Assembly: GCA_951828585.1 (NCBI GenBank)
Contig: OX639991.1
Coordinates: forward strand, 1,520,576-1,584,575
DNA from: Longimicrobiales bacterium
GTDB taxonomy: Bacteria > Gemmatimonadota > Gemmatimonadetes > Longimicrobiales > Gaopeijiaceae
Length of the DNA stretch: 64,000 nucleotides
Direction: 5' to 3'
The position numbers and the translations under genes were made by a program. The notes below the pieces were generated by a model. That model saw only the letters and a program-made list of their open reading frames with translations, did no database searches and had not been told where the DNA came from. Positions 1 to 64,000 of the stretch are shown in pieces; position 1 is the first letter of the stretch; the number at the start of each line of letters is the position of its first letter.

Positions 1-1
1 T

Positions 2-545
2 GGCGACCGCCTGTTCGGGTTCGAGTTGGGGATGCCAGATTTCGCCAGCGGGGAAACCCAGCCCACCTTTGTCCCCATGGCGGCAGACGCCAGATCCGGG
101 GAAGTGCTCTGGCAGCGCACGGACCTGGCCGACGCCGTGGGACTCGAGTGTTTCTCCGGGGCGGTGGGTGCCTCGACACCAGACGGCGGCCTCGTGTTCG
201 AGGTCTGCGGAAATGAGTTGGCGTTCTTTGCCGGCAGGGTTTCCCCGGAAAGAAGCCCGAGACATGACCCACCGAGGAATCCCCATGCCAAGACCAACCC
301 CGAGACCGGCTGCTACGCCCTGATTCGCTCACCGATGGGCTCCGCCAAGGACGCCCGCAACATGCCGGTAGTCATCCACGCGGACAGCGTCCTGGTATTC
401 CGTAACGCCACTCGTGAGGTGACCGACCAGCAGGGCCGGACGGGTCAATAGCATCCTTATGGACTCTGCCACCAGAGCCTCGCTCCACCCGCTCCGCCGG
501 GTCAGCGGGGAGCCGTGCCCGGGGATGCTGCCGTCGGTGTCGTAG
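2..545 (+). pseudogene. C-terminal remnant of a beta-propeller protein, frameshifted
   Basis: The frame is open from the left edge, so the 5' end lies outside the window. The first ~90 codons look like propeller blades (a GEVLW turn is visible). From about base 287 the reading matches the C-terminal part of the propeller protein at 37497-38572 (ETGCYAL here, RTGCYAV there). This frame stops at 449-451, but an adjacent frame carries the rest of the shared C-terminus (HPLRRVSG, CPGM) to a stop at 543-545. Aligning the two copies puts the slip near 432-440. The N-terminal blades look unlike those of the 37.5 kb copy, so the piece may also be a chimera. An intact propeller gene follows, as at 38.6 kb. 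Judged a broken gene; a sequencing error in the slip region is the alternative. Confidence 0.6.
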
Positions 546-583
546 CCATGGACTCCTTCGAGAACACGTGCGCGGCGCCAAAG

Positions 584-1654
584 ATGAACGCGGCGGACGG
601 AACTGACGTGGCCCGCTGTACCGTAGCCGGCCTGCCCCGTGGTCGATTCGGCAGAGCATTTGCGGTCGTTGTTGCCTTGGTCGCTGCCAGCGCCGGAATG
701 GCGAGAGCCCAGGGTTTCACCGCAACAATCCCGGCGAAGTACACGGACGCTTGCGATCTCGATCGATCGGACCTGGTCGCACGGGTCATTGCGCGCAACC
801 CGGAAGTCTACCCTCGTCGGGTCGCTCAGACGCCGGGTGGCTGGCTCGTTTACGACAGGTATGAGCGGCAGGTCGTGGAGCTCGACAGGGATCTTCGGCG
901 AGTCCGCAGCTGGGGCAGACACGGTCCTGGTCCCATGGAGTACGAGGATCCTGCGGGTCTGGGATGGCTGGACTCCACCCGGATGGTGGTCGTAGACGAA
1001 AAACCGCCTTCCCTGATCGTGTTCGGCCCCGGTGGAAGCGAGCACCGTCTTGCCCTGGCCGGGCTGCCCCGGCATGCCATTGTTGCGGACGGCCGTGTAC
1101 TGATCGCGACCACCGAGGCTACGGTTCACGAAGTCACGTTGGACGGCCAGGTGCGGACGGTGAACACCCGCGACGACTTCGGTCTTCCCGAGAACCGGGG
1201 CGCGGGCACTCACGCGGCACCCCGGCTACGCGGAAACCACATGGCCTTCACCGGGCCGTCGGCGATCTGGAGGCTGGGCACCCAGCCACAACGGATCATC
1301 CAGCGATGCGTCCACGATGACCTGGCGAACATGCTCGAAGAGGCCGTTCGGGTTGACACTCCCTTTGGACCACAACCGTTCAATCTCACCACACTACAGG
1401 ATTTCCTGCCTCTCGGCGCAAATGGGTTCCTTGCGTTGGGCGGGCTCGTGGTGAGAGTGAACGACCAGAAACTCCGGTCCATCGAGCACTACGACTCCGG
1501 AGGCAGGCTCAAGCAGGCCTGGCAACTGACGGGGTATCCAACGGCAAGTGGTGTGTTCGACGAGCACGCCGTCGGCAGAATGCTGATTTGGGACGAGGAC
1601 ACCATCGATGGCATCCAACTGGTCGAACTTGAAGGGCTCGCTGTGAACAGGTAG
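584..1654 (+). CDS. Exported six-bladed beta-propeller protein
   Basis: About 356 residues. An N-terminal arginine-rich stretch followed by a hydrophobic core and an ARAQ signal-peptidase site indicates export. The rest is repeated beta-strand blades with turns such as RRVRSWGRHGPGPMEY, a variant of the GEGPGEF turn typical of this propeller family. No enzyme motif is seen; a periplasmic binding or sensory role is inferred from the fold only. The start at 584 is chosen because it gives a signal peptide of usual length; ATG 548 is in frame but would add twelve residues and starts just after the upstream remnant ends. The gene follows a propeller remnant, the same pairing as at 37.5-39.9 kb. 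Confidence 0.75.
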   Translation: MNAADGTDVARCTVAGLPRGRFGRAFAVVVALVAASAGMARAQGFTATIPAKYTDACDLDRSDLVARVIARNPEVYPRRVAQTPGGWLVYDRYERQVVELDRDLRRVRSWGRHGPGPMEYEDPAGLGWLDSTRMVVVDEKPPSLIVFGPGGSEHRLALAGLPRHAIVADGRVLIATTEATVHEVTLDGQVRTVNTRDDFGLPENRGAGTHAAPRLRGNHMAFTGPSAIWRLGTQPQRIIQRCVHDDLANMLEEAVRVDTPFGPQPFNLTTLQDFLPLGANGFLALGGLVVRVNDQKLRSIEHYDSGGRLKQAWQLTGYPTASGVFDEHAVGRMLIWDEDTIDGIQLVELEGLAVNR

Positions 1655-1656
1655 GG

Positions 1657-1881
1657 GACTTTCACACCCTCTCGCGCGTTCTGAACGGACACGCGGCCAT
1701 TTCCCCGGAGATGGCCATTCGCCTGGAGAAGGCGGGCTGGTCCAACGCGGAGTTCTGGCTCCGTCGGCAGGCCACCTACGACCTGGCCCAGGCACGGAAG
1801 CGGGAACATCGGATCAAGGTTGCCCGCTACGAACCCCGGTCGGCGGTGACTGGGGACCCGGAGCAGTGGAGGGAATCGTGA
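1657..1881 (+). pseudogene. higA: HigA-type antitoxin, C-terminal fragment
   Basis: The 74 codons before the TGA at 1879-1881 encode the end of an XRE-type HigA antitoxin: second half of the helix-turn-helix (LSRVLNGHAAISPEMAIRLE) and the conserved tail with GWSNAEFWLRRQ and a closing VARYEP. The N-terminal ~30 residues and any start codon are missing: the frame begins directly after the stop of the preceding propeller gene. No HigB toxin is present. The antitoxin therefore cannot be made as a complete protein, and the piece is a scar of a lost toxin-antitoxin locus. Its stop overlaps the GTG of the following DUF433 remnant by a few bases. Confidence 0.8.
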
Positions 1882-2053
1882 CAGATCTCACCCATGGGGC
1901 GCTGGAGAACTGCCCGGCAGTAGAACGTAATCCCAATGTGGTTGGCGGTGAGTGGGTATTCGAGGGTACCCGCGTTCCGGTTTCGCCCTGATCCAGAATC
2001 TGAAGGCTGGCGCGTCGATCGGGCAGTTCCTGGAATGGTTTCCGGGAGTCGGA
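1878..2053 (+). pseudogene. DUF433-family antitoxin, frameshifted remnant
   Basis: A GTG at 1878, overlapping the HigA stop, opens a frame with the DUF433 hallmark NCPAVERNP then GGEWVFEGTRVPV. It hits a stop at once, but an adjacent frame continues with FALIQNLKAGASIGQFLEWFPGV, matching the intact copy at 42890-43117 (TRIPLFALYENLAAG, EEFVEWFPGV). The slip lies in the T run at 1981-1983, where one more T would restore the frame. After the WFPGV motif the similarity ends, so the C-terminus is also lost. DUF433 proteins usually precede a PIN-like DUF5615 toxin; none is seen here. Inferred to be a dead antitoxin. Confidence 0.75.
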
Positions 2054-2175
2054 GATTCTGCGTTCGATTCTTGGCGAACGGTGACCCGCCCCGTCCGCAA
2101 TCGGCTGACCATAATGTCGCGCGAATCGTGGGACAGCGCCCAATGGCTGGATCGGCCGACTGGCGAGTGGGCCAG

Positions 2176-2215
2176 ATGTACACTCTACTTTACATTGTGA
2201 CAACGCCAGTTGTCA
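2176..2215 (-). promoter_or_regulatory. Shared 40-bp promoter/operator element, copy A
   Basis: Reads leftward. -35 TTGTCA (2198-2203), 17-bp spacer, -10 TACATC (2175-2180). The spacer and -10 carry TGTA-N10-TACA, and the upstream part has a perfect dyad TGACAAC-N4-GTTGTCA. It aligns without gaps to the elements at 5334-5373 and 24984-25023. No intact gene lies downstream on this strand, so this copy looks orphaned by the rearrangements around it. Confidence 0.55.
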
Positions 2216-2555
2216 GCGTGCCCCCCCGAGCCCCCCTGGCAGCAAAGAAGGAGCCCATGAGCGCACGAGCCCTCCTGGCTACTCCTGCATTGGGTAGCCC
2301 GTGGGCTTGCCCGATGATCCCGTTGTCGCTCATGGGCTCCGTCACTCGTTGGCCCCCCTCCCCCTGCAGGTTGTCGCACGACGCGACGTTGGCGGACACT
2401 GGCGGATGGCAAGCGATGGACTGGCGCCCGTCCCGACCGGCACTGCAGGCGCCGCCATGGCGCAAGGCAACCCCGGGGGAGCGGGCGGTGTCCATCAACT
2501 CAGACCCCGGCATCCGACTCGGGAGAATCGACCGAATAGCCAACAGGGAACGACA
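2216..2555. other. Non-coding stretch with a long inverted repeat
   Basis: No credible gene is seen. The notable content is a perfect 14-bp inverted repeat, GGAGCCCATGAGCG at 2250-2263 and its complement at 2327-2340, with nested shorter pairings (GGCTAC and GTAGCC) inside the loop. It could form a long hairpin in RNA or single-stranded DNA. No transposase or integrase is adjacent. Confidence 0.4.
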
Positions 2556-2942
2556 ATGCGCCGAATCATGCTGCCTCTCGCGCCCGCCCTCACTGCCGCG
2601 GCGATCCTCGCTACCGCCTGCGCCCAGGACGCGTCCACACCCCCCAGCGACTACGCCACCTCCTTCGACACGATCAACGGTGTCATCCACGTCACCAACA
2701 CCGGCACCCCGCCCCCGGCGCGCCTCGTCCCGGTGGTCTCGATCGGGCCCAAGACCCTGACCGACACCGGGCTCCCCGGACGAGTTCGGTGATGTGAACA
2801 GCGTGGCGCTGGGGCCGTACGGGGATGTCTACGTGGCCGACGCCCGAACTTCGAGGTGAGGGTCTTCGGGCTGGACGGCGCCCACCGCCGCACCTTCGGC
2901 CGGCAGGGCGAAGGGCCGGGCGATTGGCGCCAACCGATGGAA
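2556..2942 (+). pseudogene. Propeller lipoprotein, N-terminal fragment with two slips
   Basis: ATG 2556 opens a lipoprotein signal (LTAAAILATAC lipobox) followed by a propeller start (YATSFDTINGVIHVTNTGTP). The frame ends at 2790-2792. A neighbouring frame carries FGDVNSVALGPYGDVYVADA, and the original frame then resumes with NFEVRVFGLDGAHRRTFGRQGEGPGDW, which contains the GEGPG turn of the family. Two opposite slips, near 2770 and near 2850, are needed to read it. After about 2942 the sequence changes abruptly into an M56 peptidase, so this gene has lost its later blades by fusion or deletion. Not expected to be functional. Confidence 0.65.
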
Positions 2943-3425
2943 GTCCCCGGACGGCCGATATGGCGCCTCCTGCTCGAACTTGCCCGCCAGTGCGGGATCC
3001 GGCGGCCGGTTGAGCTGCGGAACGGACCGCCAGGGTGCATGCCCATGACTTTCGGCGCTTGGCGTCCCGTCGTCGTTGTTTCGCCCGAACTGCTTGAATC
3101 GCCCGATTCGCTGAAGACCGTCCTGATGCACGAATTGATCCATGTACGGCGGGGGGACCATGTGTGGGCACTGCTGGATTGCCTCACTGCGGCCGCCTTC
3201 GCATTCCATCCCCTGGTTTGGTTGTTGCGGCGGGGGATCCAGCGTTGCCGCGAGACATCCTGCGACGCCGAGGTTGTGTCGGCGGGCAAGGTGCCGAGCC
3301 ACGAATACGCGCAATTGCTGGTCAGTACCCACGCGGCCAACCGGATCGCAATCGACGCGTTGACTGCGAGCATGTTCGCACAGCCTTCCCTTCTGAAGCA
3401 GAGGTTGGAGTCCATACGGTCTGGG
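2943..3425 (+). pseudogene. M56 (BlaR1-type) metallopeptidase fragment
   Basis: This piece encodes the peptidase part of an M56/BlaR1 membrane protein: IWRLLLELARQCGIRRPVEL, then MTFGAWRPVVVVSPELL, the zinc motif HELIH in LMHELIHVRRGDH, a hydrophobic FAFHPLVWLL segment and ETSCDAE with the third zinc ligand. The N-terminal membrane helices are absent because the frame is fused in phase to a propeller fragment at about 2942. Near 3420-3440 the frame is lost, and the next membrane helix (ASVGLFAGLALASGSA) is read in another frame. No BlaI gene is adjacent. Compare the intact BlaI-BlaR1 pair at 61.5-63.4 kb. Confidence 0.75.
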
Positions 3426-4331
3426 GGAAGTCACGACGCCCGCCGCGGCCGCCCGGCGGCTCCGTTCTCGCCTCTGTTGGTCTCTTTGCCGGGCTGGCGC
3501 TCGCCAGCGGGTCCGCGGCGGTCCAGGATGTTGCACCGGTCCGTGAGGCGCGCGAGGTATTGCGACTGGGCGATGCCGTAGATGTGCCCGATTGGCAAAC
3601 CTTCGCTGCGGAGCCACGGCTCATGCTGGACGCCCCGGGACGACTCTTCGTGGTTCCCGGCGGGGACCCGAGGGTTCGGGTACTGAGCCAAGCCGGTGAG
3701 TTCATCCGATACATCGGCAACAGGGGAACGGGGCCCGGTGAGTTATCCTTTCTTTACAGGGCGGGCTTTGCCAAGGATGCGCTGTGGATACAGGACCGCT
3801 TCGCGTTTCGGACTTCATTCTTCGATGCCGGTGGCGCCCACATCAGGACAGTGGCGAACACCGGACGACCGGAGATAGGATCGGGATACGCAACCAAGAT
3901 GCCGCTGGCGGACGGCAGGCAGTTGGTTGTCGGGCCAGCTGCGGAAGTCGCCGAGGGTCAACGGGCGACGATGGCTGTCGCGATCGGGCCCCAAAGCGGA
4001 TCCCGGCTCGACACCATAGCCTCCGTTTTCGCGGATGCCAGCATGGGAATCGAAGGGATCGCCGGCACTTTCGCTCACCAGCCAGTGCCCGTACCGCCGC
4101 TGTATGCGCGACTGCCCGACGGGAGTGGTGTGGTTGTTGTTGATTGGGCAATCGACCGGCCCAACCACGTGGCCGTACGCCGCTACGGTCTCAATGGCCA
4201 ACTGACCGCCGAGAGTACGCTGGACTTCGAACTGCGGGAGATTCCGGCCGATGTCCGCGAAGCGTACATCAAGGAGGGCATCGCCATGGTCAGACGCACG
4301 GCCGAATCGCTCCCCGGCTTCGGCGAACGGG
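3426..4331 (+). pseudogene. Last M56 helix joined to a beta-propeller domain, C-terminus lost
   Basis: In the frame one step from the M56 piece, a hydrophobic helix (ASVGLFAGLALASGSA) runs into a propeller: DVPDWQTFAAEPRLMLD, a blade turn IGNRGTGPGELSF, then further blades ending in the family tail REIPADVREAYIKEGIA. The original gene was either an M56-propeller fusion or two adjacent genes now merged. In the intact locus at 61.9-64.0 kb an M56 gene overlaps a propeller gene by four bases, which supports a real association. After about 4331 the open frame only continues across the antisense strand of the gene running the other way, so the final blades are missing. Confidence 0.6.
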
Positions 4332-5296
4332 GAACCGAAGCGCGGCAACGGCCGGCCGAGGCTGGCTTCATAGGCGGCCGTGTTGCTGCGTGTGATCTCC
4401 GCGATCCGGTCCTCGGTAACGCCGGGGCTGTGCATGCGAACCGACATTCGGTGTTCGGCCTCAATGGGTACCAGCCACTCCTCGGTCAGCAAGGCCGGCT
4501 CGGCCTGCCACCGGACGATCTGCTTTACGGTTCCATCGGGCAGATGCCAGGTGACCTCCGCCCGGTCGAACCTGGTGTAGACAAAGTGACCGGCGGCGAC
4601 CGTGACCCTGCCAACGGGGGCGATCGGATCCTATTCCAGCTCCGGTGGTATGCGCCGGCTGAAATCGTACGACGCGACCGTGTCGACGGCACCGGTCGCC
4701 ATGTCGAGCCGGGCCATTTGCCCGGGGAACCACTTATTCTCGAATCGGAACGGGGAACGGGAAGTGGCCAGCAGCAACTTGCCGGATGCACCGATTCCCT
4801 CCACACCCAGGCCGCTGGTGTGCCGGATGTCGGTTGTGCGCGCGACCTCACCGCCGACAAAGAGAGTCACGCGCCCAAGGTTGGTGTCAGCCACTAGGAT
4901 ACTGTCCCGCCCCAGTGCGAATATGGCGCTGACATGTTCCACATCACCCGGTCCCTCACCCTCCGTGGCAACCACATCGAACGTCGCGCCGTCCCGGCCA
5001 AACACGACCAGTTCGGCGTTCCACGCGTCGTAGACGACCGCGCTGCCGTCCGGCAGGAGGCGCCCGGTGCCGGCCTCCTGGAAGGCATAGTCACCCGGGT
5101 TGGCGCCGTGGCGGTACCGCGGTTCCGCGGCCAGGCGGAAGGAGAATTCGGCGGTCGGCGTTTCCTCGTACGCGACGATCCGCACCCCCGCGCTGTCCTC
5201 GATCTGGACGGAGATGTCGCCGATCGTGGAGGTGTCGTCGCCGCAGGCCGCGATGGCAGCCATGAGCTGAAGAATGAAACAGCTTCGGTTGGGCAT
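4332..5296 (-). pseudogene. Beta-propeller lipoprotein interrupted by an in-frame amber stop
   Basis: ATG 5296 starts a lipoprotein (lipobox AAIAAC followed by GDD) with propeller blades: RLLPDGSAVVYDAWNAELVVFGRDG, the turn TEGEGPGDVEH, then LGRDSILVADTNLGRVTLF. The frame hits TAG at 4633-4631. The same frame, without any shift, goes on with IAPVGRVTVAAGHFVYTRFDRAEV and LTEEWLVPIEAEHRMSVRMHSP, clearly the same protein. Around 4331 it collides tail to tail with the plus-strand propeller remnant and its own C-terminus is missing. A promoter element with 17-bp spacing lies at 5334-5373, so the gene may still be transcribed. A truncated 221-residue lipoprotein is the most that normal translation would give. 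Confidence 0.7.
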
Positions 5297-5333
5297 TGTC
5301 GCTCTCGTTCAGGGGAAAGCGGGAGAATCCCCA

Positions 5334-5373
5334 ATGTAATCTCTGCTTTCCATTATGTAAACCACAGTTGTCA
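5334..5373 (-). promoter_or_regulatory. Shared 40-bp promoter/operator element, copy B
   Basis: Leftward promoter for the propeller lipoprotein that starts at 5296. -35 TTTACA (5356-5361), 17-bp spacer, -10 TACATT (5333-5338); an upstream TTGACAAC (TTGACA at 5369-5374) forms the outer arm of the dyad. The predicted transcript has a leader of about 30 bases. It matches the elements at 2176-2215 and 24984-25023 over 40 positions with no gap. Confidence 0.6.
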
Positions 5374-5380
5374 ATCGATT

Positions 5381-6310
5381 TCACCCACCCGGGAAATAAT
5401 ACACCCGCTCACCAAAATCGATCGTCCACGACCCCAGCGGCCACAGGTACTGATGCGAGATCAGCGCGTCCATCATGAAGCCGCTCTGCCAGAACGGGTC
5501 CTCTTCGACGAAGACGTTTCCCATCGCCTGGGTAGCGCCCTTGACCAGACCGTCCAGTCCATGCGACTCGATGGACGCCCAGAAGTAGCTGGTCCCTTCG
5601 ATCGCGTTCATCTGGAGCCCCAGAAACTCGACGGTCTCGTCGACCACGATCATCGGCATGCTCATCGCGAGCCCCGAATCCAGGAAATAGTTGATGCCCT
5701 CGTGGCCGTTCAGGCTGCCCTTCGCGAACATGAGGTGCGTGCCCGTCATGAAGAAGAACGCGACGACCGGCGGGGTGTCCCCGAAAGCCGCCATGACCTG
5801 TGCGAGGGCCTCCGGAGTGCGTTCGCGCAGGGTGATCCGACGGTTGTCGTAGTCCATGGTGCCCAAAACTGCTTGAGGATCTGCGTGGTGAATACCCCGT
5901 CGCTGGTCTGGCCGAGCGCCTTCCAGGTGGCGCCGATCACGGGGACGTTGGTGAGGGTGACGTCACCCATCTTTACCGTTTCGGCGACCCCGAGGGGCTC
6001 CTCGACCGGCTGGCCTCCCGTGTAGGCGTACCTTGCCTGGCGGCTGGCGAGAGTGGAGAGTCCCAGGCTCGCGTAGATGTCCATGTCGAGGTAGAGACGG
6101 TCGCCGCCCGTGTCGAGGATGAGCGATACGGTACGGCCGTTGACATCGATCTCGACCACGGGAAGGGCGCCGGGCTGGGTGATGTCATTGGTCATCTCCA
6201 GGTGCGCGATGCGGTCGCCGGTCGCCCACTCGATCCCGTATGGGTCGCCCTCGAATGCCTGCATGAAGGCGAGGAGACTCGATTCGTCCCCGTCTTCCGC
6301 CGTTGCCGGC
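5381..6310 (-). pseudogene. Retropepsin-like aspartic protease, frameshifted and 5'-truncated
   Basis: Reading leftward, GDPYGIEWATGDRIAHLEM then LPVVEIDVNGRTVSLILDTGG gives the beta-hairpin and DTG catalytic motif of a retropepsin-type aspartyl protease, with substrate-site strands beyond it. At 5865-5868 (a run of four T on this strand) the frame breaks; adding one T reads QFLGTMDYDNRRITLRERTPE, and the adjacent frame continues to a stop at 5381. No signal peptide or credible start is seen: upstream of about 6310 the sequence becomes an ATPase fragment on the opposite strand. The 3' two thirds is well preserved, so the slip could be a sequencing error, but the missing 5' end is a real truncation. 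Confidence 0.65.
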
Positions 6311-6339
6311 AACTGAGCAGGACGTGCGGCCAGCATCGG

Positions 6340-6632
6340 CATCCGCACTTGCCACGCTCGACGAAGGCTTCTTCATGGTGCGGTTCGATCGTCTGACCCA
6401 GACTGAACGACGGTATCTCCGGGCTATGGCCGAACTGGGCGCCGGGCCGCATCGCTCCGGCGAGATCGCCGGTGAACTCGGACGCACCGTGACCTCGCTT
6501 GCTCCGGTACGCGCCAAACTGATCTCGAAGGGTATGATCTGGAGCCCGGCCCACGGCGACACCGCTTTCACCGCTCCGCGCTTTGACGGCTTCATGCGAC
6601 GAATCATGCCGGGGGACCGCTGGCGAACTTGA
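6340..6632 (+). pseudogene. C-terminal tail of an AAA-family ATPase
   Basis: This frame encodes LDEGFFMVRFDRLTQTERRYLRAMAEL, a winged-helix segment SGEIAGELGRTVTSLAPVRAKL and the closing AHGDTAFTAPRFDGFMRRIMP. That combination is the usual C-terminal winged-helix of bacterial ATP-binding proteins that carry an N-terminal AAA domain. The Walker motifs and the whole ATPase domain are missing; the homologous part begins at about 6355, abutting the truncated protease on the other strand. The frame stops at 6630-6632. The start is not meaningful. Not expected to be functional. Confidence 0.7.
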
Positions 6633-6906
6633 GCGGTGAGCCCAAAGGCCAGGATCCGCGCCTCGGTTGGTGAAAGAAGGGTCGCAGAAGATAGGTTAGA
6701 GTCCGTGGATAAGCCCGGATGCATCGCCGGTCGAATGCCGTGAGGGTTTCTCCACGGGCTCTCTAGAGCCGTCAGCGCAACACAATCCAACGGAAAGGTG
6801 CGGTGAACACATGGCGACCTGGAAGACCGTAGTTGCGAACCCGGGTCGGCGGGTGGCCCAACAGCCGCCTCGTCGCGATCGGCGTTCATGGGAGCGCCCC
6901 CTCCGG

Positions 6907-8484
6907 ATGACGGCCGGCGTGCCCCTTCTCACGGCCGCCACTGCCCTCCTCACCGCGTGCAACCCATTTCCACCCCCCGACGACACCTTCCTCACGCGCG
7001 CCGAACGCACGGACTACCACGAAACCAGCTCCCACGCCGACGTCGTGGATTTCCTCGAGCGCGCGGCCGCCAGGTCGCCCTCCATCCACTACACCACCTA
7101 CGGCTACACCACCGAGGGACGCCCACTCCCCTTGGCCGTAGTCGGCGACGTCGAAGACCCGACCCCCGCGACTGTCCGGGCTTCCGGCAAGACCGTCGTC
7201 TACCTGCAAGGCAACATCCACGGCGGCGAGGTGTGCGGGAAGGAGGCGCTCCAGATGTTGCTCCGCGACCTCCTGGCCGGCGACCACCGCGCGTGGCGCG
7301 AGTCGATGGTCCTGCTGATCGCGCCCATCTACAACGCGGACGGCAATGAACGGGTGACCCTTACCAACCGCGGGCGCCAGCACGGGCCGGTCGGGGGGAT
7401 GGGCCAGCGGCCGAATGCCCAGGGCTACGACCTGAACCGCGATCACATGAAGCTCGAGTCGCCGGAAGCGCGGTCGGTGGCGCGGTTGTTCAGCCAGTAC
7501 GATCCGCACGTGGCTGTCGATCTGCACACGACGAACGGCACGCGGCACGCCTATCATCTCACCTACTCACCCCCGCTCCACCCCAACACCCCGGCCGGGA
7601 TCGACGGTTTTCTCCGTGACGGGCTTTTCCCCCACGTGACCGACGAGATCCGCAACAAGCACGGCTGGGAGTACTACTACTACGGGAACGCGTTCGCGCG
7701 CGGCGGCGGCGAGCCCGGCTGGTACACCTTCGACCACCGCCCGCGCTTCAACAACAACTACATCGGTCTGCGCAACCGGATCGCGATCCTGAGCGAGGCC
7801 TATTCCTATGCGTCCTTCGAGGAGCGGGTGCTCGCGACGCTGTATTTCGTCGAAGAGATCCTCGACTACGTCCATGAGCACGCGGACGAGGTCCGGCAGG
7901 TCGTCGCGGATGCCGATGCCGCGTCGGTGGTGGGTGAATCGCTGGCGCTGCGGGCCGCACCCGAGCGCTCGGCCGAGCCGGTCGACATCCTCATGGGCGC
8001 CACGGTCGAGGAGGCGCACCCGCTCACCGGGCGCCCGCTGCTCCTGCGCGCCGACACCCAGTACGTCGAGACCATGTACGAGTACGGGACCTTTGCCCCG
8101 ACGCTCAGCGAACGCGTCCCCCAGGCCTACCTGATTCCCGCCGGTCTGGGCGATGTCCTGACAAGGCTCGCGGCACACGGCATCGAGCTTGAACCAGCCG
8201 AGGCCGCGCCTCTGGGTGTGGAATCATTCCACATCGATTCGATACGGACTGCCGAGCGGCCGTTTCAGGGGCGCAACGAGCAGACTCTCTTCGGGCGTTA
8301 CGAGCCCAGCCAGGTCACCCCGGCCCCCGGCGTCATGCTGGCCCGCGTCGACCAGCCGTTGGGACGCCTGCTGTTCAGCCTGCTGGAGCCCCGGTCGGAC
8401 GACGGGTTCGCGAATTGGGGGTTTCTTGCGGACCGGGTGGAGGATGGCGGGGTGTATCCGATTGTGAGAGTGCCTGGGGGATGA
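6907..8484 (+). CDS. M14-family zinc carboxypeptidase, lipoprotein
   Basis: A 525-residue exported peptidase. The first 18 residues form a lipoprotein signal ending LLTAC. Zinc ligands are seen as HGGE in GNIHGGEVCGKEA (His near residue 105, Glu near 108) and the His of VDLHTTNGT near residue 207; LSEAYSY near residue 297 carries the likely catalytic Glu. NADGNERVT and YDLNRDHMKLESPE are also typical of family M14. The role is removal of C-terminal residues from peptides in the periplasm; the substrate is unknown. ATG 6811 is in frame and would add 32 arginine-rich residues; 6907 is preferred because it makes a standard lipoprotein signal. The gene stands alone. Confidence 0.85.
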   Translation: MTAGVPLLTAATALLTACNPFPPPDDTFLTRAERTDYHETSSHADVVDFLERAAARSPSIHYTTYGYTTEGRPLPLAVVGDVEDPTPATVRASGKTVVYLQGNIHGGEVCGKEALQMLLRDLLAGDHRAWRESMVLLIAPIYNADGNERVTLTNRGRQHGPVGGMGQRPNAQGYDLNRDHMKLESPEARSVARLFSQYDPHVAVDLHTTNGTRHAYHLTYSPPLHPNTPAGIDGFLRDGLFPHVTDEIRNKHGWEYYYYGNAFARGGGEPGWYTFDHRPRFNNNYIGLRNRIAILSEAYSYASFEERVLATLYFVEEILDYVHEHADEVRQVVADADAASVVGESLALRAAPERSAEPVDILMGATVEEAHPLTGRPLLLRADTQYVETMYEYGTFAPTLSERVPQAYLIPAGLGDVLTRLAAHGIELEPAEAAPLGVESFHIDSIRTAERPFQGRNEQTLFGRYEPSQVTPAPGVMLARVDQPLGRLLFSLLEPRSDDGFANWGFLADRVEDGGVYPIVRVPGG

Positions 8485-8505
8485 TTGCACGCTTGCAAGA
8501 CTTGC

Positions 8506-9137
8506 CTAAACCCCCTCCCACCCCTCCTCACCCCGCCGCAGCAACAGCTCCGCCTGCGCCCGGGTTCTCTGCGGCACCTCGTGACACCGCCGACACCGCG
8601 CCTCGTACGTCTCCGCACCCCCCACCTTGATCGTCGGTCCCTCCGCGGGCGCCGGCTTCCCGTCAATGAGGCGCTGGTTCCTTGTCGCCGGATCGCCGCA
8701 CACGACGCAGATCGCGTTCAGCTTGTCGATCCGCTCCGCGCGCGCCAGGAGCAGTCCCATGGGACCGAAGGGTCGCCGCGAAAATCCATGTCCGTGCCGG
8801 CCACGATCACGCGCATCCCCCGGTCCGCCAGCGCATCGGTAACCTCGCAGATGCCGTCGTCCAGGAACTGGGCCTCGTCGATGGCGACGACCTGCGTCTC
8901 GGGGCGGACCCTCTCGGCGAGCTGCACGGAGTTGGACACGGGCTCGGCGTCGATCTGCCGGCCGTCGTGGGACGAGATCTGGAACTGGCCGCCGTAGCGG
9001 TCGTCGAGGTGGGACTTGAAGAGCTGAATGCGCCGGCGGGCGATGAGGGCGCGCCGCACCCGCCGGATCAGCTCCTCGGACTTTCCGCTAAACATGACGC
9101 CGGCGACGACCTCGATCCATCCGTGTCCAGCGACCAC
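8506..9137 (-). pseudogene. tdk: Thymidine kinase, one-base frameshift
   Basis: Reading leftward: [20 protein letters not shown] contains the P-loop, then [12 protein letters not shown] (the DEAQF box), [14 protein letters not shown], and in the next frame [34 protein letters not shown] with a CxxC zinc pair and a second pair CRRCHEV. This is a type II thymidine kinase (dT to dTMP) in full length but for one slip at 8768-8769, where TTT has become TT. One added T restores RGDPFGPM. Because everything else is intact, this may be an assembly error over a working gene. The likely start is GTG 9137, directly after the TGA of the upstream propeller gene (9141-9139), which suggests translational coupling. 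Confidence 0.8.
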
Positions 9138-9138
9138 T

Positions 9139-10335
9139 TCAACGCCACCCGACCAGCCGGCGCAACTCCACCGTTTCCACATCCAGCTCGTTGCGGCGCA
9201 GTATGGCCACCACGTCACCGTCCGCCGCGACCACCAATAGATTCTCGGAGCTCGTAACTTCCCCCACTCGCTCGCCCTGCTTCGAATAGAGCGTCCATCT
9301 CTCCCCCGGACTCCCCCAATAGTGGTACTGCTGGACCCAGATCAACCCGTTCAACTCGCGGACGGTACTGTGGTAGGGATAGGACTCGGGACGCTCCCAG
9401 TCCTCGACCCCGTCCAACTCCCGAAAGAGATCACGGTCCTTACGTGTCACCGCTCTCGGTTCCGGGCTGGCGCCGGACCCCAGCTCGCGGACGAGTTCTC
9501 CCCTCCGGTCGAAGACGGGGATCGCGAATTCCATGTTGTCCCGGATGTAGTACTCGTCGCCGAGGACCCCTGAAGAAGCCTCTAGGCGGAACGGTCCCGG
9601 CCACCGGGTCGTCCCCGCGCCCCCTCGTCCGTAGGGCACCACGAGGCCTTCACCGCCGAGGTAGTGGCCAAGACTATCCACGAAATGGCCGGTGCTGTCA
9701 TACCGGGCCAGGATCCAGGGAATTCGCCTGACCGTGGCGGCCTCAACTCCCACGGGTGTCTGAAGCGAGGAGGCGACAAGCATCGAGCCGTCGGTGAAGA
9801 CACCTTGAACATCCGGGTAGGGATACCCTCCCCAAGGTTGAATGGTGACTGTCTTCTCCACGACGCCGGCCAGGTCGAGGACGGTTAGTCGACGATTCAC
9901 GAAGTCGAAGGTGTATAGCCTGTTTCCGACTGCCTGCGATGAGCCGAGGACCTGGTATTCCCCCGGGCCTTCTCCCTCCCCGCCGGTCGTTCGGAGCAGT
10001 TCGCCCGTGGCCCGATCGTAGTAGCGTAGCGTCTTCGAACTCCACTCCGCCACGATCAGCGCATCCCCCGCCAGCGCCACGCCAGTCACCCGGAAGAGGG
10101 CATCTTCCGGCGTGTTGCCGATCGTCAGCAGGGGCTCGCTGTCGATCCTTGCGACGATCTGCGCCGTCTCCGGCGGCGGACCGCGCTGGGCACCACCCAG
10201 GTCGTCAGCCGCACATAACACGGGGGACAGGATGAGCGCGACCGCGGTGACCGGCACCGGCACGCGAAGAAAATTGGAGATGGCCGCCGATGGCGAACCC
10301 CGGCCGAACCTCCCCTCAAGACCCCAGAACCCCAT
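9139..10335 (-). CDS. Exported six-bladed beta-propeller protein
   Basis: 398 residues. A basic N-terminus and hydrophobic core (VPVTAVALILSPVLCAA) form a signal peptide. Blades follow: LAGDALIVAEWSSKTLRYYD, the family turn GGEGEGPGEYQVLG, NRLYTFDFVNRRLTVLDL, and a closing blade ENLLVVAADGDVVAILRRNELD. A G-rich ribosome binding site lies just before ATG 10335. The stop overlaps the leader of the thymidine kinase gene, so the two are probably one transcript. No catalytic residues are recognised; a periplasmic binding role is inferred. Confidence 0.8.
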   Translation of the reverse strand: MGFWGLEGRFGRGSPSAAISNFLRVPVPVTAVALILSPVLCAADDLGGAQRGPPPETAQIVARIDSEPLLTIGNTPEDALFRVTGVALAGDALIVAEWSSKTLRYYDRATGELLRTTGGEGEGPGEYQVLGSSQAVGNRLYTFDFVNRRLTVLDLAGVVEKTVTIQPWGGYPYPDVQGVFTDGSMLVASSLQTPVGVEAATVRRIPWILARYDSTGHFVDSLGHYLGGEGLVVPYGRGGAGTTRWPGPFRLEASSGVLGDEYYIRDNMEFAIPVFDRRGELVRELGSGASPEPRAVTRKDRDLFRELDGVEDWERPESYPYHSTVRELNGLIWVQQYHYWGSPGERWTLYSKQGERVGEVTSSENLLVVAADGDVVAILRRNELDVETVELRRLVGWR

Positions 10336-10568
10336 ATCCCCCCTCCAGAATCAGGCGAACAGACACGTACATCCCGAACACCCCGAAGAGTACCCGGATG
10401 GCGTTCAGCACGCCAACGAAAACACACAGTTCGCCCCTGCTGATCCCCCCCGACGTTCGGAGACAGAAACCGCCCAAGTGGCATCCGGCTGGTGAGGAAC
10501 TCGATGGCCGGCGAGGAGTCCGGCCGGCAGCCCGGGATGGTTCACCCGCTCCCCATCATCCGCACCCC

Positions 10569-11711
10569 TCACCGACCCTCACGGCGCGGGATCGGCGGAT
10601 CCTCAAATCGCCGGCCCCTTCCCTCAACCGGCAGCGTCACCGTTTCCGGCAGCACCACCACGACGTACGGCTGCGGCGTGTAGGGCGACATGTCCAGCTC
10701 CTCGTCATCAAAGTAGGCCAGCCGGTTCGGCGTCGTCCTCGTCATGAGCCAGAGAAGCTGGGCGGACAGCCGTTCCGGCCGGTAGCGGACCGCGAAGTAC
10801 GGAAGAATCGTCTCGGCAACGTCCTCCCGGTCGGGAAAGTCCTGCGCGTAGTCGGAGATGGAGACGCCGTCCGCCTGCTGGGCCGCGCGCCAGCCGGGCG
10901 AGTCCGCATGGTCCGGATCGAGCGAGGCGTGTGCGCCTTCGTGCATGAACACTTCTTCCAGGAACCCGTCGTTGACGGCCCTCCTGGTGCCCGGATCCTC
11001 CGTATGGATCAGGATGCTGCCGTTGTAGGAGTTGCCCCCGAAGGCCCCCTGTCCCGCATTCACCTCCACCTCCTGGAGGTTCGCCAGGAGAGCCGCCGGC
11101 AACCGTCCCATCGCGGGCCCGAAGACTTCGATCTCCGCCTCGGCCGCCTCCGCGCTGCCGAATTCCGGATTGAACTGCCACTCCACCGTCCGTTCGCCGA
11201 ACTGCACGTCGAACAGGTAGGCGTTCACCGTGATCCAGGCGTTGGCCCGCCGGTCGAAGATCTCCCGCATCCCGCGGCCGGTGTGCGTGACGCTGCCGAA
11301 CGACGAGGGGTCGTCGGGGCCGAGGATCTCCGGGGTCACCCATACCGTTCCGCTGAACGGCGGCTCCCCGGTGTGTGCGAGCCCGATATCGAGCGTCTGG
11401 TCGGCACGAACGTCCACTTCGAAGGTCGCTCGCCGGTAGCTGGGTGGGGCGCTGACGGTGATCCCGATCTTCCCCCCGGTGACGCCCGACAGCTGATACT
11501 GCCCGAGTGAATCGGTGTTCGTGGACGCCGACGTTCCCTCTTCCAGCCGCACGGCCGCACCGGGAATCGCCAGCCCCGCCATCCGGCTGTCGGTCACCTT
11601 GCCGGAAAGCGTGAACGACCCCACCACCGCCGGCTCAGTCTCGCCGCAGGAGACGGAGACCAGGCCGGCCATTGCCGCCGATACGGCGATCACGATTGGG
11701 CGACGCGTCAT
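10569..11711 (-). CDS. Lipoprotein with carboxypeptidase-regulatory-like and HExxH domains
   Basis: 380 residues. The lipobox is VSVSC near residue 21. Residues ~30-110 form a carboxypeptidase-regulatory-like beta-sandwich (GSFTLSGKVTDSRMAGLAIPGAAVRLEEG, then DSLGQYQLSGV). The rest has a metallopeptidase look: GFLEEVFMHEGAHASLDPDH carries HEGAH, a zincin HExxH motif, with a following Asp-His pair. A peptidase role is plausible but the family is not recognised. ATG 11711 has a GGAG box nine bases upstream; ATG 11726 has none. It is divergent from the Hsp70 gene across 110 bp. Confidence 0.65.
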   Translation of the reverse strand: MTRRPIVIAVSAAMAGLVSVSCGETEPAVVGSFTLSGKVTDSRMAGLAIPGAAVRLEEGTSASTNTDSLGQYQLSGVTGGKIGITVSAPPSYRRATFEVDVRADQTLDIGLAHTGEPPFSGTVWVTPEILGPDDPSSFGSVTHTGRGMREIFDRRANAWITVNAYLFDVQFGERTVEWQFNPEFGSAEAAEAEIEVFGPAMGRLPAALLANLQEVEVNAGQGAFGGNSYNGSILIHTEDPGTRRAVNDGFLEEVFMHEGAHASLDPDHADSPGWRAAQQADGVSISDYAQDFPDREDVAETILPYFAVRYRPERLSAQLLWLMTRTTPNRLAYFDDEELDMSPYTPQPYVVVVLPETVTLPVEGRGRRFEDPPIPRREGR

Positions 11712-11820
11712 TCCCGTATACTCCATTGAGACACACTCGAACCACTGCGCTACACGCGCAAAAACCTACCGAAGCAGGGCGTTGGACGCACGGACGCGGC
11801 TTTCGCTAGCTTCCTCCACC

Positions 11821-13413
11821 ATGCCAACCCACTGGGCCATCGACCTCGGCACCTCCAACACGACCGTCTGCGAAGACCGGTCCGGCCAGCCGCACGTCGT
11901 GAACCTCCCCGACCTGGCCAAGCTGGAGCCCATCACGCAGACCCCCGTCATGCCTTCGTGCATCTGCGTCATGGACGAGCAGGGCGAGAAGGTCCTGATC
12001 GGGCAGGAGGCCGTCACCTACAACTGGGACGGACGGGCCACGGGTTTCGCGCGCGGTTTCAAGCGCTACCTGGGCATGGAGAGCAGCCGGGCCATGGCGC
12101 GCGTGGGCGGGAGGACCTTCACCGCGCACGACGTCGCGTCGCTCTTCCTGCACGAGGTCGTCCGCAAGCTCGAAGCGCGATTCGACGAAGAGGTCACCGA
12201 CGTCACCATCGCCACGCCGAGCAGCTTCTACGAGACGTACCGGGCTGAACTGCAGGCGATTCTCCGGAGTGTGAAACGCCGCGGCTGGTGGGGACGCATG
12301 TGGGCGCGCCTTCGGGGGAAGCCGGGCGGGATCGTGTTCCGCACCCTCGACGAACCCGTCGCGGCCGCGCTCGGCTACGGGGTCGATGTCGGACGCCCCA
12401 CCACCGTGGTCGCCTTCGATTTCGGCGGCGGATCGATGGAAGCGGCCGTCGTGCGGACCCACGGCGCGCGGACGGTGGAGACCGGCCGGGCCGAGGTGCT
12501 CGCCAAGCAGGCCGTCGAACTGGGCGGGGACGACATCGACCGCTGGATCCTGGAGCGGCTCGTCCCGTCGGCGCTGCACGACTGGCCTGAATGGGAGGTC
12601 GCGCTCCGGTGGGAGGCCGAGCGCGTGAAGCTGCTCGCGAGCGCCGGGAGCGAGGGCGACTTCACCTTCCGCAATGAATCGTACGGGAGACTGGACTACC
12701 CCGTCCTACGCGACCTTCTCGCCGAAAACGGCCTCTATGCGCGCATCCGGGAGCTCCTGGACGACACGCTCACCGAACTGCGGACACGGCACGGCGTCCC
12801 CCCGCACGCGGTCGACGATGTGATCCTCGAAGGCGGTTCCACCCTCCTTCCCGAAGTGCGCAACGTCGTGGGCGACGTGCTCGGCCGCGACAAGGTGCGT
12901 GAGTGGCTTCCCTTCGCGGCCGTCGCGCGCGGCGCCTGCATCTTCGCAGGTGGCGCGCACGTCGAGGACTTCATCTACCACGACTACGCGATTCGGCTTC
13001 TGCCCGACGACGACAAGGGGGCCGAGTACGAACTCCTCATCCCCGGCGGGACGCGGTTCCCCACGATCGACAACTTCGTGACGCGCTACTATGCGCCCGG
13101 CTTCGACGGCCAGCGGCACATCAACCTCTTCATCTGCGAGGTCGGGCGCGTGGCCGGGCGTCCGGTCGACTGGACCGAGCGACCCAACGGTACCCGCTAT
13201 TTCGTGCCCGGGACCGAGGGCGAACGGGCGTTTTGCCTGTGCCTCAACGAGGCGGACCCGGCACTGCCGCTGAATCCGGTCGGCAGGGGAACCGCGCCCC
13301 GGCTGCGCGTGACCTATTCGGTTGACGAAAACCGCTGGCTGTGCGTAACGGTACATGACCTGCACCGGAAGACCGACCTGAGGGTCAAACACCCCGTGGT
13401 GCGATTGCGATGA
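11821..13413 (+). CDS. Hsp70-family (DnaK-like) ATPase
   Basis: 530 residues. The N-terminal phosphate loop (WAIDLGTSNTTVCED), the second phosphate motif (VVAFDFGGGSMEAAVV) and the adenosine motif (VILEGGSTLLPEV) identify an actin/Hsp70-fold ATPase. A beta-rich C-terminal part (from about residue 390) replaces the substrate-binding region of DnaK, and no helical lid or EEVD tail is seen. Unlike DnaK, a basic insert (VKRRGWWGRMWARLRGKPGG) lies in the ATPase domain. No DnaJ or GrpE is adjacent. Its stop overlaps the ATG of a 20-codon mini-ORF that leads into the HEAT-repeat gene, so the partner at 13469 is the best guess for a functional complex. Confidence 0.85.
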   Translation: MPTHWAIDLGTSNTTVCEDRSGQPHVVNLPDLAKLEPITQTPVMPSCICVMDEQGEKVLIGQEAVTYNWDGRATGFARGFKRYLGMESSRAMARVGGRTFTAHDVASLFLHEVVRKLEARFDEEVTDVTIATPSSFYETYRAELQAILRSVKRRGWWGRMWARLRGKPGGIVFRTLDEPVAAALGYGVDVGRPTTVVAFDFGGGSMEAAVVRTHGARTVETGRAEVLAKQAVELGGDDIDRWILERLVPSALHDWPEWEVALRWEAERVKLLASAGSEGDFTFRNESYGRLDYPVLRDLLAENGLYARIRELLDDTLTELRTRHGVPPHAVDDVILEGGSTLLPEVRNVVGDVLGRDKVREWLPFAAVARGACIFAGGAHVEDFIYHDYAIRLLPDDDKGAEYELLIPGGTRFPTIDNFVTRYYAPGFDGQRHINLFICEVGRVAGRPVDWTERPNGTRYFVPGTEGERAFCLCLNEADPALPLNPVGRGTAPRLRVTYSVDENRWLCVTVHDLHRKTDLRVKHPVVRLR

Positions 13414-13460
13414 GTGCCGGAGGTGCGATGAGCGCCAGACGTGCGATGAACGCCAGGGAG
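13407..13460 (+). repeat. Three tandem 18-bp units at the Hsp70/HEAT junction
   Basis: Units GCGATGAGTGCCGGAGGT, GCGATGAGCGCCAGACGT and GCGATGAACGCCAGGGAG lie head to tail from the last codons of the Hsp70 gene into the spacer. Each unit supplies an in-frame ATG. They form most of the mini-ORF described separately. Confidence 0.75.
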
Positions 13461-13472
13461 TCCGCTGAATGA
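13410..13472 (+). CDS. 20-codon mini-ORF coupling Hsp70 and HEAT-repeat genes
   Basis: ATG 13410 overlaps the Hsp70 stop (ATGA) and the mini-ORF stop TGA 13470-13472 overlaps the ATG of the next gene (again ATGA). The peptide would be MSAGGAMSARRAMNARESAE, a hexapeptide repeated three times with three internal methionines. The simplest reading is a translational relay: ribosomes ending Hsp70 re-initiate here and are delivered to the HEAT-repeat start. A functional peptide is possible but not supported. Seen directly in the sequence; the role is inference. Confidence 0.4.
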   Translation: MSAGGAMSARRAMNARESAE

Positions 13473-14767
13473 GCCCGCTGAAATCCCTCTTCGGGCCGAG
13501 CCAGGAGGAGATCTGGCGGAAGCTGTCCCGCGAAGTGGGCGGGCGATTCCGCGAAGGAGGGATCCTCAGTTCACACGCCGTCCAGGCCCGTACCGAAGAC
13601 TGGCTCATCACGCTAGACACGTACGCAGTGAGCACCGGCACGGCAAGCCAGATCTACACACGGCTCCGCGCTCCCTATTTCAACCCGGAGGGCTTCAGGT
13701 TCGAAATCTATCGGTCAGGCTTCTTCACGGAGCTGTGGAAGGGGATGGGGATGCAGGATATCGAGGTCGGCCATACCCGTTTTGATCGGGACTTCGTGAT
13801 CAAGGGCAATGCGCCCGGGCGGATACGGCGGCTCTTCGACAACGAGAAGATCCGCCGCCTCATCGATGCCCAGCCCAGGATCCACCTGTCCGTCAAGGCG
13901 CACGAGGGGGTTTTCAGCAAGTTTCCCGCCGGGGTGGACGAACTCCACTCCCAGTCGGCCGGGACCATCAAGGACCTGGCGCAGCTCCGCATGCTCTTCG
14001 ATCTCTTCGCCGAGGTCCTGCAACAGGTTTGCCACGAGGGGAAAGCGTACGAGGACGATGTCCGGATCCACATGCGGCGGCTGCGCGCGCCCGGGGGGCA
14101 GATCAGGGACAGGCATGTGATCTGGGAGGGGGACGAGCCGCGCCGCGATGCAGCCACCGCGCTTGGACGGCTGGGGGATCCCGCAGCCGGTCGCGCCCTT
14201 ACCTCTGTTCTCCAGGACAAGGACACCGTGCTCATTGCGCGGGCGATCGAGGCACTCGCCCGGATCGGTGACGCGCGGGCGATCGGTCCACTCGTCCGCA
14301 AACTCGGCGACATCAAGGCGGCCGACGACGGCCGGTCCATCCGCGATCATGTCGCCGATGCGTTGAGGCAGCTGGGCGAAGGGGACCTGGTCGACGCCGT
14401 GCTGGTGGCGCTGGACGGCGACTTCGCACGTCTCAAGGCGTACGATGGCGAATACAGGGAGGAGATCATCGAGGCGCTCACCGACGCGATCCGCTGGCGC
14501 TCCGCCACGCACCCGGCGAACGCGCTCGCCGAAATCCACGCCGTGGAAGCGCTGCCACGACTCCGTAAGATCCTGACGAACTTCGGTGGGCGGAACCCCA
14601 CCGGTCACGCGGTCGCGGACGTGATCAGGAAGCTCGAGTCACGGGCCTCGCTTCCACGAGCCGCCACGGCGCCCGATGCCCAGGTGGACACGCTGCCACG
14701 TGCGGCGCGGGAGCCGGGGCCGGATACCCGGACACTGCCGCGCGGTTCACGGGGACCGGGCGAATAG
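13469..14767 (+). CDS. HEAT-repeat protein, partner of the Hsp70 gene
   Basis: 432 residues in three parts. Residues 1-210 resemble the DUF3137-type soluble domain (ending its core with FDRDFVIKGNAPGRIRRLFDNEKIR). Residues ~220-390 hold HEAT-like helical repeats, for example RRDAATALGRLGDPAAGRALTSVLQDKD and ARAIEALARIGDARAIGPLVRKLGD. The tail is low-complexity with repeated TLPR. No signal peptide, so cytoplasmic. It follows Hsp70 through a coupled mini-ORF and is expected to be co-translated with it. It may act as a scaffold or client adaptor; no enzyme motif is seen. Confidence 0.7.
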   Translation: MSPLKSLFGPSQEEIWRKLSREVGGRFREGGILSSHAVQARTEDWLITLDTYAVSTGTASQIYTRLRAPYFNPEGFRFEIYRSGFFTELWKGMGMQDIEVGHTRFDRDFVIKGNAPGRIRRLFDNEKIRRLIDAQPRIHLSVKAHEGVFSKFPAGVDELHSQSAGTIKDLAQLRMLFDLFAEVLQQVCHEGKAYEDDVRIHMRRLRAPGGQIRDRHVIWEGDEPRRDAATALGRLGDPAAGRALTSVLQDKDTVLIARAIEALARIGDARAIGPLVRKLGDIKAADDGRSIRDHVADALRQLGEGDLVDAVLVALDGDFARLKAYDGEYREEIIEALTDAIRWRSATHPANALAEIHAVEALPRLRKILTNFGGRNPTGHAVADVIRKLESRASLPRAATAPDAQVDTLPRAAREPGPDTRTLPRGSRGPGE

Positions 14768-14804
14768 CGTCAGGCGCCGGGCGACCTGTACGGCACAGAC
14801 TTCC

Positions 14805-15272
14805 CTACGGCGGCCTCCCGGCGCGCCAGCCAGCGGAATCCCGACCAGCGATCTCGGCCACATGAACCACCCGGTCGGCGAGATAGGGGTGTCTGCGCAC
14901 CTTGTCATGGAAGCGTGTGTCCGCCGTTACGACGGGGTAGTTCTCGTGAATTGCCAACGCAAGGTAGAAACAGTCGTAAGCGGAGTGCCCGAGATCTCTT
15001 GCGAGGCGTGCGCCGGAAGCGGCGAGCCGGCGCATCGACAGGGGGGTGGCCACCGGGGCCGTACGCAGCAGGTCCACCGCGTCGGCGAGCTGTTCAGGGT
15101 CCATCTCACCGAGCCGGTGCTTGGCGGCCAGCGCGCTTGTCGCTTCGGCAAAGAGCAGATCGGGCGCCAGAAGCGTGACATCCGAATCGAGCAGCGTTGC
15201 CGACTCTTCAGAGAAGGGTTCGGCCACGAGCCACTTCACGGCCACGCTCGCATCGACCACGTACCCGGTCAT
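14805..15272 (-). CDS. vapC: PIN-domain toxin (VapC family)
   Basis: 155 residues. The PIN fold is shown by the N-terminal VVDASVAVKWLV (first acidic residue), a Glu in LLFAEATSAL, the GHSAYDCFYLALA segment with the third Asp, and VVTADTRFHDKV with the fourth. Such proteins are Mg-dependent RNases that cut tRNA or rRNA. The start overlaps the antitoxin stop (ATGA), so the two are co-translated. All four acidic positions are present, so the toxin looks intact. The last ~15 residues are unlike other family members. Confidence 0.85.
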   Translation of the reverse strand: MTGYVVDASVAVKWLVAEPFSEESATLLDSDVTLLAPDLLFAEATSALAAKHRLGEMDPEQLADAVDLLRTAPVATPLSMRRLAASGARLARDLGHSAYDCFYLALAIHENYPVVTADTRFHDKVRRHPYLADRVVHVAEIAGRDSAGWRAGRPP

Positions 15273-15505
15273 TGCTGCGCGTCCCGGTCCCGGTCGGCGC
15301 GAATGGTGTCGGTACTGTCAATCGATGACGCGAGACGCTGCCGCATCGCGCGCGCCCGGTCGGCGAAGGTGCCTTCGGCCGGGAGCAGGGTCTTCCGCAG
15401 GATCTCGCGGTGCTCTGCTTCGGCGGACCTGCCGTTGGTTGCGGCGCGCTGCCTTAGGCCATCGATGACCTGCCGGGAGAGTTTGCGAACCGTGAGTTGA
15501 GCCAT
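15269..15505 (-). CDS. Ribbon-helix-helix antitoxin partner of VapC
   Basis: 78 residues. The start MAQLTVRKLSRQVIDGLRQRA is the short strand and first helix of an Arc/FitA-type ribbon-helix-helix protein, followed by EHREILRKTLL. The C-terminal half is charged and would wrap the toxin. An earlier in-frame start exists at 15613, but 15505 matches the family length and lies just downstream of a good promoter. It is expected to repress its own promoter through the paired repeats at 15521-15564. Confidence 0.8.
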   Translation of the reverse strand: MAQLTVRKLSRQVIDGLRQRAATNGRSAEAEHREILRKTLLPAEGTFADRARAMRQRLASSIDSTDTIRADRDRDAQQ

Positions 15506-15520
15506 TTCTCTGCTGTCGTT

Positions 15521-15571
15521 GAAGTGTAGGCAATGAAACTGCATAATATGAAGTGCAGGCAATGCCGTCAA
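15521..15571 (-). promoter_or_regulatory. Promoter and paired operator of the VapC/RHH locus
   Basis: Leftward promoter: -35 TTGACG (15566-15571), 17-bp spacer, -10 TATTAT (15543-15548). Two copies of a 15-bp word, GAAGTGTAGGCAATG (15521-15535) and GAAGTGCAGGCAATG (15550-15564), flank the -10; one lies in the spacer. Binding of the antitoxin to both would block polymerase. The repeats are direct, 29 bp apart. Confidence 0.65.
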
Positions 15572-15777
15572 TCCAGGGTTGGTCCCGCGCTGCCGCTGGC
15601 CCCCGCCCACCAAATGGCCGCAAGGGTCCCCACTCCAAACACGGGTAATCCTGGGTTGAATCGCATGCCGAGAGGACTGCGGGCAGCCAGCAGAGAAGCC
15701 GGACCCGCCCTGTCACGTCACCGGAGATCGGGTCTACCTTCCTCCAGCCCGTCACCACCACCGAGGATCAAGTCACC

Positions 15778-16698
15778 ATGAACAGCACCACACCCGCAAA
15801 CCCCCGCCCCCCCCTCGCCGCCACCCTAACCGCGCTCATCCTCCTCACCACCCTCGTCCCCCCCGCCAACCTCCTCGCCCAGCTCACCCCCACCCCCGGC
15901 CAGCAGGTCGCCCTCGTCACCGGCTCCACCTCCGGCCTCGGCCGCGAGCTTGCCCTCCGCCTCGGCGCCCGCGGCGACCATGTCATCGTCCACGGGCGCA
16001 ACGCGGAACGCGGCGCGGAAGTCGTGGATTCCATCAATGCGGCAGGGCCCGGCAGCGCCCGCTTCTACCGCGCCGACTTCGCGTCCTTCGCCGAGACCCG
16101 CGCCTTCGCGGAAACCCTGCTGGCCGACTACGACCGCCTCGACATCCTCATCAACAACGCGGGCTTCGGCTCGGCCCCGAACGAGCGCATGCTCTCCGAG
16201 GACGGGCACGAGTACCGGTTCCAGGTCAACTACCTCTCCACCTACCTGCTCACGCACATGCTCATGGAGCGTCTGCTGTCCAGCACCCCATCGCGGATCG
16301 TGAACGTGTCGTCCGGCGCGCAGGCCCCGATCGACTTCGACGACGTCATGATCGAGAACGACTTCAGCGGGCGCCGCGCCTACGCCCAGAGCAAGCTCGC
16401 CCAGATCATGTTCACCGTCGATCTGGCCGAGGAGCTGGAGGGGACCGGGATCGTGGTCGGGTCGCTTCACCCGGCCACGTACATGCCGACCGGCATGGTG
16501 CTGCGGCTGGGCGCCACGCCGCGCGCCACCATCGCCGAAGGGGCCGACGCGGTCATGCAGGTGGTGGATTCGGACGACTTCGAGAGCGGGCAGTACTTCA
16601 ACGGCTTGAGGCCCGCGCGCGCCAACGCCCAGGCCTACGATCCGGAAGCGCGGGCCCGGCTCAAGGAGCTGAGCCAGGAGTTGACGGGGATCCGCTGA
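15778..16698 (+). CDS. Exported short-chain dehydrogenase/reductase
   Basis: 306 residues. The SDR core is complete: cofactor loop VTGSTSGLG, LINNAGFG, catalytic Ser in RIVNVSSGA and YAQSK for the Tyr-Lys pair. Oddly, the first ~34 residues (ATLTALILLTTLVPPANLLAQ) form a clear signal peptide with a cleavage site, which is unusual for an NAD(P)-dependent enzyme. Either it is an exported SDR, which would need a bound cofactor or Tat-type export (no twin arginine is seen), or the segment is a membrane anchor facing the cytoplasm. Substrate unknown. It precedes the RND gene by about 100 bp. Confidence 0.8.
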   Translation: MNSTTPANPRPPLAATLTALILLTTLVPPANLLAQLTPTPGQQVALVTGSTSGLGRELALRLGARGDHVIVHGRNAERGAEVVDSINAAGPGSARFYRADFASFAETRAFAETLLADYDRLDILINNAGFGSAPNERMLSEDGHEYRFQVNYLSTYLLTHMLMERLLSSTPSRIVNVSSGAQAPIDFDDVMIENDFSGRRAYAQSKLAQIMFTVDLAEELEGTGIVVGSLHPATYMPTGMVLRLGATPRATIAEGADAVMQVVDSDDFESGQYFNGLRPARANAQAYDPEARARLKELSQELTGIR

Positions 16699-16804
16699 GG
16701 GACACGGTTGCTCCGGGATACCGGCAACCAGATATTCGTCAGCGGCAATGTCGCGGGCGGGTGGCAGCGGGCACGATACTTCAGACCCAGGCCGACACGG
16801 CAAG

Positions 16805-19800
16805 ATGGCGTCCAGCGAAAGAAACCACTCGGAGAAACCCGGCCCCATCGCCTACATGGCGAGCAACAGCGTCGCCGCCAACCTGCTCATGGTCGGGATC
16901 CTCGTCGCGGGAGTGGCGTCGTTCTTCGGGCTCGAACTGCAAGCATGGCCCACGGTGCCCTTCAACCAGGTCGAGGTCTCCGTCGCCTATCCGGGCGCCA
17001 CCCCCGAGGAGGTGGAGGAGGCCATCGTCGCCAAGATCGAGGACGAGGTCGAAGGGCTGGGCAACGTGAAGGCGGTGAAGTCCGTGGCGGCCCCGGGCAT
17101 GGCGTCGGTCAGGGTGGAAATGCGGTCGGGCACGGACATGAACGACGCGCTGGCCGATGTCGAGGCGGCGGTCGGGCGGATTCAGACGTTTCCGGGCGAA
17201 GCCGAACGTCCCCAGATCAGGGAGATGACCAACGCGCAGAGCGTGATGCGCCTGATCGTGTACGGCGGTGTCAGCGAGCGCGCATTGAAGGAGTTGGCAT
17301 ACCGCGTCGAGGACGAGCTCGCCGCGCTGCCCTCCGTCTCCCAGGTCGAGACCAGCGGGATCCGCAACTACGAGATCTCGATCGAGATGCCCCTGCAGCG
17401 GTTGAGAGCGCTCGGGCTCACCCTGACCGATGTCGCCAACACGATTCGCCGCAGCTCCCTCGACCTTTCCGCCGGCAGCATCGACACGGAGCAGTCCCAG
17501 GTTCGGGTGCGCACCCTGGGGCAGAGCTACGACCAGCAGGACTTCGAGGAAATCGTCCTCCTCAGCCGCGGTGACGGCACGGTTGTTCGCGTGGGCGATA
17601 TCGCCGAGGTGCGCGACGGATTCCAGGACACGGATCTGATCGTGCGGCACCAGAATCTGCCGGCGGTCTTCGTCGAGGTCTCGCGCGCCGACGGCGAGAA
17701 GGTGATGAATGTGGCGCGCGCCGTTCGCGAGCACGTCGCCGACGAGGTCGCCCCCTCGCTCCCGGACGGCGTGGGCATCACCATCTGGAACGACGAATCC
17801 GATGCGTTCGAGGAGCGCGCCCTCATCCTCCTCAAGAACGGTCTCATCGGGCTCCTGCTGGTGCTGTTCGCCCTGGGACTGTTTCTCGAACTCCGGCTCG
17901 CCTTCTGGGTAGCCGTCGGTCTAGGGATTTCGGGGATCGGGGCCCTGGCCGTCATGATGGCCTTCGACATGGCGATCCACGCGGTTTCCCTATTCTCGTT
18001 CGTCCTCGCCATCGGGATCGTGGTGGACGATGCGATTGTCGTCTCCGAGCACATCCACCTGGAGCGCATGAAGGGCACGCCGGGCGTCGTCGCGGCGATC
18101 CGGGGAGCACGGCGAATCAAGGTGCCCCTGATCTTTGCGGTGCTGACAACGGTTGCCGCCTTCGCCCCTCTGCTCTTCATTCCCGGAGGGGTCGGACAGA
18201 CCTGGAAGGCGCTGCCGACCATCGTCATCGCGATGTTGGTCATTTCGCTGATCGAGTCGCTGCTGGTTCTTCCCAACCACCTGTCCCACCATCTCCACGG
18301 GCCGAACTGGGCACCCCGAACGCGCCCCGGGATCCTCGTTGCCCGGGTTCAGGGCCGCGTCGATTCGCTGTTGAGCACATTCGTGCAGGGTCCCCTGCAT
18401 CGCGCCGTGACGTTCGCGACCGACCGGCCCGGACTCACGCTCTCGTCGGCCGTCGCGCTTCTCATCCTCTGCGGTGCGATGTTGCCGGCCGGCATCGTGT
18501 CGTTCACCCTTGCCACGGAGGTCGAAGGGGATTTCGCGACCGCCACCCTGGAGATGCCGGACGGCACGACGGCTCAGCGGACCTACGAGGTGGCCCGGGA
18601 ACTGGAGGCGGCCGGCCACCGGGCCATCGCACGCATCTCCGAAGACCGGCCCGCCGATGCGCCTCCCCTGCTCTCGGGCGTCACGATCACCGTCGGACAG
18701 CGGCCGCGGATCGAGGGAGGAGGACTCAGTCCCAACCCCAACCTGAACCCGGAAGCCAACGTCGCCACCATCGCGTTCAAGCTCCTGGACGCGGAGCACC
18801 GGCGGATTGAAACGGGAGACGTCGCGCAGGCGTGGCGCGAGGAGGTGGGTGTCCTGCCCCATGTGCGCGCGATCACCATCAGCGGCAAGCTCTACGACCT
18901 GGGCAACCCCGTCGAGGCGGTGCTGTCGCATCGGGATCCGGAGCGCCTTCCCGGGATCGCGACCTCGGTCGTCAACGGCCTCCGCGAAGTCGGAGGCATC
19001 CACGACATTCGCTCCGATGTTACCCCCGGCATCCCGGAGATCCAGCTCGGCCTGCTGCCCGAGGCGCGCACCATGGGTCTCACCCTCGACGACCTGGCCG
19101 GGCAGACGCGGGCCGCGTTCTTCGGCGCGGAAGCCCTGCGGGTGCAGCGGGGCCGGGAAGAGGTGCGCGTGTACGTGCGGCTGCCCGAGGATCAGCGCAA
19201 CTCGATCACCGACATCGAGAGATCCCTGGTCCGGACTCCGGCCGGCGCCGAGGTCCCGGTAAGTCGGGTGGCTTACCTGAGCTCGGGCAGGTCGCCGACC
19301 GCCATCCATCGCCAGGACGGCCAGCGCGTGGTGAGGGTCAGCGCGGATGTGGATGCGGCCGTGATTTCCGGCGGGCAGGCCAACGGAATCCTGGAAGACG
19401 ACATCCTCGCGGCGCTTGTCGCCGAGGACCCTGACCTGACCTACTCCTTCGGAGGCGAACAACAGCAGCAGCTGGAATCCATGAACGCGCTGGGGCCCGG
19501 GTTGGGGATCGCCCTGATCCTGATCTTTTCGCTGCTGGCCATCCCGCTGCGCTCCTACACCAAGCCGCTCATCATCATGGCCGTCATCCCGTTCGGGTTG
19601 ATCGGTGTGATCCTGGGCCACTGGGTCCTGGGCGTCGCCCTGAGTTCGGAGTCGTTTATCGGATTCTTCGGGCTGGCCGGCGTGGTGGTGAACGATTCCC
19701 TGGTCATGACGGACTTCATCGATCAGGAACTCGAGGAAGGCCTCCCGCCGCGGCAGGCGATCATCGAGGGCGCCAAGGGGCGTTTCCGTCCGATCATGCT

Positions 19801-20035
19801 CACTTCCCTGACCACCTTCCTGGGCTTCACGCCGCTCATCCTCGAAGACGCCATTCAGGCGCAGTTCTTCGTGCCCTTCTCCGCCTCGGTCGGCTGCGGC
19901 ATCCTCTTCACCACCGCCATGCTGATGTTCCTGGTGCCCGCGCTGTCCTCGCTCCGACTGAGGTGGATTGTCCGGCACAGCGGGTCACGTGGCCGGGCCG
20001 ACGTCGGTCAGGCGCTCAGCCCCGCGCCTTCCTGA
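16805..20035 (+). CDS. RND efflux permease (HAE1-type)
   Basis: 1076 residues. One helix near residue 20-40 (ANLLMVGILVAGVASFFGL) is followed by the first periplasmic porter domain, a block of helices (GLIGLLLVLFALGLFLEL and on), the proton-relay region AIGIVVDDAIVVSEH in helix 4, the second porter domain and the C-terminal helix block ending near ALSSLRLRW. This is a trimeric inner-membrane proton/drug antiporter. No periplasmic adaptor or TolC gene is beside it, so partners must be elsewhere. ATG 16805 is chosen because the upstream in-frame codons are unlike the family. Its 3' end overlaps the FAD oxidoreductase by about 20 bp, tail to tail. Confidence 0.9.
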   Translation: MASSERNHSEKPGPIAYMASNSVAANLLMVGILVAGVASFFGLELQAWPTVPFNQVEVSVAYPGATPEEVEEAIVAKIEDEVEGLGNVKAVKSVAAPGMASVRVEMRSGTDMNDALADVEAAVGRIQTFPGEAERPQIREMTNAQSVMRLIVYGGVSERALKELAYRVEDELAALPSVSQVETSGIRNYEISIEMPLQRLRALGLTLTDVANTIRRSSLDLSAGSIDTEQSQVRVRTLGQSYDQQDFEEIVLLSRGDGTVVRVGDIAEVRDGFQDTDLIVRHQNLPAVFVEVSRADGEKVMNVARAVREHVADEVAPSLPDGVGITIWNDESDAFEERALILLKNGLIGLLLVLFALGLFLELRLAFWVAVGLGISGIGALAVMMAFDMAIHAVSLFSFVLAIGIVVDDAIVVSEHIHLERMKGTPGVVAAIRGARRIKVPLIFAVLTTVAAFAPLLFIPGGVGQTWKALPTIVIAMLVISLIESLLVLPNHLSHHLHGPNWAPRTRPGILVARVQGRVDSLLSTFVQGPLHRAVTFATDRPGLTLSSAVALLILCGAMLPAGIVSFTLATEVEGDFATATLEMPDGTTAQRTYEVARELEAAGHRAIARISEDRPADAPPLLSGVTITVGQRPRIEGGGLSPNPNLNPEANVATIAFKLLDAEHRRIETGDVAQAWREEVGVLPHVRAITISGKLYDLGNPVEAVLSHRDPERLPGIATSVVNGLREVGGIHDIRSDVTPGIPEIQLGLLPEARTMGLTLDDLAGQTRAAFFGAEALRVQRGREEVRVYVRLPEDQRNSITDIERSLVRTPAGAEVPVSRVAYLSSGRSPTAIHRQDGQRVVRVSADVDAAVISGGQANGILEDDILAALVAEDPDLTYSFGGEQQQQLESMNALGPGLGIALILIFSLLAIPLRSYTKPLIIMAVIPFGLIGVILGHWVLGVALSSESFIGFFGLAGVVVNDSLVMTDFIDQELEEGLPPRQAIIEGAKGRFRPIMLTSLTTFLGFTPLILEDAIQAQFFVPFSASVGCGILFTTAMLMFLVPALSSLRLRWIVRHSGSRGRADVGQALSPAPS

Positions 20036-21380
20036 ACCGCCAGCCGTGCAGGATGCTCCCGTAGTGGTTGAATGACCGGCGCGCCTCCGCGTCGTCAAAG
20101 GGGTAGTCCGCACCGAGCTGTCTCGCGGCAGCGAGCCCGGTGACGAAACAGGTTTCCTGGCTGTTGATCAGCGTGTGGGCGCCGCAATGCCACGTGCGCC
20201 TGCGGCCCTGAAGGAGGCGGAACAGGGGGACGAGGAGTGCAACCTGGCGAACGTCGTGGACCACATGCTGGAACCACCATCTGAAGACGATCTTCCGTTC
20301 GTCGATCGGGCTGACCGGGTTGTAGGTCACCAGGCAGGGCTTGTCGGACCGGCCGGCCCACGGCTGCTGGTTGTGCATGATGTAGGTGATCTCGTAGTTG
20401 TCCGGTCTGGCGCCGTACTGCTCGATGTGATTGCTGCGCGTCGTCAGGGCCTTCACGTCGCTGTCGGGAAGCACCGACGCGTCGGAGTGGACGATCGCGT
20501 GGTTGTGGAGTTCGCTCTCGTAGCGCACCGACGAGAGGGTGTAGCGCTCCAGCATCGAGGGTTCGTCGAGGATCATCAGCGTCTGGTTCGCGTTGCAGGC
20601 GAAGATCACCTGGTCGAAGGTCTCCTTCACGCCGTCCTCGTCCTCGACTACGACATGGGACGACCGGCGGTACACCTTTCGGACGGGCCGGTTGAGGTGG
20701 ATCCTGTCCCGGAAACCGGCGGACAGGTTCTCGTAGATGCGCCGTGTTCCCTGGTCCCAGGTCTGCATGGGCGTGGCGGACTCGATGTCGAAGAACTCGA
20801 GATACCGCGAAAAGAAGGACGCGGGCATGTCGAACACGTTGGTCGCCATCAGGAAGTTGACGAACATGGGCTTGAGCACCTGGTACCTGAAGTCCCCGGA
20901 AAGGCTGGCCAGGTTCAGGACCGTCCCCATGCTGATGTAGTTGAACGGATTCAGCGCGTTCAGGAACTTCGACCGGGAACGGGTCAGCCAGCCGAACCGG
21001 TGCAGGCGTCTCAGAATTCGTTGGAACTTTGCGATCTCCGATTGCAGCTGGTCCCGGATGTCGGAGTCGAAATCATGCGCATAGACGCGGCCGCGATACT
21101 TCACGCTGTAGCTAAATCGGGTGTCGACCAGGTCGATGCCGAACCGCTCCATCAATATCACGATGTGGTGATACACCGACGGAATGCAGGCCGTGACCGA
21201 AATGTCGAAGGGGATCGAGCCGCCCCCGTCCTGCGGCATGTCGGCCGTGACGGCATTTCCCCCGATCCGGTCCCGGGCCTCGAAGAGGTGGAAATCGAAC
21301 CGGTCGGGGTGGTGATTCAGCGCCCAGGCGGCCCCCAATCCCGATATCCCTCCGCCGACGATGGCTATCCGCTGCGGCAT
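20016..21380 (-). CDS. FAD-dependent amine-oxidase-like oxidoreductase (COG2907 type)
   Basis: 454 residues. The N-terminal Rossmann motif RIAIVGGGISGLGAAWAL and the following acidic residue and DRIGGNAV bind FAD. FDQVIFACNANQTLMIL is the second FAD-contact region usual in this family, and the C-terminal segment with FVTGLAAARQLG closes the FAD site. Such proteins are predicted oxidases or desaturases often found near lipid-modifying enzymes. It follows the P450 gene by 52 bp and probably shares its transcript. No signal peptide. Confidence 0.8.
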   Translation of the reverse strand: MPQRIAIVGGGISGLGAAWALNHHPDRFDFHLFEARDRIGGNAVTADMPQDGGGSIPFDISVTACIPSVYHHIVILMERFGIDLVDTRFSYSVKYRGRVYAHDFDSDIRDQLQSEIAKFQRILRRLHRFGWLTRSRSKFLNALNPFNYISMGTVLNLASLSGDFRYQVLKPMFVNFLMATNVFDMPASFFSRYLEFFDIESATPMQTWDQGTRRIYENLSAGFRDRIHLNRPVRKVYRRSSHVVVEDEDGVKETFDQVIFACNANQTLMILDEPSMLERYTLSSVRYESELHNHAIVHSDASVLPDSDVKALTTRSNHIEQYGARPDNYEITYIMHNQQPWAGRSDKPCLVTYNPVSPIDERKIVFRWWFQHVVHDVRQVALLVPLFRLLQGRRRTWHCGAHTLINSQETCFVTGLAAARQLGADYPFDDAEARRSFNHYGSILHGWRFRKARG

Positions 21381-21432
21381 GAGTCGCTTCTTCCGCCGAT
21401 CCCCAGCCGTGGTTCAGAAAAGTCCCGGTGCG

Positions 21433-23508
21433 TCAGACCGGCAACTCGCGGACCTGCTCGGCGACGCGAAACTTCAGCTTTTTGCTCGGCTTCATCGACG
21501 GGACCGGGCTGATGCGGTGTTTGTAGTTCCTCGGAAATACTTCGAGCGTGAAGTAATGCGCGACCATGAGGACGTTAATCATCAGCTGCAGTTCCATCCA
21601 GCGGAATCCGAGACACCGGTGCGTGCCCAACCCGTACGGCGCGTACCCGGGACCGCGGTGCTCATGGCGCGGCGCCAGATAGCGGTCGATATCGAACTCG
21701 AAGGGCTCCGGGAAGATGTCTTCCATGTAGTGCGGGGCTGTCTGGGCAATGGTGAGCCGCGCCCCGACCGGCAGTTCGTAGCCCTCCACCACACACGAAT
21801 TCATCACGTTTCGTATGGACGCCGGCACGATCGGATACATGCGCAGGCACTCGGTCACAAAGCGGTGGGTGACGTCTACCGCGGCCGGGGTGAAGGCCTC
21901 GCCATCGGGATCTCCGTTGGCGAACAGAGCATCGGCTTCACTCCGGATCCTGGCGTAGAAATCGGGCTGCGACGCCATGGCGTACACCACGAAGCTGAAC
22001 GCGTCACCAAGATACACGCTGGCGATCAGCGCCGCCGACAGGGCGAAACGCAGGTTCGATTCCGGCACCAACTGCGGATCACTGGCATTGAGGCTGAACA
22101 GATCATCCGCCAGGTTCCGCGGGCAGCCGGCCCGCTGCGCGGGTGTATAGACGCCCTGGACACGGGCGATAAGCGTGTCGATTGCCTTCGAGGTGCGCTT
22201 CATTGCCGGGGTCCTCATCGCGAATCCCGGCAGGAGTTTCATGATATGGACCGTGAGCGCCCGTTCCTTGTACGCCATCAGGTCATCGAAGATATCCTGC
22301 GAATCGACGCTGACGGAGAGGGGCGAGATCTGACAGTTGATCATGCGTCGGCACATGTATCGCGCCTGAAAGGAGTCGCCGACCTTCCAACCGGCCATGA
22401 ATCCGCGGGCATGACGGTAGAGATCATCCACCTGGCCTTGCAGCCTCCTTCGTGAATACGCCGGCGCCATGGCCTTGCGGAGCCGGAAATGGTCGGCGCC
22501 ATCGAGGGCAGGCAGGACTCCGGACGCACCGTAGACCTTCTCGAAGTCGGCGAAGTAGTCCCTGGCCCTGAGGTACATGCGCCCGTGACGGTTTGCCCAG
22601 TGGTTGATCTGTGGTCCGGCAAGGAAGATCATGGGTGGTGCGAACGGCACGCCGAGTCTGTACACGGGGCCATGTTTCCCCGCCAGGTCGGCAAAGAGTG
22701 CGGGGAGGTTGCCATCTCGCACGTGGGGGCTGCGCAGCAGTTCACGCAGTCCGACGACCGGGATTCGCTTGGTGAGGCTGGAGTGCCGGAGCAACGGTGC
22801 GGTGGCGTTGTGCATGACCGCCTCGCCTATGGAACGGCCGATCAGGTCCATCCGGCAGAGGAACTCGATGCGCCTTTCCGCCTCGCCATCGAGTTTGAAC
22901 ATGAACCGAAAGACATCGCACGTATTGATGAGACAGATGATGATGACATCTCTCGGATTCGGAATCGTGTCGGCGAAGATCAGGTTGCTGATACGCGTCC
23001 TGATAAATTGGCCGGGAGTGGCTTCCTGGGGTCTGCTGTACGGATCAGCCTGCCAGGCGGTGCGAGCCAGCGTCCAGTACTCGCCGTCGTGGTGTTCCAC
23101 GATCTTCAGGTCCACCAGGCGGTCCAGGGTCAGGTCGATGACCGTCTCCGCGCGAAGGGCGAGTCGTTCGATCCAGTACCGGGCGTTCCGTTGGCGGGGT
23201 TCGTTGGCGACCGCCTTCAGAATGGGGTCCAGGGCGGGGTCGCTGGTTTCCGCAGCGTCAACCAGGAATAGCGAATCCAGGTCCGTGTCGATCCGCCCCA
23301 GCAGCGACAGTTCCGCGAGTACCGCCCCGATGACGGCGCAGTTCAGTTGCCAGCCGGGCACCTGGTAGAAGTAGCCGTTCTCCTCGTTGAGCAGCATCAG
23401 AATAAGCTCCTCGGGGAGAGTCAGCGACTGGGTCGCGGGCTCCGCTGGAGCAACGGTCGCGGTAGTCACCAGCCGTAGCCTCCGCGCGTCGTCGTGAGAC
23501 GACAGCAT
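21433..23508 (-). CDS. GOLPH3-domain / cytochrome P450 fusion
   Basis: 691 residues from ATG 23508. Residues ~25-150 look like a GOLPH3/GPP34 domain (LTLPEELILMLLNEENG, AELSLLGRID), a fold that binds phosphoinositides in eukaryotes. A linker follows, then a cytochrome P450: ECLRMYP holds the ExxR pair, and YGLGTHRCLGFR holds the heme-ligand Cys near residue 632 (the usual Phe is Tyr). The I-helix segment SVYLGDAFSFVVYA lacks the usual acid-alcohol pair, so oxygen activation may be unusual. It lies between a Rieske oxygenase and an FAD oxidoreductase on the same strand. A membrane-associated lipid or terpenoid oxidation is inferred. An earlier in-frame start at 23667 is possible. Confidence 0.8.
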   Translation of the reverse strand: MLSSHDDARRLRLVTTATVAPAEPATQSLTLPEELILMLLNEENGYFYQVPGWQLNCAVIGAVLAELSLLGRIDTDLDSLFLVDAAETSDPALDPILKAVANEPRQRNARYWIERLALRAETVIDLTLDRLVDLKIVEHHDGEYWTLARTAWQADPYSRPQEATPGQFIRTRISNLIFADTIPNPRDVIIICLINTCDVFRFMFKLDGEAERRIEFLCRMDLIGRSIGEAVMHNATAPLLRHSSLTKRIPVVGLRELLRSPHVRDGNLPALFADLAGKHGPVYRLGVPFAPPMIFLAGPQINHWANRHGRMYLRARDYFADFEKVYGASGVLPALDGADHFRLRKAMAPAYSRRRLQGQVDDLYRHARGFMAGWKVGDSFQARYMCRRMINCQISPLSVSVDSQDIFDDLMAYKERALTVHIMKLLPGFAMRTPAMKRTSKAIDTLIARVQGVYTPAQRAGCPRNLADDLFSLNASDPQLVPESNLRFALSAALIASVYLGDAFSFVVYAMASQPDFYARIRSEADALFANGDPDGEAFTPAAVDVTHRFVTECLRMYPIVPASIRNVMNSCVVEGYELPVGARLTIAQTAPHYMEDIFPEPFEFDIDRYLAPRHEHRGPGYAPYGLGTHRCLGFRWMELQLMINVLMVAHYFTLEVFPRNYKHRISPVPSMKPSKKLKFRVAEQVRELPV

Positions 23509-23830
23509 CCGGGACCGGGTTCGGATCCAGCCGGTGTGGTTCCGGGTTCTCTGCGGGTCGTCGCGAGTTCTTTCTCTGAACCCGGAAATCTGTATTTCAT
23601 AAGGGGATCCAATGGTTGCGGCGCCATTCAGCCAGGTCCCGGTTCCGTGGCTGGCCCGGCTGCCCATTCATCTCCGACGATAGTCCCGGATGGCATTGCT
23701 GGCAATACAGCCGCTACCCGACCCATCGAAGCCGGCACGCTCACCGCCACCGCCATCGGTCATGGGAGAGCAACTCTGTGGGGAATCTCATTTTCGGCTC
23801 TCATCCGCCCGTTGCCGCACGCAGGTCTCC
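23509..23830. other. Non-coding gap between Rieske and P450 genes
   Basis: About 320 bp with no gene recognised on either strand. It may hold a promoter for the P450 gene, reading leftward, but no good -35/-10 pair with 16-18 bp spacing was found. No strong repeat or hairpin was noticed. Confidence 0.4.
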
Positions 23831-24898
23831 TCAGCTGACACGCGATGTCGGCCTGATCTGTGACTGTACCTCAGGATAGAACTGCCGACAATAGAGCCGG
23901 AATTTCCCGATCGGGCCGTCGCTCCTGGACAGCCGGGGCGGGGCCCGATACTGCTTCCGTTCCCAGATCACCACGTCCTGCAAGACAAAGCGCCTCTCTT
24001 CCGAAAGGAAAAAGCGACTCATCAGCCGGTGGCGAAACCTCGTCGGCAGGAACCCCATGCCGGCGAAGAACCGTCCCGGCTTGCGGATTTCCCGTACCTG
24101 GGTGACGAGGGTCAATGCGATCCGCGTGCCGTCGACGGGGGTTGCGAGCACCCACATCCTCGCATTCATCCCGATCGTCTTCTCGTGGATTTCGACGAAC
24201 GAGAAGCCCAGTCCATGAACGTGGACGACTGTGGAAACATCGGACACGATGTCGATCAGGCCCGCAACCCTGCGAACGTTCTTGAAGTCGAAGGAACTCC
24301 TGAGGTATGCGCCGTCGATCAATGCCGCACCGGTCGGCGTCACATCGTCGTATCCGTGCGTGTAGGCCAGGTGTTCCACATCCACGGAGTTTTCCGTCGT
24401 CTCCTGTGGGTGACCCCTAAACCGCAGGGTGGTCGACCGCAACCTGCTCCACTCCCTGCCGGCGGACGGTTCGTCCGGCAGGCGCCACTGCGGTGGCCGT
24501 CCGTTGCTCCCCCACCAGGCGAAGACCATGCCAAGAATCTCCGTGGTCTCGTAGACGGTCAGCTTCGCGGCCTTGGGGGCCGGGGCGTTGGGCGTGGCGA
24601 CGCACTTGCCGGTCGTGTCGAACTGGAACCCGTGAAAGGGGCAGACCAGACAGCCGTCGCGCACCAGGCCCCCGACCGTAGGACCCATGTGCGAGCCCAG
24701 GTGCGGGCAAAACGCGCCCGCCACGCAGACGCGGCCCTCGTCGTCGCACCAGGCGACGATCTCCTGGCCCATCCAGACCTTCTCGATCAGCTTCTGCCGC
24801 AGGAGTTCTTCGCGGTGTGCGACGAAATACCAACCTTCGGGGAACGGCGGCATCTCGTTGAGGATGCTGAGCGTTCGTCTCGTGGTCTTGGTAGACAT
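23831..24898 (-). CDS. Rieske non-heme iron oxygenase
   Basis: 355 residues. The Rieske cluster ligands are C64, H66, C86 and H89 (AFCPHLGSH and CLVCPFHGF). The mononuclear iron site is ENSVDVEHLAYTHG, giving N170, D173, H176 and H181. The layout (Rieske first, iron site at mid-length) fits the sterol/steroid-type subfamily such as KshA and the cholesterol 7-desaturases rather than ring-hydroxylating dioxygenases. It would need a reductase, and none is adjacent, though the FAD protein downstream might serve. The start at 24898 is used because residues 1-20 then match the family; ATG 24940 is upstream and in frame. The promoter is the element at 24984-25023. Confidence 0.8.
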   Translation of the reverse strand: MSTKTTRRTLSILNEMPPFPEGWYFVAHREELLRQKLIEKVWMGQEIVAWCDDEGRVCVAGAFCPHLGSHMGPTVGGLVRDGCLVCPFHGFQFDTTGKCVATPNAPAPKAAKLTVYETTEILGMVFAWWGSNGRPPQWRLPDEPSAGREWSRLRSTTLRFRGHPQETTENSVDVEHLAYTHGYDDVTPTGAALIDGAYLRSSFDFKNVRRVAGLIDIVSDVSTVVHVHGLGFSFVEIHEKTIGMNARMWVLATPVDGTRIALTLVTQVREIRKPGRFFAGMGFLPTRFRHRLMSRFFLSEERRFVLQDVVIWERKQYRAPPRLSRSDGPIGKFRLYCRQFYPEVQSQIRPTSRVS

Positions 24899-24983
24899 CT
24901 CTCGAGGGTGCCTGGCGAGCGGGGGGGCGATTAGCGTCAAGTGTAGACCGCAGGTCCGCTCGATTCAAGGTTGTGGTGCAAAA

Positions 24984-25023
24984 ATGTAATCCGTACTTTA
25001 CAATATGTCAACTGCACTTGTCA
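24984..25023 (-). promoter_or_regulatory. Shared 40-bp promoter/operator element, copy C
   Basis: Leftward promoter for the Rieske gene. -35 TTGACA (25006-25011), 17-bp spacer, -10 TACATT (24983-24988). The spacer holds TGTAAAGTA and runs into ATTACA, an inverted repeat TGTAA-N8-TTACA; further upstream TGACAAG opposes GTTGACA. It aligns gap-free to copies at 2176-2215 and 5334-5373. Confidence 0.65.
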
Positions 25024-25049
25024 TTTCGGGAGATTCGTACCGGGGGCCG

Positions 25050-25784
25050 TCAAGGGCGCCACGTCGCCACAACAGCAAGCCGCTTCATTCCCGTATCGAA
25101 CCGTAAATCGGCCCCCAAGCCGACGAGACGCTGCTGGGTTCCCGCACCGGCGGACGAGGGCGAACCGAGGTCTTTCAACGCCCTCCTGGCGCGGCTCAGC
25201 CCAAAGGCCTTGTAGACCGTGCCCACGAGCGAGCCGACGGAGATGCCGGACCAGACGGCGAATCCCGTCCCGTAATAGTCGTCGTCGTCGATGTACACAT
25301 GCCAAATGACGGAGGTCAGACCGGCGATCACCGTGGCGGCGGCGAGTGATTTCACGGCCCGCCGCTCTCCTGCGATTCTCTCACAGGCCAGCGTATGCGC
25401 AGCAGCCCATTCCTGGGCCCGGACCTGGCGAGGCTCGAGGCTTGCTGCTGCGGGACCCTCCGCATCGTGGGCGGCCACATACAGCCGGCGGTTCCGGTCG
25501 CCGTCGCGGTAGCCCACGGCGTACCATCCGTCCGATTCATCCAGGAGAGCGACTTCAATGTCCGGGGGAAGCGACACGATCGTCTTCGCATCGGGTCTGG
25601 GCGACACGCGAAGCGGAGCTTTCGCCGCCGAAATCCGTATCTCCGGCAGCGGCAGGGTACCCGTCAGGCTGGCTTTGCAGGCAACCTGGCCGGAGCCATC
25701 CGCGGGGAAGGATGCGAGCAGGCCTGCCCCGACAGCGATGGAGGCGAGCCACGGAAAGGGCTGTAGTCTCGTTGATTCGGCCAT
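25050..25784 (-). CDS. Exported SH3-like domain protein
   Basis: 244 residues; not assigned to a named family. A signal peptide covers residues ~1-33 (WLASIAVGAGLLASFPADGSGQ). Residues ~50-110 read as a bacterial SH3 fold (APLRVSPRPDAKTIVSLPPDIEVALLD then GWYAVGYRDG). A charged helical part follows, with two short hydrophobic segments (SLAAATVIAGLTSVIWHVYI and FAVWSGISVGSLVGTVY), which would place the C-terminus in or near the membrane. The acidic patch DDDDYY between them is notable. It is downstream of nothing obvious on its strand and stands alone. Confidence 0.6.
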   Translation of the reverse strand: MAESTRLQPFPWLASIAVGAGLLASFPADGSGQVACKASLTGTLPLPEIRISAAKAPLRVSPRPDAKTIVSLPPDIEVALLDESDGWYAVGYRDGDRNRRLYVAAHDAEGPAAASLEPRQVRAQEWAAAHTLACERIAGERRAVKSLAAATVIAGLTSVIWHVYIDDDDYYGTGFAVWSGISVGSLVGTVYKAFGLSRARRALKDLGSPSSAGAGTQQRLVGLGADLRFDTGMKRLAVVATWRP

Positions 25785-26009
25785 TTTCCGGGTCCCCTTT
25801 TCTGCTATCCGCGAAAACTGCCGGGATATCGCCCATGGGCGTTCCCTCGTCGAAACTGAACCTCCCGGATCGTTCGCAGCAAGAACAAGGTGCGCCGGGG
25901 AGCGGGGCGCCGACCGACCCCTGGCACTGGCTGGGGACCTTGCGGCTCCCGGGGTTAGGTTATCATGTCACAACACCTTCCAGTCCAAACACCGAGCCCC
26001 GGCACGACC

Positions 26010-26549
26010 ATGAACCCCACCCCCCTCCTCCCCCTCCTCGCGGCCGCCATCCTCGCGCTGCCCGCCCCGGCCTCCGCCCAGCAACCCCCCGCCGATCCCG
26101 CCGACGTCGAGTCCATCGACGCCATCATGACGGCCGTCTACGAGGTCATCTCGGGCGACGCCGGCGTGGCCCGCGACTGGGACCGCTTCCGCTCGCTCTT
26201 CGCGCCCGGCGCCACCATGAGCCCGACCGGCCCCCGCCCCGACGGCGTGTACGGCCGGAACATCATGACCGCCGACGAGTACGCCGAGAACGCCGGCGCC
26301 TGGCTTGAGGAGAACGGCTTCCACGAAGTCGAGATCAATCGGGTGACCGAGCAGTACGGCGTAATCGCGCACGCCTTCAGCACCTACGAGTCGCGCCGTC
26401 TGGCCACCGATCCCGAGCCCTTCGCACGCGGCATCAACTCGTTCCAGCTGCTCCACGACGGGACGCGCTGGTGGGTGGTGTCGATCTTCTGGCTGCAGGA
26501 GAGTGAGGCGCATCCGATTCCGGCGAAGTACCTGCCGGGTGGGGGTTGA
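26010..26549 (+). CDS. Exported SnoaL/NTF2-like protein
   Basis: 179 residues. The signal peptide is PLLPLLAAAILALPAPASAQ with a clean site. The mature part has the NTF2-like cone fold in order: DAIMTAVYEVISG helix, DWDRFRSLFAPGATM, then strands such as YGVIAHAFSTYESRR and WWVVSIFWLQ. Such proteins act as small-molecule binding or isomerase domains, often of unknown role. ATG 26010 is chosen because it starts the signal peptide. The gene is flanked by more than 200 bp on each side. Confidence 0.75.
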   Translation: MNPTPLLPLLAAAILALPAPASAQQPPADPADVESIDAIMTAVYEVISGDAGVARDWDRFRSLFAPGATMSPTGPRPDGVYGRNIMTADEYAENAGAWLEENGFHEVEINRVTEQYGVIAHAFSTYESRRLATDPEPFARGINSFQLLHDGTRWWVVSIFWLQESEAHPIPAKYLPGGG

Positions 26550-26782
26550 TGGCCCTCTGAGCGGCAGACTCCGGGTCAGCCATCGGCGAGCCGGCCTGAC
26601 CTGACATCGGGATCGGTCGCCAAAAGCTCGAACACGGGTCCCGGAACCACCCGGCGGGGAACCTGCGAATCCTTTTTGCCGGTTCCTGAGTATTCCACGG
26701 CGAGCAGACGGGGTATCCGGAGCCCGACATATGAAGTGGCGGGTCCGGAATCCCACGGAGATCCTCGCGCGGGGAGGGATCC

Positions 26783-27661
26783 ATGCCGGTGGCCACAACA
26801 CTCGAAAAGCGGAACCTGGGAGACACGGGAGCGTCGGTAGGCCTCCTGGGTCTCGGTGGGAACAGGGTGCTCACGAAGCGGGATAGAAGGGACGAGGCCG
26901 TGCGGGTAGTGCGGCGGGCACTCGATCTGGGCGTGACCTTTTTCGACACGGCGCGGTTATACCCGAACAGCGAGGTCCATCTCGGCGAGGGCCTGGAGGG
27001 GCACCGCGACGAGGTCTTCCTGGCGAGCAAGACCCACGTTAGGGGCCGCGCGATGGCCTGGGCCCACCTGCGCGAGACCCTTCGGCGGCTGCGGACCGAT
27101 CACCTGGACCTGTGGCAGCTGCACGACGTGAGGACCGGCGAGGAGGTGCGCCGGATCTTCGGGGCCGGTGGGGCTATCGAGGCGCTGGTGGCAGCCAGGG
27201 AAAGGGGGCTGGTGCGCTACCTGGGCGTAACCGGCCATCGAAGTCCCGAAGTCATCTGCCGCTGTCTGGAGTCCTTCGACTTCGACACCGCTATGATCCC
27301 GGTCAATCCGGCCGAGGGTCACTACCGGTCGTTCCTGACCTCCGTTCTGCCCCGGGCGGCGGGCGCGGGAGTCGGCGTCATCGGCATGTACGCGTTCTGG
27401 GGAGGGCGGGTCGCCGAGCTGGGCGGGTTTGAAACCGTGGAGCCGTTTCTGCGTTTCTCACTGAGTCAGCCGGTGTCCACGGTGCTGGTTGGATGCGACT
27501 CGGTTCGGCAGCTGGAAGAGAACGTCCGCCATGCCTCCCGTTTCGCTCCCATGGCGCCCCCCGAGGCGGACGCACTGGTACGTCGAATGGCGCCCGACGC
27601 GTCCCGTCTCATGTACTACAAGTTCCCGAACGGGACTCCCCCGAGCGAGTTGGAATCATGA
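26783..27661 (+). CDS. Aldo/keto reductase
   Basis: 292 residues. The barrel shows the family order: LGLGGNRVL, VTFFDTARLYP with the catalytic Asp and Tyr, FLASKTHVRG with the Lys, and LDLWQLHDV with the His. The C-terminal cofactor region has VSTVLVGCDSVRQLEENV. It reduces carbonyls with NAD(P)H; the substrate is unknown. Its stop overlaps the ATG of a glycosyltransferase gene (ATGA), so the two were co-translated. The internal NPAEGHYRSFLTSVLP replaces the usual NLLH-type substrate loop. Confidence 0.85.
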   Translation: MPVATTLEKRNLGDTGASVGLLGLGGNRVLTKRDRRDEAVRVVRRALDLGVTFFDTARLYPNSEVHLGEGLEGHRDEVFLASKTHVRGRAMAWAHLRETLRRLRTDHLDLWQLHDVRTGEEVRRIFGAGGAIEALVAARERGLVRYLGVTGHRSPEVICRCLESFDFDTAMIPVNPAEGHYRSFLTSVLPRAAGAGVGVIGMYAFWGGRVAELGGFETVEPFLRFSLSQPVSTVLVGCDSVRQLEENVRHASRFAPMAPPEADALVRRMAPDASRLMYYKFPNGTPPSELES

Positions 27662-28418
27662 AGATCTGTATCGTCACCCGGGCGCTCTATCCCGTGATCG
27701 GGGGCAGCGAAACCTACGCGTAGAACCTCGGAGAATACCTGGGCGACCGGGGCCACCAGGTCGTGGTCGTGACTTCCGATCTGCCGTCGCACTACCGGGA
27801 CGACCACAGCTATCCGTTCGAAGTGGCCCGGGTCGAGGGACTTTCCGACTTCAACTCGCTCCGGGCGCCCCTCAGCGTGCTGGTCCCGTTCCATCGGCTG
27901 CTCAAGAGACTCCGTCCCGATGTGATCCACGTGCAGAGCGTGCTTCCGGGAATCGCCCTGACGCTGATCGCGGACACGCTCCCGGGACCTCCGGCGATCG
28001 TATTCACCGACCACAACACCCCCATGCCCCATGAGCGCCGCTGGATTTCCGGGGTGAACTGCTACGATGTAGAACTCGCCTTCGGACAATTCATGTTCAA
28101 GCGCGGGACGTACGACGCCGCCCTCACTCCTAGTCTGCGCTTCTACAAGTGGGCGCTGAGCCGTGGAGCGCCTCCGGAGAAGCTTCACCTGATCCGCCAC
28201 GGCGTCGCGAGGACGACGATCTTCGCACGGCGATGGCCCGGAAGGGTCGCAGGCTCGCGGTCTCGGAATTCAGTCTCGCGGCGATGATTCAGAGGATCGA
28301 ACGCCTCTATGCCGTGCTGGTCGAGCAGAAGAGGGTCTGGGGATCGGGTGTCCGGGCCGGCCGGGCCCTCGAGCCGGCAGGCGCCGCGACGGGTTCGCGG
28401 GCCGAAGGGTGGCGCTGA
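27658..28418 (+). pseudogene. Family 4 glycosyltransferase with amber stop and internal deletion
   Basis: ATG 27658 opens KICIVTRALYPVIGGSETY, the GT4 N-terminal strand and glycine loop, then hits TAG at 27721-27723. The same frame continues without shift: LGEYLGDRGHQVVVVTSD, DVIHVQSVLPGIAL, IVFTDHNTP, ending LHLIRHGV at about 28205. There the reading breaks, and a different frame resumes from about 28215 with the protein's final helix (LRTAMARKGRRLAVSEFSLAAMIQRIERLY). The C-terminal nucleotide-sugar domain, some 150 residues, is thus gone. Both lesions make the gene inactive. The next gene, a CDP-alcohol transferase, overlaps its end by a base. Confidence 0.75.
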
Positions 28419-29014
28419 TGCTCACGACTCTGCTCAGGCCGATCGTGAGGAGATTGCTCGCGCCGGTCGGCCGGCGCATTCCGTTCCATCCCGACGTTCT
28501 GTCCACCCTCGGTCTGGTTGTGGCGGTGGCGACGGGGGCGGGGTTCGCGCTCGGTGCCTTTCGGTGGGCGGTAGTGGGGATCGCCGTATCGGGGATGTTC
28601 GACCTGCTGGACGGGGCTGTGGCGCGGGCACGGAATCCGCAGGGATCGAAGCTCGAAGGGTTCGTCGATTCGGCCATGGACCGGGTTGCCGACAGCGTGC
28701 TCTTCCTGGGGATCTTTCTCCATTACTACCTGTCCGACCCCGTTGGCCACGCCGGGGCCGTGCTCGCCGTCCTCGCCGTATCGGGATCCAACATCGCCAG
28801 CTACTTCAAGGCCCGCTCGGAAGTCGAGGGCGTTGCGTGCAACGTCGGCCTGGTCAAGCGGGCCGACAGGCTGACCCTCCTGATTCTGCTTGGGATGCTG
28901 GGCCCGGCGTGGGGTGTCCCCATTCTCTCGGTGCTCGTCTTCTTTTCCGCTCATTCGATGTGGGCGCGGGCTGCCTTTGTCTACCGTCGGCTGGGAGAGC
29001 GGACCAGCGGGTAG
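28418..29014 (+). CDS. CDP-alcohol phosphatidyltransferase
   Basis: 198 residues, several helices. The catalytic signature is FDLLDGAVARA followed by GFVDSAMD: D-x2-DG-x2-AR then G-x3-D-x3-D. These enzymes transfer a phosphatidyl or similar group from a CDP-alcohol to an acceptor alcohol, as in phosphatidylglycerol or inositol lipid synthesis. The exact substrate is not clear. ATG 28418 is preferred for its AAGGG box eight bases upstream; GTG 28409 is in frame. It overlaps the glycosyltransferase end (TGATG), suggesting a former lipid-glycosylation operon with the aldo/keto reductase. Confidence 0.8.
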   Translation: MLTTLLRPIVRRLLAPVGRRIPFHPDVLSTLGLVVAVATGAGFALGAFRWAVVGIAVSGMFDLLDGAVARARNPQGSKLEGFVDSAMDRVADSVLFLGIFLHYYLSDPVGHAGAVLAVLAVSGSNIASYFKARSEVEGVACNVGLVKRADRLTLLILLGMLGPAWGVPILSVLVFFSAHSMWARAAFVYRRLGERTSG

Positions 29015-29122
29015 GGGACCGTTGCGTGGGCCGGTTTTCTTGCGGCTGGCTGCTTGAAGTCCAAGTATGTGGCGGTGAAGCACCCCCACGCCGGCGGAAG
29101 CGGCCGGAAGGAGCGCCCGAAG

Positions 29123-29998
29123 ATGAGAACGAAACTGGCCCTCTTGCTGCTCGTCGCCGTCGTGGGCTGGAGTATGGTGCCGCCAGCCCCGGAAACCCGG
29201 GAAAGCGCGCTCGGCGAGGAGATCGTCACGGTCATTGCGACGGCTCTGGACAGCCCCGCCCCGGCGCTTTCCACGATCGGCATCATCGACGGAACCTGGA
29301 ACAGAATCGCGGACCAGGGCATAGCGGCGGGAATAGGGCAGTATGCGGAAGAATCCGGAACCGCCGTCGAGTGTTCTTGGGACGGCGACGCCGGACGTCA
29401 TGCCTGTTCCGGCAACCCATCGCTGTTTCTCGTCTTCGAGCCGTACGAGGGGGACGCGAGTTCCGATGAGATCAGATTCATGGTGTCGACGCTCGATTTC
29501 GGCACCGGCTTCAGGATGTCCGCGAGGGTGGTGCCGATCCAGGCCGGTGGTTCAACGATCCAACCGCCCCGGTTCACCGGGTTCCTCCATTTCGCGTACG
29601 AGCCGCCGGGGGACACCGGAGAAGAGCTTCCCGAACGCGACAATTGCAGGGGCATACTCACGGATTCCGGGGCTGGGCTTCAGCGAGCGGCGGACACGGG
29701 CGGCATGTTCTGGCTCAACGACACCGACGATACCGACGACATGTACCCCGGTGCCGGTGTCGTCTACAGCACGATGTACGGCGACCGCGATACCGGTAGA
29801 GCGAAAGTCTGGGTCAACCGGCGTGAGCAACCCCCTGGAGGTCTTCCGCACTCGGTGACCCACGCGACCCTGCATGCGACATTGAATGACCTCTACTTCA
29901 CCGAATCCACTCGCCTGGATGATATGATGCGGGTTGAATCCGCGGCCCGGTCGGCGGCCGCAGGGTGCTATCACCTGGTGAGGGAGCCGGGACGGTAG
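29123..29998 (+). CDS. Exported protein of unknown function
   Basis: 291 residues; family not recognised. A signal peptide is clear (KLALLLLVAVVGWSMVPPAP). The mature protein has beta-strand-rich stretches (EIRFMVSTLDFGTGFRMSARVV, FTGFLHFAYEPP), an acidic loop DTDDTDDM, and four cysteines which may pair. No catalytic motif is recognised. ATG 29123 has a GGAAGGAG box nine bases upstream, which decides the start. It lies between the phosphatidyltransferase and a toxin-antitoxin pair. Confidence 0.55.
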   Translation: MRTKLALLLLVAVVGWSMVPPAPETRESALGEEIVTVIATALDSPAPALSTIGIIDGTWNRIADQGIAAGIGQYAEESGTAVECSWDGDAGRHACSGNPSLFLVFEPYEGDASSDEIRFMVSTLDFGTGFRMSARVVPIQAGGSTIQPPRFTGFLHFAYEPPGDTGEELPERDNCRGILTDSGAGLQRAADTGGMFWLNDTDDTDDMYPGAGVVYSTMYGDRDTGRAKVWVNRREQPPGGLPHSVTHATLHATLNDLYFTESTRLDDMMRVESAARSAAAGCYHLVREPGR

Positions 29999-30040
29999 GG
30001 GCGATCCGGGAGGTGGTTCCATGGGTTGTCCAGGGTGGCA

Positions 30041-30079
30041 TTGTCCGCCTCACCGCAGTGTAGTACACTTGTAATACAC
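30041..30079 (+). promoter_or_regulatory. Promoter and operator of the second PIN/RHH locus
   Basis: -35 TTGTCC (30041-30046), 17-bp spacer, -10 TACACT (30064-30069). Over the -10 lie two near-identical 11-bp words, GTGTAGTACAC (30058-30068) and TTGTAATACAC (30069-30079), one helical turn apart; the first is a palindrome. A dimeric RHH antitoxin binding both would occlude the -10. A strong GGGAGGGGGG ribosome site follows before ATG 30099. Confidence 0.65.
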
Positions 30080-30098
30080 CGAATGGGAGGGGGGCACG

Positions 30099-30407
30099 AT
30101 GAGTGTGAAACAGAAGGCGGACAGAAAGGTGGGCCAACCTACCATGGCCACGCGAACCGTAAGACTGGACGCCGCCGCGGAGGCGACGCTGGCCGACCTG
30201 CGGCGCTGGACGGACCTGTCGATATCGGAGGTGATCAGGCGATCCTTGCAGGCCTATTCGCGTGAACTGGACGCGGACATCAGGATGCGGCCGGGCGAGG
30301 TGTACAGGAAGCTTGGGCTGCCGGGAGAAGGAGGGTTTGCGGTCGCGCCTGCTTCGCGGGCCAAGGAGGCGGTGGTGGAGATCATCCGGAAGAAACATGG
30401 CCGATGA
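30099..30407 (+). CDS. Ribbon-helix-helix antitoxin
   Basis: 102 residues. ATRTVRLDAAAEATLADLRR then WTDLSISEVIRRSLQAY is the strand-helix-helix of a CopG/MetJ-type DNA-binding antitoxin. The remainder is charged and should bind the toxin. The start at 30099 is set by the strong ribosome site; ATG 30144 is an alternative that would lose the lysine-rich first 15 residues. Its stop overlaps the toxin start by four bases. Auto-repression at 30041-30079 is inferred. Confidence 0.75.
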   Translation: MSVKQKADRKVGQPTMATRTVRLDAAAEATLADLRRWTDLSISEVIRRSLQAYSRELDADIRMRPGEVYRKLGLPGEGGFAVAPASRAKEAVVEIIRKKHGR

Positions 30408-30889
30408 TTCTGGTTGATGCCGGCCCGCTGGTGGCGCTGTTCGACAGCAGCGATCACCACCACACCCGGTGTCGCCGCACCCTGGACGGGTTGAAGGAAC
30501 CCCTGGCGACCACGACACCGGTGCTCGCGGAGGCATTCCACCTGCTGCGGCCCGGAAGCATCGGGCCGCCCCGGCTCATGGAATACATCCGGCACGGAGG
30601 ACTCGGCGTCCTGCCCGTGGACGACCGGAAGCTCCAGCGCTGCTTCGACCTCATGCTGCAGTATGCGGACATCCCGATGGACTTCGCCGATGCCTCGATA
30701 GTGAGCGCGGCGGAACACTTCGAGACCCGAAAGGTGTTCACACTCGACCGTGGGGACTTCGCCACCTACCGCATCCGGCGCGGCTACCACCAGATCCCCT
30801 TCACGATCATCGGTGACCCGTCGGGGCCGCGTTTCGTGCGGGAAGGGGTGGGGCATGACGAGGAAGTGGAACCGGCCCACACGCCTTGA
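30404..30889 (+). CDS. PIN-domain toxin
   Basis: 161 residues. The PIN fold is shown by ILVDAGPLVALFDSSD at the N-terminus (first acidic residues), TPVLAEAFHLL with the Glu, and MDFADASIVSAAEH with FTLDRGDFATY carrying the last acids. It is likely an RNase toxin neutralised by the upstream antitoxin. The C-terminal tail beyond residue 140 is extra compared with most PIN toxins. Co-translation with the antitoxin is seen from the ATGA overlap. Confidence 0.8.
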   Translation: MILVDAGPLVALFDSSDHHHTRCRRTLDGLKEPLATTTPVLAEAFHLLRPGSIGPPRLMEYIRHGGLGVLPVDDRKLQRCFDLMLQYADIPMDFADASIVSAAEHFETRKVFTLDRGDFATYRIRRGYHQIPFTIIGDPSGPRFVREGVGHDEEVEPAHTP

Positions 30890-30901
30890 CCCTCACGTAA
30901 C
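30884..30901 (+). repeat. 18-bp exact copy of the MerR promoter left half
   Basis: CCTTGACCCTCACGTAAC here is identical to 34562-34579, the -35 and left operator arm of the MerR promoter. The right arm is missing, and no -10 lies at the needed distance. It overlaps the stop of the toxin gene. It may be a relic of a lost regulator gene or a chance match. Confidence 0.5.
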
Positions 30902-31046
30902 TCCCGCCAATGACCGCCATGAAGTACTCCACCGGCGGCGTCGTATTTCTGCAAACCGGACCGTTCCCATGTCACCGCCAGCCATCACCCTCCTCCCCCT
31001 CCAACAGCAGCGACCCAATCACATACCCTGACAGGGAGAAGTACCC

Positions 31047-32309
31047 ATGACGATCAAGACCCTCTCGGCCACTGCCCTTTTCCTTTTCGCCAGCGCCCTT
31101 CCCGCCCCCCGATCCCTCACGGCCCAGGAAGTCATCGACCTTACCGGCCGCGACCGGCGCCTGGACGCCGACTTCGAGGAGATCTTCCGCATCGGTGTAC
31201 TGGAAGGCGAAGACTGGGAGATGTTCGGCACCGTCATGCACGTCGCGTTCGATGAGAGCGGGAATCTCTACATCGTGGACGGCAGCGGTGGAATGTCCCT
31301 TGGAGATGGGACACGCATAGTGGGACTGGGCTCGGGAGGAACGCGCGTGCTGGTGTTCGACGCATCCGGCAACTTCCTGCGCGAATTCGGGACCTCGGGT
31401 GAAGGGCCCGGCGAGTTCAATATGCCGGCGGGTTTCGCGGTCATGCGTGACGGCACGACCATCGTCGCCGATCTGGGGCACCGCGCCTACCAGCTCTTCG
31501 ACACACACGGCAGTTTTATGCGCATGGTGCGAGGCGGCGAGGGCGACGGCCCAGGAGGGTTTGCGTGGACCCTGCTGGCCGATCCCCGTGGCGGCGCCGC
31601 ATTCACGGGGAGCTTCGGGAACCGCCGCGCCACGATCAATCCCGGTGGCGGAGATGCCGGTCCACCGACATCGTCCCCGATTACCCGGCTCGGACTCGAT
31701 GGCGAGGAGGTCCAAACCGACACCGTCGTCCAGGCCTGGCTTCCTCCCCGCGAGGAGGCTGGTCTCGAGCTGCCGGGGAACATCGGCGTCTCGGGGGATG
31801 AAAGGGTGATCCTGGCCAATGCGCTGAGCGGCCTTTCGCAGCCTTCCATCTTCGAGCCGCCGCTCCTGGCGGGCGTGTTGCCGAACGGAGGCATCGTCTA
31901 CTCCGACTCGTCGGCCTACGCCCTGAAGGTCACGCGTCCCGATGCCAGTGAAGTGACGAGGATCATTCGGCGCCCCATCCAGCCCGAGCCGGTCACGCCT
32001 CGAATCGAGAAGGAGCATCGCGAGAAGCAGGAGGCCGCACGGAGCGGGGGTTCAGGTGAATCCATGCCGCTGCGGATTTTCACACCGGGCAGCCGCAATC
32101 CCGGCGCGCCAAACCCGACGATCCCCCTCGAATTGCCCAAACCGACCTACTACCCTGAACTCTCCGTGTTGCGCGACCTCTCCACCACATGGGACGGCAG
32201 CATCTGGGTGCGCCGCCGCGGCAACGAACCGGAGAGCGACGGGCCCATCGATGTCGTCACCGCCGACGGGCGCTACGTCGGCACCGCACTACCGCACTTG
32301 CTGGACTAA
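31047..32309 (+). CDS. Exported beta-propeller protein, 3' end replaced
   Basis: 420 residues. A signal peptide leads to EVIDLTGRDRRLDADFEEIFRIGVLEGEDWEM, the opening blade shared with the genes at 57.3-61.4 kb. The family turn [41 protein letters not shown] and VDVVTADGRYVGT-type segments match the 60003 paralogue closely, with long near-identical DNA stretches. The usual last ~40 residues ([23 protein letters not shown] in the paralogue) are missing; instead GT is followed by ALPHLLD and a stop. The replacement carries the small gene at 32323, so an insertion or deletion trimmed this copy. It may still fold as an incomplete propeller. Confidence 0.75.
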   Translation: MTIKTLSATALFLFASALPAPRSLTAQEVIDLTGRDRRLDADFEEIFRIGVLEGEDWEMFGTVMHVAFDESGNLYIVDGSGGMSLGDGTRIVGLGSGGTRVLVFDASGNFLREFGTSGEGPGEFNMPAGFAVMRDGTTIVADLGHRAYQLFDTHGSFMRMVRGGEGDGPGGFAWTLLADPRGGAAFTGSFGNRRATINPGGGDAGPPTSSPITRLGLDGEEVQTDTVVQAWLPPREEAGLELPGNIGVSGDERVILANALSGLSQPSIFEPPLLAGVLPNGGIVYSDSSAYALKVTRPDASEVTRIIRRPIQPEPVTPRIEKEHREKQEAARSGGSGESMPLRIFTPGSRNPGAPNPTIPLELPKPTYYPELSVLRDLSTTWDGSIWVRRRGNEPESDGPIDVVTADGRYVGTALPHLLD

Positions 32310-32322
32310 GATTCGTGACCAC

Positions 32323-32757
32323 ATGGAGTTAGATCTCGCGACGTATCACATTGACGATGAAGCGAGGGCGACGTTCCGGGAGGCCCTCATAGCCCACGAG
32401 TCTGGACTGTACCGGTGCATCTGCCGCTTGTTGTTCCCCGAAATCGAGCGGATCATCGGTGCTGGGCACCGTTCAGGACCGATGATCGACAAACTGCTAG
32501 CATCGGGAGAGCCGACCGAGCTTGACTTCAGAGAATTGTTCGACTGGGTCATGCTCGAACGCATTCGAAAGCACGCCTACGAGCAGGTATGGACCGAGGG
32601 CGAGCGGGAGAGATTCGAGCGGGATCCGGTCCCCAATCGTCACGCCGCCATGCATGGCCGAGTGGCCTATTCGACCCACAAGCACAGCATGAACATGCTG
32701 ATCCTGACAGACTACGTTTTTCGGGTTCTTCCTCCGATCGAGGACTCCCACACGTAG
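32323..32757 (+). CDS. Small helical protein with a HEPN-like RHAAMH motif
   Basis: 144 residues, no signal peptide, mostly helical and charged. Near the C-terminus it has VPNRHAAMHGRVAYSTHKHSMNMLILTDYVFRVL: the RHAAMH matches the R-x4-H signature of HEPN RNases, with the polar residue after Arg also typical. Similar C-termini occur in abortive-infection-type proteins. The family as a whole is not recognised with certainty. Its codons are less GC-rich at the start than the neighbours, and it sits where the preceding propeller gene lost its end, so it may have arrived by transfer. No MNT antitoxin is beside it. Confidence 0.5.
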   Translation: MELDLATYHIDDEARATFREALIAHESGLYRCICRLLFPEIERIIGAGHRSGPMIDKLLASGEPTELDFRELFDWVMLERIRKHAYEQVWTEGERERFERDPVPNRHAAMHGRVAYSTHKHSMNMLILTDYVFRVLPPIEDSHT

Positions 32758-32876
32758 CTGGTGACCGTGCGGTAGAGGCGGTCCCCGCGCGGTCGAGCGC
32801 CCGATGGGGCCGTGCCGTCGGTCCCCACCGAAGTCCGCGATCCTCCGCCTCCCGGAGCGCGTAGGAGTTCGGCCCA

Positions 32877-34244
32877 TCACAAGGCGGCCGACAGCCGCAG
32901 ATGGGCGCCGTCGAACGGCTCCCGCACAAAGTGGTCCAGGTCCCAGCGGAGCCCGGCCGTCACCTCGAAGCCCGACCGGAACCGGTGGCCCGCTTCCGTG
33001 ATCAGTCGCTGATTCTGCGAGGTGAGCCAAGGCGCCTGGGAGCCCGCATCGCGGTCCAGAAGGGCGTAGGCCAGGCGGCCCGTCCATCCCGCCTCCGGGT
33101 ACCGGAGGAGGGCCGCGCGGGCGAAACCCTCACGATCACGGTGCTCGCGGAGAGCGCCCCCTCCCGGCGAGCGCCATTCGGGTCGCTGCACATGCGCCAA
33201 CTCCGTCTCGACCGCCCACGGCGGGTTAAGGCGGGTCCGTGCGCGGGCGCCCACGGTCACCGTCTGCTCGCGCAGAGTGAAGCCGAGCCCGCTCGCTGGC
33301 GCCCGCCGCTCGGTATCCGCCCTCGCCCAGGTACCGTACAGCGCTAACGTCACGCGCTCGCGCGGTGTGACCTGGAGGAGTGCTCCCAGGAACGCGACCT
33401 GTTCGAGCTGGGTGAACGGAGCCCGACCGGTTGCCGGAAAGGTCACCTGTACCTCGCTTCTTCGGCTCGATCCCGCGTGCAGCTCCGCTCGCCAGCGTGA
33501 CGCTGCGGCCCTCAGGGTCGTGCGAGCGGCGAGGGGAGCCCCCGCATAGTCGTAGTGGGCGTCCACCTCGTCCGCCCTCACTCCCAGGCCCTGGAAGATC
33601 GCTTCGTTGAAGGCGTCGAGCGCTGCGAGGCGCACCTCCAGCGTCCAGCTCCGCTCTTCCCTGTCTCTCCAGGAGCGTGCCAGCGCGACTTCCACGTCTG
33701 CGGACGGCTTGAAGAAGTGGACGCCGAGCCCCACCTGCACGGTCCACGGCGTCCCGAGCACGTCGCGCCAGCGCATGCCGACCCACGGGTAGTCGCGCCG
33801 TGCCGTGAGCGATCGCTCTCGGCGGTAGCGTGCCATCAGGTCCACGGGGCCGGAGACGTGGATCTCCTGGCGCCAGTCCACGACGTTGAGGATGTGCGGA
33901 TGGCTGATCGAGGCCCCAGCAATCCGAATGCCGTTGGGTAGCTCGGCCCAGCGTGCGTCTTCACTGGGATCGAAGAGGCTCGAGCGGACATCCAGCTCGT
34001 ACTCGTGGTCCATTTCAGGGTTGAGCCGCTGGAAGATGCCCTCCTCTGCCAGACGGCCGTAGTAGGCACCGTCGCGGTCGAGCAAGGACAGCCACACCTG
34101 ATCCGCCCACGCAGCGAGAGTCGCGAGAGCCACCGAGTCGGTCTCGCCCCCAGGGAAAGTCGCGGATCGCTCTGCGCCCGACTGGGCGCGGAGCGACGGC
34201 ACGGTGAGGAGGGAAACTCCGGCTAGTACGGCGGCCAGACCCAC
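32877..34244 (-). CDS. Outer-membrane beta-barrel protein
   Basis: 455 residues. A signal peptide (AAVLAGVSLLTVPSLRAQ) and repeated amphipathic strands (EIHVSGPVDLMARYRRER, WTVQVGLGVHFFKP, RVTLALYGTWARAD and many more) point to a barrel of perhaps 14-18 strands, though the last residues (RLSAAL) lack the aromatic end many barrels have. No transport motif is recognised. The start is GTG 34244. It lies six bases after a 27-codon open frame with its own strong ribosome site, so translation is probably by re-initiation. Confidence 0.65.
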   Translation of the reverse strand: MGLAAVLAGVSLLTVPSLRAQSGAERSATFPGGETDSVALATLAAWADQVWLSLLDRDGAYYGRLAEEGIFQRLNPEMDHEYELDVRSSLFDPSEDARWAELPNGIRIAGASISHPHILNVVDWRQEIHVSGPVDLMARYRRERSLTARRDYPWVGMRWRDVLGTPWTVQVGLGVHFFKPSADVEVALARSWRDREERSWTLEVRLAALDAFNEAIFQGLGVRADEVDAHYDYAGAPLAARTTLRAAASRWRAELHAGSSRRSEVQVTFPATGRAPFTQLEQVAFLGALLQVTPRERVTLALYGTWARADTERRAPASGLGFTLREQTVTVGARARTRLNPPWAVETELAHVQRPEWRSPGGGALREHRDREGFARAALLRYPEAGWTGRLAYALLDRDAGSQAPWLTSQNQRLITEAGHRFRSGFEVTAGLRWDLDHFVREPFDGAHLRLSAAL

Positions 34245-34247
34245 GAT

Positions 34248-34331
34248 TCACGCCTGCGCGGCAAACGGGGACGCAATCAAGGAAAGAGCCACCGTGAGAA
34301 TCGTGCCTACGATGGCCGTCCGACATCTCAT
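34248..34331 (-). CDS. 27-codon signal-peptide-like leader before the barrel gene
   Basis: ATG 34331 has AAGGAG ten bases upstream, the best ribosome site in the area. It encodes MRCRTAIVGTILTVALSLIA followed by SPFAAQA and stops at TGA 34250-34248. The next in-frame codons are ATC then GTG 34244, the barrel start. So two signal peptides stand in tandem in one frame, split by a stop. Either a leader peptide or a nonsense mutation after duplication of the signal region. Confidence 0.4.
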   Translation of the reverse strand: MRCRTAIVGTILTVALSLIASPFAAQA

Positions 34332-34601
34332 GACACCTCATCTCCTTACCGAGGGGAATATCTTCTTGGCGAAGTCATCGACCCGGTTCGAGCTTCTCTG
34401 CGGACGATGGTGAAACCTAGTCTTTCGCGACAGACGCGGAAAATGCGAATCCCGCGCCGACGGAACGATGATGCTCCGTTCCCAGGTTGCCCAGTGTCCC
34501 GGACGGCAGATCGTGCAGTTTCGGTTGACTTTGGACGATTCCTTGCCGCGATCCCCTCCCCCCTTGACCCTCACGTAACGTCAGGGCTTACCTTGCCCCC
34601 C
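34332..34601. other. Divergent intergenic region between barrel and MerR genes
   Basis: No gene is seen in these ~270 bp. The right end holds the MerR promoter (34564-34594). The left end holds the ribosome site of the barrel leader. No clear leftward promoter was found. Confidence 0.4.
34564..34594 (+). promoter_or_regulatory. MerR-type promoter with 19-bp spacer; leaderless start
   Basis: -35 TTGACC (34564-34569), a 19-bp spacer and -10 TACCTT (34589-34594). The long spacer with a dyad, CCCTCACGT opposite ACGTCAGGG, is the classical site twisted open by MerR-family activators. The transcript should begin at about 34601, at or next to ATG 34602, so the mRNA would be leaderless. Autoregulation is inferred. 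Confidence 0.7.
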
Positions 34602-35426
34602 ATGCACAGCCAACCCACCCACGAGCCGGGAGCGCCGCCCACGCCCCCCGCCCCCCCCGACCTCTACACCGTCGGCCAGGTCGCCACCTTGGCGCGCGTC
34701 ACCGTGCGCACCCTGCACCACTACGACCGGATCGGCCTGCTGTCCCCGTCCCGGCGGTCGGAGAACGGCTACCGCCTCTACGATTACGCCGACCTGGAAC
34801 AACTCCGGCAGATCCGGTTGCTGCGCGAACTGCGCTTCAGCCTCGAGGCCATCGAGCAGATGCTGAGCGCCCCCGCGTACGACCGCCACAGCGCGCTGAT
34901 CGCACAGCGGGAGCTTTTGCGCGAGCGGCAGGAGAGAACAGACAGTATCATTCGCGGGGTCGACCGGGCCCTGACCGCACTGGAGGAAGAGACGAAAATG
35001 GACGCCACCGAGATGTTCGAGGGCCTGGAGGAGTTCGACCACGCCCAGTACGAGGACGAGGTGAAGGAACGCTGGGGCGACACCGACGCCTACAGGGAGT
35101 CGATGCGCCGGACGCGCCGCTACGGGAAGAACGATTGGGCCAGGATCAAGGCGGAGGGGGAGGGTGTGTTTGCGCGACTGGCCGAGCTGATGGCCGAAGG
35201 CGCGGAGGCAGCGGGACGCGCGGCGATGGACCTGGCCGAGGAGCACCGCTGCCACATCGACCGCTGGTTCTACCCCTGCAGCCACAAGATGCACCGGTGC
35301 CTGGCCGAGATGTACACGGCCGATCCGCGCTTCACGGAGTACTTCGAGAAGCGCGCCGGGGGGCTCGCGGTGTTCGTGCAGGACGCGATACTGGCGAACG
35401 AGGCGCGCGCGAGGAACCGGCAGTGA
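34602..35426 (+). CDS. MerR-family regulator with TipAS ligand domain
   Basis: 274 residues. Residues ~22-90 are the MerR helix-turn-helix (LYTVGQVATLARVTVRTLHHYDRIGLLSPSRR, LRQIRLLRELRFSLEAIEQML). A coiled coil follows, then a TipAS-type domain from ~residue 130 (MFEGLEEFDHAQYEDEVKERWGDTDAYRESMRR, HIDRWFYPCSHKMHRCLAEMY). TipA-type proteins bind thiopeptide or other drugs and activate their own promoter and efflux genes. It sits on a 19-bp-spaced promoter and leads into a small membrane protein and a sodium:solute symporter, which are probably its targets. GTGA overlap with the next gene. Confidence 0.85.
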   Translation: MHSQPTHEPGAPPTPPAPPDLYTVGQVATLARVTVRTLHHYDRIGLLSPSRRSENGYRLYDYADLEQLRQIRLLRELRFSLEAIEQMLSAPAYDRHSALIAQRELLRERQERTDSIIRGVDRALTALEEETKMDATEMFEGLEEFDHAQYEDEVKERWGDTDAYRESMRRTRRYGKNDWARIKAEGEGVFARLAELMAEGAEAAGRAAMDLAEEHRCHIDRWFYPCSHKMHRCLAEMYTADPRFTEYFEKRAGGLAVFVQDAILANEARARNRQ

Positions 35427-35596
35427 GCGGGGAAGAGAGTGGGACGGTCGATGGGGTGGGGGAGGCGGGGGTGACGCGGGCCGAGGCTGGCGACGGCGAC
35501 AACGGCCGCTTCCGGGTGACGTTGCTGCGGGTACTCCTGGTTCAGGTCGTTGCGCTCGCGCTCCTCGGCCTCCTGCAGGCCGTCTACCACGGATAG
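35423..35596 (+). CDS. Small single-helix membrane protein
   Basis: 57 residues. A polar N-terminus rich in Gly and acidic residues is followed by one membrane helix, FRVTLLRVLLVQVVALALLG. GTG 35423 overlaps the MerR stop, and the symporter ATG is 17 bases downstream. Small one-helix partners are found before some sodium:solute symporters, so a subunit or assembly role is plausible but not shown. Confidence 0.55.
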   Translation: MSGEESGTVDGVGEAGVTRAEAGDGDNGRFRVTLLRVLLVQVVALALLGLLQAVYHG

Positions 35597-35612
35597 GGGG
35601 AACGGCTAGCGC

Positions 35613-37358
35613 ATGCACCCCGTCAACTGGCTGATCGTCGGCGTCTACGTCGCGTACGTCCTCGTCGATGGCGTGCGGCGCGCGCGGGGGACGAAGGAGG
35701 TCGAGGGCTACTTCCTGGCCAACCGCTCGCTCCCGTGGTGGGCGGTGGGTCTGTCGGTGATGGCGACGCAGCTGTCGGCCGTCACGATGATCGGCACAAC
35801 GGGACAGGGCGCCACCGACGGGCTCCGCTTCGTGCAGTTCTACTTCGGGCTGCCGCTCGCGATGGTGATCCTGGGCGTGACGATCGTGCCGTTCCTGCGC
35901 GGCAACGGAGTCTACACCGCGTACGAGTACCTGGAGCGGCGCTTCGACGCGCGCACCCGCACCCTGACCGCGTTCCTCTTTCTGCTGTCGCGCGGGATGT
36001 CGTGCGGGGTGATCATCGCCGCGCCGGCGGTGGTTTTTTCCGCGCTCTTCGGGTGGCCGCTCGTGTGGTGCGTGGCGATGATCGGCGTCCCGACGGTGGC
36101 GTACACGATGCTGGGCGGGATCCAGGCGGTCACCTGGGCCGACGTCAAGCAGATGGTCCTGATCGTGGTCGCGCTGGTGGCGGTCGTCGTGGTCCTGCTC
36201 GTGAAGATGCCGGTCTCGCCCGACGAGGCGCTCCACATCGCGGGCGCAACGGGGCGGCTGAAGGTCTTCGACTTCTCCTTCAACATCAACGAGACGTACA
36301 CCTTCTGGTCGGGGCTGATCGGCGGGACGTTCCTGATGCTGTCGTACTTCGGCACGGATCAGAGCCAGGTGCAGCGGTACCTGGCCGCGAAGTCGGTGGG
36401 CGCGGCGCGCACCTCGCTGCTCATGAGCGCCTACTGGAAGATTCCGCTGCAGGCGCTGGTGCTGCTCGTCGGTGTGATGGTGTTCGTGTACTACCAGTTC
36501 CAGGCGCCGCCGCTGCTGTACAACCCGGCGCACGAGAGCGCGGTGGAGGAGGTGCGGGGGGCGGAGTATGAATCGCTCCGGAGCCGGTACGGGGAGGCTT
36601 TGGAGTTGAGGGAGGGCGCTGCTCGCCGCGCGGCCGGGTTGGCCACACCCGATGCCGGGCCCTCGGGTGCGGCGGGGGCGGCTGCGGCGCCGCAAGCGGC
36701 CCCGACGCCGGTGGTCCGGGATGTAGCTGTCCAGGACGCAGCCCGCCGCGCCGCAATGGACGAATTCCTCGCCCGCGAAGCATCCGTCCAGGATATTCGC
36801 GCCGAGGCCTTGGCCATGGCCGAAGAAGTCACCGGCGAGCCTTCCCGCGACGTCAACTACATCATCCCCCGCTTCGTGCTGGGCGAGTTGCCGATCGGAC
36901 TGGCGGGCCTGTTCATCGCGGCGGTCATCGCGGCCGCCATGTCGAGCATCTCGTCCGAGCTGAACTCGCTGTCGACGGCCAGTGTGATCGACTTCTACCG
37001 GCGCTGGTTCCGACCCGAGGCGAGCGATGCCCACTACCTGACCGTTTCCAAGGTCACGACGGCGTTCTGGGGGGTGTTCGCCTGCATTGTCGCGGTCTAC
37101 GCGGTCAGCCTGGGGTCGCTGATCGAGGTGGTGAACCGGTTCGGGTCGTTCTTTTATGGGTCGATTCTGGGGGTGTTCCTGCTAGCGATGGTGCCGCGGG
37201 CGCGGGGTGTGGGGGCGTTTGTGGGGTTGGTGGTTGGGATGGGGGTGGTGGGGCTGGTCGAATGGCAGACAGGGGTGGCGTACCTGTGGCTCAACGTGAT
37301 CGGGGCGGGGGTGGTGGTGGGGGTGGGGGTGGTGTTGGGGCGGTGGGGTGGAAAGTGA
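35613..37358 (+). CDS. Sodium:solute symporter (SSS family)
   Basis: 581 residues, about 13 helices. YFLANRSLPWWAVGLSVMATQLSAVTMIG is the first helix pair with the Na-site region, and QAVTWADVKQMVLIVVAL, FGTDQSQVQRYLAAKS and AAAMSSISSELNSLSTAS are family motifs; the last includes the second Na-binding serines. Between helices near residues 300-400 there is an extra ~100-residue alanine-rich and charged segment not found in compact members. Substrate is unknown (sugars, amino acids or similar). It is likely controlled by the upstream MerR-TipAS protein. The 3' third is very G-rich on this strand. Confidence 0.9.
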   Translation: MHPVNWLIVGVYVAYVLVDGVRRARGTKEVEGYFLANRSLPWWAVGLSVMATQLSAVTMIGTTGQGATDGLRFVQFYFGLPLAMVILGVTIVPFLRGNGVYTAYEYLERRFDARTRTLTAFLFLLSRGMSCGVIIAAPAVVFSALFGWPLVWCVAMIGVPTVAYTMLGGIQAVTWADVKQMVLIVVALVAVVVVLLVKMPVSPDEALHIAGATGRLKVFDFSFNINETYTFWSGLIGGTFLMLSYFGTDQSQVQRYLAAKSVGAARTSLLMSAYWKIPLQALVLLVGVMVFVYYQFQAPPLLYNPAHESAVEEVRGAEYESLRSRYGEALELREGAARRAAGLATPDAGPSGAAGAAAAPQAAPTPVVRDVAVQDAARRAAMDEFLAREASVQDIRAEALAMAEEVTGEPSRDVNYIIPRFVLGELPIGLAGLFIAAVIAAAMSSISSELNSLSTASVIDFYRRWFRPEASDAHYLTVSKVTTAFWGVFACIVAVYAVSLGSLIEVVNRFGSFFYGSILGVFLLAMVPRARGVGAFVGLVVGMGVVGLVEWQTGVAYLWLNVIGAGVVVGVGVVLGRWGGK

Positions 37359-37496
37359 CGTGTCTCCCCTCCGATATGTAAAGTGTGATTGACCAAATAT
37401 ATACTGGAGTTTGCATGGCGCCGTGGGACACAGCGCGGCGTTGGGGGTAGATCGATTGAGTAGAGTGATGTTCCTCAAGACTACGGAGTCGGACCG

Positions 37497-38572
37497 ATGA
37501 ATTTCCGGATTGCCGTGCTTGTAACGGCTCTCATGCCTGCGGCGGCGGGTGGCCAGCAGGTGGTTGAGATCGATTTCGCCAACGGTCGGGACGTCATCAA
37601 CGACGAACTGCGTGCGATACAACTCTCGCCGATTGCGATCGACCATGGCCGTGGTGCTCTCTACGTGCGGGATCTCGCGGAGCCGAACGGCATCATGGTG
37701 TTCTCGCTCGAGACGGGCGAGTGGCTACGAACGTATCGGGTCCCGCGCGGCGAAGGCCCTGGGGAGGCAGGGGAGATATCTGGGTTCGCATTGGCGTCGG
37801 AGGAAGGGCTGTACGTTCTGAGTCAGACAAATGTGATCCAACTGGATTCCGCGGGTGGGTTCGTCAGCTCCTGGTCGGCATGGGGGTCGCGGCCCCCCGC
37901 ACTATGCGAATTCGGCGGCCACCCGACGATCACGGTGCAAGGTGGGCTAAAGCGGCGGGGGCGGAAGGCGTAGCCGACATCATCGGGGCCCACCGCCCCG
38001 TGCGGGAATTCTGGGCCCGACGCGTTGGCGAGGATCGGTCCGAGATTGACAGGTGGGGGGGTGCGCGCGTGGCGTGTACGGACGATCTGGCCTTTCTGGT
38101 GTTGCCCAGTCGGGAGGTAGTCCGTTCGGGAAGAATCCGGCGCTTTTCGTACACAGGTCCGGACTCGATCCTGGTCTACTCGACAGACGACGTTGAGAGA
38201 GTCCTGGCGGTGCCGACTGAATACGCGGATGAACGGGCGTGGAACAGGAATATGAAGCCGTCTCTGGACACGCAGGGCAATCTGGTTGTGGCGAGCGACG
38301 ACGGCGTGGTTCCAGGTGCGATTATCGATCCCCGGACAGGGTGTTATGCCGTCCTGCGCAACCGAGAGTTCCAGTTGCACCGGGAGTTCCTCGGCGTCTA
38401 CAGGGACAGCGCCTTGGTATTTCATCGCGACTACGATGAAAGGAAGGCGGATGGCAGGAGGGCGGTCACGCTCTATGCCGAAGCGCGCCAGGTGTCGCTC
38501 AATCCACTTCGTCATCTAAGTGGCCCATCCTGTCCCGGGATGCTGACGTCGGTAGCGGACCCCACGCGTTGA
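37497..38572 (+). pseudogene. Exported beta-propeller protein, one-base frameshift
   Basis: ATG 37497 begins a signal peptide (FRIAVLVTALMPAAAGGQQ) and blades: HGRGALYVRDLAEPNGIMVFSLETGEWLRTYRVPRGEGPGE, the family turn. At the G run 37957-37961 the frame ends in 15 codons; the adjacent frame continues with EGVADIIGAHRPVREFW, LDTQGNLVVASDDG, RTGCYAVLRNREFQ and HLSGPSCPGMLTSV to a stop at 38570-38572. One inserted or lost G explains the break. Apart from that the gene is complete at ~355 residues, so an assembly error is possible. Its C-terminus matches the remnant at 2-545, and it is followed by a propeller lipoprotein. Confidence 0.7.
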
Positions 38573-38617
38573 AGCCGCACGACTGAGCCTGCCGTCCCCG
38601 CGCCCCACGGTCTGATC

Positions 38618-39856
38618 ATGCGCGAAAACCGGATGAACTCGCTGCGAGTCGCGGCATATCTGTCGTTGGCGGCGTTCCTCGCGACCTGTGAGGGCGCTTC
38701 GAATGGCAGCAAACCGGGTACCGCGGTCGAGCTGAGTTCGTCGGCAATCGAAGTGCTGGCCAGTTCCGACTCCCTCTCCGTGGTCCGCGACCTGGAGGTC
38801 ACGAGCGACGGTTCCGTTTGGATCCTGAACGAGCGAGAGCCGTACGTAGTCGGATTCGGGCCGGACGGCGAGTTTGTCGGCGCTCACGGCAGAGCCGGAA
38901 GAGGGCCCCAGGACTTCCCCATGCCCTCGGCCTTTCTTACCGGAGGATGGCAGGGAGAGGCATGGGTATTCGATTTCGTGCGCCACGCGATGATCAGGGT
39001 CTCGCGGCCTGACGAGTGGGCGGAGGTCGCGCTCCGATCGGAGTCTCTTCCCCCGGGCAGTGTGCAGGGCGGCATGAACATGCTGGTTCCGTCGGTGCGA
39101 ACGGCCACCCTCGGCCGCGAAATCATCGTGCCGCGCTCAAGTGGTACGATGCAGGAGGGTGTGCTGCAGTACCGCCATTCCCTCCTGCGGGCCGATCTGG
39201 TCGCGATGGATCCGGAGACGGGTGGGGTACGGACCCTGGTGGCGCTGGGCGAGGTGCTGGACGATCCGTCCGGAGACTTCATTTCGAGCGAGGGCGGTTT
39301 TCCGCTGTGGTATCGGCTGTGGGCCGTCTGCGGCGAGGAGGTCGTGCGAGTGTACGACCGCGTGAGGAACCGGTTGCGTGGCTTCGACGGATCGGGAGCC
39401 GAGGTGGAGCCTATAGACCTTCCGCCCGTGCCCTTCACGGAGGTCAGTGCCCGGCAGTTTGCCCGGTCGGTGTTCGGGATGAGACAGGCCGAGGTGACGG
39501 GAGCTATCGGGGTCAGGCTCACCGCCGAGGACAGCGCACGGGTCCTGGATCAGCTGGTCGGGATGGTGAAGGGGCAGCCGCACGAACTCGCGAGCTACCT
39601 GCCGCGGTATGTGGACTTACGCTGCAGCGAGGACGGGACGATGTGGATGCAGCCGCTCGATGTGGAGCTGGGTGGGTTGCGGGGTGGACGGTTGTGGCTG
39701 CGGATCGCGCCCGATGGAGACGTTCGGGAAGTGCGGCTGCCGGAGCGGTTCGATGCGTTTCGCTTCTCGACCTCAAGGGTGTGGGGGGTGTACCGGGACG
39801 AGAATGATCTTCCGTCCGTTGCGTTTATCGCGCTGGAGGGTGGTCGGGACCGGTAG
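38618..39856 (+). CDS. Beta-propeller lipoprotein
   Basis: 412 residues. The lipobox is AAFLATC near residue 25. Blades: VVRDLEVTSDGSVWILNEREPYVVGFGPDGEF, the turn RAGRGPQDFPMPSAF (a variant of GEGPGEF), EEVVRVYDRVRNRLRGFDGSG, and a final RFDAFRFSTSRVWGVYRDEND. A periplasmic, membrane-tethered role is expected. It follows the frameshifted propeller by 45 bp, probably in one operon. Confidence 0.8.
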   Translation: MRENRMNSLRVAAYLSLAAFLATCEGASNGSKPGTAVELSSSAIEVLASSDSLSVVRDLEVTSDGSVWILNEREPYVVGFGPDGEFVGAHGRAGRGPQDFPMPSAFLTGGWQGEAWVFDFVRHAMIRVSRPDEWAEVALRSESLPPGSVQGGMNMLVPSVRTATLGREIIVPRSSGTMQEGVLQYRHSLLRADLVAMDPETGGVRTLVALGEVLDDPSGDFISSEGGFPLWYRLWAVCGEEVVRVYDRVRNRLRGFDGSGAEVEPIDLPPVPFTEVSARQFARSVFGMRQAEVTGAIGVRLTAEDSARVLDQLVGMVKGQPHELASYLPRYVDLRCSEDGTMWMQPLDVELGGLRGGRLWLRIAPDGDVREVRLPERFDAFRFSTSRVWGVYRDENDLPSVAFIALEGGRDR

Positions 39857-39978
39857 GCGGGCCGCCGGATTCTTTGGAATTAGTGGGAGCGGATGAATGG
39901 GTATTCCCAGAACCTTCCTGTGAATCGGGGGTAGTAACGACAGGTATCGGCAGACCGCGCGCGTGCTGGGAGGACATC

Positions 39979-40716
39979 ATGAAACAGGTAGCACCTCTCG
40001 TCCTCGCTTCCTCTTTTCTCCTTTCCCCCTTCCCCGCCTCCGCCCAGACCCTCTCCCTGACGGGCGGCGTCAACTTCACGTCCGTGGCCACCGAGACCGG
40101 CCTGTCCGCTAACGTTAACTATGACTCCGCGAAACGACCTTTCACCGGTGTCGCGGCTACCGTTCCCATCGCGGGGTCGTTCCGGATCCGCCTTGGCGCT
40201 TCCCTGTCGCAGAAAGGCAACTTCTACGCGCTGGATCAGATAGTACCCGATGACCCGAACTACCCCACCTTTGGAACGTTGGAACCCTACCTGGACCTGC
40301 ACCTCAAGATGGGCTATGTGGAATTCACTGCTCTCGCCAGCCTGGCGAGTCCTGTGTCCGGGGGACCCGTTGCCGTTCGGGTGCTGGCAGGTCCGGCCGT
40401 CGGCCTCCTGGCATCCTGCAAGGCGACGCGGACGGAGTATGAGGAGGGCCGACCGAGCATGACAATGACCGTCTCGTGTCCCGATGAAGCGCAAATCGCA
40501 ACGCTCGACCTGGGGCTCGCGGCCGGTGCTGGTCTGAATGTCGAATTGACCGATCGGCTGGGCGTCACCGCGGATCTCCTGTACACCCACGGACTCAGGG
40601 ACGCCGGCGACGTGTGGGTTGGCTCGGACCCCGGGGATATCAACCGCGAACTTGACTTGTCGGCCAAGCACCGAACCCTGACCCTCAACACAGGCTTGAC
40701 CTATTCCATTCGCTAG
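39979..40716 (+). CDS. Small outer-membrane beta-barrel protein (PorT/OmpA-like)
   Basis: 245 residues. Signal peptide APLVLASSFLLSPFPASAQ. Amphipathic strands follow (TLSLTGGVNFTSVATETG, FRIRLGASLSQKGNFYAL, LGVTADLLYTHGLRD, LTLNTGLTYSIR). The end with alternating hydrophobics ending in Arg after Ile is typical of 8-stranded barrels. A ribosome site GGAGG precedes ATG 39979. It is a paralogue of the next gene. Confidence 0.7.
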   Translation: MKQVAPLVLASSFLLSPFPASAQTLSLTGGVNFTSVATETGLSANVNYDSAKRPFTGVAATVPIAGSFRIRLGASLSQKGNFYALDQIVPDDPNYPTFGTLEPYLDLHLKMGYVEFTALASLASPVSGGPVAVRVLAGPAVGLLASCKATRTEYEEGRPSMTMTVSCPDEAQIATLDLGLAAGAGLNVELTDRLGVTADLLYTHGLRDAGDVWVGSDPGDINRELDLSAKHRTLTLNTGLTYSIR

Positions 40717-40783
40717 CTCCGGGAAGGGGATTGGGAGCTGGCGTCCGAACACCGATCGCAAGAACCAGGACGGGAGCTTTCGC

Positions 40784-41455
40784 ATGAAGCGTATTGCAAT
40801 GTCGGCCGCGGTGGCCCTGCTCTTCCTGCTGCCCGGCACATCCGCGTTCGGTCAGGTCACGCTTAGCGTATGGGGCGGGGTGAATGTGGCGACGATAATC
40901 AGGACGCCGGTGGATGGGCCACCCGACAGGCTCGGGAATGCCTACGGCCATGTTCCACGACGGGCAATCGGCGTTGCGGTCGGGATTCCGATCTCCGGCA
41001 ACTGGGGCATTCAGCTGAATCTGAGCGACTCGAGAAAGGGCGGCGACATCAGCAACCCGCACTACAAGGGCATGTGGAAGCACGACTACTCCGAACTCAG
41101 CGTGCTGGCGGACCTGGCGCTCGAGTTGGGCGATGGTGACCGCGCGTGGCTGCATCTTCTTGTGGGGCCGGCCCTGGCCAGGAAGCGGTCCTGTGAGGTG
41201 ACCGCCAGGGTTGGGGAGCGTACGATAAGGAACGAAAACTGCGCGAAGGGCGGGTGGAAACCCTTCAAGGACCGCGACTACGGCGTCGTGGGTGGGGCCG
41301 AGGTCGAGTTCGCGCTGTCCGGCAGGGTCGGCGCGACCTTCGCCGGGCTGTATACGTACGGGCTTCTGGACATAAACGACGAGCCCGAATGGGGCTATGT
41401 CGAGAAAAACCGGGCCTTGACACTGCGTGCCGGCCTGCAGTTTTCGATCGGCTAG
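40784..41455 (+). CDS. Small outer-membrane beta-barrel protein, paralogue
   Basis: 223 residues. Signal peptide AAVALLFLLPGTSAFGQ, then strands VTLSVWGGVNVATIIR, WGIQLNLSDSRKGGDIS, VGATFAGLYTYGLLDIND and LTLRAGLQFSIG. The same layout and closing strand as the gene at 39979, including a YTYGL/YTHGL strand and two cysteines in matching places. The pair probably arose by tandem duplication. A GC-rich hairpin follows the stop. Confidence 0.7.
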   Translation: MKRIAMSAAVALLFLLPGTSAFGQVTLSVWGGVNVATIIRTPVDGPPDRLGNAYGHVPRRAIGVAVGIPISGNWGIQLNLSDSRKGGDISNPHYKGMWKHDYSELSVLADLALELGDGDRAWLHLLVGPALARKRSCEVTARVGERTIRNENCAKGGWKPFKDRDYGVVGGAEVEFALSGRVGATFAGLYTYGLLDINDEPEWGYVEKNRALTLRAGLQFSIG

Positions 41456-41456
41456 T

Positions 41457-41473
41457 GCGGGGCACCACCCCGC
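41457..41473. terminator. GC-rich hairpin between convergent genes
   Basis: GCGGGG-CACCA-CCCCGC, six perfect pairs, begins two bases after the barrel stop and lies before the convergent TonB-like gene. There is no T tract, so it is at best a weak or Rho-aided terminator. Confidence 0.35.
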
Positions 41474-41496
41474 GGCCGGGCCGGTCAACGCGTTTA

Positions 41497-42030
41497 CTAA
41501 ATCCCAACCTTCTCCTTGAACGACAGCGGCTGGATCAGCTCCACGGGGGCTGGAAACTGGTCGTTGGGGAGCCAGCGGTACCACAGGTCGCCCGCGATCC
41601 TCTGCAGCACGGCGTCCGCACACGGAAACCCCGTCGACTGAAAGATGCCTCGGACATCGGTGCGGCCCGTCTCGTTTACCGCCAGGCGCACGCTTCCACG
41701 CACGACCGTGCCGGAGCCCTTGACGAGGGCTTTGCAGTTGCCCGGGAGAATCACCAGTCGGTCCACCTCCAGGAACCTCTCGGGCGGTTCGACCGAGATT
41801 CCGCCCGTGGCGTTTCGAATCGCCGGAGGTCCGAAGAAGAGATCGAGGGGGATGAATTCGGGATCGACGACGTTAAGCGTTTCGAGGTCCGGGTTCGGTA
41901 AGGTCACACGGACTTCCCGGCTCTCGCGCCAAGCCAGGAACAGGATCACGTGGAGAGTGGCGGCGACCGACCAGCCCCAGTAGAAGACCTTCCGCTCCAC
42001 TTTCCTTCGCCGTGCGATTCGTTCGCTCAT
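41497..42030 (-). CDS. TonB-like energy transducer protein
   Basis: 177 residues. One N-terminal helix (VFYWGWSVAATLHVILFLAW) follows a basic segment, then a short linker and a TonB C-terminal-like domain: GSVRLAVNETGRTDVRGIFQSTGFPCADAVLQRIAGDLWYRWLPND. That order fits a short TonB or a TonB-family protein without the long proline-rich rod. No ExbB/ExbD genes are nearby. It might serve one of the local outer-membrane proteins; this is inference. Confidence 0.65.
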   Translation of the reverse strand: MSERIARRRKVERKVFYWGWSVAATLHVILFLAWRESREVRVTLPNPDLETLNVVDPEFIPLDLFFGPPAIRNATGGISVEPPERFLEVDRLVILPGNCKALVKGSGTVVRGSVRLAVNETGRTDVRGIFQSTGFPCADAVLQRIAGDLWYRWLPNDQFPAPVELIQPLSFKEKVGI

Positions 42031-42136
42031 CTTTCGCTCCCGGTCCGGGTGGGTTCACTCTTCTCTGGTACACCACTCGCACGAACCCGGTCCGCGATCA
42101 ACACATGTCGAACCACCCAGCCGCGCGAGCCGCGCC

Positions 42137-42778
42137 ATGACCTGCTGTCACTGCCAGGGCGTGGCGCGGATGTTCGACGAGAAGATGGCGCGGCGGCAGT
42201 TGCGCCACTATCGCCGTAAGGGGCTGGGGAAGGGGACGTGGGAACTTGTCGATGCGGTTGCGGGGGACGGTGTGGAAGGCCGCACGTTCATCGATATCGG
42301 TGGTGGGGTGGGGGCCATCCAGCATGAGCTGATGGAACGGGGGGCCGCCGGGGGGACCAGTGCCGATGCGTCGCCTGCCTACCTGGCGGCGGCGAAGGAG
42401 GAGGCGGAGGCGCGAGGCTATGCGGGGCGGATCCGGTACGTGGAGGGGGACTTCGTGGAACGCGCGGGCGAGGTCGACGCGGCCGACCTGGTCACGCTGG
42501 ACCGGGTCGTGTGCTGCTATCCCGACATGCCGGCGCTGCTGGGCGCCGCCGCGCGGCTCACGCGGCGCACGCTGGGGCTGGTCATTCCGCGCGGGACGCG
42601 GTTCATGCGGTGGGGTGTCGCGATGGTGAACCTGTTCCAGCGGTTGCGGCGCCATCCGTTCCGGGTGTACGTGCACGATCCGGGTGAGGTGGAGGCGGTG
42701 CTGGGGGAGAACGGGTTGCAGCGGCGGCATGTGCGTGAGGGGTTGGTGTGGTGGATGGGGGTGTATGGGCGCGAGTGA
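42137..42778 (+). CDS. SAM-dependent methyltransferase
   Basis: 213 residues. FIDIGGGVGAIQHEL is the SAM-binding motif I, YVEGDFVERAGEV motif II-like, and ADLVTLDRVVCCYPDMPALL follows. The N-terminal MTCCHCQGVARMFD holds three Cys and resembles the start of Mg-protoporphyrin-type methyltransferases; the substrate is not clear. No neighbour suggests a pathway. Confidence 0.75.
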   Translation: MTCCHCQGVARMFDEKMARRQLRHYRRKGLGKGTWELVDAVAGDGVEGRTFIDIGGGVGAIQHELMERGAAGGTSADASPAYLAAAKEEAEARGYAGRIRYVEGDFVERAGEVDAADLVTLDRVVCCYPDMPALLGAAARLTRRTLGLVIPRGTRFMRWGVAMVNLFQRLRRHPFRVYVHDPGEVEAVLGENGLQRRHVREGLVWWMGVYGRE

Positions 42779-42826
42779 GGAGTCGCAGAGGCGAAGCAGC
42801 GAGCTACCGAGGCCACTCCGCAGCCG

Positions 42827-42840
42827 GTACGTTATCGTAC
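42827..42840. promoter_or_regulatory. Palindrome upstream of DUF433 gene
   Basis: GTACG-TTAT-CGTAC, 50 bp before ATG 42890. Possible antitoxin operator. No convincing -35/-10 pair was fixed around it. Confidence 0.35.
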
Positions 42841-42889
42841 GGGGTTCCCTACATTCAACCGCACACGACCTGGCGAAGGAGGCCGTACC

Positions 42890-43117
42890 ATGACGCACTG
42901 GAACGAGTGCCCGGCCGTCGAGCAGACACCGGGCAGGGTGAGCGGAGCCTGGGTCTTCTCGGGCACGCGGATTCCGCTTTTCGCGCTTTACGAGAACCTT
43001 GCCGCAGGCGCCACGGTCGAAGAGTTCGTCGAGTGGTTTCCGGGGGTCGAGGAGCGGCAGGTCAGAGCGGTGCTCGAACACGAGGCGCAGTCACTGAGAA
43101 CGGCGCTGGCCCGTTGA
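42890..43117 (+). CDS. DUF433-family antitoxin
   Basis: 75 residues. WNECPAVEQTPGRVSGAWVFSGTRIPLFALYENLAAG then EEFVEWFPGVEERQVRAVLEHEA is the complete DUF433 fold, a small winged-helix antitoxin. GAAGGAGG precedes ATG 42890. The stop overlaps the start of the toxin fragment (TTGA). Its frameshifted cousin lies at 1878-2053. With the toxin truncated, this gene may now be solitary. Confidence 0.8.
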   Translation: MTHWNECPAVEQTPGRVSGAWVFSGTRIPLFALYENLAAGATVEEFVEWFPGVEERQVRAVLEHEAQSLRTALAR

Positions 43118-43266
43118 AGCTGCTGTTCGACCAGGGCACACCCGCGCCGTTGCGGAGACACCTTCCCGGACACTCCGTGGACACGTTGGCGGAGAAGGGT
43201 TGGTCCGAGAAGAGCAACGGCGAGTTGCTCGATCTGGCGGAGCAAGAGGGATACGCGGGTGAGTAA
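43114..43266 (+). pseudogene. DUF5615 PIN-like toxin, truncated
   Basis: TTG 43114 opens LKLLFDQGTPAPLRRHLPGHSVDTLAEKGWSEKSNGELLDLAEQEGY, the first half of a DUF5615 (Mut7-C/PIN-like) toxin: FDQ gives the first acidic residue and NGELLDLAEQ the helix before the second site. The usual next strand (TTDQNL-type) is missing; the frame ends in TAA after ~50 residues, where ~110 are expected. No other frame restores it. Catalytic acids of the second half are absent, so the toxin should be dead. Confidence 0.7.
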
Positions 43267-43319
43267 CGTTAGGGTTGGGAATGCTTGACGCACGCGCAAC
43301 CTCCGACCCACCTTGCCCA

Positions 43320-43700
43320 ATGCACCGCTCCGTCGCCTTTGTCGCCTTTCTGGCCCTGTCGTGGTCCCAGCTGGTCGCACTGCATTGTGACATGGGAGAG
43401 GGTATGGCCAGCCATTCCGCGGCCGGTGCGGACGCACACCACCCCCCCGCCACCACCCCTCACGCACATCACCCCGCTCCCACGACCGACACCCCACCCA
43501 CCCCCCACCCCCCCAACCACGGCGGCAGCCACGCCTGCCTGATGATCATGGCCTGCGGTTTCGCCTCGGTTCGGCAAGCCCGCCCCGCCGCCATGATTCG
43601 CCTCCCCGCCGTCTTCTTCACGGCGGCCTTCCCCACCCCGCCCATCCCCGTCGCTGCCGACCTGGCAGTCGAGACACCCCCTCCCCGCCACACGGTGTGA
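43320..43700 (+). CDS. Histidine-rich exported protein at the head of the efflux operon
   Basis: 126 residues. A hydrophobic N-terminus (SVAFVAFLALSWSQLVALHC) looks like a signal peptide. A His/Pro-rich middle (HHPPATTPHAHHPAP) could bind metal, and CDM, CLMIMAC and several Met residues fit copper or silver binding. It stands 109 bp before the TolC-type gene of the CusCBA operon. No named family is recognised; a periplasmic metal-binding accessory is inferred from composition and place. Confidence 0.5.
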   Translation: MHRSVAFVAFLALSWSQLVALHCDMGEGMASHSAAGADAHHPPATTPHAHHPAPTTDTPPTPHPPNHGGSHACLMIMACGFASVRQARPAAMIRLPAVFFTAAFPTPPIPVAADLAVETPPPRHTV

Positions 43701-43707
43701 CCCCTTC

Positions 43708-43725
43708 GCGCCCCGCCCGGGGCGC
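43708..43725. terminator. Strong hairpin between His-rich gene and TolC gene
   Basis: GCGCCCC-GCCC-GGGGCGC, seven perfect GC-rich pairs, eight bases past the stop. No T tract. It may lower read-through or protect the mRNA end between the first gene and the pump genes. Confidence 0.4.
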
Positions 43726-43808
43726 ACACCACACCTGAAGGTCACCCGCCGTGGCCCCTCCCCTTGGAGCGGTCGCGCCTCGGGCGACCCATCCATGGCG
43801 AGGACAAC

Positions 43809-45131
43809 ATGTCTATCCTGCGAACCATGGCGGTCGCGTCCGCGATCGCCGTCTCGGCATCCATCACCCCACCGCGCGCTGCGGCCCAGGCGCCGCCCTA
43901 CTCCACCCACGGCGACCCGACCCTGGCCGCGCTCATCAGCGAAGCGCTCGAGGGCAACCCCCGCGTGCGCGCCGCGCTTCTGGAGACCCGGGCGGCCGAG
44001 TCGCGCACCGCACAGGCCGCGACCCTGCCGGATCCCGCGCTCTCCTTCACTCAACACATCCTCGGACCCCAGACCCGGGTCGGCCCTCAATTGTCGAGCG
44101 TCTCGGTCACCCAGTCGCTCCCCTGGTTCGGGACGCTGGCGGATCGCCGGGCGATCGCCGCGTCGTCGTCGGCCATGCAGAGCGAGTCGTACCAGGAGCA
44201 GCGAGCCGAAGTCGTCCGCCAGGTCAAGCTGGCGTACTACGACCTCGCGTACCTCGATGAGGCGCTCCGGATCACGGGGGAGGAAGAGCAGCTACTGCTT
44301 CACTACGAAGCGCTGGCGCGGGCCCGCTACTCGCAGGGATTCGGGCAGCAGCAGGAGGTCGTCAAGCTCCAGGCCGAGGTCACGCGGGTCCTGAACCGCC
44401 GGCAGGAGTTGCTTCGGCAGCGCACCGACTTCGAAGCCCTGCTGAATGTGCTCGCGGACCGGCCAGTGAATGCGCCGGTCCCGCCGGTGACGATCGGCGA
44501 GCGGCCGGCAGTCGCCCTGGACGACGAGCGACTTCACGAGACCGGGCTCGGCGAGCGGCCCGAGGTGCGGTTGACCCGGCTCCGCATCGAGCGTGACGAG
44601 CACGGGGTGAGCCTGGCGCGGCGGCGGTACCGGCCCGGTCTCACGGTCGGCGTCGCCTGGGGTAACGTGCTGGGCCGCCGCGACGACGCGGGACGTGCCG
44701 ATCCACCGCCGGACAACGGCCGCGACACGTGGAGCCTCACGCTTGGAGCCAGCATTCCTGTCTTCAGGGGCAGCTACGACGCGGGGGTCCGGGAGGCGGC
44801 CGCGCGGGTGTCCGCCGCTGAGGAGGCATACCGCGATGCGGTCAACGGAGTGGCGCTGGCTGTCCGATCCACCGCGTTTCGCATCACGACGATCGAGGGG
44901 CAGCTGGCACTCTTCGAGCGCGCCCTTCTCCCACAGGCCGAACAGGTGCTCCGCGCGACCGAGGAGGCGTATTCGGGCGGAGTGACCGGGGTGCTGGAGC
45001 TGCTTGACAGCGAGGAGGTGCTGCTAGACGTGCGTCTCGGCCTCGCGCGTCTGAGGGCCGGCTACATGAAGGCGCTGGCAGAGATGGAACGGGCCATCGG
45101 CTCGGCGTTTCCGGAGGAGGAAGGGTCATGA
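43809..45131 (+). CDS. cusC: TolC-family outer-membrane efflux protein (CusC-like)
   Basis: 440 residues. Signal peptide AVASAIAVSASITPPRAAAQ. The long helical hairpins of the TolC channel are seen twice (LIAALISEALEGNPRVRAALLETRAAESR type; YDAGVREAAARVSAAEEAYRDAV), with DPALSF and GVTGVLELLDSEEVLLDVRLGLARLRAGYMKALAEME near the C-terminus. It forms the outer-membrane duct of the tripartite pump with the next two genes; its stop overlaps the next ATG. ATG 43809 is chosen for its signal peptide. Confidence 0.85.
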   Translation: MSILRTMAVASAIAVSASITPPRAAAQAPPYSTHGDPTLAALISEALEGNPRVRAALLETRAAESRTAQAATLPDPALSFTQHILGPQTRVGPQLSSVSVTQSLPWFGTLADRRAIAASSSAMQSESYQEQRAEVVRQVKLAYYDLAYLDEALRITGEEEQLLLHYEALARARYSQGFGQQQEVVKLQAEVTRVLNRRQELLRQRTDFEALLNVLADRPVNAPVPPVTIGERPAVALDDERLHETGLGERPEVRLTRLRIERDEHGVSLARRRYRPGLTVGVAWGNVLGRRDDAGRADPPPDNGRDTWSLTLGASIPVFRGSYDAGVREAAARVSAAEEAYRDAVNGVALAVRSTAFRITTIEGQLALFERALLPQAEQVLRATEEAYSGGVTGVLELLDSEEVLLDVRLGLARLRAGYMKALAEMERAIGSAFPEEEGS

Positions 45132-46582
45132 ACGGCACGAAGAATATCCACAAGGTCCTGTTTGTGGTGATCGGGGTCGCGATCGGTGCGGGGGGCACGG
45201 TGCTATTGCTGCGGGACCAGGCGGACGGACCGGCGGGGATGGCCGGGGAATCCGGCGCGGGAGCCCATGAGGGCATGACCATGCCCGCTGAAGCGGAAGC
45301 GGGCCGCGAAGGGATGGCAATGCCCGGCGAGCCCGACCCGGGCGCCGAGACCCCCGACGAGCGCGAGATCCTCTACTGGCGCGCCCCCATGGACGCCAAC
45401 TACACCTCCGACCAGCCCGGCAAGTCCCCCATGGGGATGGACCTCGTTCCGGTCTACGCGGACGAGGCCACCTCCGACGGCGGCATCCGCGTCAGCCGGA
45501 GCTTCCTGCAGAACTTCGCGGTCCGTACCGCCATGGTTCATCGCGGCAATCTGCCCGTCTCCATCCGCACCGTCGGGATCCTGGCGCATAACGAGGAGCG
45601 GGTCGTCTCGGTGCAGACCAAGTACGAGGGATGGATCGAGCGGGCCAGCGTGAACAACGTCGGCGAGACGGTCACGCGGGGCGACGTGCTCTTCGAGATC
45701 TACAGCCCGCAGCTGGTCACCACGCAGCGCGAGTTCCTGGGCGCGATGGAGTACGTGGGACGGCTGCGGGACGGCGGCGCCTACGCGCAGGCGATCGAGC
45801 GGGCCCAGTCGCTGCTCGAGGCGGCCAGGGAACGACTTCTCTACTGGGACATGACCGAGGAGCAGATCGACGCGCTTGCGGAGTCAGCAAACGTTACGCG
45901 AACGGTAACGGTTTTCGCGCCGGCCACGGGCTTCATCGTCGACAAGATCGGTGACTCGATGGAAGGGATGAAGCTCAGTCCCGGGATGACGGTCATGAAA
46001 ATCGCCGATCACTCCACCCTCTGGGCCGAGACCGAGTTCTACGAGGACGATCTGCGGCACGTCCGCGAAGGACAGGCGGTCGCGATCGAAGCCGACGCCT
46101 TTCCAGGACGGGAGTGGAGCGGCCGGATTCTGTTCTTCCGCCCGGCCGTGAACCCGCAGACGCGGACGCTTACCGCCTTCGTCGAGGTCGCCAATCCCAA
46201 CCTGCGGCTCAGGCCGATGATGTATGTGAACGTGGCGGTGCGCACGACCGGGGCGGTCGACGTGGTGATGGCGTCTGCCGAGGCGGTGCTGCACAGCGGT
46301 ACCCGCACGGTCGTGATCGTGGCGAAGGGGGGTGGGGTCTTTGAGCCGCGCGAGGTGCTGCTCGGCACCGAGAGCGAGGGGATGGTGGAGATCGCTTCGG
46401 GGCTCACCGAGGGTGAGACCGTCGTGGTTTCGTCGCAATTCCTGATCGACTCCGACGCGAATTTGCGCGCGGCGATTTCGCAGGTGCTGGGTGGTGGGGA
46501 AGAGGGCGACTCGGCTATGGCCGGGGACTCCGCGATGGCCGGCGATTCCGCGGCAGCGGGCGCCCACCGGCACCACAACTGA
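45128..46582 (+). CDS. cusB: RND periplasmic adaptor with heavy-metal-binding domain (CusB-like)
   Basis: 484 residues. One N-terminal membrane anchor (VLFVVIGVAIGAGGTVLLL), a Met/Glu-rich stretch, then the metal-binding motif YWRAPMDANYTSDQPGKSPMGMDLVPVY that takes Cu(I)/Ag(I). Lipoyl/barrel parts follow (VVSVQTKYEGWIERASVNNVGETVTRGDVLFEIYSP; ATGFIVDKI), and the tail has repeated DSAMAG. It links pump and duct. The metal-binding box decides a Cus-type rather than drug-type assignment. Confidence 0.88.
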   Translation: MNGTKNIHKVLFVVIGVAIGAGGTVLLLRDQADGPAGMAGESGAGAHEGMTMPAEAEAGREGMAMPGEPDPGAETPDEREILYWRAPMDANYTSDQPGKSPMGMDLVPVYADEATSDGGIRVSRSFLQNFAVRTAMVHRGNLPVSIRTVGILAHNEERVVSVQTKYEGWIERASVNNVGETVTRGDVLFEIYSPQLVTTQREFLGAMEYVGRLRDGGAYAQAIERAQSLLEAARERLLYWDMTEEQIDALAESANVTRTVTVFAPATGFIVDKIGDSMEGMKLSPGMTVMKIADHSTLWAETEFYEDDLRHVREGQAVAIEADAFPGREWSGRILFFRPAVNPQTRTLTAFVEVANPNLRLRPMMYVNVAVRTTGAVDVVMASAEAVLHSGTRTVVIVAKGGGVFEPREVLLGTESEGMVEIASGLTEGETVVVSSQFLIDSDANLRAAISQVLGGGEEGDSAMAGDSAMAGDSAAAGAHRHHN

Positions 46583-46595
46583 GGGAGGTCCGCCC

Positions 46596-49500
46596 ATGTT
46601 CGCACACATCATCGACTGGTCGATCCGGAACCGGCTCCTCGTCATTCTCGGCACGCTCTTCATCGTGGCGGCGGGCACCTTCTCGCTCACCCGCACGCCC
46701 ATCGACGCCATCCCCGACCTCTCCGATGTCCAGGTCATCATCCAGACGGAGTACCCCGGACAGGCCCCGCGCATCGTCGAGGACCAGGTCACCTATCCAC
46801 TTACGACACAGATGCTGTCGGCGCCGTTCGCGCAGGTGGTGCGCGGGTATTCCTTCTTCGGCGTGTCCTTCGTGTACGTCATCTTCGAGGACGGGACCGA
46901 CCTCTACTGGGCCCGGAGCCGCGTGCTCGAATACCTGAACTCGGTCTCCGGGCAGCTGCCGGCCGGGGTCACCCCTGAACTCGGTCCGGACGCGACGGGC
47001 GTGGGGTGGGCCTTCATGTACGCGCTCCGCTCCGACCGTCACGACCTCGGCGAACTGCGCTCCATCCAGGACTGGTTCCTCAAGTACGAGCTGACGGCGG
47101 TGCCGGGGGTGTCCGAAGTCGCCAGCGTCGGCGGGTTCGTGCGGCAGTACCAGGTGACCGTCGATCCGAACCGGCTGCGCGCGTTTGACGTGCCGATTTC
47201 CGCGATTCGCACCGCCATCCGGGAGAGCAACAGCGACGTGGGAGGTGGACTGATCGAGGTGGGCGAGAAGGAGTTCATGATCCGGGGGCTGGGGTACATC
47301 CGGTCGGTGGACGACATTCGCCGGATCGGGATCGGCGTGGGCCCGGACGGGACGCCGATTTTGCTGGAGGACGTGGCGCGGGTGAGCCTGGGGCCGGAGA
47401 GCCGGCGTGGGCTGGCGGAGTGGAATGGTGAAGGGGAAGTGGTCGGGGGCATTGTCGTCGTGCGGCCCGGCGCGGACACCCGCCGCGTAATTCGGGAGGT
47501 GCGGGCCCGGCTGGACGAGATCGCGCCGGGGCTGCCGGAGGGCGTCGAGATCGAAGTCGCCTACGACCGCACCTCGCTGATCGACCGCGCGGTGGGGAGC
47601 ATCCGCATGAGCCTCGCGCAGCAGCTGCTGATCGTGGGACTGGTGTGCCTGGTGTTCCTGTTCCACCTGCGGAGCGGCCTGGTGGCGGTGATCGCGCTGC
47701 CGGTCGGGATTCTGCTCGCGATGATCGTGGTGCACCTGCAGGGGCTGACGCTCAACATCATGTCGCTGGGGGGGATCGCGGTGGCGATCGGGACGATGGT
47801 CGACGCCGGAATCGTGATGGTCGAGAACGCGCACAAGCACCTGGCGCGGTACGGGGGGCGCAGGCCGCACTGGGAGATCATCGGGCGCGCGGCGAGGGAG
47901 GTCGGTCCGTCGCTCTTCTTCGCGCTGCTGGTGATCACGGTGTCGTTCATGCCGGTGTTCACCTTGGAGGCGCAGGAGGGGAGACTCTTCAAGCCGCTCG
48001 CGTTCACCAAGACGTATGCGATGGCGGCGGCGGCGCTGCTCTCGGTAACGTTGGTGCCGGTGCTGGTGGGGTACTGGGTGCGGGGGAAGATCCGGCCGGC
48101 GGCGAGCACGCCGGTGGGGAGGATGTTGGGTGGGGTGTACTGGCCGGTGCTGGGGTTCGTGCTGAAGCGGCGCCGGTGGGTGATGCTTGGGGCGGTGGTG
48201 GGGTTGGGGGTGACGGTGGTGCCCCTGTCGCGTCTGGGGTCCGAGTTCATGCCGCCGCTCTGGGAGGGCGACCTGCTCTACATGCCGACGACGCTCCCGG
48301 GCGTGTCGATCACCGAGGCGCGCGAAATCCTGCAGCAGACGGATCGCATCATCTACACCTTTCCCGAAGTGCGACATGTGTTCGGGAAGGTGGGGCGGGC
48401 GGATTCGGCGACCGATCCCGCGCCGCTGTCCATGATCGAGACGACGATCGCGCTCAAACCGCGCAGCGAATGGCGTCCCGGGATGACGCCCGAGAGGCTC
48501 ATCGAGGAGATGGACGCGGCGCTGCGAATCCCCGGCCTGACGAACGCGTGGACCATGCCGATCCGCGCCCGCATCGACATGCTCTCGACCGGGATCCGCA
48601 CGCCGGTGGGGATCAAGATCGCGGGACCGGATCTGGCCGTGCTGGAACGGCTGGGGCGCGAGGTCGAGGCCGTCGTGCGGGACGTTCCCGGTACCGCCAG
48701 CGTGTACGCGGACCGCGTGATGGGCGGCAACTACCTCGACTTCGCGATCGACCGGGTGGCCATCGCGCGGCACGGCCTGACGGTGCGAGATGTGCAGGAG
48801 GTCATCCAGACGGCGATCGGCGGGATGAACGTGACGACCACGGTCGAGGGGCTCGAGCGCTACCCGGTCAACCTGCGCTACAGCCGCGAACTGCGCGACG
48901 ATCTTCCCGCGCTGAGGTCGGTGCTGGTCGCGACGCCGGAGGGCCACCAGGTGCCGCTCGGGCGACTGGCGAGCATGGAGTACGTGGTCGGCCCGCCCAG
49001 CATCAAGAGCGAGGGCGCGAAGCCGAACGCGTGGGTCTACATCGACATCCGCGACATCGATGTCGGCAGTTACGTGGGGGCGGCGAGGGAGGCGGTGGCG
49101 GAAGGAGTCGCGCTGCCGCCCGGTTACACGGTCGCCTGGAGCGGCCAGTATGAGTACCTGGAGCGCGCGCAGCAGCGGCTTGCGTACGTCGTCCCGCTCA
49201 CCCTGCTCCTGATCTTCGTCCTCATCTACCTGACCACCCGTTCCGTCACGGAGACTTGTCTTGTGCTCCTGGGCGTCCCCTTCGCGGTCGCCGGGTCGTT
49301 CTGGTTCCTGCACATCCTGGGCTACGACCTGAGCATCGCGGTGTGGGTCGGGATCATCGCGCTGGCCGGGCTCTACGCCGAGACCGCCATCGTCTTCCTC
49401 CTTTACCTGAACGGGTCCGTCAACGACTACCGCGACCGCGGCCTCCTCACCGAGCGGAGCGCGCTCAGGCAGGCGATCCGGCAGGGGGCTGTCCAGCGCG

Positions 49501-49712
49501 TCCGCCCCATCATGATGACGATCGCCACCGATGTGATCGGGCTGCTGCCGATCATGTGGAGCGCGGGCGCGGGGGCCGATGTGATGAAGCGCATCGCGGC
49601 GCCGCTGATGGGTGGGGTGGTGACGTCGGGGGTGGTGGTGCTGGTACTGTTTCCGGTGGCGTTCTATGTGTGGAAGGGGCGGGGGTTGGCTAGGGAGGCG
49701 CCACAACCCTGA
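46596..49712 (+). CDS. cusA: Heavy-metal RND efflux pump (CusA/CzcA-type)
   Basis: 1038 residues. RTPIDAIPDLSDVQVIIQTEYPGQAP near the start, helix 4 proton relay AVAIGTMVDAGIVMVENAHKH, and RARIDMLSTGIRTPVGIKIAG, which holds one of the methionines known to bind Cu(I)/Ag(I) in CusA. The methionine of LLYMPTTLPG and those nearby fit as well. Helix blocks are complete to VVVLVLFPVAFYVWKGRG. ATG 46596 follows a GGGAGG box. It works with the upstream adaptor and duct. Cu/Ag is more likely than Co/Zn because of the adaptor domain and the methionine. Confidence 0.9.
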   Translation: MFAHIIDWSIRNRLLVILGTLFIVAAGTFSLTRTPIDAIPDLSDVQVIIQTEYPGQAPRIVEDQVTYPLTTQMLSAPFAQVVRGYSFFGVSFVYVIFEDGTDLYWARSRVLEYLNSVSGQLPAGVTPELGPDATGVGWAFMYALRSDRHDLGELRSIQDWFLKYELTAVPGVSEVASVGGFVRQYQVTVDPNRLRAFDVPISAIRTAIRESNSDVGGGLIEVGEKEFMIRGLGYIRSVDDIRRIGIGVGPDGTPILLEDVARVSLGPESRRGLAEWNGEGEVVGGIVVVRPGADTRRVIREVRARLDEIAPGLPEGVEIEVAYDRTSLIDRAVGSIRMSLAQQLLIVGLVCLVFLFHLRSGLVAVIALPVGILLAMIVVHLQGLTLNIMSLGGIAVAIGTMVDAGIVMVENAHKHLARYGGRRPHWEIIGRAAREVGPSLFFALLVITVSFMPVFTLEAQEGRLFKPLAFTKTYAMAAAALLSVTLVPVLVGYWVRGKIRPAASTPVGRMLGGVYWPVLGFVLKRRRWVMLGAVVGLGVTVVPLSRLGSEFMPPLWEGDLLYMPTTLPGVSITEAREILQQTDRIIYTFPEVRHVFGKVGRADSATDPAPLSMIETTIALKPRSEWRPGMTPERLIEEMDAALRIPGLTNAWTMPIRARIDMLSTGIRTPVGIKIAGPDLAVLERLGREVEAVVRDVPGTASVYADRVMGGNYLDFAIDRVAIARHGLTVRDVQEVIQTAIGGMNVTTTVEGLERYPVNLRYSRELRDDLPALRSVLVATPEGHQVPLGRLASMEYVVGPPSIKSEGAKPNAWVYIDIRDIDVGSYVGAAREAVAEGVALPPGYTVAWSGQYEYLERAQQRLAYVVPLTLLLIFVLIYLTTRSVTETCLVLLGVPFAVAGSFWFLHILGYDLSIAVWVGIIALAGLYAETAIVFLLYLNGSVNDYRDRGLLTERSALRQAIRQGAVQRVRPIMMTIATDVIGLLPIMWSAGAGADVMKRIAAPLMGGVVTSGVVVLVLFPVAFYVWKGRGLAREAPQP

Positions 49713-49738
49713 CTGGTGCACCGATGCGCCATCGGCGC

Positions 49739-50530
49739 CTACGATCGCGTCAGCCTCCGGAACCTGAACAATGCGAGCCACTGGTCGAAGGTGAGGCTGT
49801 GGGGTGGTCCGGCAGGATCGAACCTGAGATCCCGACTCAGCCGTTGGATTTGCGTTCGCGTGAATTCGGATCGCAGACACCGCCTGATCGAGCGGCCGTC
49901 GCGACCGAAGCAACTCTGGATGAAGCGCCGGTAGTCCACGGCCTGGAATCGGTCCACAAGCGGTCTTGTGCGACGGGCAAGCCAAAGCGCGACGGCGTCG
50001 ACGGTGGGAGGGGGATCGAAGTCGGTACGGCGAAAGCGCCGCACGATCTCGATCTGCCACCACGGCTTGAGCAGCAGCGACCACAGGGTCTCCCGGGAAC
50101 AGGGACTGCCGGCAAACCGTTCGGCCGCTTCACGCTGGATCACGAGCCAGGCGTCCTGCGGTGGAGAATCGGCCTCGACAAGCCGCCGGACGATGGCGGC
50201 AGTCCGATTGAAGGGAATGTTCCCCAGGACCTTGTAGGGGACATCGGGCAGCCGAAAACGCAGGAAGTCGGAGCTGACGATCGTGACACGGTTGTCACTC
50301 AGGAAGCGCGTGCGAAGCGCCTCGGCCAGCGCTCCGTCGAACTCTACCGCGACGACCTCGCGGCATCGACGTGCCAGTTCTCGAGTGAGAATACCACGGC
50401 CCGGCCCGATCTCGACGACCAGATCGCTTCGTTTGACGGGAGCCTGAGCGATCAGGCTAGCCGCAAGCGACCTGCTCCGCAGGAAGTGCTGTGAGAGGTC
50501 CGCACGCCTGGGTGTCCGATGCCTGGACAC
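49739..50530 (-). CDS. erm: Erm-family 23S rRNA adenine N6-methyltransferase
   Basis: 263 residues from GTG 50530. It begins SRHRTPRRADLSQHFLRS, as do actinobacterial-type Erm proteins. VVEIGPGRGILTREL is SAM motif I and VLGNIPFNRTAAIVRRLVE motif IV, with NIPF as in Erm rather than the NLPY of KsgA. LLLKPWWQIEIVRRFRRTDFDPPPTVDAVALWL follows. It dimethylates A2058 and gives macrolide-lincosamide resistance. No purine-rich site precedes GTG 50530; a strong one precedes an overlapping ORF at 50555, so initiation may depend on it. It lies 74 bp after the decarboxylase stop on the same strand. Confidence 0.8.
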   Translation of the reverse strand: MSRHRTPRRADLSQHFLRSRSLAASLIAQAPVKRSDLVVEIGPGRGILTRELARRCREVVAVEFDGALAEALRTRFLSDNRVTIVSSDFLRFRLPDVPYKVLGNIPFNRTAAIVRRLVEADSPPQDAWLVIQREAAERFAGSPCSRETLWSLLLKPWWQIEIVRRFRRTDFDPPPTVDAVALWLARRTRPLVDRFQAVDYRRFIQSCFGRDGRSIRRCLRSEFTRTQIQRLSRDLRFDPAGPPHSLTFDQWLALFRFRRLTRS

Positions 50531-50555
50531 GACGAACCAACACAAACGTAGACAT
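50457..50555 (-). CDS. 32-codon upstream ORF overlapping the erm start
   Basis: ATG 50555 has AGGAG five bases upstream. The peptide MSTFVLVRRVQASDTQACGP continues to TAG 50459-50457, out of frame with erm and across its start. FVLVRR recalls the IFVI and basic stalling motifs of macrolide-inducible Erm leader peptides, though known leaders end before erm. Alternatively erm starts at 50555 and a one-base slip splits it. Seen: the site and frame. Inferred: a regulatory role. Confidence 0.4.
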   Translation of the reverse strand: MSTFVLVRRVQASDTQACGPLTALPAEQVACG

Positions 50556-50604
50556 GGAATCTCCTGTGCTGCACGAGCAAGATCGAAAGCCTTCGCATAC
50601 TACG

Positions 50605-52125
50605 CTAGGCAACAGGCGTCTCACCCGCAACCGACTCCGGCACCGCCTCGCCCCCGCTGCGCTCGATCGCCTCGAGCGTCTCGCGCACATCGTCCCAGGT
50701 CGTCGTGTGGTTGAGGATGCAAAGCCTCAGCGAGAACGTCCCGTGGAGCAGCGTGGACGATATGAACGCGCGACCCCCCCAGAAGATGCTGGCGAGAACT
50801 TCGCGGTTGATCTCGTCGAGGGCCGGCTCGCCGAGGCCAACTTCCGCCGGGTTGATACGGAAACAGACGATCCCCAGTGAAGTGGGGTTCAGCATTTCCA
50901 GCATCGGGCTGCTGTGGACGTAGTCTTCCGCCCGGGCGGCCAGCTCCATTCCCTTCGATATCGCCCTGCGGAACGCCCCCATCCCGAAGGTCTGGACCGA
51001 CGCCCAGATCTTGAGTGCTCGTACCGAGCGGCTCAGTTGGGGCCCGCGATCCGAGAAGTTCGGATGGCCGGCACCCCAGATCGTGTCCTGCAGCATGTCG
51101 TGCGGCACGGCGAATGCGTTTTCCAGCGTGTTCACATCCTTGACCATGAGGCAGCCCGCTTCGTAGGGCTGGAAGAACCACTTGTGGGCGTCGAGCCCGA
51201 TCGAGTCCGCGCGTTCCATTCCGCGCAGGAGTTTCCGCCCCCGCTCCGTGAGGACCGCGAACCCGCCGTACGCGCCGTCGACGTGCAGCCAGATCCCTTC
51301 CGACTCGCAGAAGTCGGCGAGCTCCGGCAACGGATCGATCGAACCTGTGCTGCCCGCTCCGGCGTTGGCGCATACCGCGATGGGATTGCGTCCGGCGGCC
51401 CGGTCTCTTGCCACGGCATCGGCAAGTGCCTCCATGTCCAGCCGGAAACGCCGGTCGCTCGCGACCAAGCGCACATGCTCCCTCTCGACCCCCACGATCC
51501 TGGCCGCGCGAATCTGGGCACTGTGGCTCTGGTCGCTCATGTACGCGGTCGGCGGGCCACCGCGCCGTGCTGCTTCCCGGGCCGCCACGAGGGCCGTGAT
51601 CGTGGCCACGGATCCGCCGCTGGTCAGGAGTCCGCCGGCACCTTCCGGATAGCCGACCCACTTCCGTATCCAATCGATCACCACAAGCTCGAGCTGGCTC
51701 GGACCGCTCGACGTGAGCCAGGTGCACTGGTTGACCTGGTGTCCGGCCACCAGGAAGTCGGCCAGCACCCCCGGCCAGGTGGGGGATGAGGGAATGAACC
51801 CGAAAAAGCGGGGGTGGTCGATACGCGCCGCCAGCGGCATGATCTTCCGTGCAGCGCGGGTCAAGACTTCACCCGCCGGCCGGCCATCCTCCGGGGGATC
51901 GCTCAGGAGCTGGTCCTGGAGCGACTCCTTGAAGTCTCCTTCCCAGGCAACGTCCTCCGGCAGGCCTTCGATCCGGCCCACCAGGAGCTCGGCGACCTGA
52001 TTCGCCAGCTGGAGCATCTGTTCGCGGTCCATCTCCAGACCGGAACTGGCGTCCGAGCCGGTGGCGGCACGCGGCTTGGGGTGCCCGCGTGCGATAGCGC
52101 TCTTCTGCGGTGTGGACCCGCTCAC
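50605..52125 (-). CDS. PLP-dependent aromatic amino-acid decarboxylase (group II)
   Basis: 506 residues. The PLP lysine is in SIGLDAHKWFFQPYEAG; IWLHVDGAYGGFAVL holds the PLP-contacting Asp and the aromatic site; LLTSGGSVATITALVAAR and WLTSSGPSQLELVVIDWIRKW are also typical. It turns an aromatic L-amino acid to an amine and CO2 in the cytoplasm; the exact acid is not fixed by sequence alone. Its ATG overlaps the PQQ dehydrogenase stop (ATGA), so the two are co-translated. Confidence 0.87.
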   Translation of the reverse strand: MSGSTPQKSAIARGHPKPRAATGSDASSGLEMDREQMLQLANQVAELLVGRIEGLPEDVAWEGDFKESLQDQLLSDPPEDGRPAGEVLTRAARKIMPLAARIDHPRFFGFIPSSPTWPGVLADFLVAGHQVNQCTWLTSSGPSQLELVVIDWIRKWVGYPEGAGGLLTSGGSVATITALVAAREAARRGGPPTAYMSDQSHSAQIRAARIVGVEREHVRLVASDRRFRLDMEALADAVARDRAAGRNPIAVCANAGAGSTGSIDPLPELADFCESEGIWLHVDGAYGGFAVLTERGRKLLRGMERADSIGLDAHKWFFQPYEAGCLMVKDVNTLENAFAVPHDMLQDTIWGAGHPNFSDRGPQLSRSVRALKIWASVQTFGMGAFRRAISKGMELAARAEDYVHSSPMLEMLNPTSLGIVCFRINPAEVGLGEPALDEINREVLASIFWGGRAFISSTLLHGTFSLRLCILNHTTTWDDVRETLEAIERSGGEAVPESVAGETPVA

Positions 52126-54134
52126 GCCGGCAGCCGCAAAGCCACCAGCCGCCCCGGCCGCCCCACCTGCACCACCACATGCTGCCGCCCCTCGTGACTG
52201 TAGGTCATCATCCCGTACTGACCCGCGCCCGGCATCTCCACACGGCCGACATGCTCGCCCGTCATCTTGTCGTAAGCGTTCAGCACCGGTGGCCCGTTCG
52301 ACCCTTCCGTCGCGTACAGCAGGTCCCCCGCAACCATCTGGATCGAGAGCCCGCCGCCCCCCGCGCGTGACAGGTTCACACCCTGCGCGGCCGGGTGATC
52401 ACGAACTGCCTCCGCCACCTCGCCGATCGGGATCCACCACAGCCGCTCGCCGGTGTTCATGTCATAAGCCGACAGCCGGTTGTACGGCGGCTTCCACAGA
52501 GGCAGCCCCTGTACGCGCGGCAGCCCATCCCCCGCCCCCGCGACCCATTGCGATATGGTCGCGCCCGTGGTCTTGGGATCGTCGGGTTCGTCCGCGTCCA
52601 CGCCGGGGCCGACCCGACCTCCGCTGCAATTCCGCCGGTGCGACGCGTAGAGAATCCCCGTCGTGGGGTCCAGCGTGGCCGGATGCGTGATGTTGAGTCC
52701 CCCGTAACACCGGATGTTCTCCGTGACGGGACCCTCGTAGCCCTCGTAAAGACGCGGCACGAACGGTCCCCCCACCCGGTAGCGGCTCAGGATCTCGAGC
52801 GCTTCGGCGTGCAGCTCCGGGGTGAAGTCGATCACGTCCTCCGGCGGCAGCCCCAGCGGCTCCATCGGCTCCGGCCAGGTCGGCATCGGCTGGGTCGCGG
52901 CCGTCCAGTTGCCGGGCACCTCGCTCTGGGGAACAGGCACCTCCTCGATCGGCCAGATCGGGTCCCCGGTTTCGCGGTTGAAGGCGAAAATGAGCCCGGT
53001 CTTGTTGGTCTGGATCACCGCCGGAACCGCCTCGCCGTCAACCGTCAGGTCCACGACGATCGGCACGTTGGGGAGGTCGTAGTTCCACTGGTCGTTGTGC
53101 ACGATCTGGTAGTGCCAGACGCGCTCGCCGCTGGCCGCGTCAAGCGCGATCACGCTCGTCGAGAAGAGATTGTGGCCGGGACGGAAGCCGCCGAAGTAGT
53201 CGATCGTGGGCGGGTTGGTGGGGATGTAGACGATTCCACGTTCATAGTCGGCCGACATCGGGGCCCACGAGGACACGTCCCCCGTGTACTTCCAGGCATC
53301 GTTCTCCCACGTCTCGTGCCCGTGTTCGCCGGGGCGCGGGATGACGTGGAACTTCCACCGAAACTTGCCGGTGCGCGCGTCGAAGCCCAGGATGTCGCCC
53401 GGCACGTTCTCGATACGCGTCTGGTAGTACCCCTGCTCGGCCGAATTCCCCACCACGACCGTCCCGTTCACCACGATCGGCGGCGACGAGGTCGTGATGT
53501 ACCCGAGCTCGCGCGGGATGCCGTACTCCGGATCGTAGTCGGCCTCGAAACCCTCCCACGGGGCCCAGCCGTCAATGAGCGGCACCAGCATGTCCACCAC
53601 GCCCGTCTCCGGGAAGCCCTCGATGGGGACGGGCTGGCCGAAACCCTCGACGTGCCGCCCGGTTTTCGCGTCAAGAGCGTGCAGGAAGAAGGCGGGCGAC
53701 GTGTAGTAGATGACGCCGCGTCCGTCGATTTCCCCGTACGCGACGCCCTTGCCGTAGTTCTGACGCATCGAGCGTTCCCAGCGCGTGGTGTTCGGCTCGC
53801 GGTAGGTCCAGAGCGTTTCTCCGGTTGCCGGATCGATGGCCGCCACGGTGCGCCGCTGTCCCGCCACCGTATACAGGATCCCGTCGATGTAGGTGGGGGT
53901 CGATTTCATCTGCTGGTCGACATCGGGGCCGAAGTTGTCGGCGTGCCAGACCCAGGCGACCTCGAGGTCGTTGAAGTTGTCCGCGTTGATCTGGTCGACG
54001 GGCGAGTAGCGGGTGCCCCAGGCGTCCGCGCTCTGGAAGCGCCACTCGCCGTGGGGGTTCTGGCGCTCCTGGGCGGCGGTGGTTGACGGGAGGGCGAGCA
54101 CCAGGGCCGGGAAGAGGAGGAGATGGGGCCGCAT
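52122..54134 (-). CDS. PQQ-dependent dehydrogenase
   Basis: 670 residues. Signal peptide HLLLFPALVLALPSTTAAQ. PQQ propeller blades with the W-motif turns are seen: GETLWTYREP, GRHVEGFGQPVP, GERVWHYQIVHNDQWNYDLPN, TGDPIWPIEEVPVPQSEVPG, GERLWWIPIGEV. No cytochrome c CxxCH is present, so electrons must leave to a separate carrier or quinone. It oxidises an alcohol or sugar in the periplasm. No PQQ-synthesis gene is in the window. Start 54134 places the signal peptide well; ATG 54161 is in frame. Confidence 0.85.
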   Translation of the reverse strand: MRPHLLLFPALVLALPSTTAAQERQNPHGEWRFQSADAWGTRYSPVDQINADNFNDLEVAWVWHADNFGPDVDQQMKSTPTYIDGILYTVAGQRRTVAAIDPATGETLWTYREPNTTRWERSMRQNYGKGVAYGEIDGRGVIYYTSPAFFLHALDAKTGRHVEGFGQPVPIEGFPETGVVDMLVPLIDGWAPWEGFEADYDPEYGIPRELGYITTSSPPIVVNGTVVVGNSAEQGYYQTRIENVPGDILGFDARTGKFRWKFHVIPRPGEHGHETWENDAWKYTGDVSSWAPMSADYERGIVYIPTNPPTIDYFGGFRPGHNLFSTSVIALDAASGERVWHYQIVHNDQWNYDLPNVPIVVDLTVDGEAVPAVIQTNKTGLIFAFNRETGDPIWPIEEVPVPQSEVPGNWTAATQPMPTWPEPMEPLGLPPEDVIDFTPELHAEALEILSRYRVGGPFVPRLYEGYEGPVTENIRCYGGLNITHPATLDPTTGILYASHRRNCSGGRVGPGVDADEPDDPKTTGATISQWVAGAGDGLPRVQGLPLWKPPYNRLSAYDMNTGERLWWIPIGEVAEAVRDHPAAQGVNLSRAGGGGLSIQMVAGDLLYATEGSNGPPVLNAYDKMTGEHVGRVEMPGAGQYGMMTYSHEGRQHVVVQVGRPGRLVALRLPA

Positions 54135-54239
54135 CGGGAGACTCCTGACGGACGTTTTCAACGGAGGGCAATTACGGGACGGGTTCGCATCGTAGCGCGG
54201 GCGGGTGCGCGTCGCCAGCGGTAGCGGTTCCGCGGCGAT

Positions 54240-55745
54240 TCAGTCCGACCCCTCCGGCTCCCTGCACTCGAAGTTCTCCTCGCGCATCGGGTCCCCGGAG
54301 CCCTTGTAGACCGCCTCGGCCGGCCACGCGCAGACGGGCCGCTGCATCACGACTTCGCCCTGGTTCGTCCTCGACGCGACCAGCCGTTCCGGCGCCTCGC
54401 CCTCCTCGACCCACTTCCGGATAACCGCAATCCAGTCGACCTCCGCCGGCCCCGGACCGCCGCCGCAGTGCTGCACGCCCGGCAGCATGAACATGCGCAG
54501 ATAGTCGTCCACTTCCTCGTCGCCGGCAGCCACGCCCTCGTAGTACCGGATGGTGCCTTTGGCCGGAATCGCCGCGTCGGACCAGCCTGTCCAGAGGATG
54601 AGCCTGCCGTCTGCCGTCTTGAAGGCGGTGAGGTCGGTGTCGGTTGCGTTGAGCAGCCTTGCGGTGCGGCGGGTGTCGGCCTCCCAGGCGTCGTAGTCGC
54701 TGAAGTCGTAGGTGGAGTAGTCGAACTCGGGGTTGTCGAAGATGATGTACTTGTGCATCTGGGTGCCGAAGGCGTAGTGCAGGTTGGGGGTGCCGGCTCC
54801 CCCGCGCCTCCCTCCCCCCGTGATCCACATCGGCCATTCCCCCGTGGCCTCGCCACCGTACGGATACCCCGGATAAACCAGCTGACCCTCGACCGTCGCG
54901 CCCGCGTAGATCACCTCCGCGGCACGGCGCTGCTCGTCGGTGAGCCCCGGAATCGACTCCAGGTCGATATCGCACGCGAGGGGGTTCGTCATGAAGCCGT
55001 CCCTGACGCCGTCCTTCTCGTCGCACGCTTCGAGGATCGCAGTTTCGAGCGCCTCGGCGGCCTCGGCGTCGATCACGGGCGTCGAGAGATCGTTCGGATC
55101 GGGGTACAGCGCCTGCTGGGTCTGCAGGAAAAGCGCGCCCACGCCCGTCCAGTGATACGCCGGCGCCCCGGCCACGATCCCGTCGAAGTCGTCCGGGTAG
55201 CGCTGCGACGACATCATCCCCTGCCCCCCGCCGCGCGAACAGCCCATGAAGTACGAGTAGTCGATGTCGCGACCGTAGTAGATCCGGATGATCGTCTTGG
55301 CCGTCTCGGCGGTCACGTGAACGGCGCGGTGGCCGAAGTTGACCTCGCGGTCGGGGCGGTTCAGCGCCCAACTCGCGTCGGTGCCGATGCCGCGATGACC
55401 GGTGTCGGTCCCGACGGTGGCGAAACCGCGGGTCAGCACCCGGTTCGACCCGAAGAAACCCAGCGCCTGGTTCTGCACGCTTCCGACGTACCCGCCACCG
55501 CCGCCCATGAGGAAGCGGCCATTCCAGTCGGCGGGCAGCGGGAGGAGGAGTTCGAACCGGATCTCGGTGTCGATCGTGCCGCGGACACGGCAGTGGACGG
55601 GGTCGTATTCGCTGGCCTCGACTGTGGCGACATCGTCGAGGGTGAAGCCGCTCCAGGTGATGGTGGTGAGGTCGTCGCAGGTGGGGGCGGAGGGGGTGGA
55701 AAGAATGGCGACCGTCAGGCCAGCAGCGTAGGAGGTCGTGATCAT
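54240..55745 (-). CDS. Tannase/feruloyl esterase family protein
   Basis: 501 residues. A short signal-like start (SYAAGLTVAILSTPSAPT). The nucleophile is in YFMGCSRGGGQGMM (Cys169-Ser170), the acid in LILWTGWSDAAIP and the base in LPGVQHCGGG. Cys before Ser and Cys after His give the CS-D-HC disulfide-linked triad specific to this family. It hydrolyses esters of aromatic acids. Its ATG overlaps the Rpn gene stop (ATGA). The PQQ dehydrogenase and decarboxylase downstream suggest use of aromatic compounds; that pathway is inference. Confidence 0.87.
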   Translation of the reverse strand: MITTSYAAGLTVAILSTPSAPTCDDLTTITWSGFTLDDVATVEASEYDPVHCRVRGTIDTEIRFELLLPLPADWNGRFLMGGGGGYVGSVQNQALGFFGSNRVLTRGFATVGTDTGHRGIGTDASWALNRPDREVNFGHRAVHVTAETAKTIIRIYYGRDIDYSYFMGCSRGGGQGMMSSQRYPDDFDGIVAGAPAYHWTGVGALFLQTQQALYPDPNDLSTPVIDAEAAEALETAILEACDEKDGVRDGFMTNPLACDIDLESIPGLTDEQRRAAEVIYAGATVEGQLVYPGYPYGGEATGEWPMWITGGGRRGGAGTPNLHYAFGTQMHKYIIFDNPEFDYSTYDFSDYDAWEADTRRTARLLNATDTDLTAFKTADGRLILWTGWSDAAIPAKGTIRYYEGVAAGDEEVDDYLRMFMLPGVQHCGGGPGPAEVDWIAVIRKWVEEGEAPERLVASRTNQGEVVMQRPVCAWPAEAVYKGSGDPMREENFECREPEGSD

Positions 55746-57028
55746 TGGACGTGGAGCATCCGTCTTACCTGAGTAAGAAACCCTTCGGGTGTGTCGCATT
55801 CGATCACTGCGTTCGCCAGCGTGGAGGTGAAAGTGTCATTGGTGTTCGGGGCGAGCATGGACGTGAGTTCCTCGGCGGTTGCTTGCCCGAACTTCTTGCT
55901 GACCATCTGGCACAGCATGGTGAATTCCCCCTCGTCACGCCCTTGGCGCATGCCCTCGTCACGCCCTTGGCGCATGCCCTCGTCGCGCCCTTGGCGGATT
56001 CCCTCGTCACGCCCCTGGCGGAACCACTTTCGGCCGAATTTTTCCAAGCTTCGCTGGTATTCGATGTCTACCTGTTCCATTGTCGTCGCTCCCTTCATCT
56101 GTTCTTCGGTGATTCGCTTCTTCGATACTAACATCTGCCCCACGCACTCGGCCATGAATCGGTTGTATTCGCCTCCGCTCTCCTTGGCGACACGTTGCAG
56201 GGCTGCCAGAGCGGCCAACGTCCCCTCCACCGACCGCACCTTCTCCAGTTCCAGGATCGTCGCCGGCAGGTCGATTCGGTCGATGGCATCTTGTCTTTCC
56301 TTTCGGGCCCGCGAAACCACCCGGAACTCGCCGGGCACCCAACGTCCGAAGAGCTCTCCCAAAGCGGTCGGCGCTCTCCACCGTCCCCGCCCATGAAAAA
56401 TGACAAAGGCCAGGACATCCAGAGACGAACCGTGACGTGGAGTTCCTGTCCGGCGAAGCAGCGCCTGCACCGCCAGTAGAGCGTAGATCGCCACCCGCAG
56501 ACTCATGAACCAGTCCTGACGGCCTTGGAATTCCAGGAGGATCACAACCTGCCGGGCGCCGTCCAGGGAACGGGCTCTCCACAGCATGTCGGGGTAGCGC
56601 CGGACCAGAGCTTCGCCAACCAATTCCGCGTCCATCTTCTCCAGGGTCGAGAAGTCGATCTCGGCGGCTCGGTCCGGAGAATAAGTTCGGACGAGCTTCT
56701 CGACGGTCACGGGGTGGGAAAAGAGTTTCTTGAACGCGGGGTCTTGCACTGGGGGGACCTGCAGCTCGTGTGGGTTAGCGGCCTCCCAAGCTCGCGCCGG
56801 TGTGTGGGCGGCTACATGGTCAAACCGGCCTGGGGAGGTGATGGCCGAGATCGCCGAAAGGCGGCGCGGGCGTATGGGTGGGATTCTCTGGATGGGCCCG
56901 TGGCGCGGTGAGTACCGAATTTCCCCGACACACCGACCGAGACGCTGGGCGCCAAATGGGGTCCGGGCCGTCACCGGCCCACCGTAAAGGCGCGAATTCA
57001 AGCAGTTTGTCGGCCACTTCGGGCCCAT
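55742..57028 (-). CDS. Rpn-family recombination-promoting nuclease
   Basis: About 428 residues from ATG 57028; the real start is uncertain. The core VQDPAFKKLFSHPVTVEKLVRTY, DMLWRARSLDGARQVVILLEFQGRQDWFMSLRVAIYALL is the PD-(D/E)xK nuclease of the Rpn/YhgA family: LLEFQG carries the E-x-Q pair. The C-terminal half has four near-identical RQGRDEG units coded by 24-bp repeats. Such genes are linked with DNA breakage and phage defence. It overlaps the tannase gene by four bases, an unusual partner. Confidence 0.7.
   Translation of the reverse strand: MGPKWPTNCLNSRLYGGPVTARTPFGAQRLGRCVGEIRYSPRHGPIQRIPPIRPRRLSAISAITSPGRFDHVAAHTPARAWEAANPHELQVPPVQDPAFKKLFSHPVTVEKLVRTYSPDRAAEIDFSTLEKMDAELVGEALVRRYPDMLWRARSLDGARQVVILLEFQGRQDWFMSLRVAIYALLAVQALLRRTGTPRHGSSLDVLAFVIFHGRGRWRAPTALGELFGRWVPGEFRVVSRARKERQDAIDRIDLPATILELEKVRSVEGTLAALAALQRVAKESGGEYNRFMAECVGQMLVSKKRITEEQMKGATTMEQVDIEYQRSLEKFGRKWFRQGRDEGIRQGRDEGMRQGRDEGMRQGRDEGEFTMLCQMVSKKFGQATAEELTSMLAPNTNDTFTSTLANAVIECDTPEGFLTQVRRMLHVQ
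55929..56024. repeat. Four 24-bp tandem units inside the Rpn gene
   Basis: Units begin at 55929, 55953, 55977 and 56001; the first two are identical and the others differ by two to four bases. Each codes RQGRDEG plus one residue. Copy number could change by slippage without a frameshift because 24 is a multiple of three. Confidence 0.85.
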
Positions 57029-57178
57029 AGTGGCGGACAAACGCCTCTCCGCGCCCAATTCTTCACGCATTGGCTTCGGAGACGCGCGCACCGGAGGCGT
57101 CCAAGATGCTTGTCGCCGGTCCGGTTGCACGAGCTAGCACATGCCGCGGCCGCCAGTGTGGTTGCGCGGCGCAATCAA

Positions 57179-57194
57179 TACGAGTAGCTTCGTA
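57179..57194. promoter_or_regulatory. Palindrome upstream of the propeller array
   Basis: TACGA-GTAGCT-TCGTA, about 100 bp before ATG 57293. Possible operator; no well-spaced promoter was fixed next to it. Confidence 0.3.
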
Positions 57195-57292
57195 CCCACT
57201 CTATCGTAACAATGCTCGCTCACCACCGTATAGTCATCAGGAGCCGGACCGACACTCTCGGACCGGATGCCGATCACGAGGATTCTCCAGTG

Positions 57293-58546
57293 ATGATTTC
57301 CCGCAGCCTCACTGCCACCCTGACCGCGCTGGCGGCCATCCCCCTCCTCCCCCCTCCTCTCCCCGCGCAGCAACTCATCACACTCCCCCCCGAAGACCGT
57401 CCCCTCGACCCCGCCTTCGAGGAAGTCTTCCGCGTCGGCGCAATCGATGGCGAGCCCTGGGAGATCTTTTCGACCCTCGTCAAGATCGACTTCGACGCCC
57501 GCGGCAACCTGTACCTCTTCGACGGAGTTACGCGCGCGTCGGCGCCCGCCAGGCTGGCGCTGCTGGAGCAGCTCCGCGTCCTCGTCTTCAGCGCCGCGGG
57601 AGCCTTCCACCACGAGTTCGGCAGGATGGGAGAAGGTCCGGGCGAGTTCAGCTGGCCCAACGGCTACACCGTGATGCGCGACGGAACCACGGTCGTGAAC
57701 GATGTCCGGCACGGCGCCTACCAGCTCTTCGACCCGTCGGGAACCTTCATACGCATGGTGCGCGTACCGGACGAAGTCGGGATGACCTCGAAGATTCAGC
57801 GCGACCCGCGCGGCGGGGCGGTCCTGGCCGAGACTTCCGCGATGAACATGGGGAGGGGGACCGGGTGGGCGACCCGTCCCGTTCTGCGGCTCGCGCTCGA
57901 TGGCGAAGTCGTGCGGGCCGATACGGTCGCCGAGGGCTGGCTCCCCGACCGTTCCGCCCCGGCGGAGGCTTCCGAAGTGGCCAGGAGCTTCGGCTTGGGT
58001 GCGCTCACCCTGCCTGCGGTCTTCGAGCCTGAATTGCTGTTCACCGTGCTGCCGGACGGCACCGTCGTGCACAGCGATTCCTCGGCCTACCACCTCAGGC
58101 TTACCCCGCCGGGCGCGCGTAGCGTCGAACGCGTCATCACTCGGCCCATCAGCCCGCGGCCGGTGACGCCGGCTGTGAAGGAGGCCTACACGAAGCGGCG
58201 GGACGAGGAGATGGAAGCGCGGCTCCGCAAGGCCGAGGAGGCGGGGAGGAGGCTCACGGTGCTGGGGAGCTCCGAGCCCCACTTCTACCCCGTACTTCCG
58301 GTCATTGAGGTGTTGGCCGCGACGTGGAACGGCCGCATCTGGGCCCAGCGCCGGGGGGACGCATGGGACGGCGGCGGGCCGATCGATGTGCTGACTCCGG
58401 CGGGTGACTACATCGGCACCCTCCCGGCGGGGTCGACCGCCATGCCGGACGCCTTCGGCCCCGACGGCCTGGCCGCGTTCATCGAGTTCGACGAATTCGA
58501 GGTCGCGTCGGTCGTGGTGCGAAGGCTGCCCGCGGCCGTGCGCTGA
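57293..58546 (+). CDS. Exported beta-propeller protein, first of a tandem array
   Basis: 417 residues. Signal peptide [20 protein letters not shown]. The family opening [29 protein letters not shown], turn [34 protein letters not shown] and a closing [22 protein letters not shown] are shared with the next two genes. The helix [24 protein letters not shown] between blades is charged and coiled-coil-like. Exported; role unknown. Forty-three bases separate it from the next gene. Confidence 0.8.
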
Positions 58547-58589
58547 AAAACGGATCACAATCACAGCCCGAAATGGAAGGACGACAAAC

Positions 58590-59885
58590 ATGACTCCGCG
58601 CAACTACTCGGTCTTGGGACTTGCAGCCCTCGTGATCGCGACCCTCACCCAACCCCTCCCCGGCCAGCAGTTCATCGAACTCCCCGCCGAAGACCGCCCC
58701 CTCGATCCCAACTTCGAGGAAGTCTTCCGCGTCGGCGCGATCGCCGGCGAGTCGTGGGAGACACTCGGCACGGTGCGCAGCGTGGCCTTCGACGCCCGCG
58801 GCAACCTGTACCTCTTCGACGGCACCGGGGGTGTGACCGGCCCCTGGCTCGACCCGCGCGTCCTGGTCTACGACGAGAGCGGCGCCTTTGCCCGCCAATT
58901 CGGCCGCTCAGGCGAGGGCCCTGGCGAGTTCAGCGCCCCGGTGTCGATGGCGGTCATGCGGGACGGGGAGGTGGTGGTGAGCGACATAGGGCATCGGGCA
59001 TATCAGGTCTTTGACGAAACCGGCGTGTTTGTCCGAATGGCCCGAGTGGAACCAACAGATGTCCCCCTGCTTTTTGCACCCACCATGCACGCCGATCCAC
59101 TTGGCAACGGCGTCTATGCCTCGGCCCCGCGCGGGCGCGTCGCCATCGTCGGAACTCAGCCGACCTCCAGGCCGGTGATCCGGTTGCACCTCGAGGGCGA
59201 AGCTGCTCGAATCGACACGGTCGCGCATGGCTGGCTACCTCCTCCTCCGGGTGTGCCCGACGACAATGTGCCAAGTGTGATGATCGGAGGGCGTTCCGTC
59301 TCATTGCGGGAGCTCGACAGGGTGCCGACCGTCTTCGAGCCGGAGTTGCTCGTCGGCGTGCTTCCGGATGGGCGGGTCGTTTTCTCGGACTCGACGGCGT
59401 ACGAGATCAAGGTTGCGGGGAACGGTGCCGTGCCCGTCGGAAGCAAGATTGCTCGACCGTCCGAACCGGAGGCGGTCACAAGCGCGATCCAGGAGGCCGA
59501 GAAGGAGCGACGGTTTGCCGAGCGGGAGGCACGTTTTGGCCTCGGGGGAAAGAGAATCGTGCAGATCCAGGGGAGTGACGGCCGGGCACAGACGACGACG
59601 GTCGACTTGCCGGACCCGGTTTTCTACTCTGAGCTCTCCGTCTTGTATGCCCTCTCCACGACCTGGCAAGGCCGCATCTGGGTACAGCGCCGGGGCAAAT
59701 ACCCGGAGACCGACGGCCCCATCGACGTGCTGACCCCGGAAGGGGACTACGTCGGCACCTTCCCCGCCGGTACGACAGCGCTGCCCGACGCCTTTGGCCC
59801 GAATGGCTTGGCCGCCTTCATCGAACTGGACCAGATGGACGTGGCGACGGTGGTGGTGCGACGGCTGCCCCCGGCGGTGCGCTGA
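58590..59885 (+). CDS. Exported beta-propeller protein, second of the array
   Basis: 431 residues. Signal peptide [19 protein letters not shown]. The same layout: [30 protein letters not shown], turn [26 protein letters not shown], the charged insert [14 protein letters not shown], and closing [28 protein letters not shown] precedes ATG 58590. Close in sequence to the first gene, so a duplicate; no enzyme motif. Confidence 0.82.
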
Positions 59886-60002
59886 TCGTGCTTCAACCGC
59901 TGACATCGTGACCCCCGTTCCCCGGACAACGGGACCACCCCCCGAAGTCATCCAACTTCCTGGCACCAACCAACTACCCTGACACTCGCAGGAGAACACC
60001 TC

Positions 60003-61361
60003 ATGACCCCCAGGACCCTAGTCACCACCGGCATCGCCCTGCTCGCCACCACCCTCCCCGCCCCCCTCACCCTCGCGGCCCAGGAAGTCATCGACCTGCC
60101 CGGCCGCGATCAACGCCTCGCCGCCGACTTCGAGGAAGTCTTCCGCATCGGCGTACTCGACGGCGAGGACTGGGAGATGCTCGGCACGGTCGGGCACGTT
60201 GCGTTCGACGAGAAGGGGAACCTCTACATCGTCGACGGCAGCGGCGGCGGCGGCATGTCCTTCGGGGGCGGCGCGCCAGTAGTGGTGATGGGCTCGGGGA
60301 GCCAGCGCGTCCTGGTTTTCGACGCGTCCGGCAACTACCTGCGCGAATTCGGCACCTCGGGCGAAGGGCCCGGCGAGTTCAACGTGCCGGCGGGGTTCGC
60401 GGTCCTCCGCGACGGCACCACGGTTGTGAGCGACCTGGGACACGTCGGATACCAGCTTTTCGACCCCAGCGGCGCGTTCCTGCGCAAGGTGCGCGGGAGC
60501 AGCGGGACAACGCAGGGAGTCTCACGCAACCTTCTGGGAGATCCCCGTGGAACCGCCGTGTTCACGCTGGACCGCGGAATCCTGAACTCCGGCGGAGGCA
60601 CGCCGACATCCCGCCCGATCATGCGGCTCGGACTTGCCGACGACGAGGTCCGGACCGACACCGTCGTCGAGGCTTGGCTTCCTCCCCGCGGGGAGGCCGG
60701 CATCAAGCTGCCGGGGAACCTCAATGTCCCCGGGGAGGCAGCCAGTCAACTGAGCAAGGCCCTGAGTGGCTTTTCGCAGCCTTCCATCTTCGAGCCGGGG
60801 CTACTGGCGGGCGTGTTTCCCGACGGAGGCATCGTCTACTCCGATTCGTCGGCCTACGCCCTGAAGATCACGCGGCCGGACGCGGGCGAAGTGACGAGGA
60901 TCATACGGCGTCCCATCGAGCCCGAGCCCGTCACCCCTCGTATCGAGAAGGAGCATCGGGAGAGGCAGGAGGCGCTGCGAGAGGCGACGGGCTTCGGTGG
61001 CGGTGCCATCGTGCAGTTTCAAGGCGTTGCCAGCGGCGGCGGAGCCAGTCCCGGCGCTTCCGACGAGTTGTTCACCCTGGACATGCCCGAACGGACCTAC
61101 TACCCCGAAATCCCAGTGTTGCGCGGCCTCTCCACCACCTGGGAAGGAAACATCTGGGTGCGGCGCCGAGGCGACGAACCGGAGAGCCACGGGCCCATCG
61201 ACGTTGTTACCGCCGACGGGCGCTACGTCGGCACCTTCGCGAAGGACGCGACGGAGATGCCCGACGCCTTCGGCCCGAACGGCATGGCGGCTTTCATCGA
61301 GCGCGACGAATTCGATGTGGCCAGGGTGGTGGTACGGAGGCTGCCTGAGGCGGTGAGGTGA
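60003..61361 (+). CDS. Exported beta-propeller protein, third of the array
   Basis: 452 residues. Signal peptide VTTGIALLATTLPAPLTLAAQ. EVIDLPGRDQRLAADFEEVFRIGVLDGEDWEM, a Gly-rich insert DGSGGGGMSFGGG, turn [34 protein letters not shown] and closing [23 protein letters not shown]. It is closest to the truncated copy at 31047-32309, sharing long near-identical DNA segments. It supplies the C-terminus that the other copy lacks. Confidence 0.82.
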   Translation: MTPRTLVTTGIALLATTLPAPLTLAAQEVIDLPGRDQRLAADFEEVFRIGVLDGEDWEMLGTVGHVAFDEKGNLYIVDGSGGGGMSFGGGAPVVVMGSGSQRVLVFDASGNYLREFGTSGEGPGEFNVPAGFAVLRDGTTVVSDLGHVGYQLFDPSGAFLRKVRGSSGTTQGVSRNLLGDPRGTAVFTLDRGILNSGGGTPTSRPIMRLGLADDEVRTDTVVEAWLPPRGEAGIKLPGNLNVPGEAASQLSKALSGFSQPSIFEPGLLAGVFPDGGIVYSDSSAYALKITRPDAGEVTRIIRRPIEPEPVTPRIEKEHRERQEALREATGFGGGAIVQFQGVASGGGASPGASDELFTLDMPERTYYPEIPVLRGLSTTWEGNIWVRRRGDEPESHGPIDVVTADGRYVGTFAKDATEMPDAFGPNGMAAFIERDEFDVARVVVRRLPEAVR

Positions 61362-61427
61362 GGGTGGACGGGTAGCGGGCAGGGCGACGCGGTTGACAGC
61401 TCCTCCCCCCAGCTCGTCTCCTCAGTC

Positions 61428-61472
61428 TTGACCTAAACGACATGCCGTCGTATTATTAAGACATACCGTCGT
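61428..61472 (+). promoter_or_regulatory. Promoter and BlaI-type operator pair
   Basis: -35 TTGACC (61428-61433), 17-bp spacer, -10 TATTAT (61451-61456). Two similar boxes, ACGACATGCCGTCGT (61437-61451, arms ACGAC/GTCGT) and AGACATACCGTCGT (61459-61472), lie 22 bp apart, one over the spacer and one over the start site. This arrangement fits repression by the BlaI dimer just downstream. Confidence 0.7.
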
Positions 61473-61504
61473 TGCACGCGTCTAGACCGGGAAGGACAAC
61501 CGCC

Positions 61505-61876
61505 TTGGCCACACCCACCCTCCCCAACTCCGAACTCGCGGTCATGGAACTGCTCTGGCGAAAGGGCCGCCTGACCGCCCGCCAGATCCTCGAACTCCTC
61601 TACCCCGACGCCTCCAGACCCCAACACGGCACCGTTCAGCGCCTTCTGCAGCGCCTCGCCGCCAAGGACTTCGTGGTCCGCGACCGCAGCCTCGGAGTCA
61701 ACCTCTTCTCCCCCACGATCAGCCGCGAATCCTACGCCAGTGCCCAACTCGAGTCGCTAGCCAACCGGCTCACCCAGGGCTCGCTGGTGCCGATAATCAC
61801 CCGGCTGGTCGAAGACAACAAGCTGTCGCAGGCCGAGATCGAGAATCTGCGCCGCATCCTGGAGGAGGAGAAATGA
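61505..61876 (+). CDS. blaI: BlaI/MecI-family transcriptional repressor
   Basis: 123 residues. The winged helix ELAVMELLWRKGRLTARQILELL, then GTVQRLLQRLAAKDFVVRDRSLGVNLFSP, and a C-terminal dimer helix LVPIITRLVEDNKLSQAEIENLRRILEEEK. It should bind the operator at 61437-61472 and be cleaved or released on signal from the M56 protease. TTG 61505 has GGAAGG nine bases upstream; TTG 61472 is in frame but lies over the operator. Its stop overlaps the next ATG. Confidence 0.85.
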   Translation: MATPTLPNSELAVMELLWRKGRLTARQILELLYPDASRPQHGTVQRLLQRLAAKDFVVRDRSLGVNLFSPTISRESYASAQLESLANRLTQGSLVPIITRLVEDNKLSQAEIENLRRILEEEK

Positions 61877-63399
61877 GCGGCCTGGTGCTTCAGATCGGCG
61901 CCACCAAGCTGGTCGTCTCCGTCGTTCTCGCGGGGGCAGCGTGGATCGTTCATCGGCGAGTCGGCAGCCCAGCCGTCTCCCATCCGCTCTGGTTGCTGGT
62001 GCTCGTGACCCTTCTGGTGCCTGCGGTGGTTTCGCTGCCGGTGCTTCCGGCGGAGCCCGATGTGGTGATCGGCACGCCGGCCACCGGTTCTGCCGAGGTA
62101 GCGTTGGCAGAGGGGGATTTCGACTCCGCAAGGGGGGCGCGGTTCAGCACCATCGCCGGCCCGGGTGTCGCGATCGCGTGGCTCCTGGGGACGATGGGAC
62201 TGCTGACGTGGTCGCTTCTGCAAACGGTCCGGTTCCAGCGCAGGCTGACGAGCGCTTCCTGGCCCGCATCCGGGCACCTGCAACGCGAGGCCGCCGCGAT
62301 TGGTCATGACCTCGGCCTGGCCCGGATCCCGGAGGTGCTGACCACGGGCGCCCATGTCACTCCCATGGTCTGGTGGATCGGTGGGAGGGTGAGGGTGCTC
62401 GTCCCCACCTTCCTCCTGACTGAACTCAGCCGCGACGAACTCCACGCCATCCTGGCCCACGAGCTGGCCCACGTGCGCCGCCGCGACCACCTCGTGCGCT
62501 GGCTGGAATGGCTGGCATGCGCCGTCTTCTGGTGGAACCCGGTGGCCTGGTGGGCTCGCCGCCAGCTCCGGATCGCCGAGGAATCGTGCTGCGACCGGCT
62601 CGCGCTGGACGCGGGAAGATCCAGTCCGGGGATCTACGCAAACGGGCTGCTGAAGGTGGTCGCGAACGCATCTCAATCGCCAGGGTTCCGCCCACCGCTC
62701 CCCGCCAGCGCGGCAGGTGGAGTCGGACGCTCCCAGGTCCTCGAAAGGAGACTCAGAATGATCATTTCAACAGACACCCGTTCCCCCGCTCCCCGCCGGC
62801 TGCGCGCCTTCACCTGGGGCGCGGTGCTGTGCGTCCTCCCATTCGGGCTCGTCTACTGCGACCGACCCACCCCGGAGATGACGGGCGAAGATGAAGCCGC
62901 AACCGTGGAGGCAACGCTCGAAGACCCGGTTGAGACCCTTGCCGGCGACCTGGCGGACATCCTCACGCGCCACGAGGAGGATATTCACCGTAGCATCCAG
63001 GCAAAGGTCGAGTCCGGCGCGCTCGATGAGTATCGAGGCGGGCTGCTGAGCGCGTACGTCTCTGGAGCAAAGGCGGGGCTCCTGATCCACTACGAGGGCC
63101 GGGACCTTTCGGACGAGGAGAAACAGGCGGTCGCCGACCGGCTCACCGCCAGCGCCGAACGGGTCAACCCGGCCCCCGGGGCCGCAATGGAAGACGCGAC
63201 AGTGTTTCGGGAACTCCTTATGGATCAACTGGCGACTGAATTACTCGCCATGGAAGCCGAACTCATCCGCAACTTCCATAAGGTTCAATTGTTGAGGGTA
63301 CCGCATCCTCTCCTTCCTGTCCTGAAATTCCACGAGAAGCCGCCGAGTTCCAATCCTGGTCCGCAAGAAACCGCCGGAACGCTAATGCTTGAGCTATGA
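61873..63399 (+). CDS. blaR1: M56 metallopeptidase (BlaR1/MecR1 type), no beta-lactam sensor
   Basis: 508 residues. Helices near residues 8-25, 40-60, 96-117 and 213-228 (VFWWNPVAWW). The zinc site is HELAH (196-200) in ILAHELAHVRRRDH, with EESCCD supplying the third ligand. A last helix is near residue 318 (TWGAVLCVLPFGLVYC). The C-terminal ~180 residues are acidic and helical, with no penicillin-binding SxxK domain, so it does not sense beta-lactams. The likely role is to cleave BlaI. The stop overlaps the ATG of a propeller gene, which may carry the sensing role. Confidence 0.85.
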   Translation: MSGLVLQIGATKLVVSVVLAGAAWIVHRRVGSPAVSHPLWLLVLVTLLVPAVVSLPVLPAEPDVVIGTPATGSAEVALAEGDFDSARGARFSTIAGPGVAIAWLLGTMGLLTWSLLQTVRFQRRLTSASWPASGHLQREAAAIGHDLGLARIPEVLTTGAHVTPMVWWIGGRVRVLVPTFLLTELSRDELHAILAHELAHVRRRDHLVRWLEWLACAVFWWNPVAWWARRQLRIAEESCCDRLALDAGRSSPGIYANGLLKVVANASQSPGFRPPLPASAAGGVGRSQVLERRLRMIISTDTRSPAPRRLRAFTWGAVLCVLPFGLVYCDRPTPEMTGEDEAATVEATLEDPVETLAGDLADILTRHEEDIHRSIQAKVESGALDEYRGGLLSAYVSGAKAGLLIHYEGRDLSDEEKQAVADRLTASAERVNPAPGAAMEDATVFRELLMDQLATELLAMEAELIRNFHKVQLLRVPHPLLPVLKFHEKPPSSNPGPQETAGTLMLEL

Positions 63400-64000
63400 G
63401 CAAAGGTCGCTCCACCGCCCGGTTCGCCGCCCTGGCGCTGCTCGCCCTCCCTTCACCGGCAAGTGCGCAGGAGGTCACAGCCCTCACCGAGAACCTGTGC
63501 GCGTCATGCTCACTCGAGATCACCACCGACATCCTGCTCGGCGCCGACGGTGAATCGGTGATCGGGAGGGCGTGGGACATCCAGCGCCTCTCCGACGGCC
63601 GTTTCACGATGGCCTTTCAGAACATCTCCGCGTGGGCCGAATTCACCATCTTCTCGGCCGATGGTTCGGCCTTTCGCCGTGTCGGGCGGGAGGGCGAAGG
63701 CCCGGGTGAGTACGGGCATGTGGTTTGGGTGAGGGAGCACGGGGAACAACTGTACGTCTTCGACAGTCGACGCAGGCGAATGACCGTGCTGGATTCGGCC
63801 CTCGAGGCGGTTCACACAGCCCCGGTGGGGTGTCTTGACTGCAACGGATTCGACATGGCGATGCTCCCCGGCGGCAGGGTGGCGCTGAACTACTTCATGC
63901 CCGGTGGTTCCCGCGAAGAGGCCTTCTCGGCCGACGCCGGATTCGCACTCCACATCCTGGGCACGGATGGCCAGACCGTGCATTCCATGGACGAAATCCC
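63396..64000 (+). CDS. Exported beta-propeller protein, partial at right edge
   Basis: The first ~201 residues are in the window. Signal peptide RFAALALLALPSPASAQ. Blades follow: IQRLSDGRFTMAFQNISAWAEFTIFSADG, the turn VGREGEGPGEYGHV, LYVFDSRRRRMTVLD. It is unusual in carrying CASC near residue 36 and CLDC in the next part, possible metal or disulfide sites. The ATG overlaps the M56 stop, so it is the third gene of the BlaI-BlaR1 operon. The end lies outside the window. Confidence 0.8.
   Translation, partial: MSKGRSTARFAALALLALPSPASAQEVTALTENLCASCSLEITTDILLGADGESVIGRAWDIQRLSDGRFTMAFQNISAWAEFTIFSADGSAFRRVGREGEGPGEYGHVVWVREHGEQLYVFDSRRRRMTVLDSALEAVHTAPVGCLDCNGFDMAMLPGGRVALNYFMPGGSREEAFSADAGFALHILGTDGQTVHSMDEI

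Follow-up and report, generated by a model that had tools for sequence, protein, structure and literature searches.

On the minus strand of the window (the whole 64,000-nucleotide stretch of DNA that was analysed), the open reading frames of a Rieske oxygenase, a GPP34-P450 fusion and an FAD-dependent enzyme are all present, the three oxidative genes forming the compact set that the first-pass annotation had described. A transporter gene converges on them from the plus strand. The features are as follows:

16748-20035, plus strand: RND transporter of the AcrB type, converging on the FAD gene (ACR_tran 6e-156 for the family representative)
20016-21380, minus strand: FAD-dependent enzyme of the amine-oxidase superfamily, 454 aa, LkcE / polyenoic fatty acid isomerase-like (PF01593, PDB matches)
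21433-23469, minus strand: GPP34-P450 fusion, 678 aa from GTG 23469 (the ATG-called ORF extends to 23667)
21475-22767, minus strand: cytochrome P450 domain, residues 235-665 (PF00067, 98.8 bits; ExxR, Cys loop)
21970-22062, minus strand: P450 I-helix, ALIASVYLGDAFSF, without the acid-alcohol pair (helix 470-500 in the AlphaFold model)
22813-23418, minus strand: GPP34 (GOLPH3/Vps74-like) domain, residues 18-219 (PF05719, 101.5 bits; predicted fold)
23831-24940, minus strand: Rieske oxygenase with a KshA-type C-terminal domain, 369 aa (PF00355, PF19298)

Fifty-two bases separate the fusion gene from the FAD gene; the Rieske gene lies on the upstream side, with 361 bases between its end and the corrected start of the fusion. 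This start is most likely the GTG at 23469 and not the ATG of the called ORF (21433-23667): a GGAGG motif lies 9 nt upstream of the GTG, and the resulting length of 678 aa compares with 674-677 aa for most homologues. Neither a ferredoxin gene nor a reductase gene was found adjoining the trio.

The N-terminal part of the fusion had been read as a GOLPH3/GPP34 fold joined to a P450, a profile search being set beforehand as the check. In Pfam, this part matched GPP34 (PF05719) over residues 84-285 of the called ORF at 8.2e-29, with 101.5 bits vs. a curated cut-off of 29.1, followed by the P450 in one uninterrupted frame, and a single open frame is also found in many relatives. A PDB search with the AlphaFold model of the whole fusion (pLDDT 83.6) returned P450s only, and the GPP34 part was therefore modelled alone (pLDDT 84.8); its predicted fold matched GOLPH3 with a Z-score of 20.1 (2.8 A, 196 residues) and Vps74 with 19.1, the next unrelated chain reaching 4.3. 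The reading of the domain thus holds at both the profile and the fold level. With GOLPH3/Vps74 it shares the fold (Z 18-20 across ca. 195 residues) at ca. 21% identity, but whereas these proteins are coat adaptors, GPP34 is here joined to an enzyme. In a HMMER alignment with human GOLPH3, the residues W81, R90, R171 and R174, which we take to be those contacting PI4P, stand opposite P/G, V, E and I, respectively, in the fusion profile. Since these four residues are not conserved, GOLPH3-like PI4P recognition, and with it the phosphoinositide binding that had been associated with the domain, is unsupported, and the role of a GOLPH3-type PI4P effector was rejected for the fusion.

As for the C-terminal part, P450 (PF00067) was matched over residues 301-731 of the called ORF (4.1e-28, 98.8 bits), and both ExxR (E540, R543) and the heme-ligand cysteine (C619) are invariant across 44 diverse aligned rows. 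The acid-alcohol pair, which serves ordinary O2 activation in P450s, had been reported as lacking from the I-helix (residues 470-500); its absence is real and fixed, the motif of the fusion lineage being ASxYLGD, with little variation, in ca. 100 relatives. Sister paralogues in the same bacterial family keep GLDTTA, and the I-helix of the fusion lineage is one residue shorter. With GLDTTA kept in the sisters and ASxYLGD throughout the lineage, the loss of the pair is, judging from these motifs, an old and fixed change. Compared with the PDB, the P450 part gave CYP46A1, CYP184A1, CYP51, CYP120 and BM3 near-tied (Z about 33-36), so that no substrate can be read from its fold. CYP51 of Methylococcus scored 61.5 bits against the fusion. 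The Methylococcus CYP51-ferredoxin fusion is likewise a bacterial P450 with an extra domain and a similar fold (Z 34.6), but the partner here is an N-terminal GPP34, the I-helix motif differs, and at the Nitrospira loci carrying GPP34-P450 the CYP51 slot is taken by another P450 (see below), so that the fusion is probably not the CYP51 of the sterol cluster there.

The Rieske protein possesses both a Rieske domain (PF00355, 4.8e-16, 58.9 bits) and a KshA_C domain (PF19298, 3.1e-21, 76.9 bits), and matched KshA (4qdc) in the PDB with 79.5 bits, which bears out the earlier assignment to the steroid-type Rieske oxygenases. The SdmA/SdmB C-4 demethylation system of Methylococcus offers a parallel, SdmA being a Rieske oxygenase of the sterol world and an SdmB-like dehydrogenase lying directly 3' of the fusion in three relatives of the window's genus. 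However, the window protein reached 34.8 bits vs. the NCBIfam equivalog cut-off of 600 for SdmA (4beta-methylsterol monooxygenase), and was thus rejected as SdmA, a close homologue of which (414.7 bits) is present separately in the Nitrospira loci. The FAD protein matched Amino_oxidase (PF01593, 3.6e-18), and among solved structures it is closest to LkcE, with full-length similarity (97.5 bits, residues 3-437), and to 2b9w (41 bits), the latter listed as a putative aminooxidase and presumably the polyenoic fatty acid isomerase of P. acnes.

Of 98 relatives, 25 have a fusion belonging either to this lineage or to the sister closest to it, and 395 Gemmatimonadota species yielded 45 matches at E 1e-40 or better, spread over 6 of 138 genera. 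In the genome collection, the best 80 fusion loci (63-80% identity) belong to about ten phyla, namely Chloroflexota, Pseudomonadota, Gemmatimonadota, Nitrospirota, Acidobacteriota, Latescibacterota, Binatota and others. Concerning the isolate codes of these 80 loci, 23 are SB06xx, which we take to be Ircinia ramosa, 14 RHO, 5 APA, 4 COS and 1 IRC, and 5 are numbered bins of one series, presumably from Aplysina aerophoba. About two thirds of the 80 loci bear codes of published sponge-symbiont sets. RHO, COS, IRC and APA match sponge hosts of Robbins 2021 (PMC8163846). Among 72,556 plasmids, no relative covered 80% of the fusion, and plasmid carriage was rejected at this coverage.

The trio is not a matter of chance neighbours, since the same genes recur at dozens of loci, far more than expected by chance. 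Near the fusion in the 80 cross-phylum loci, a Rieske gene is present at 59, an FAD gene at 49, a sterol methyltransferase (SMT) gene at 47, an RND or MMPL gene at 61 (21 and 40, respectively) and ERG24 at 10, with at least one neighbour at 78. The search for the three-gene set, also fixed beforehand, found Rieske and FAD genes together near the fusion at 44 of the 80 loci, 29 of which add the SMT. Gene order and strand differ between phyla, Rieske and FAD genes are absent near some fusions, and 33 loci have no SMT in the stretch examined. An RND transporter family (cluster 4) recurs beside the fusion at 41 of 117 loci.

Several of these neighbours are sterol-related. The SMT proteins carry Sterol_MT_C (6.5e-17 and 1.2e-22 in representatives), and the MMPL pump common in the Chloroflexi loci has a sterol-sensing domain (4.9e-11), while the proteobacterial loci have a different MMPL and a LolA-like carrier. 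At four Nitrospira loci, a squalene epoxidase-oxidosqualene cyclase fusion, the P450 of the CYP51 slot, an ERG24-type reductase and the SdmA homologue all lie near the fusion, and an SdmB relative also occurs near it among the Nitrospira loci. The adjoining SMT, sterol-sensing MMPL and sterol clusters lend support to the membrane lipid or terpenoid substrate suggested at the outset for the set. Across the 98 relatives, the fusion and the SMT co-occur (2 x 2 counts of 20/5/1/72, p 3e-15); within the genus alone, the co-occurrence is not significant (p 0.10), so shared ancestry explains part of the association.

The gene tree of the fusion interleaves phyla: it requires 21 phylum changes among 11 groups, where 10 would be the minimum and shuffling gives a mean of 54.5, and its starred branches force at least six phylum changes for Gemmatimonadota. 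Across phyla, the FAD protein is 79-84% (ca. 82%) identical to the window copy and the fusion, in the same genomes, 64-74%, vs. 57-67% (ca. 65%) for RecA apart from that of the L099 genome, the RecA comparison covering the window genome and 11 other genomes. As the tree interleaves phyla and the cross-phylum identity of the FAD protein exceeds that of RecA, the gene set evidently moves horizontally between phyla. Misbinning does not account for this spread, because some fusion copies sit in contigs of 0.8-4 Mb. Pairwise distances among the neighbouring proteins and among the fusions are correlated (Mantel r of 0.65 for Rieske, 0.47 for SMT and 0.43 for FAD, with 0 of 2000 permutations as high), and less so between phyla (0.33, 0.33 and 0.17, respectively); the genes therefore move as a group only to a degree.

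In the window genome, no SMT, no squalene or oxidosqualene cyclase (OSC), no squalene-hopene cyclase and no ERG4/ERG24 was found. As no cyclase was found, de novo synthesis of sterols or hopanoids was rejected for this genome and, with OSC, SMT and ERG24 missing, the sterol would have to be acquired if the trio acts on sterols here.

Steroid gene clusters (CSGs) of Ircinia sponge symbionts and their transfer are treated in the main text of Kelly 2022 (PMC9531527), and functional symbiont SMTs in that of Brown 2023 (PMC10070321). Like the CSGs, as presented in the main text of Kelly 2022, the fusion loci occur in about ten phyla of sponge symbionts, show signs of having been transferred horizontally, and are linked to SMT and ERG24/CYP51/ERG7, the Nitrospira fusion loci adjoining such a cluster. 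However, most fusion loci, the window included, have no core CSG genes at hand, and of the ERG24-CYP51-ERG7 core, neither a cyclase nor ERG24 was found in the window genome. The SMT clusters in the main text of Brown 2023 resemble the fusion loci in pairing SMT with sterol genes in sponge-symbiont metagenomes, and differ from the window genome, which has no SMT. The main text of Kelly 2022 mentions neither GPP34 nor Rieske, that of Brown 2023 no P450, Rieske or Golgi-type gene, and a literature search on GPP34 together with P450, symbionts or sponges returned nothing relevant. Because these two main texts mention neither GPP34/Golgi nor Rieske, the fusion and its set appear to be new, although the kind of gene cluster to which they add is known.

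The recurrence of the set in many unrelated sponge-dwelling phyla, usually with genes for sterol methylation or lipid transport next to it, suggests sterol tailoring in sponges as its function. The three genes probably form the tailoring core within a sterol-processing cassette that moves horizontally among bacteria associated with sponges. From the neighbours and the family relatives, we infer sterol as the substrate and a role for each enzyme. To judge by its fold, GPP34 would dock the P450 on the membrane by means other than the PI4P residues of GOLPH3, and the P450, devoid of the acid-alcohol pair, would perform a non-standard step on the sterol there. The KshA-type Rieske enzyme would oxidise or desaturate the sterol nucleus, and the FAD enzyme, by analogy with its superfamily relatives, may move or introduce a double bond by hydride transfer. 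In most carriers, the SMT would then alkylate the side chain and the RND or MMPL pump would move the product; in the case of the window genome, the sterol would come from the host or from neighbours.

A bolder version, held tentatively, is that GPP34-P450 is a new membrane-docked sterol enzyme of non-standard heme chemistry, making sponge-specific sterols and shared across phyla by transfer. Sponge-specific sterols (unusual side chains, ring oxidations) would then stem from GPP34-P450, and bacteria could account for part of the sterol biomarker record of sponges. For the question of which organism makes the odd sponge sterols, among them the ones that serve as the oldest animal biomarkers, a recurring, transferable enzyme set tied to SMTs in symbionts of about ten phyla provides concrete candidate genes. 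A GOLPH3-type domain anchoring a P450 to the membrane would, if true, moreover put a fold that is familiar chiefly from trafficking at the Golgi to a new use.

Rather unlikely is a substrate other than a sterol, namely a membrane lipid or terpenoid of another class (fatty acid, hopanoid, carotenoid, sponge terpenoid), in which case the sterol genes would share the mobile region with the trio as separate neighbours. The lack of any triterpene cyclase found in the window genome, the kinship of the FAD protein with 2b9w (taken above as a fatty acid isomerase), a P450 fold about equally close to the fatty-acid P450s CYP184A1 and BM3, and MMPL neighbours that also resemble HpnN would all fit such a substrate, but the SMT found at 47 of the 80 loci has a sterol-specific C-terminal domain and both sterol-sensing pumps and sterol clusters adjoin the fusion. 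A hopanoid is disfavoured in particular, since no squalene-hopene cyclase was found and the window genome would therefore make no hopanoids.

Sterol catabolism, in which host sterol would be the carbon source and the KshA-like Rieske enzyme and the P450 would oxygenate the ring and the side chain, seems improbable. A search of 20 carrier genomes gave no ring-cleavage dioxygenase above the TIGR03213 cut-off, and in the window genome this extradiol dioxygenase family had no match at all, on which ground 9,10-seco catabolism was rejected, even though KshA-type Rieske and P450 enzymes are signature steps of that pathway and the sterol synthesis genes sought are missing from the window genome. Moreover, the FAD enzyme belongs to the amine-oxidase superfamily and not to the KstD type, and the neighbours (SMT, ERG24, OSC) are biosynthetic. 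Finally, that the three genes are unrelated neighbours and the P450 possibly a degenerate, non-catalytic heme protein serving as a sensor or scaffold is barely credible, the lost acid-alcohol pair and the varying gene order and strand being outweighed by the invariant ExxR and heme cysteine, by the recurrence of Rieske and FAD genes with the fusion in many phyla, and by their Mantel correlations.

With respect to the genome collection, some phylum labels are wrong: L099 is called Gammaproteobacteria, yet the RecA of its genome is 79% identical to that of the window genome. As for base composition, GC content within the window is lowest over the trio, at 61.4% vs. a mean of 65.9% for 2-kb stretches.

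Further copies of the GPP34-P450 fusion were found as a tandem pair in a genome of the window's genus (locus L055), where the two proteins are 42% and 83% identical to the window fusion. Paralogous GPP34-P450 fusions, about 31% identical and with the ordinary acid-alcohol pair of the I-helix retained, are carried by loci L034, L037, L040 and L041. As for GPP34 itself, the window's own genome holds two more matches (L001 and L003), both without a P450 match.

In four Nitrospira symbiont loci (L109, L079, L082 and L116), a squalene epoxidase-type FAD monooxygenase and an oxidosqualene cyclase share a single frame of 1135-1220 aa, which lies close to the fusion. This frame in L109, the tandem pair and the other neighbouring features are located as follows, with coordinates counted within each locus or within the window:

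L055, 8810-10792 and 10891-12909: tandem GPP34-P450 fusions
L109, 14425-17853: epoxidase-cyclase frame
L070, 985-2571: Hsp70-like gene, close to the fusion
L063, 9589-10617: Spondin_N domain protein, immediately after the fusion
Window, 11515-14767: Hsp70-like protein (632 aa), then a HEAT-repeat protein
Window, 20016-20035: 20-base 3'-end overlap of the convergent RND pump (+) and FAD (-) genes

Spondin_N, encoded right behind the fusion in L063, is a eukaryote-like domain.

The taxonomic labels of two public records look wrong: L099 is labelled 'Gammaproteobacteria', while the RecA of its genome and that of the window genome share 79% identity. L153 is labelled 'BD2-11', ranked under Pseudomonadota, while its fusion groups among Gemmatimonadota.
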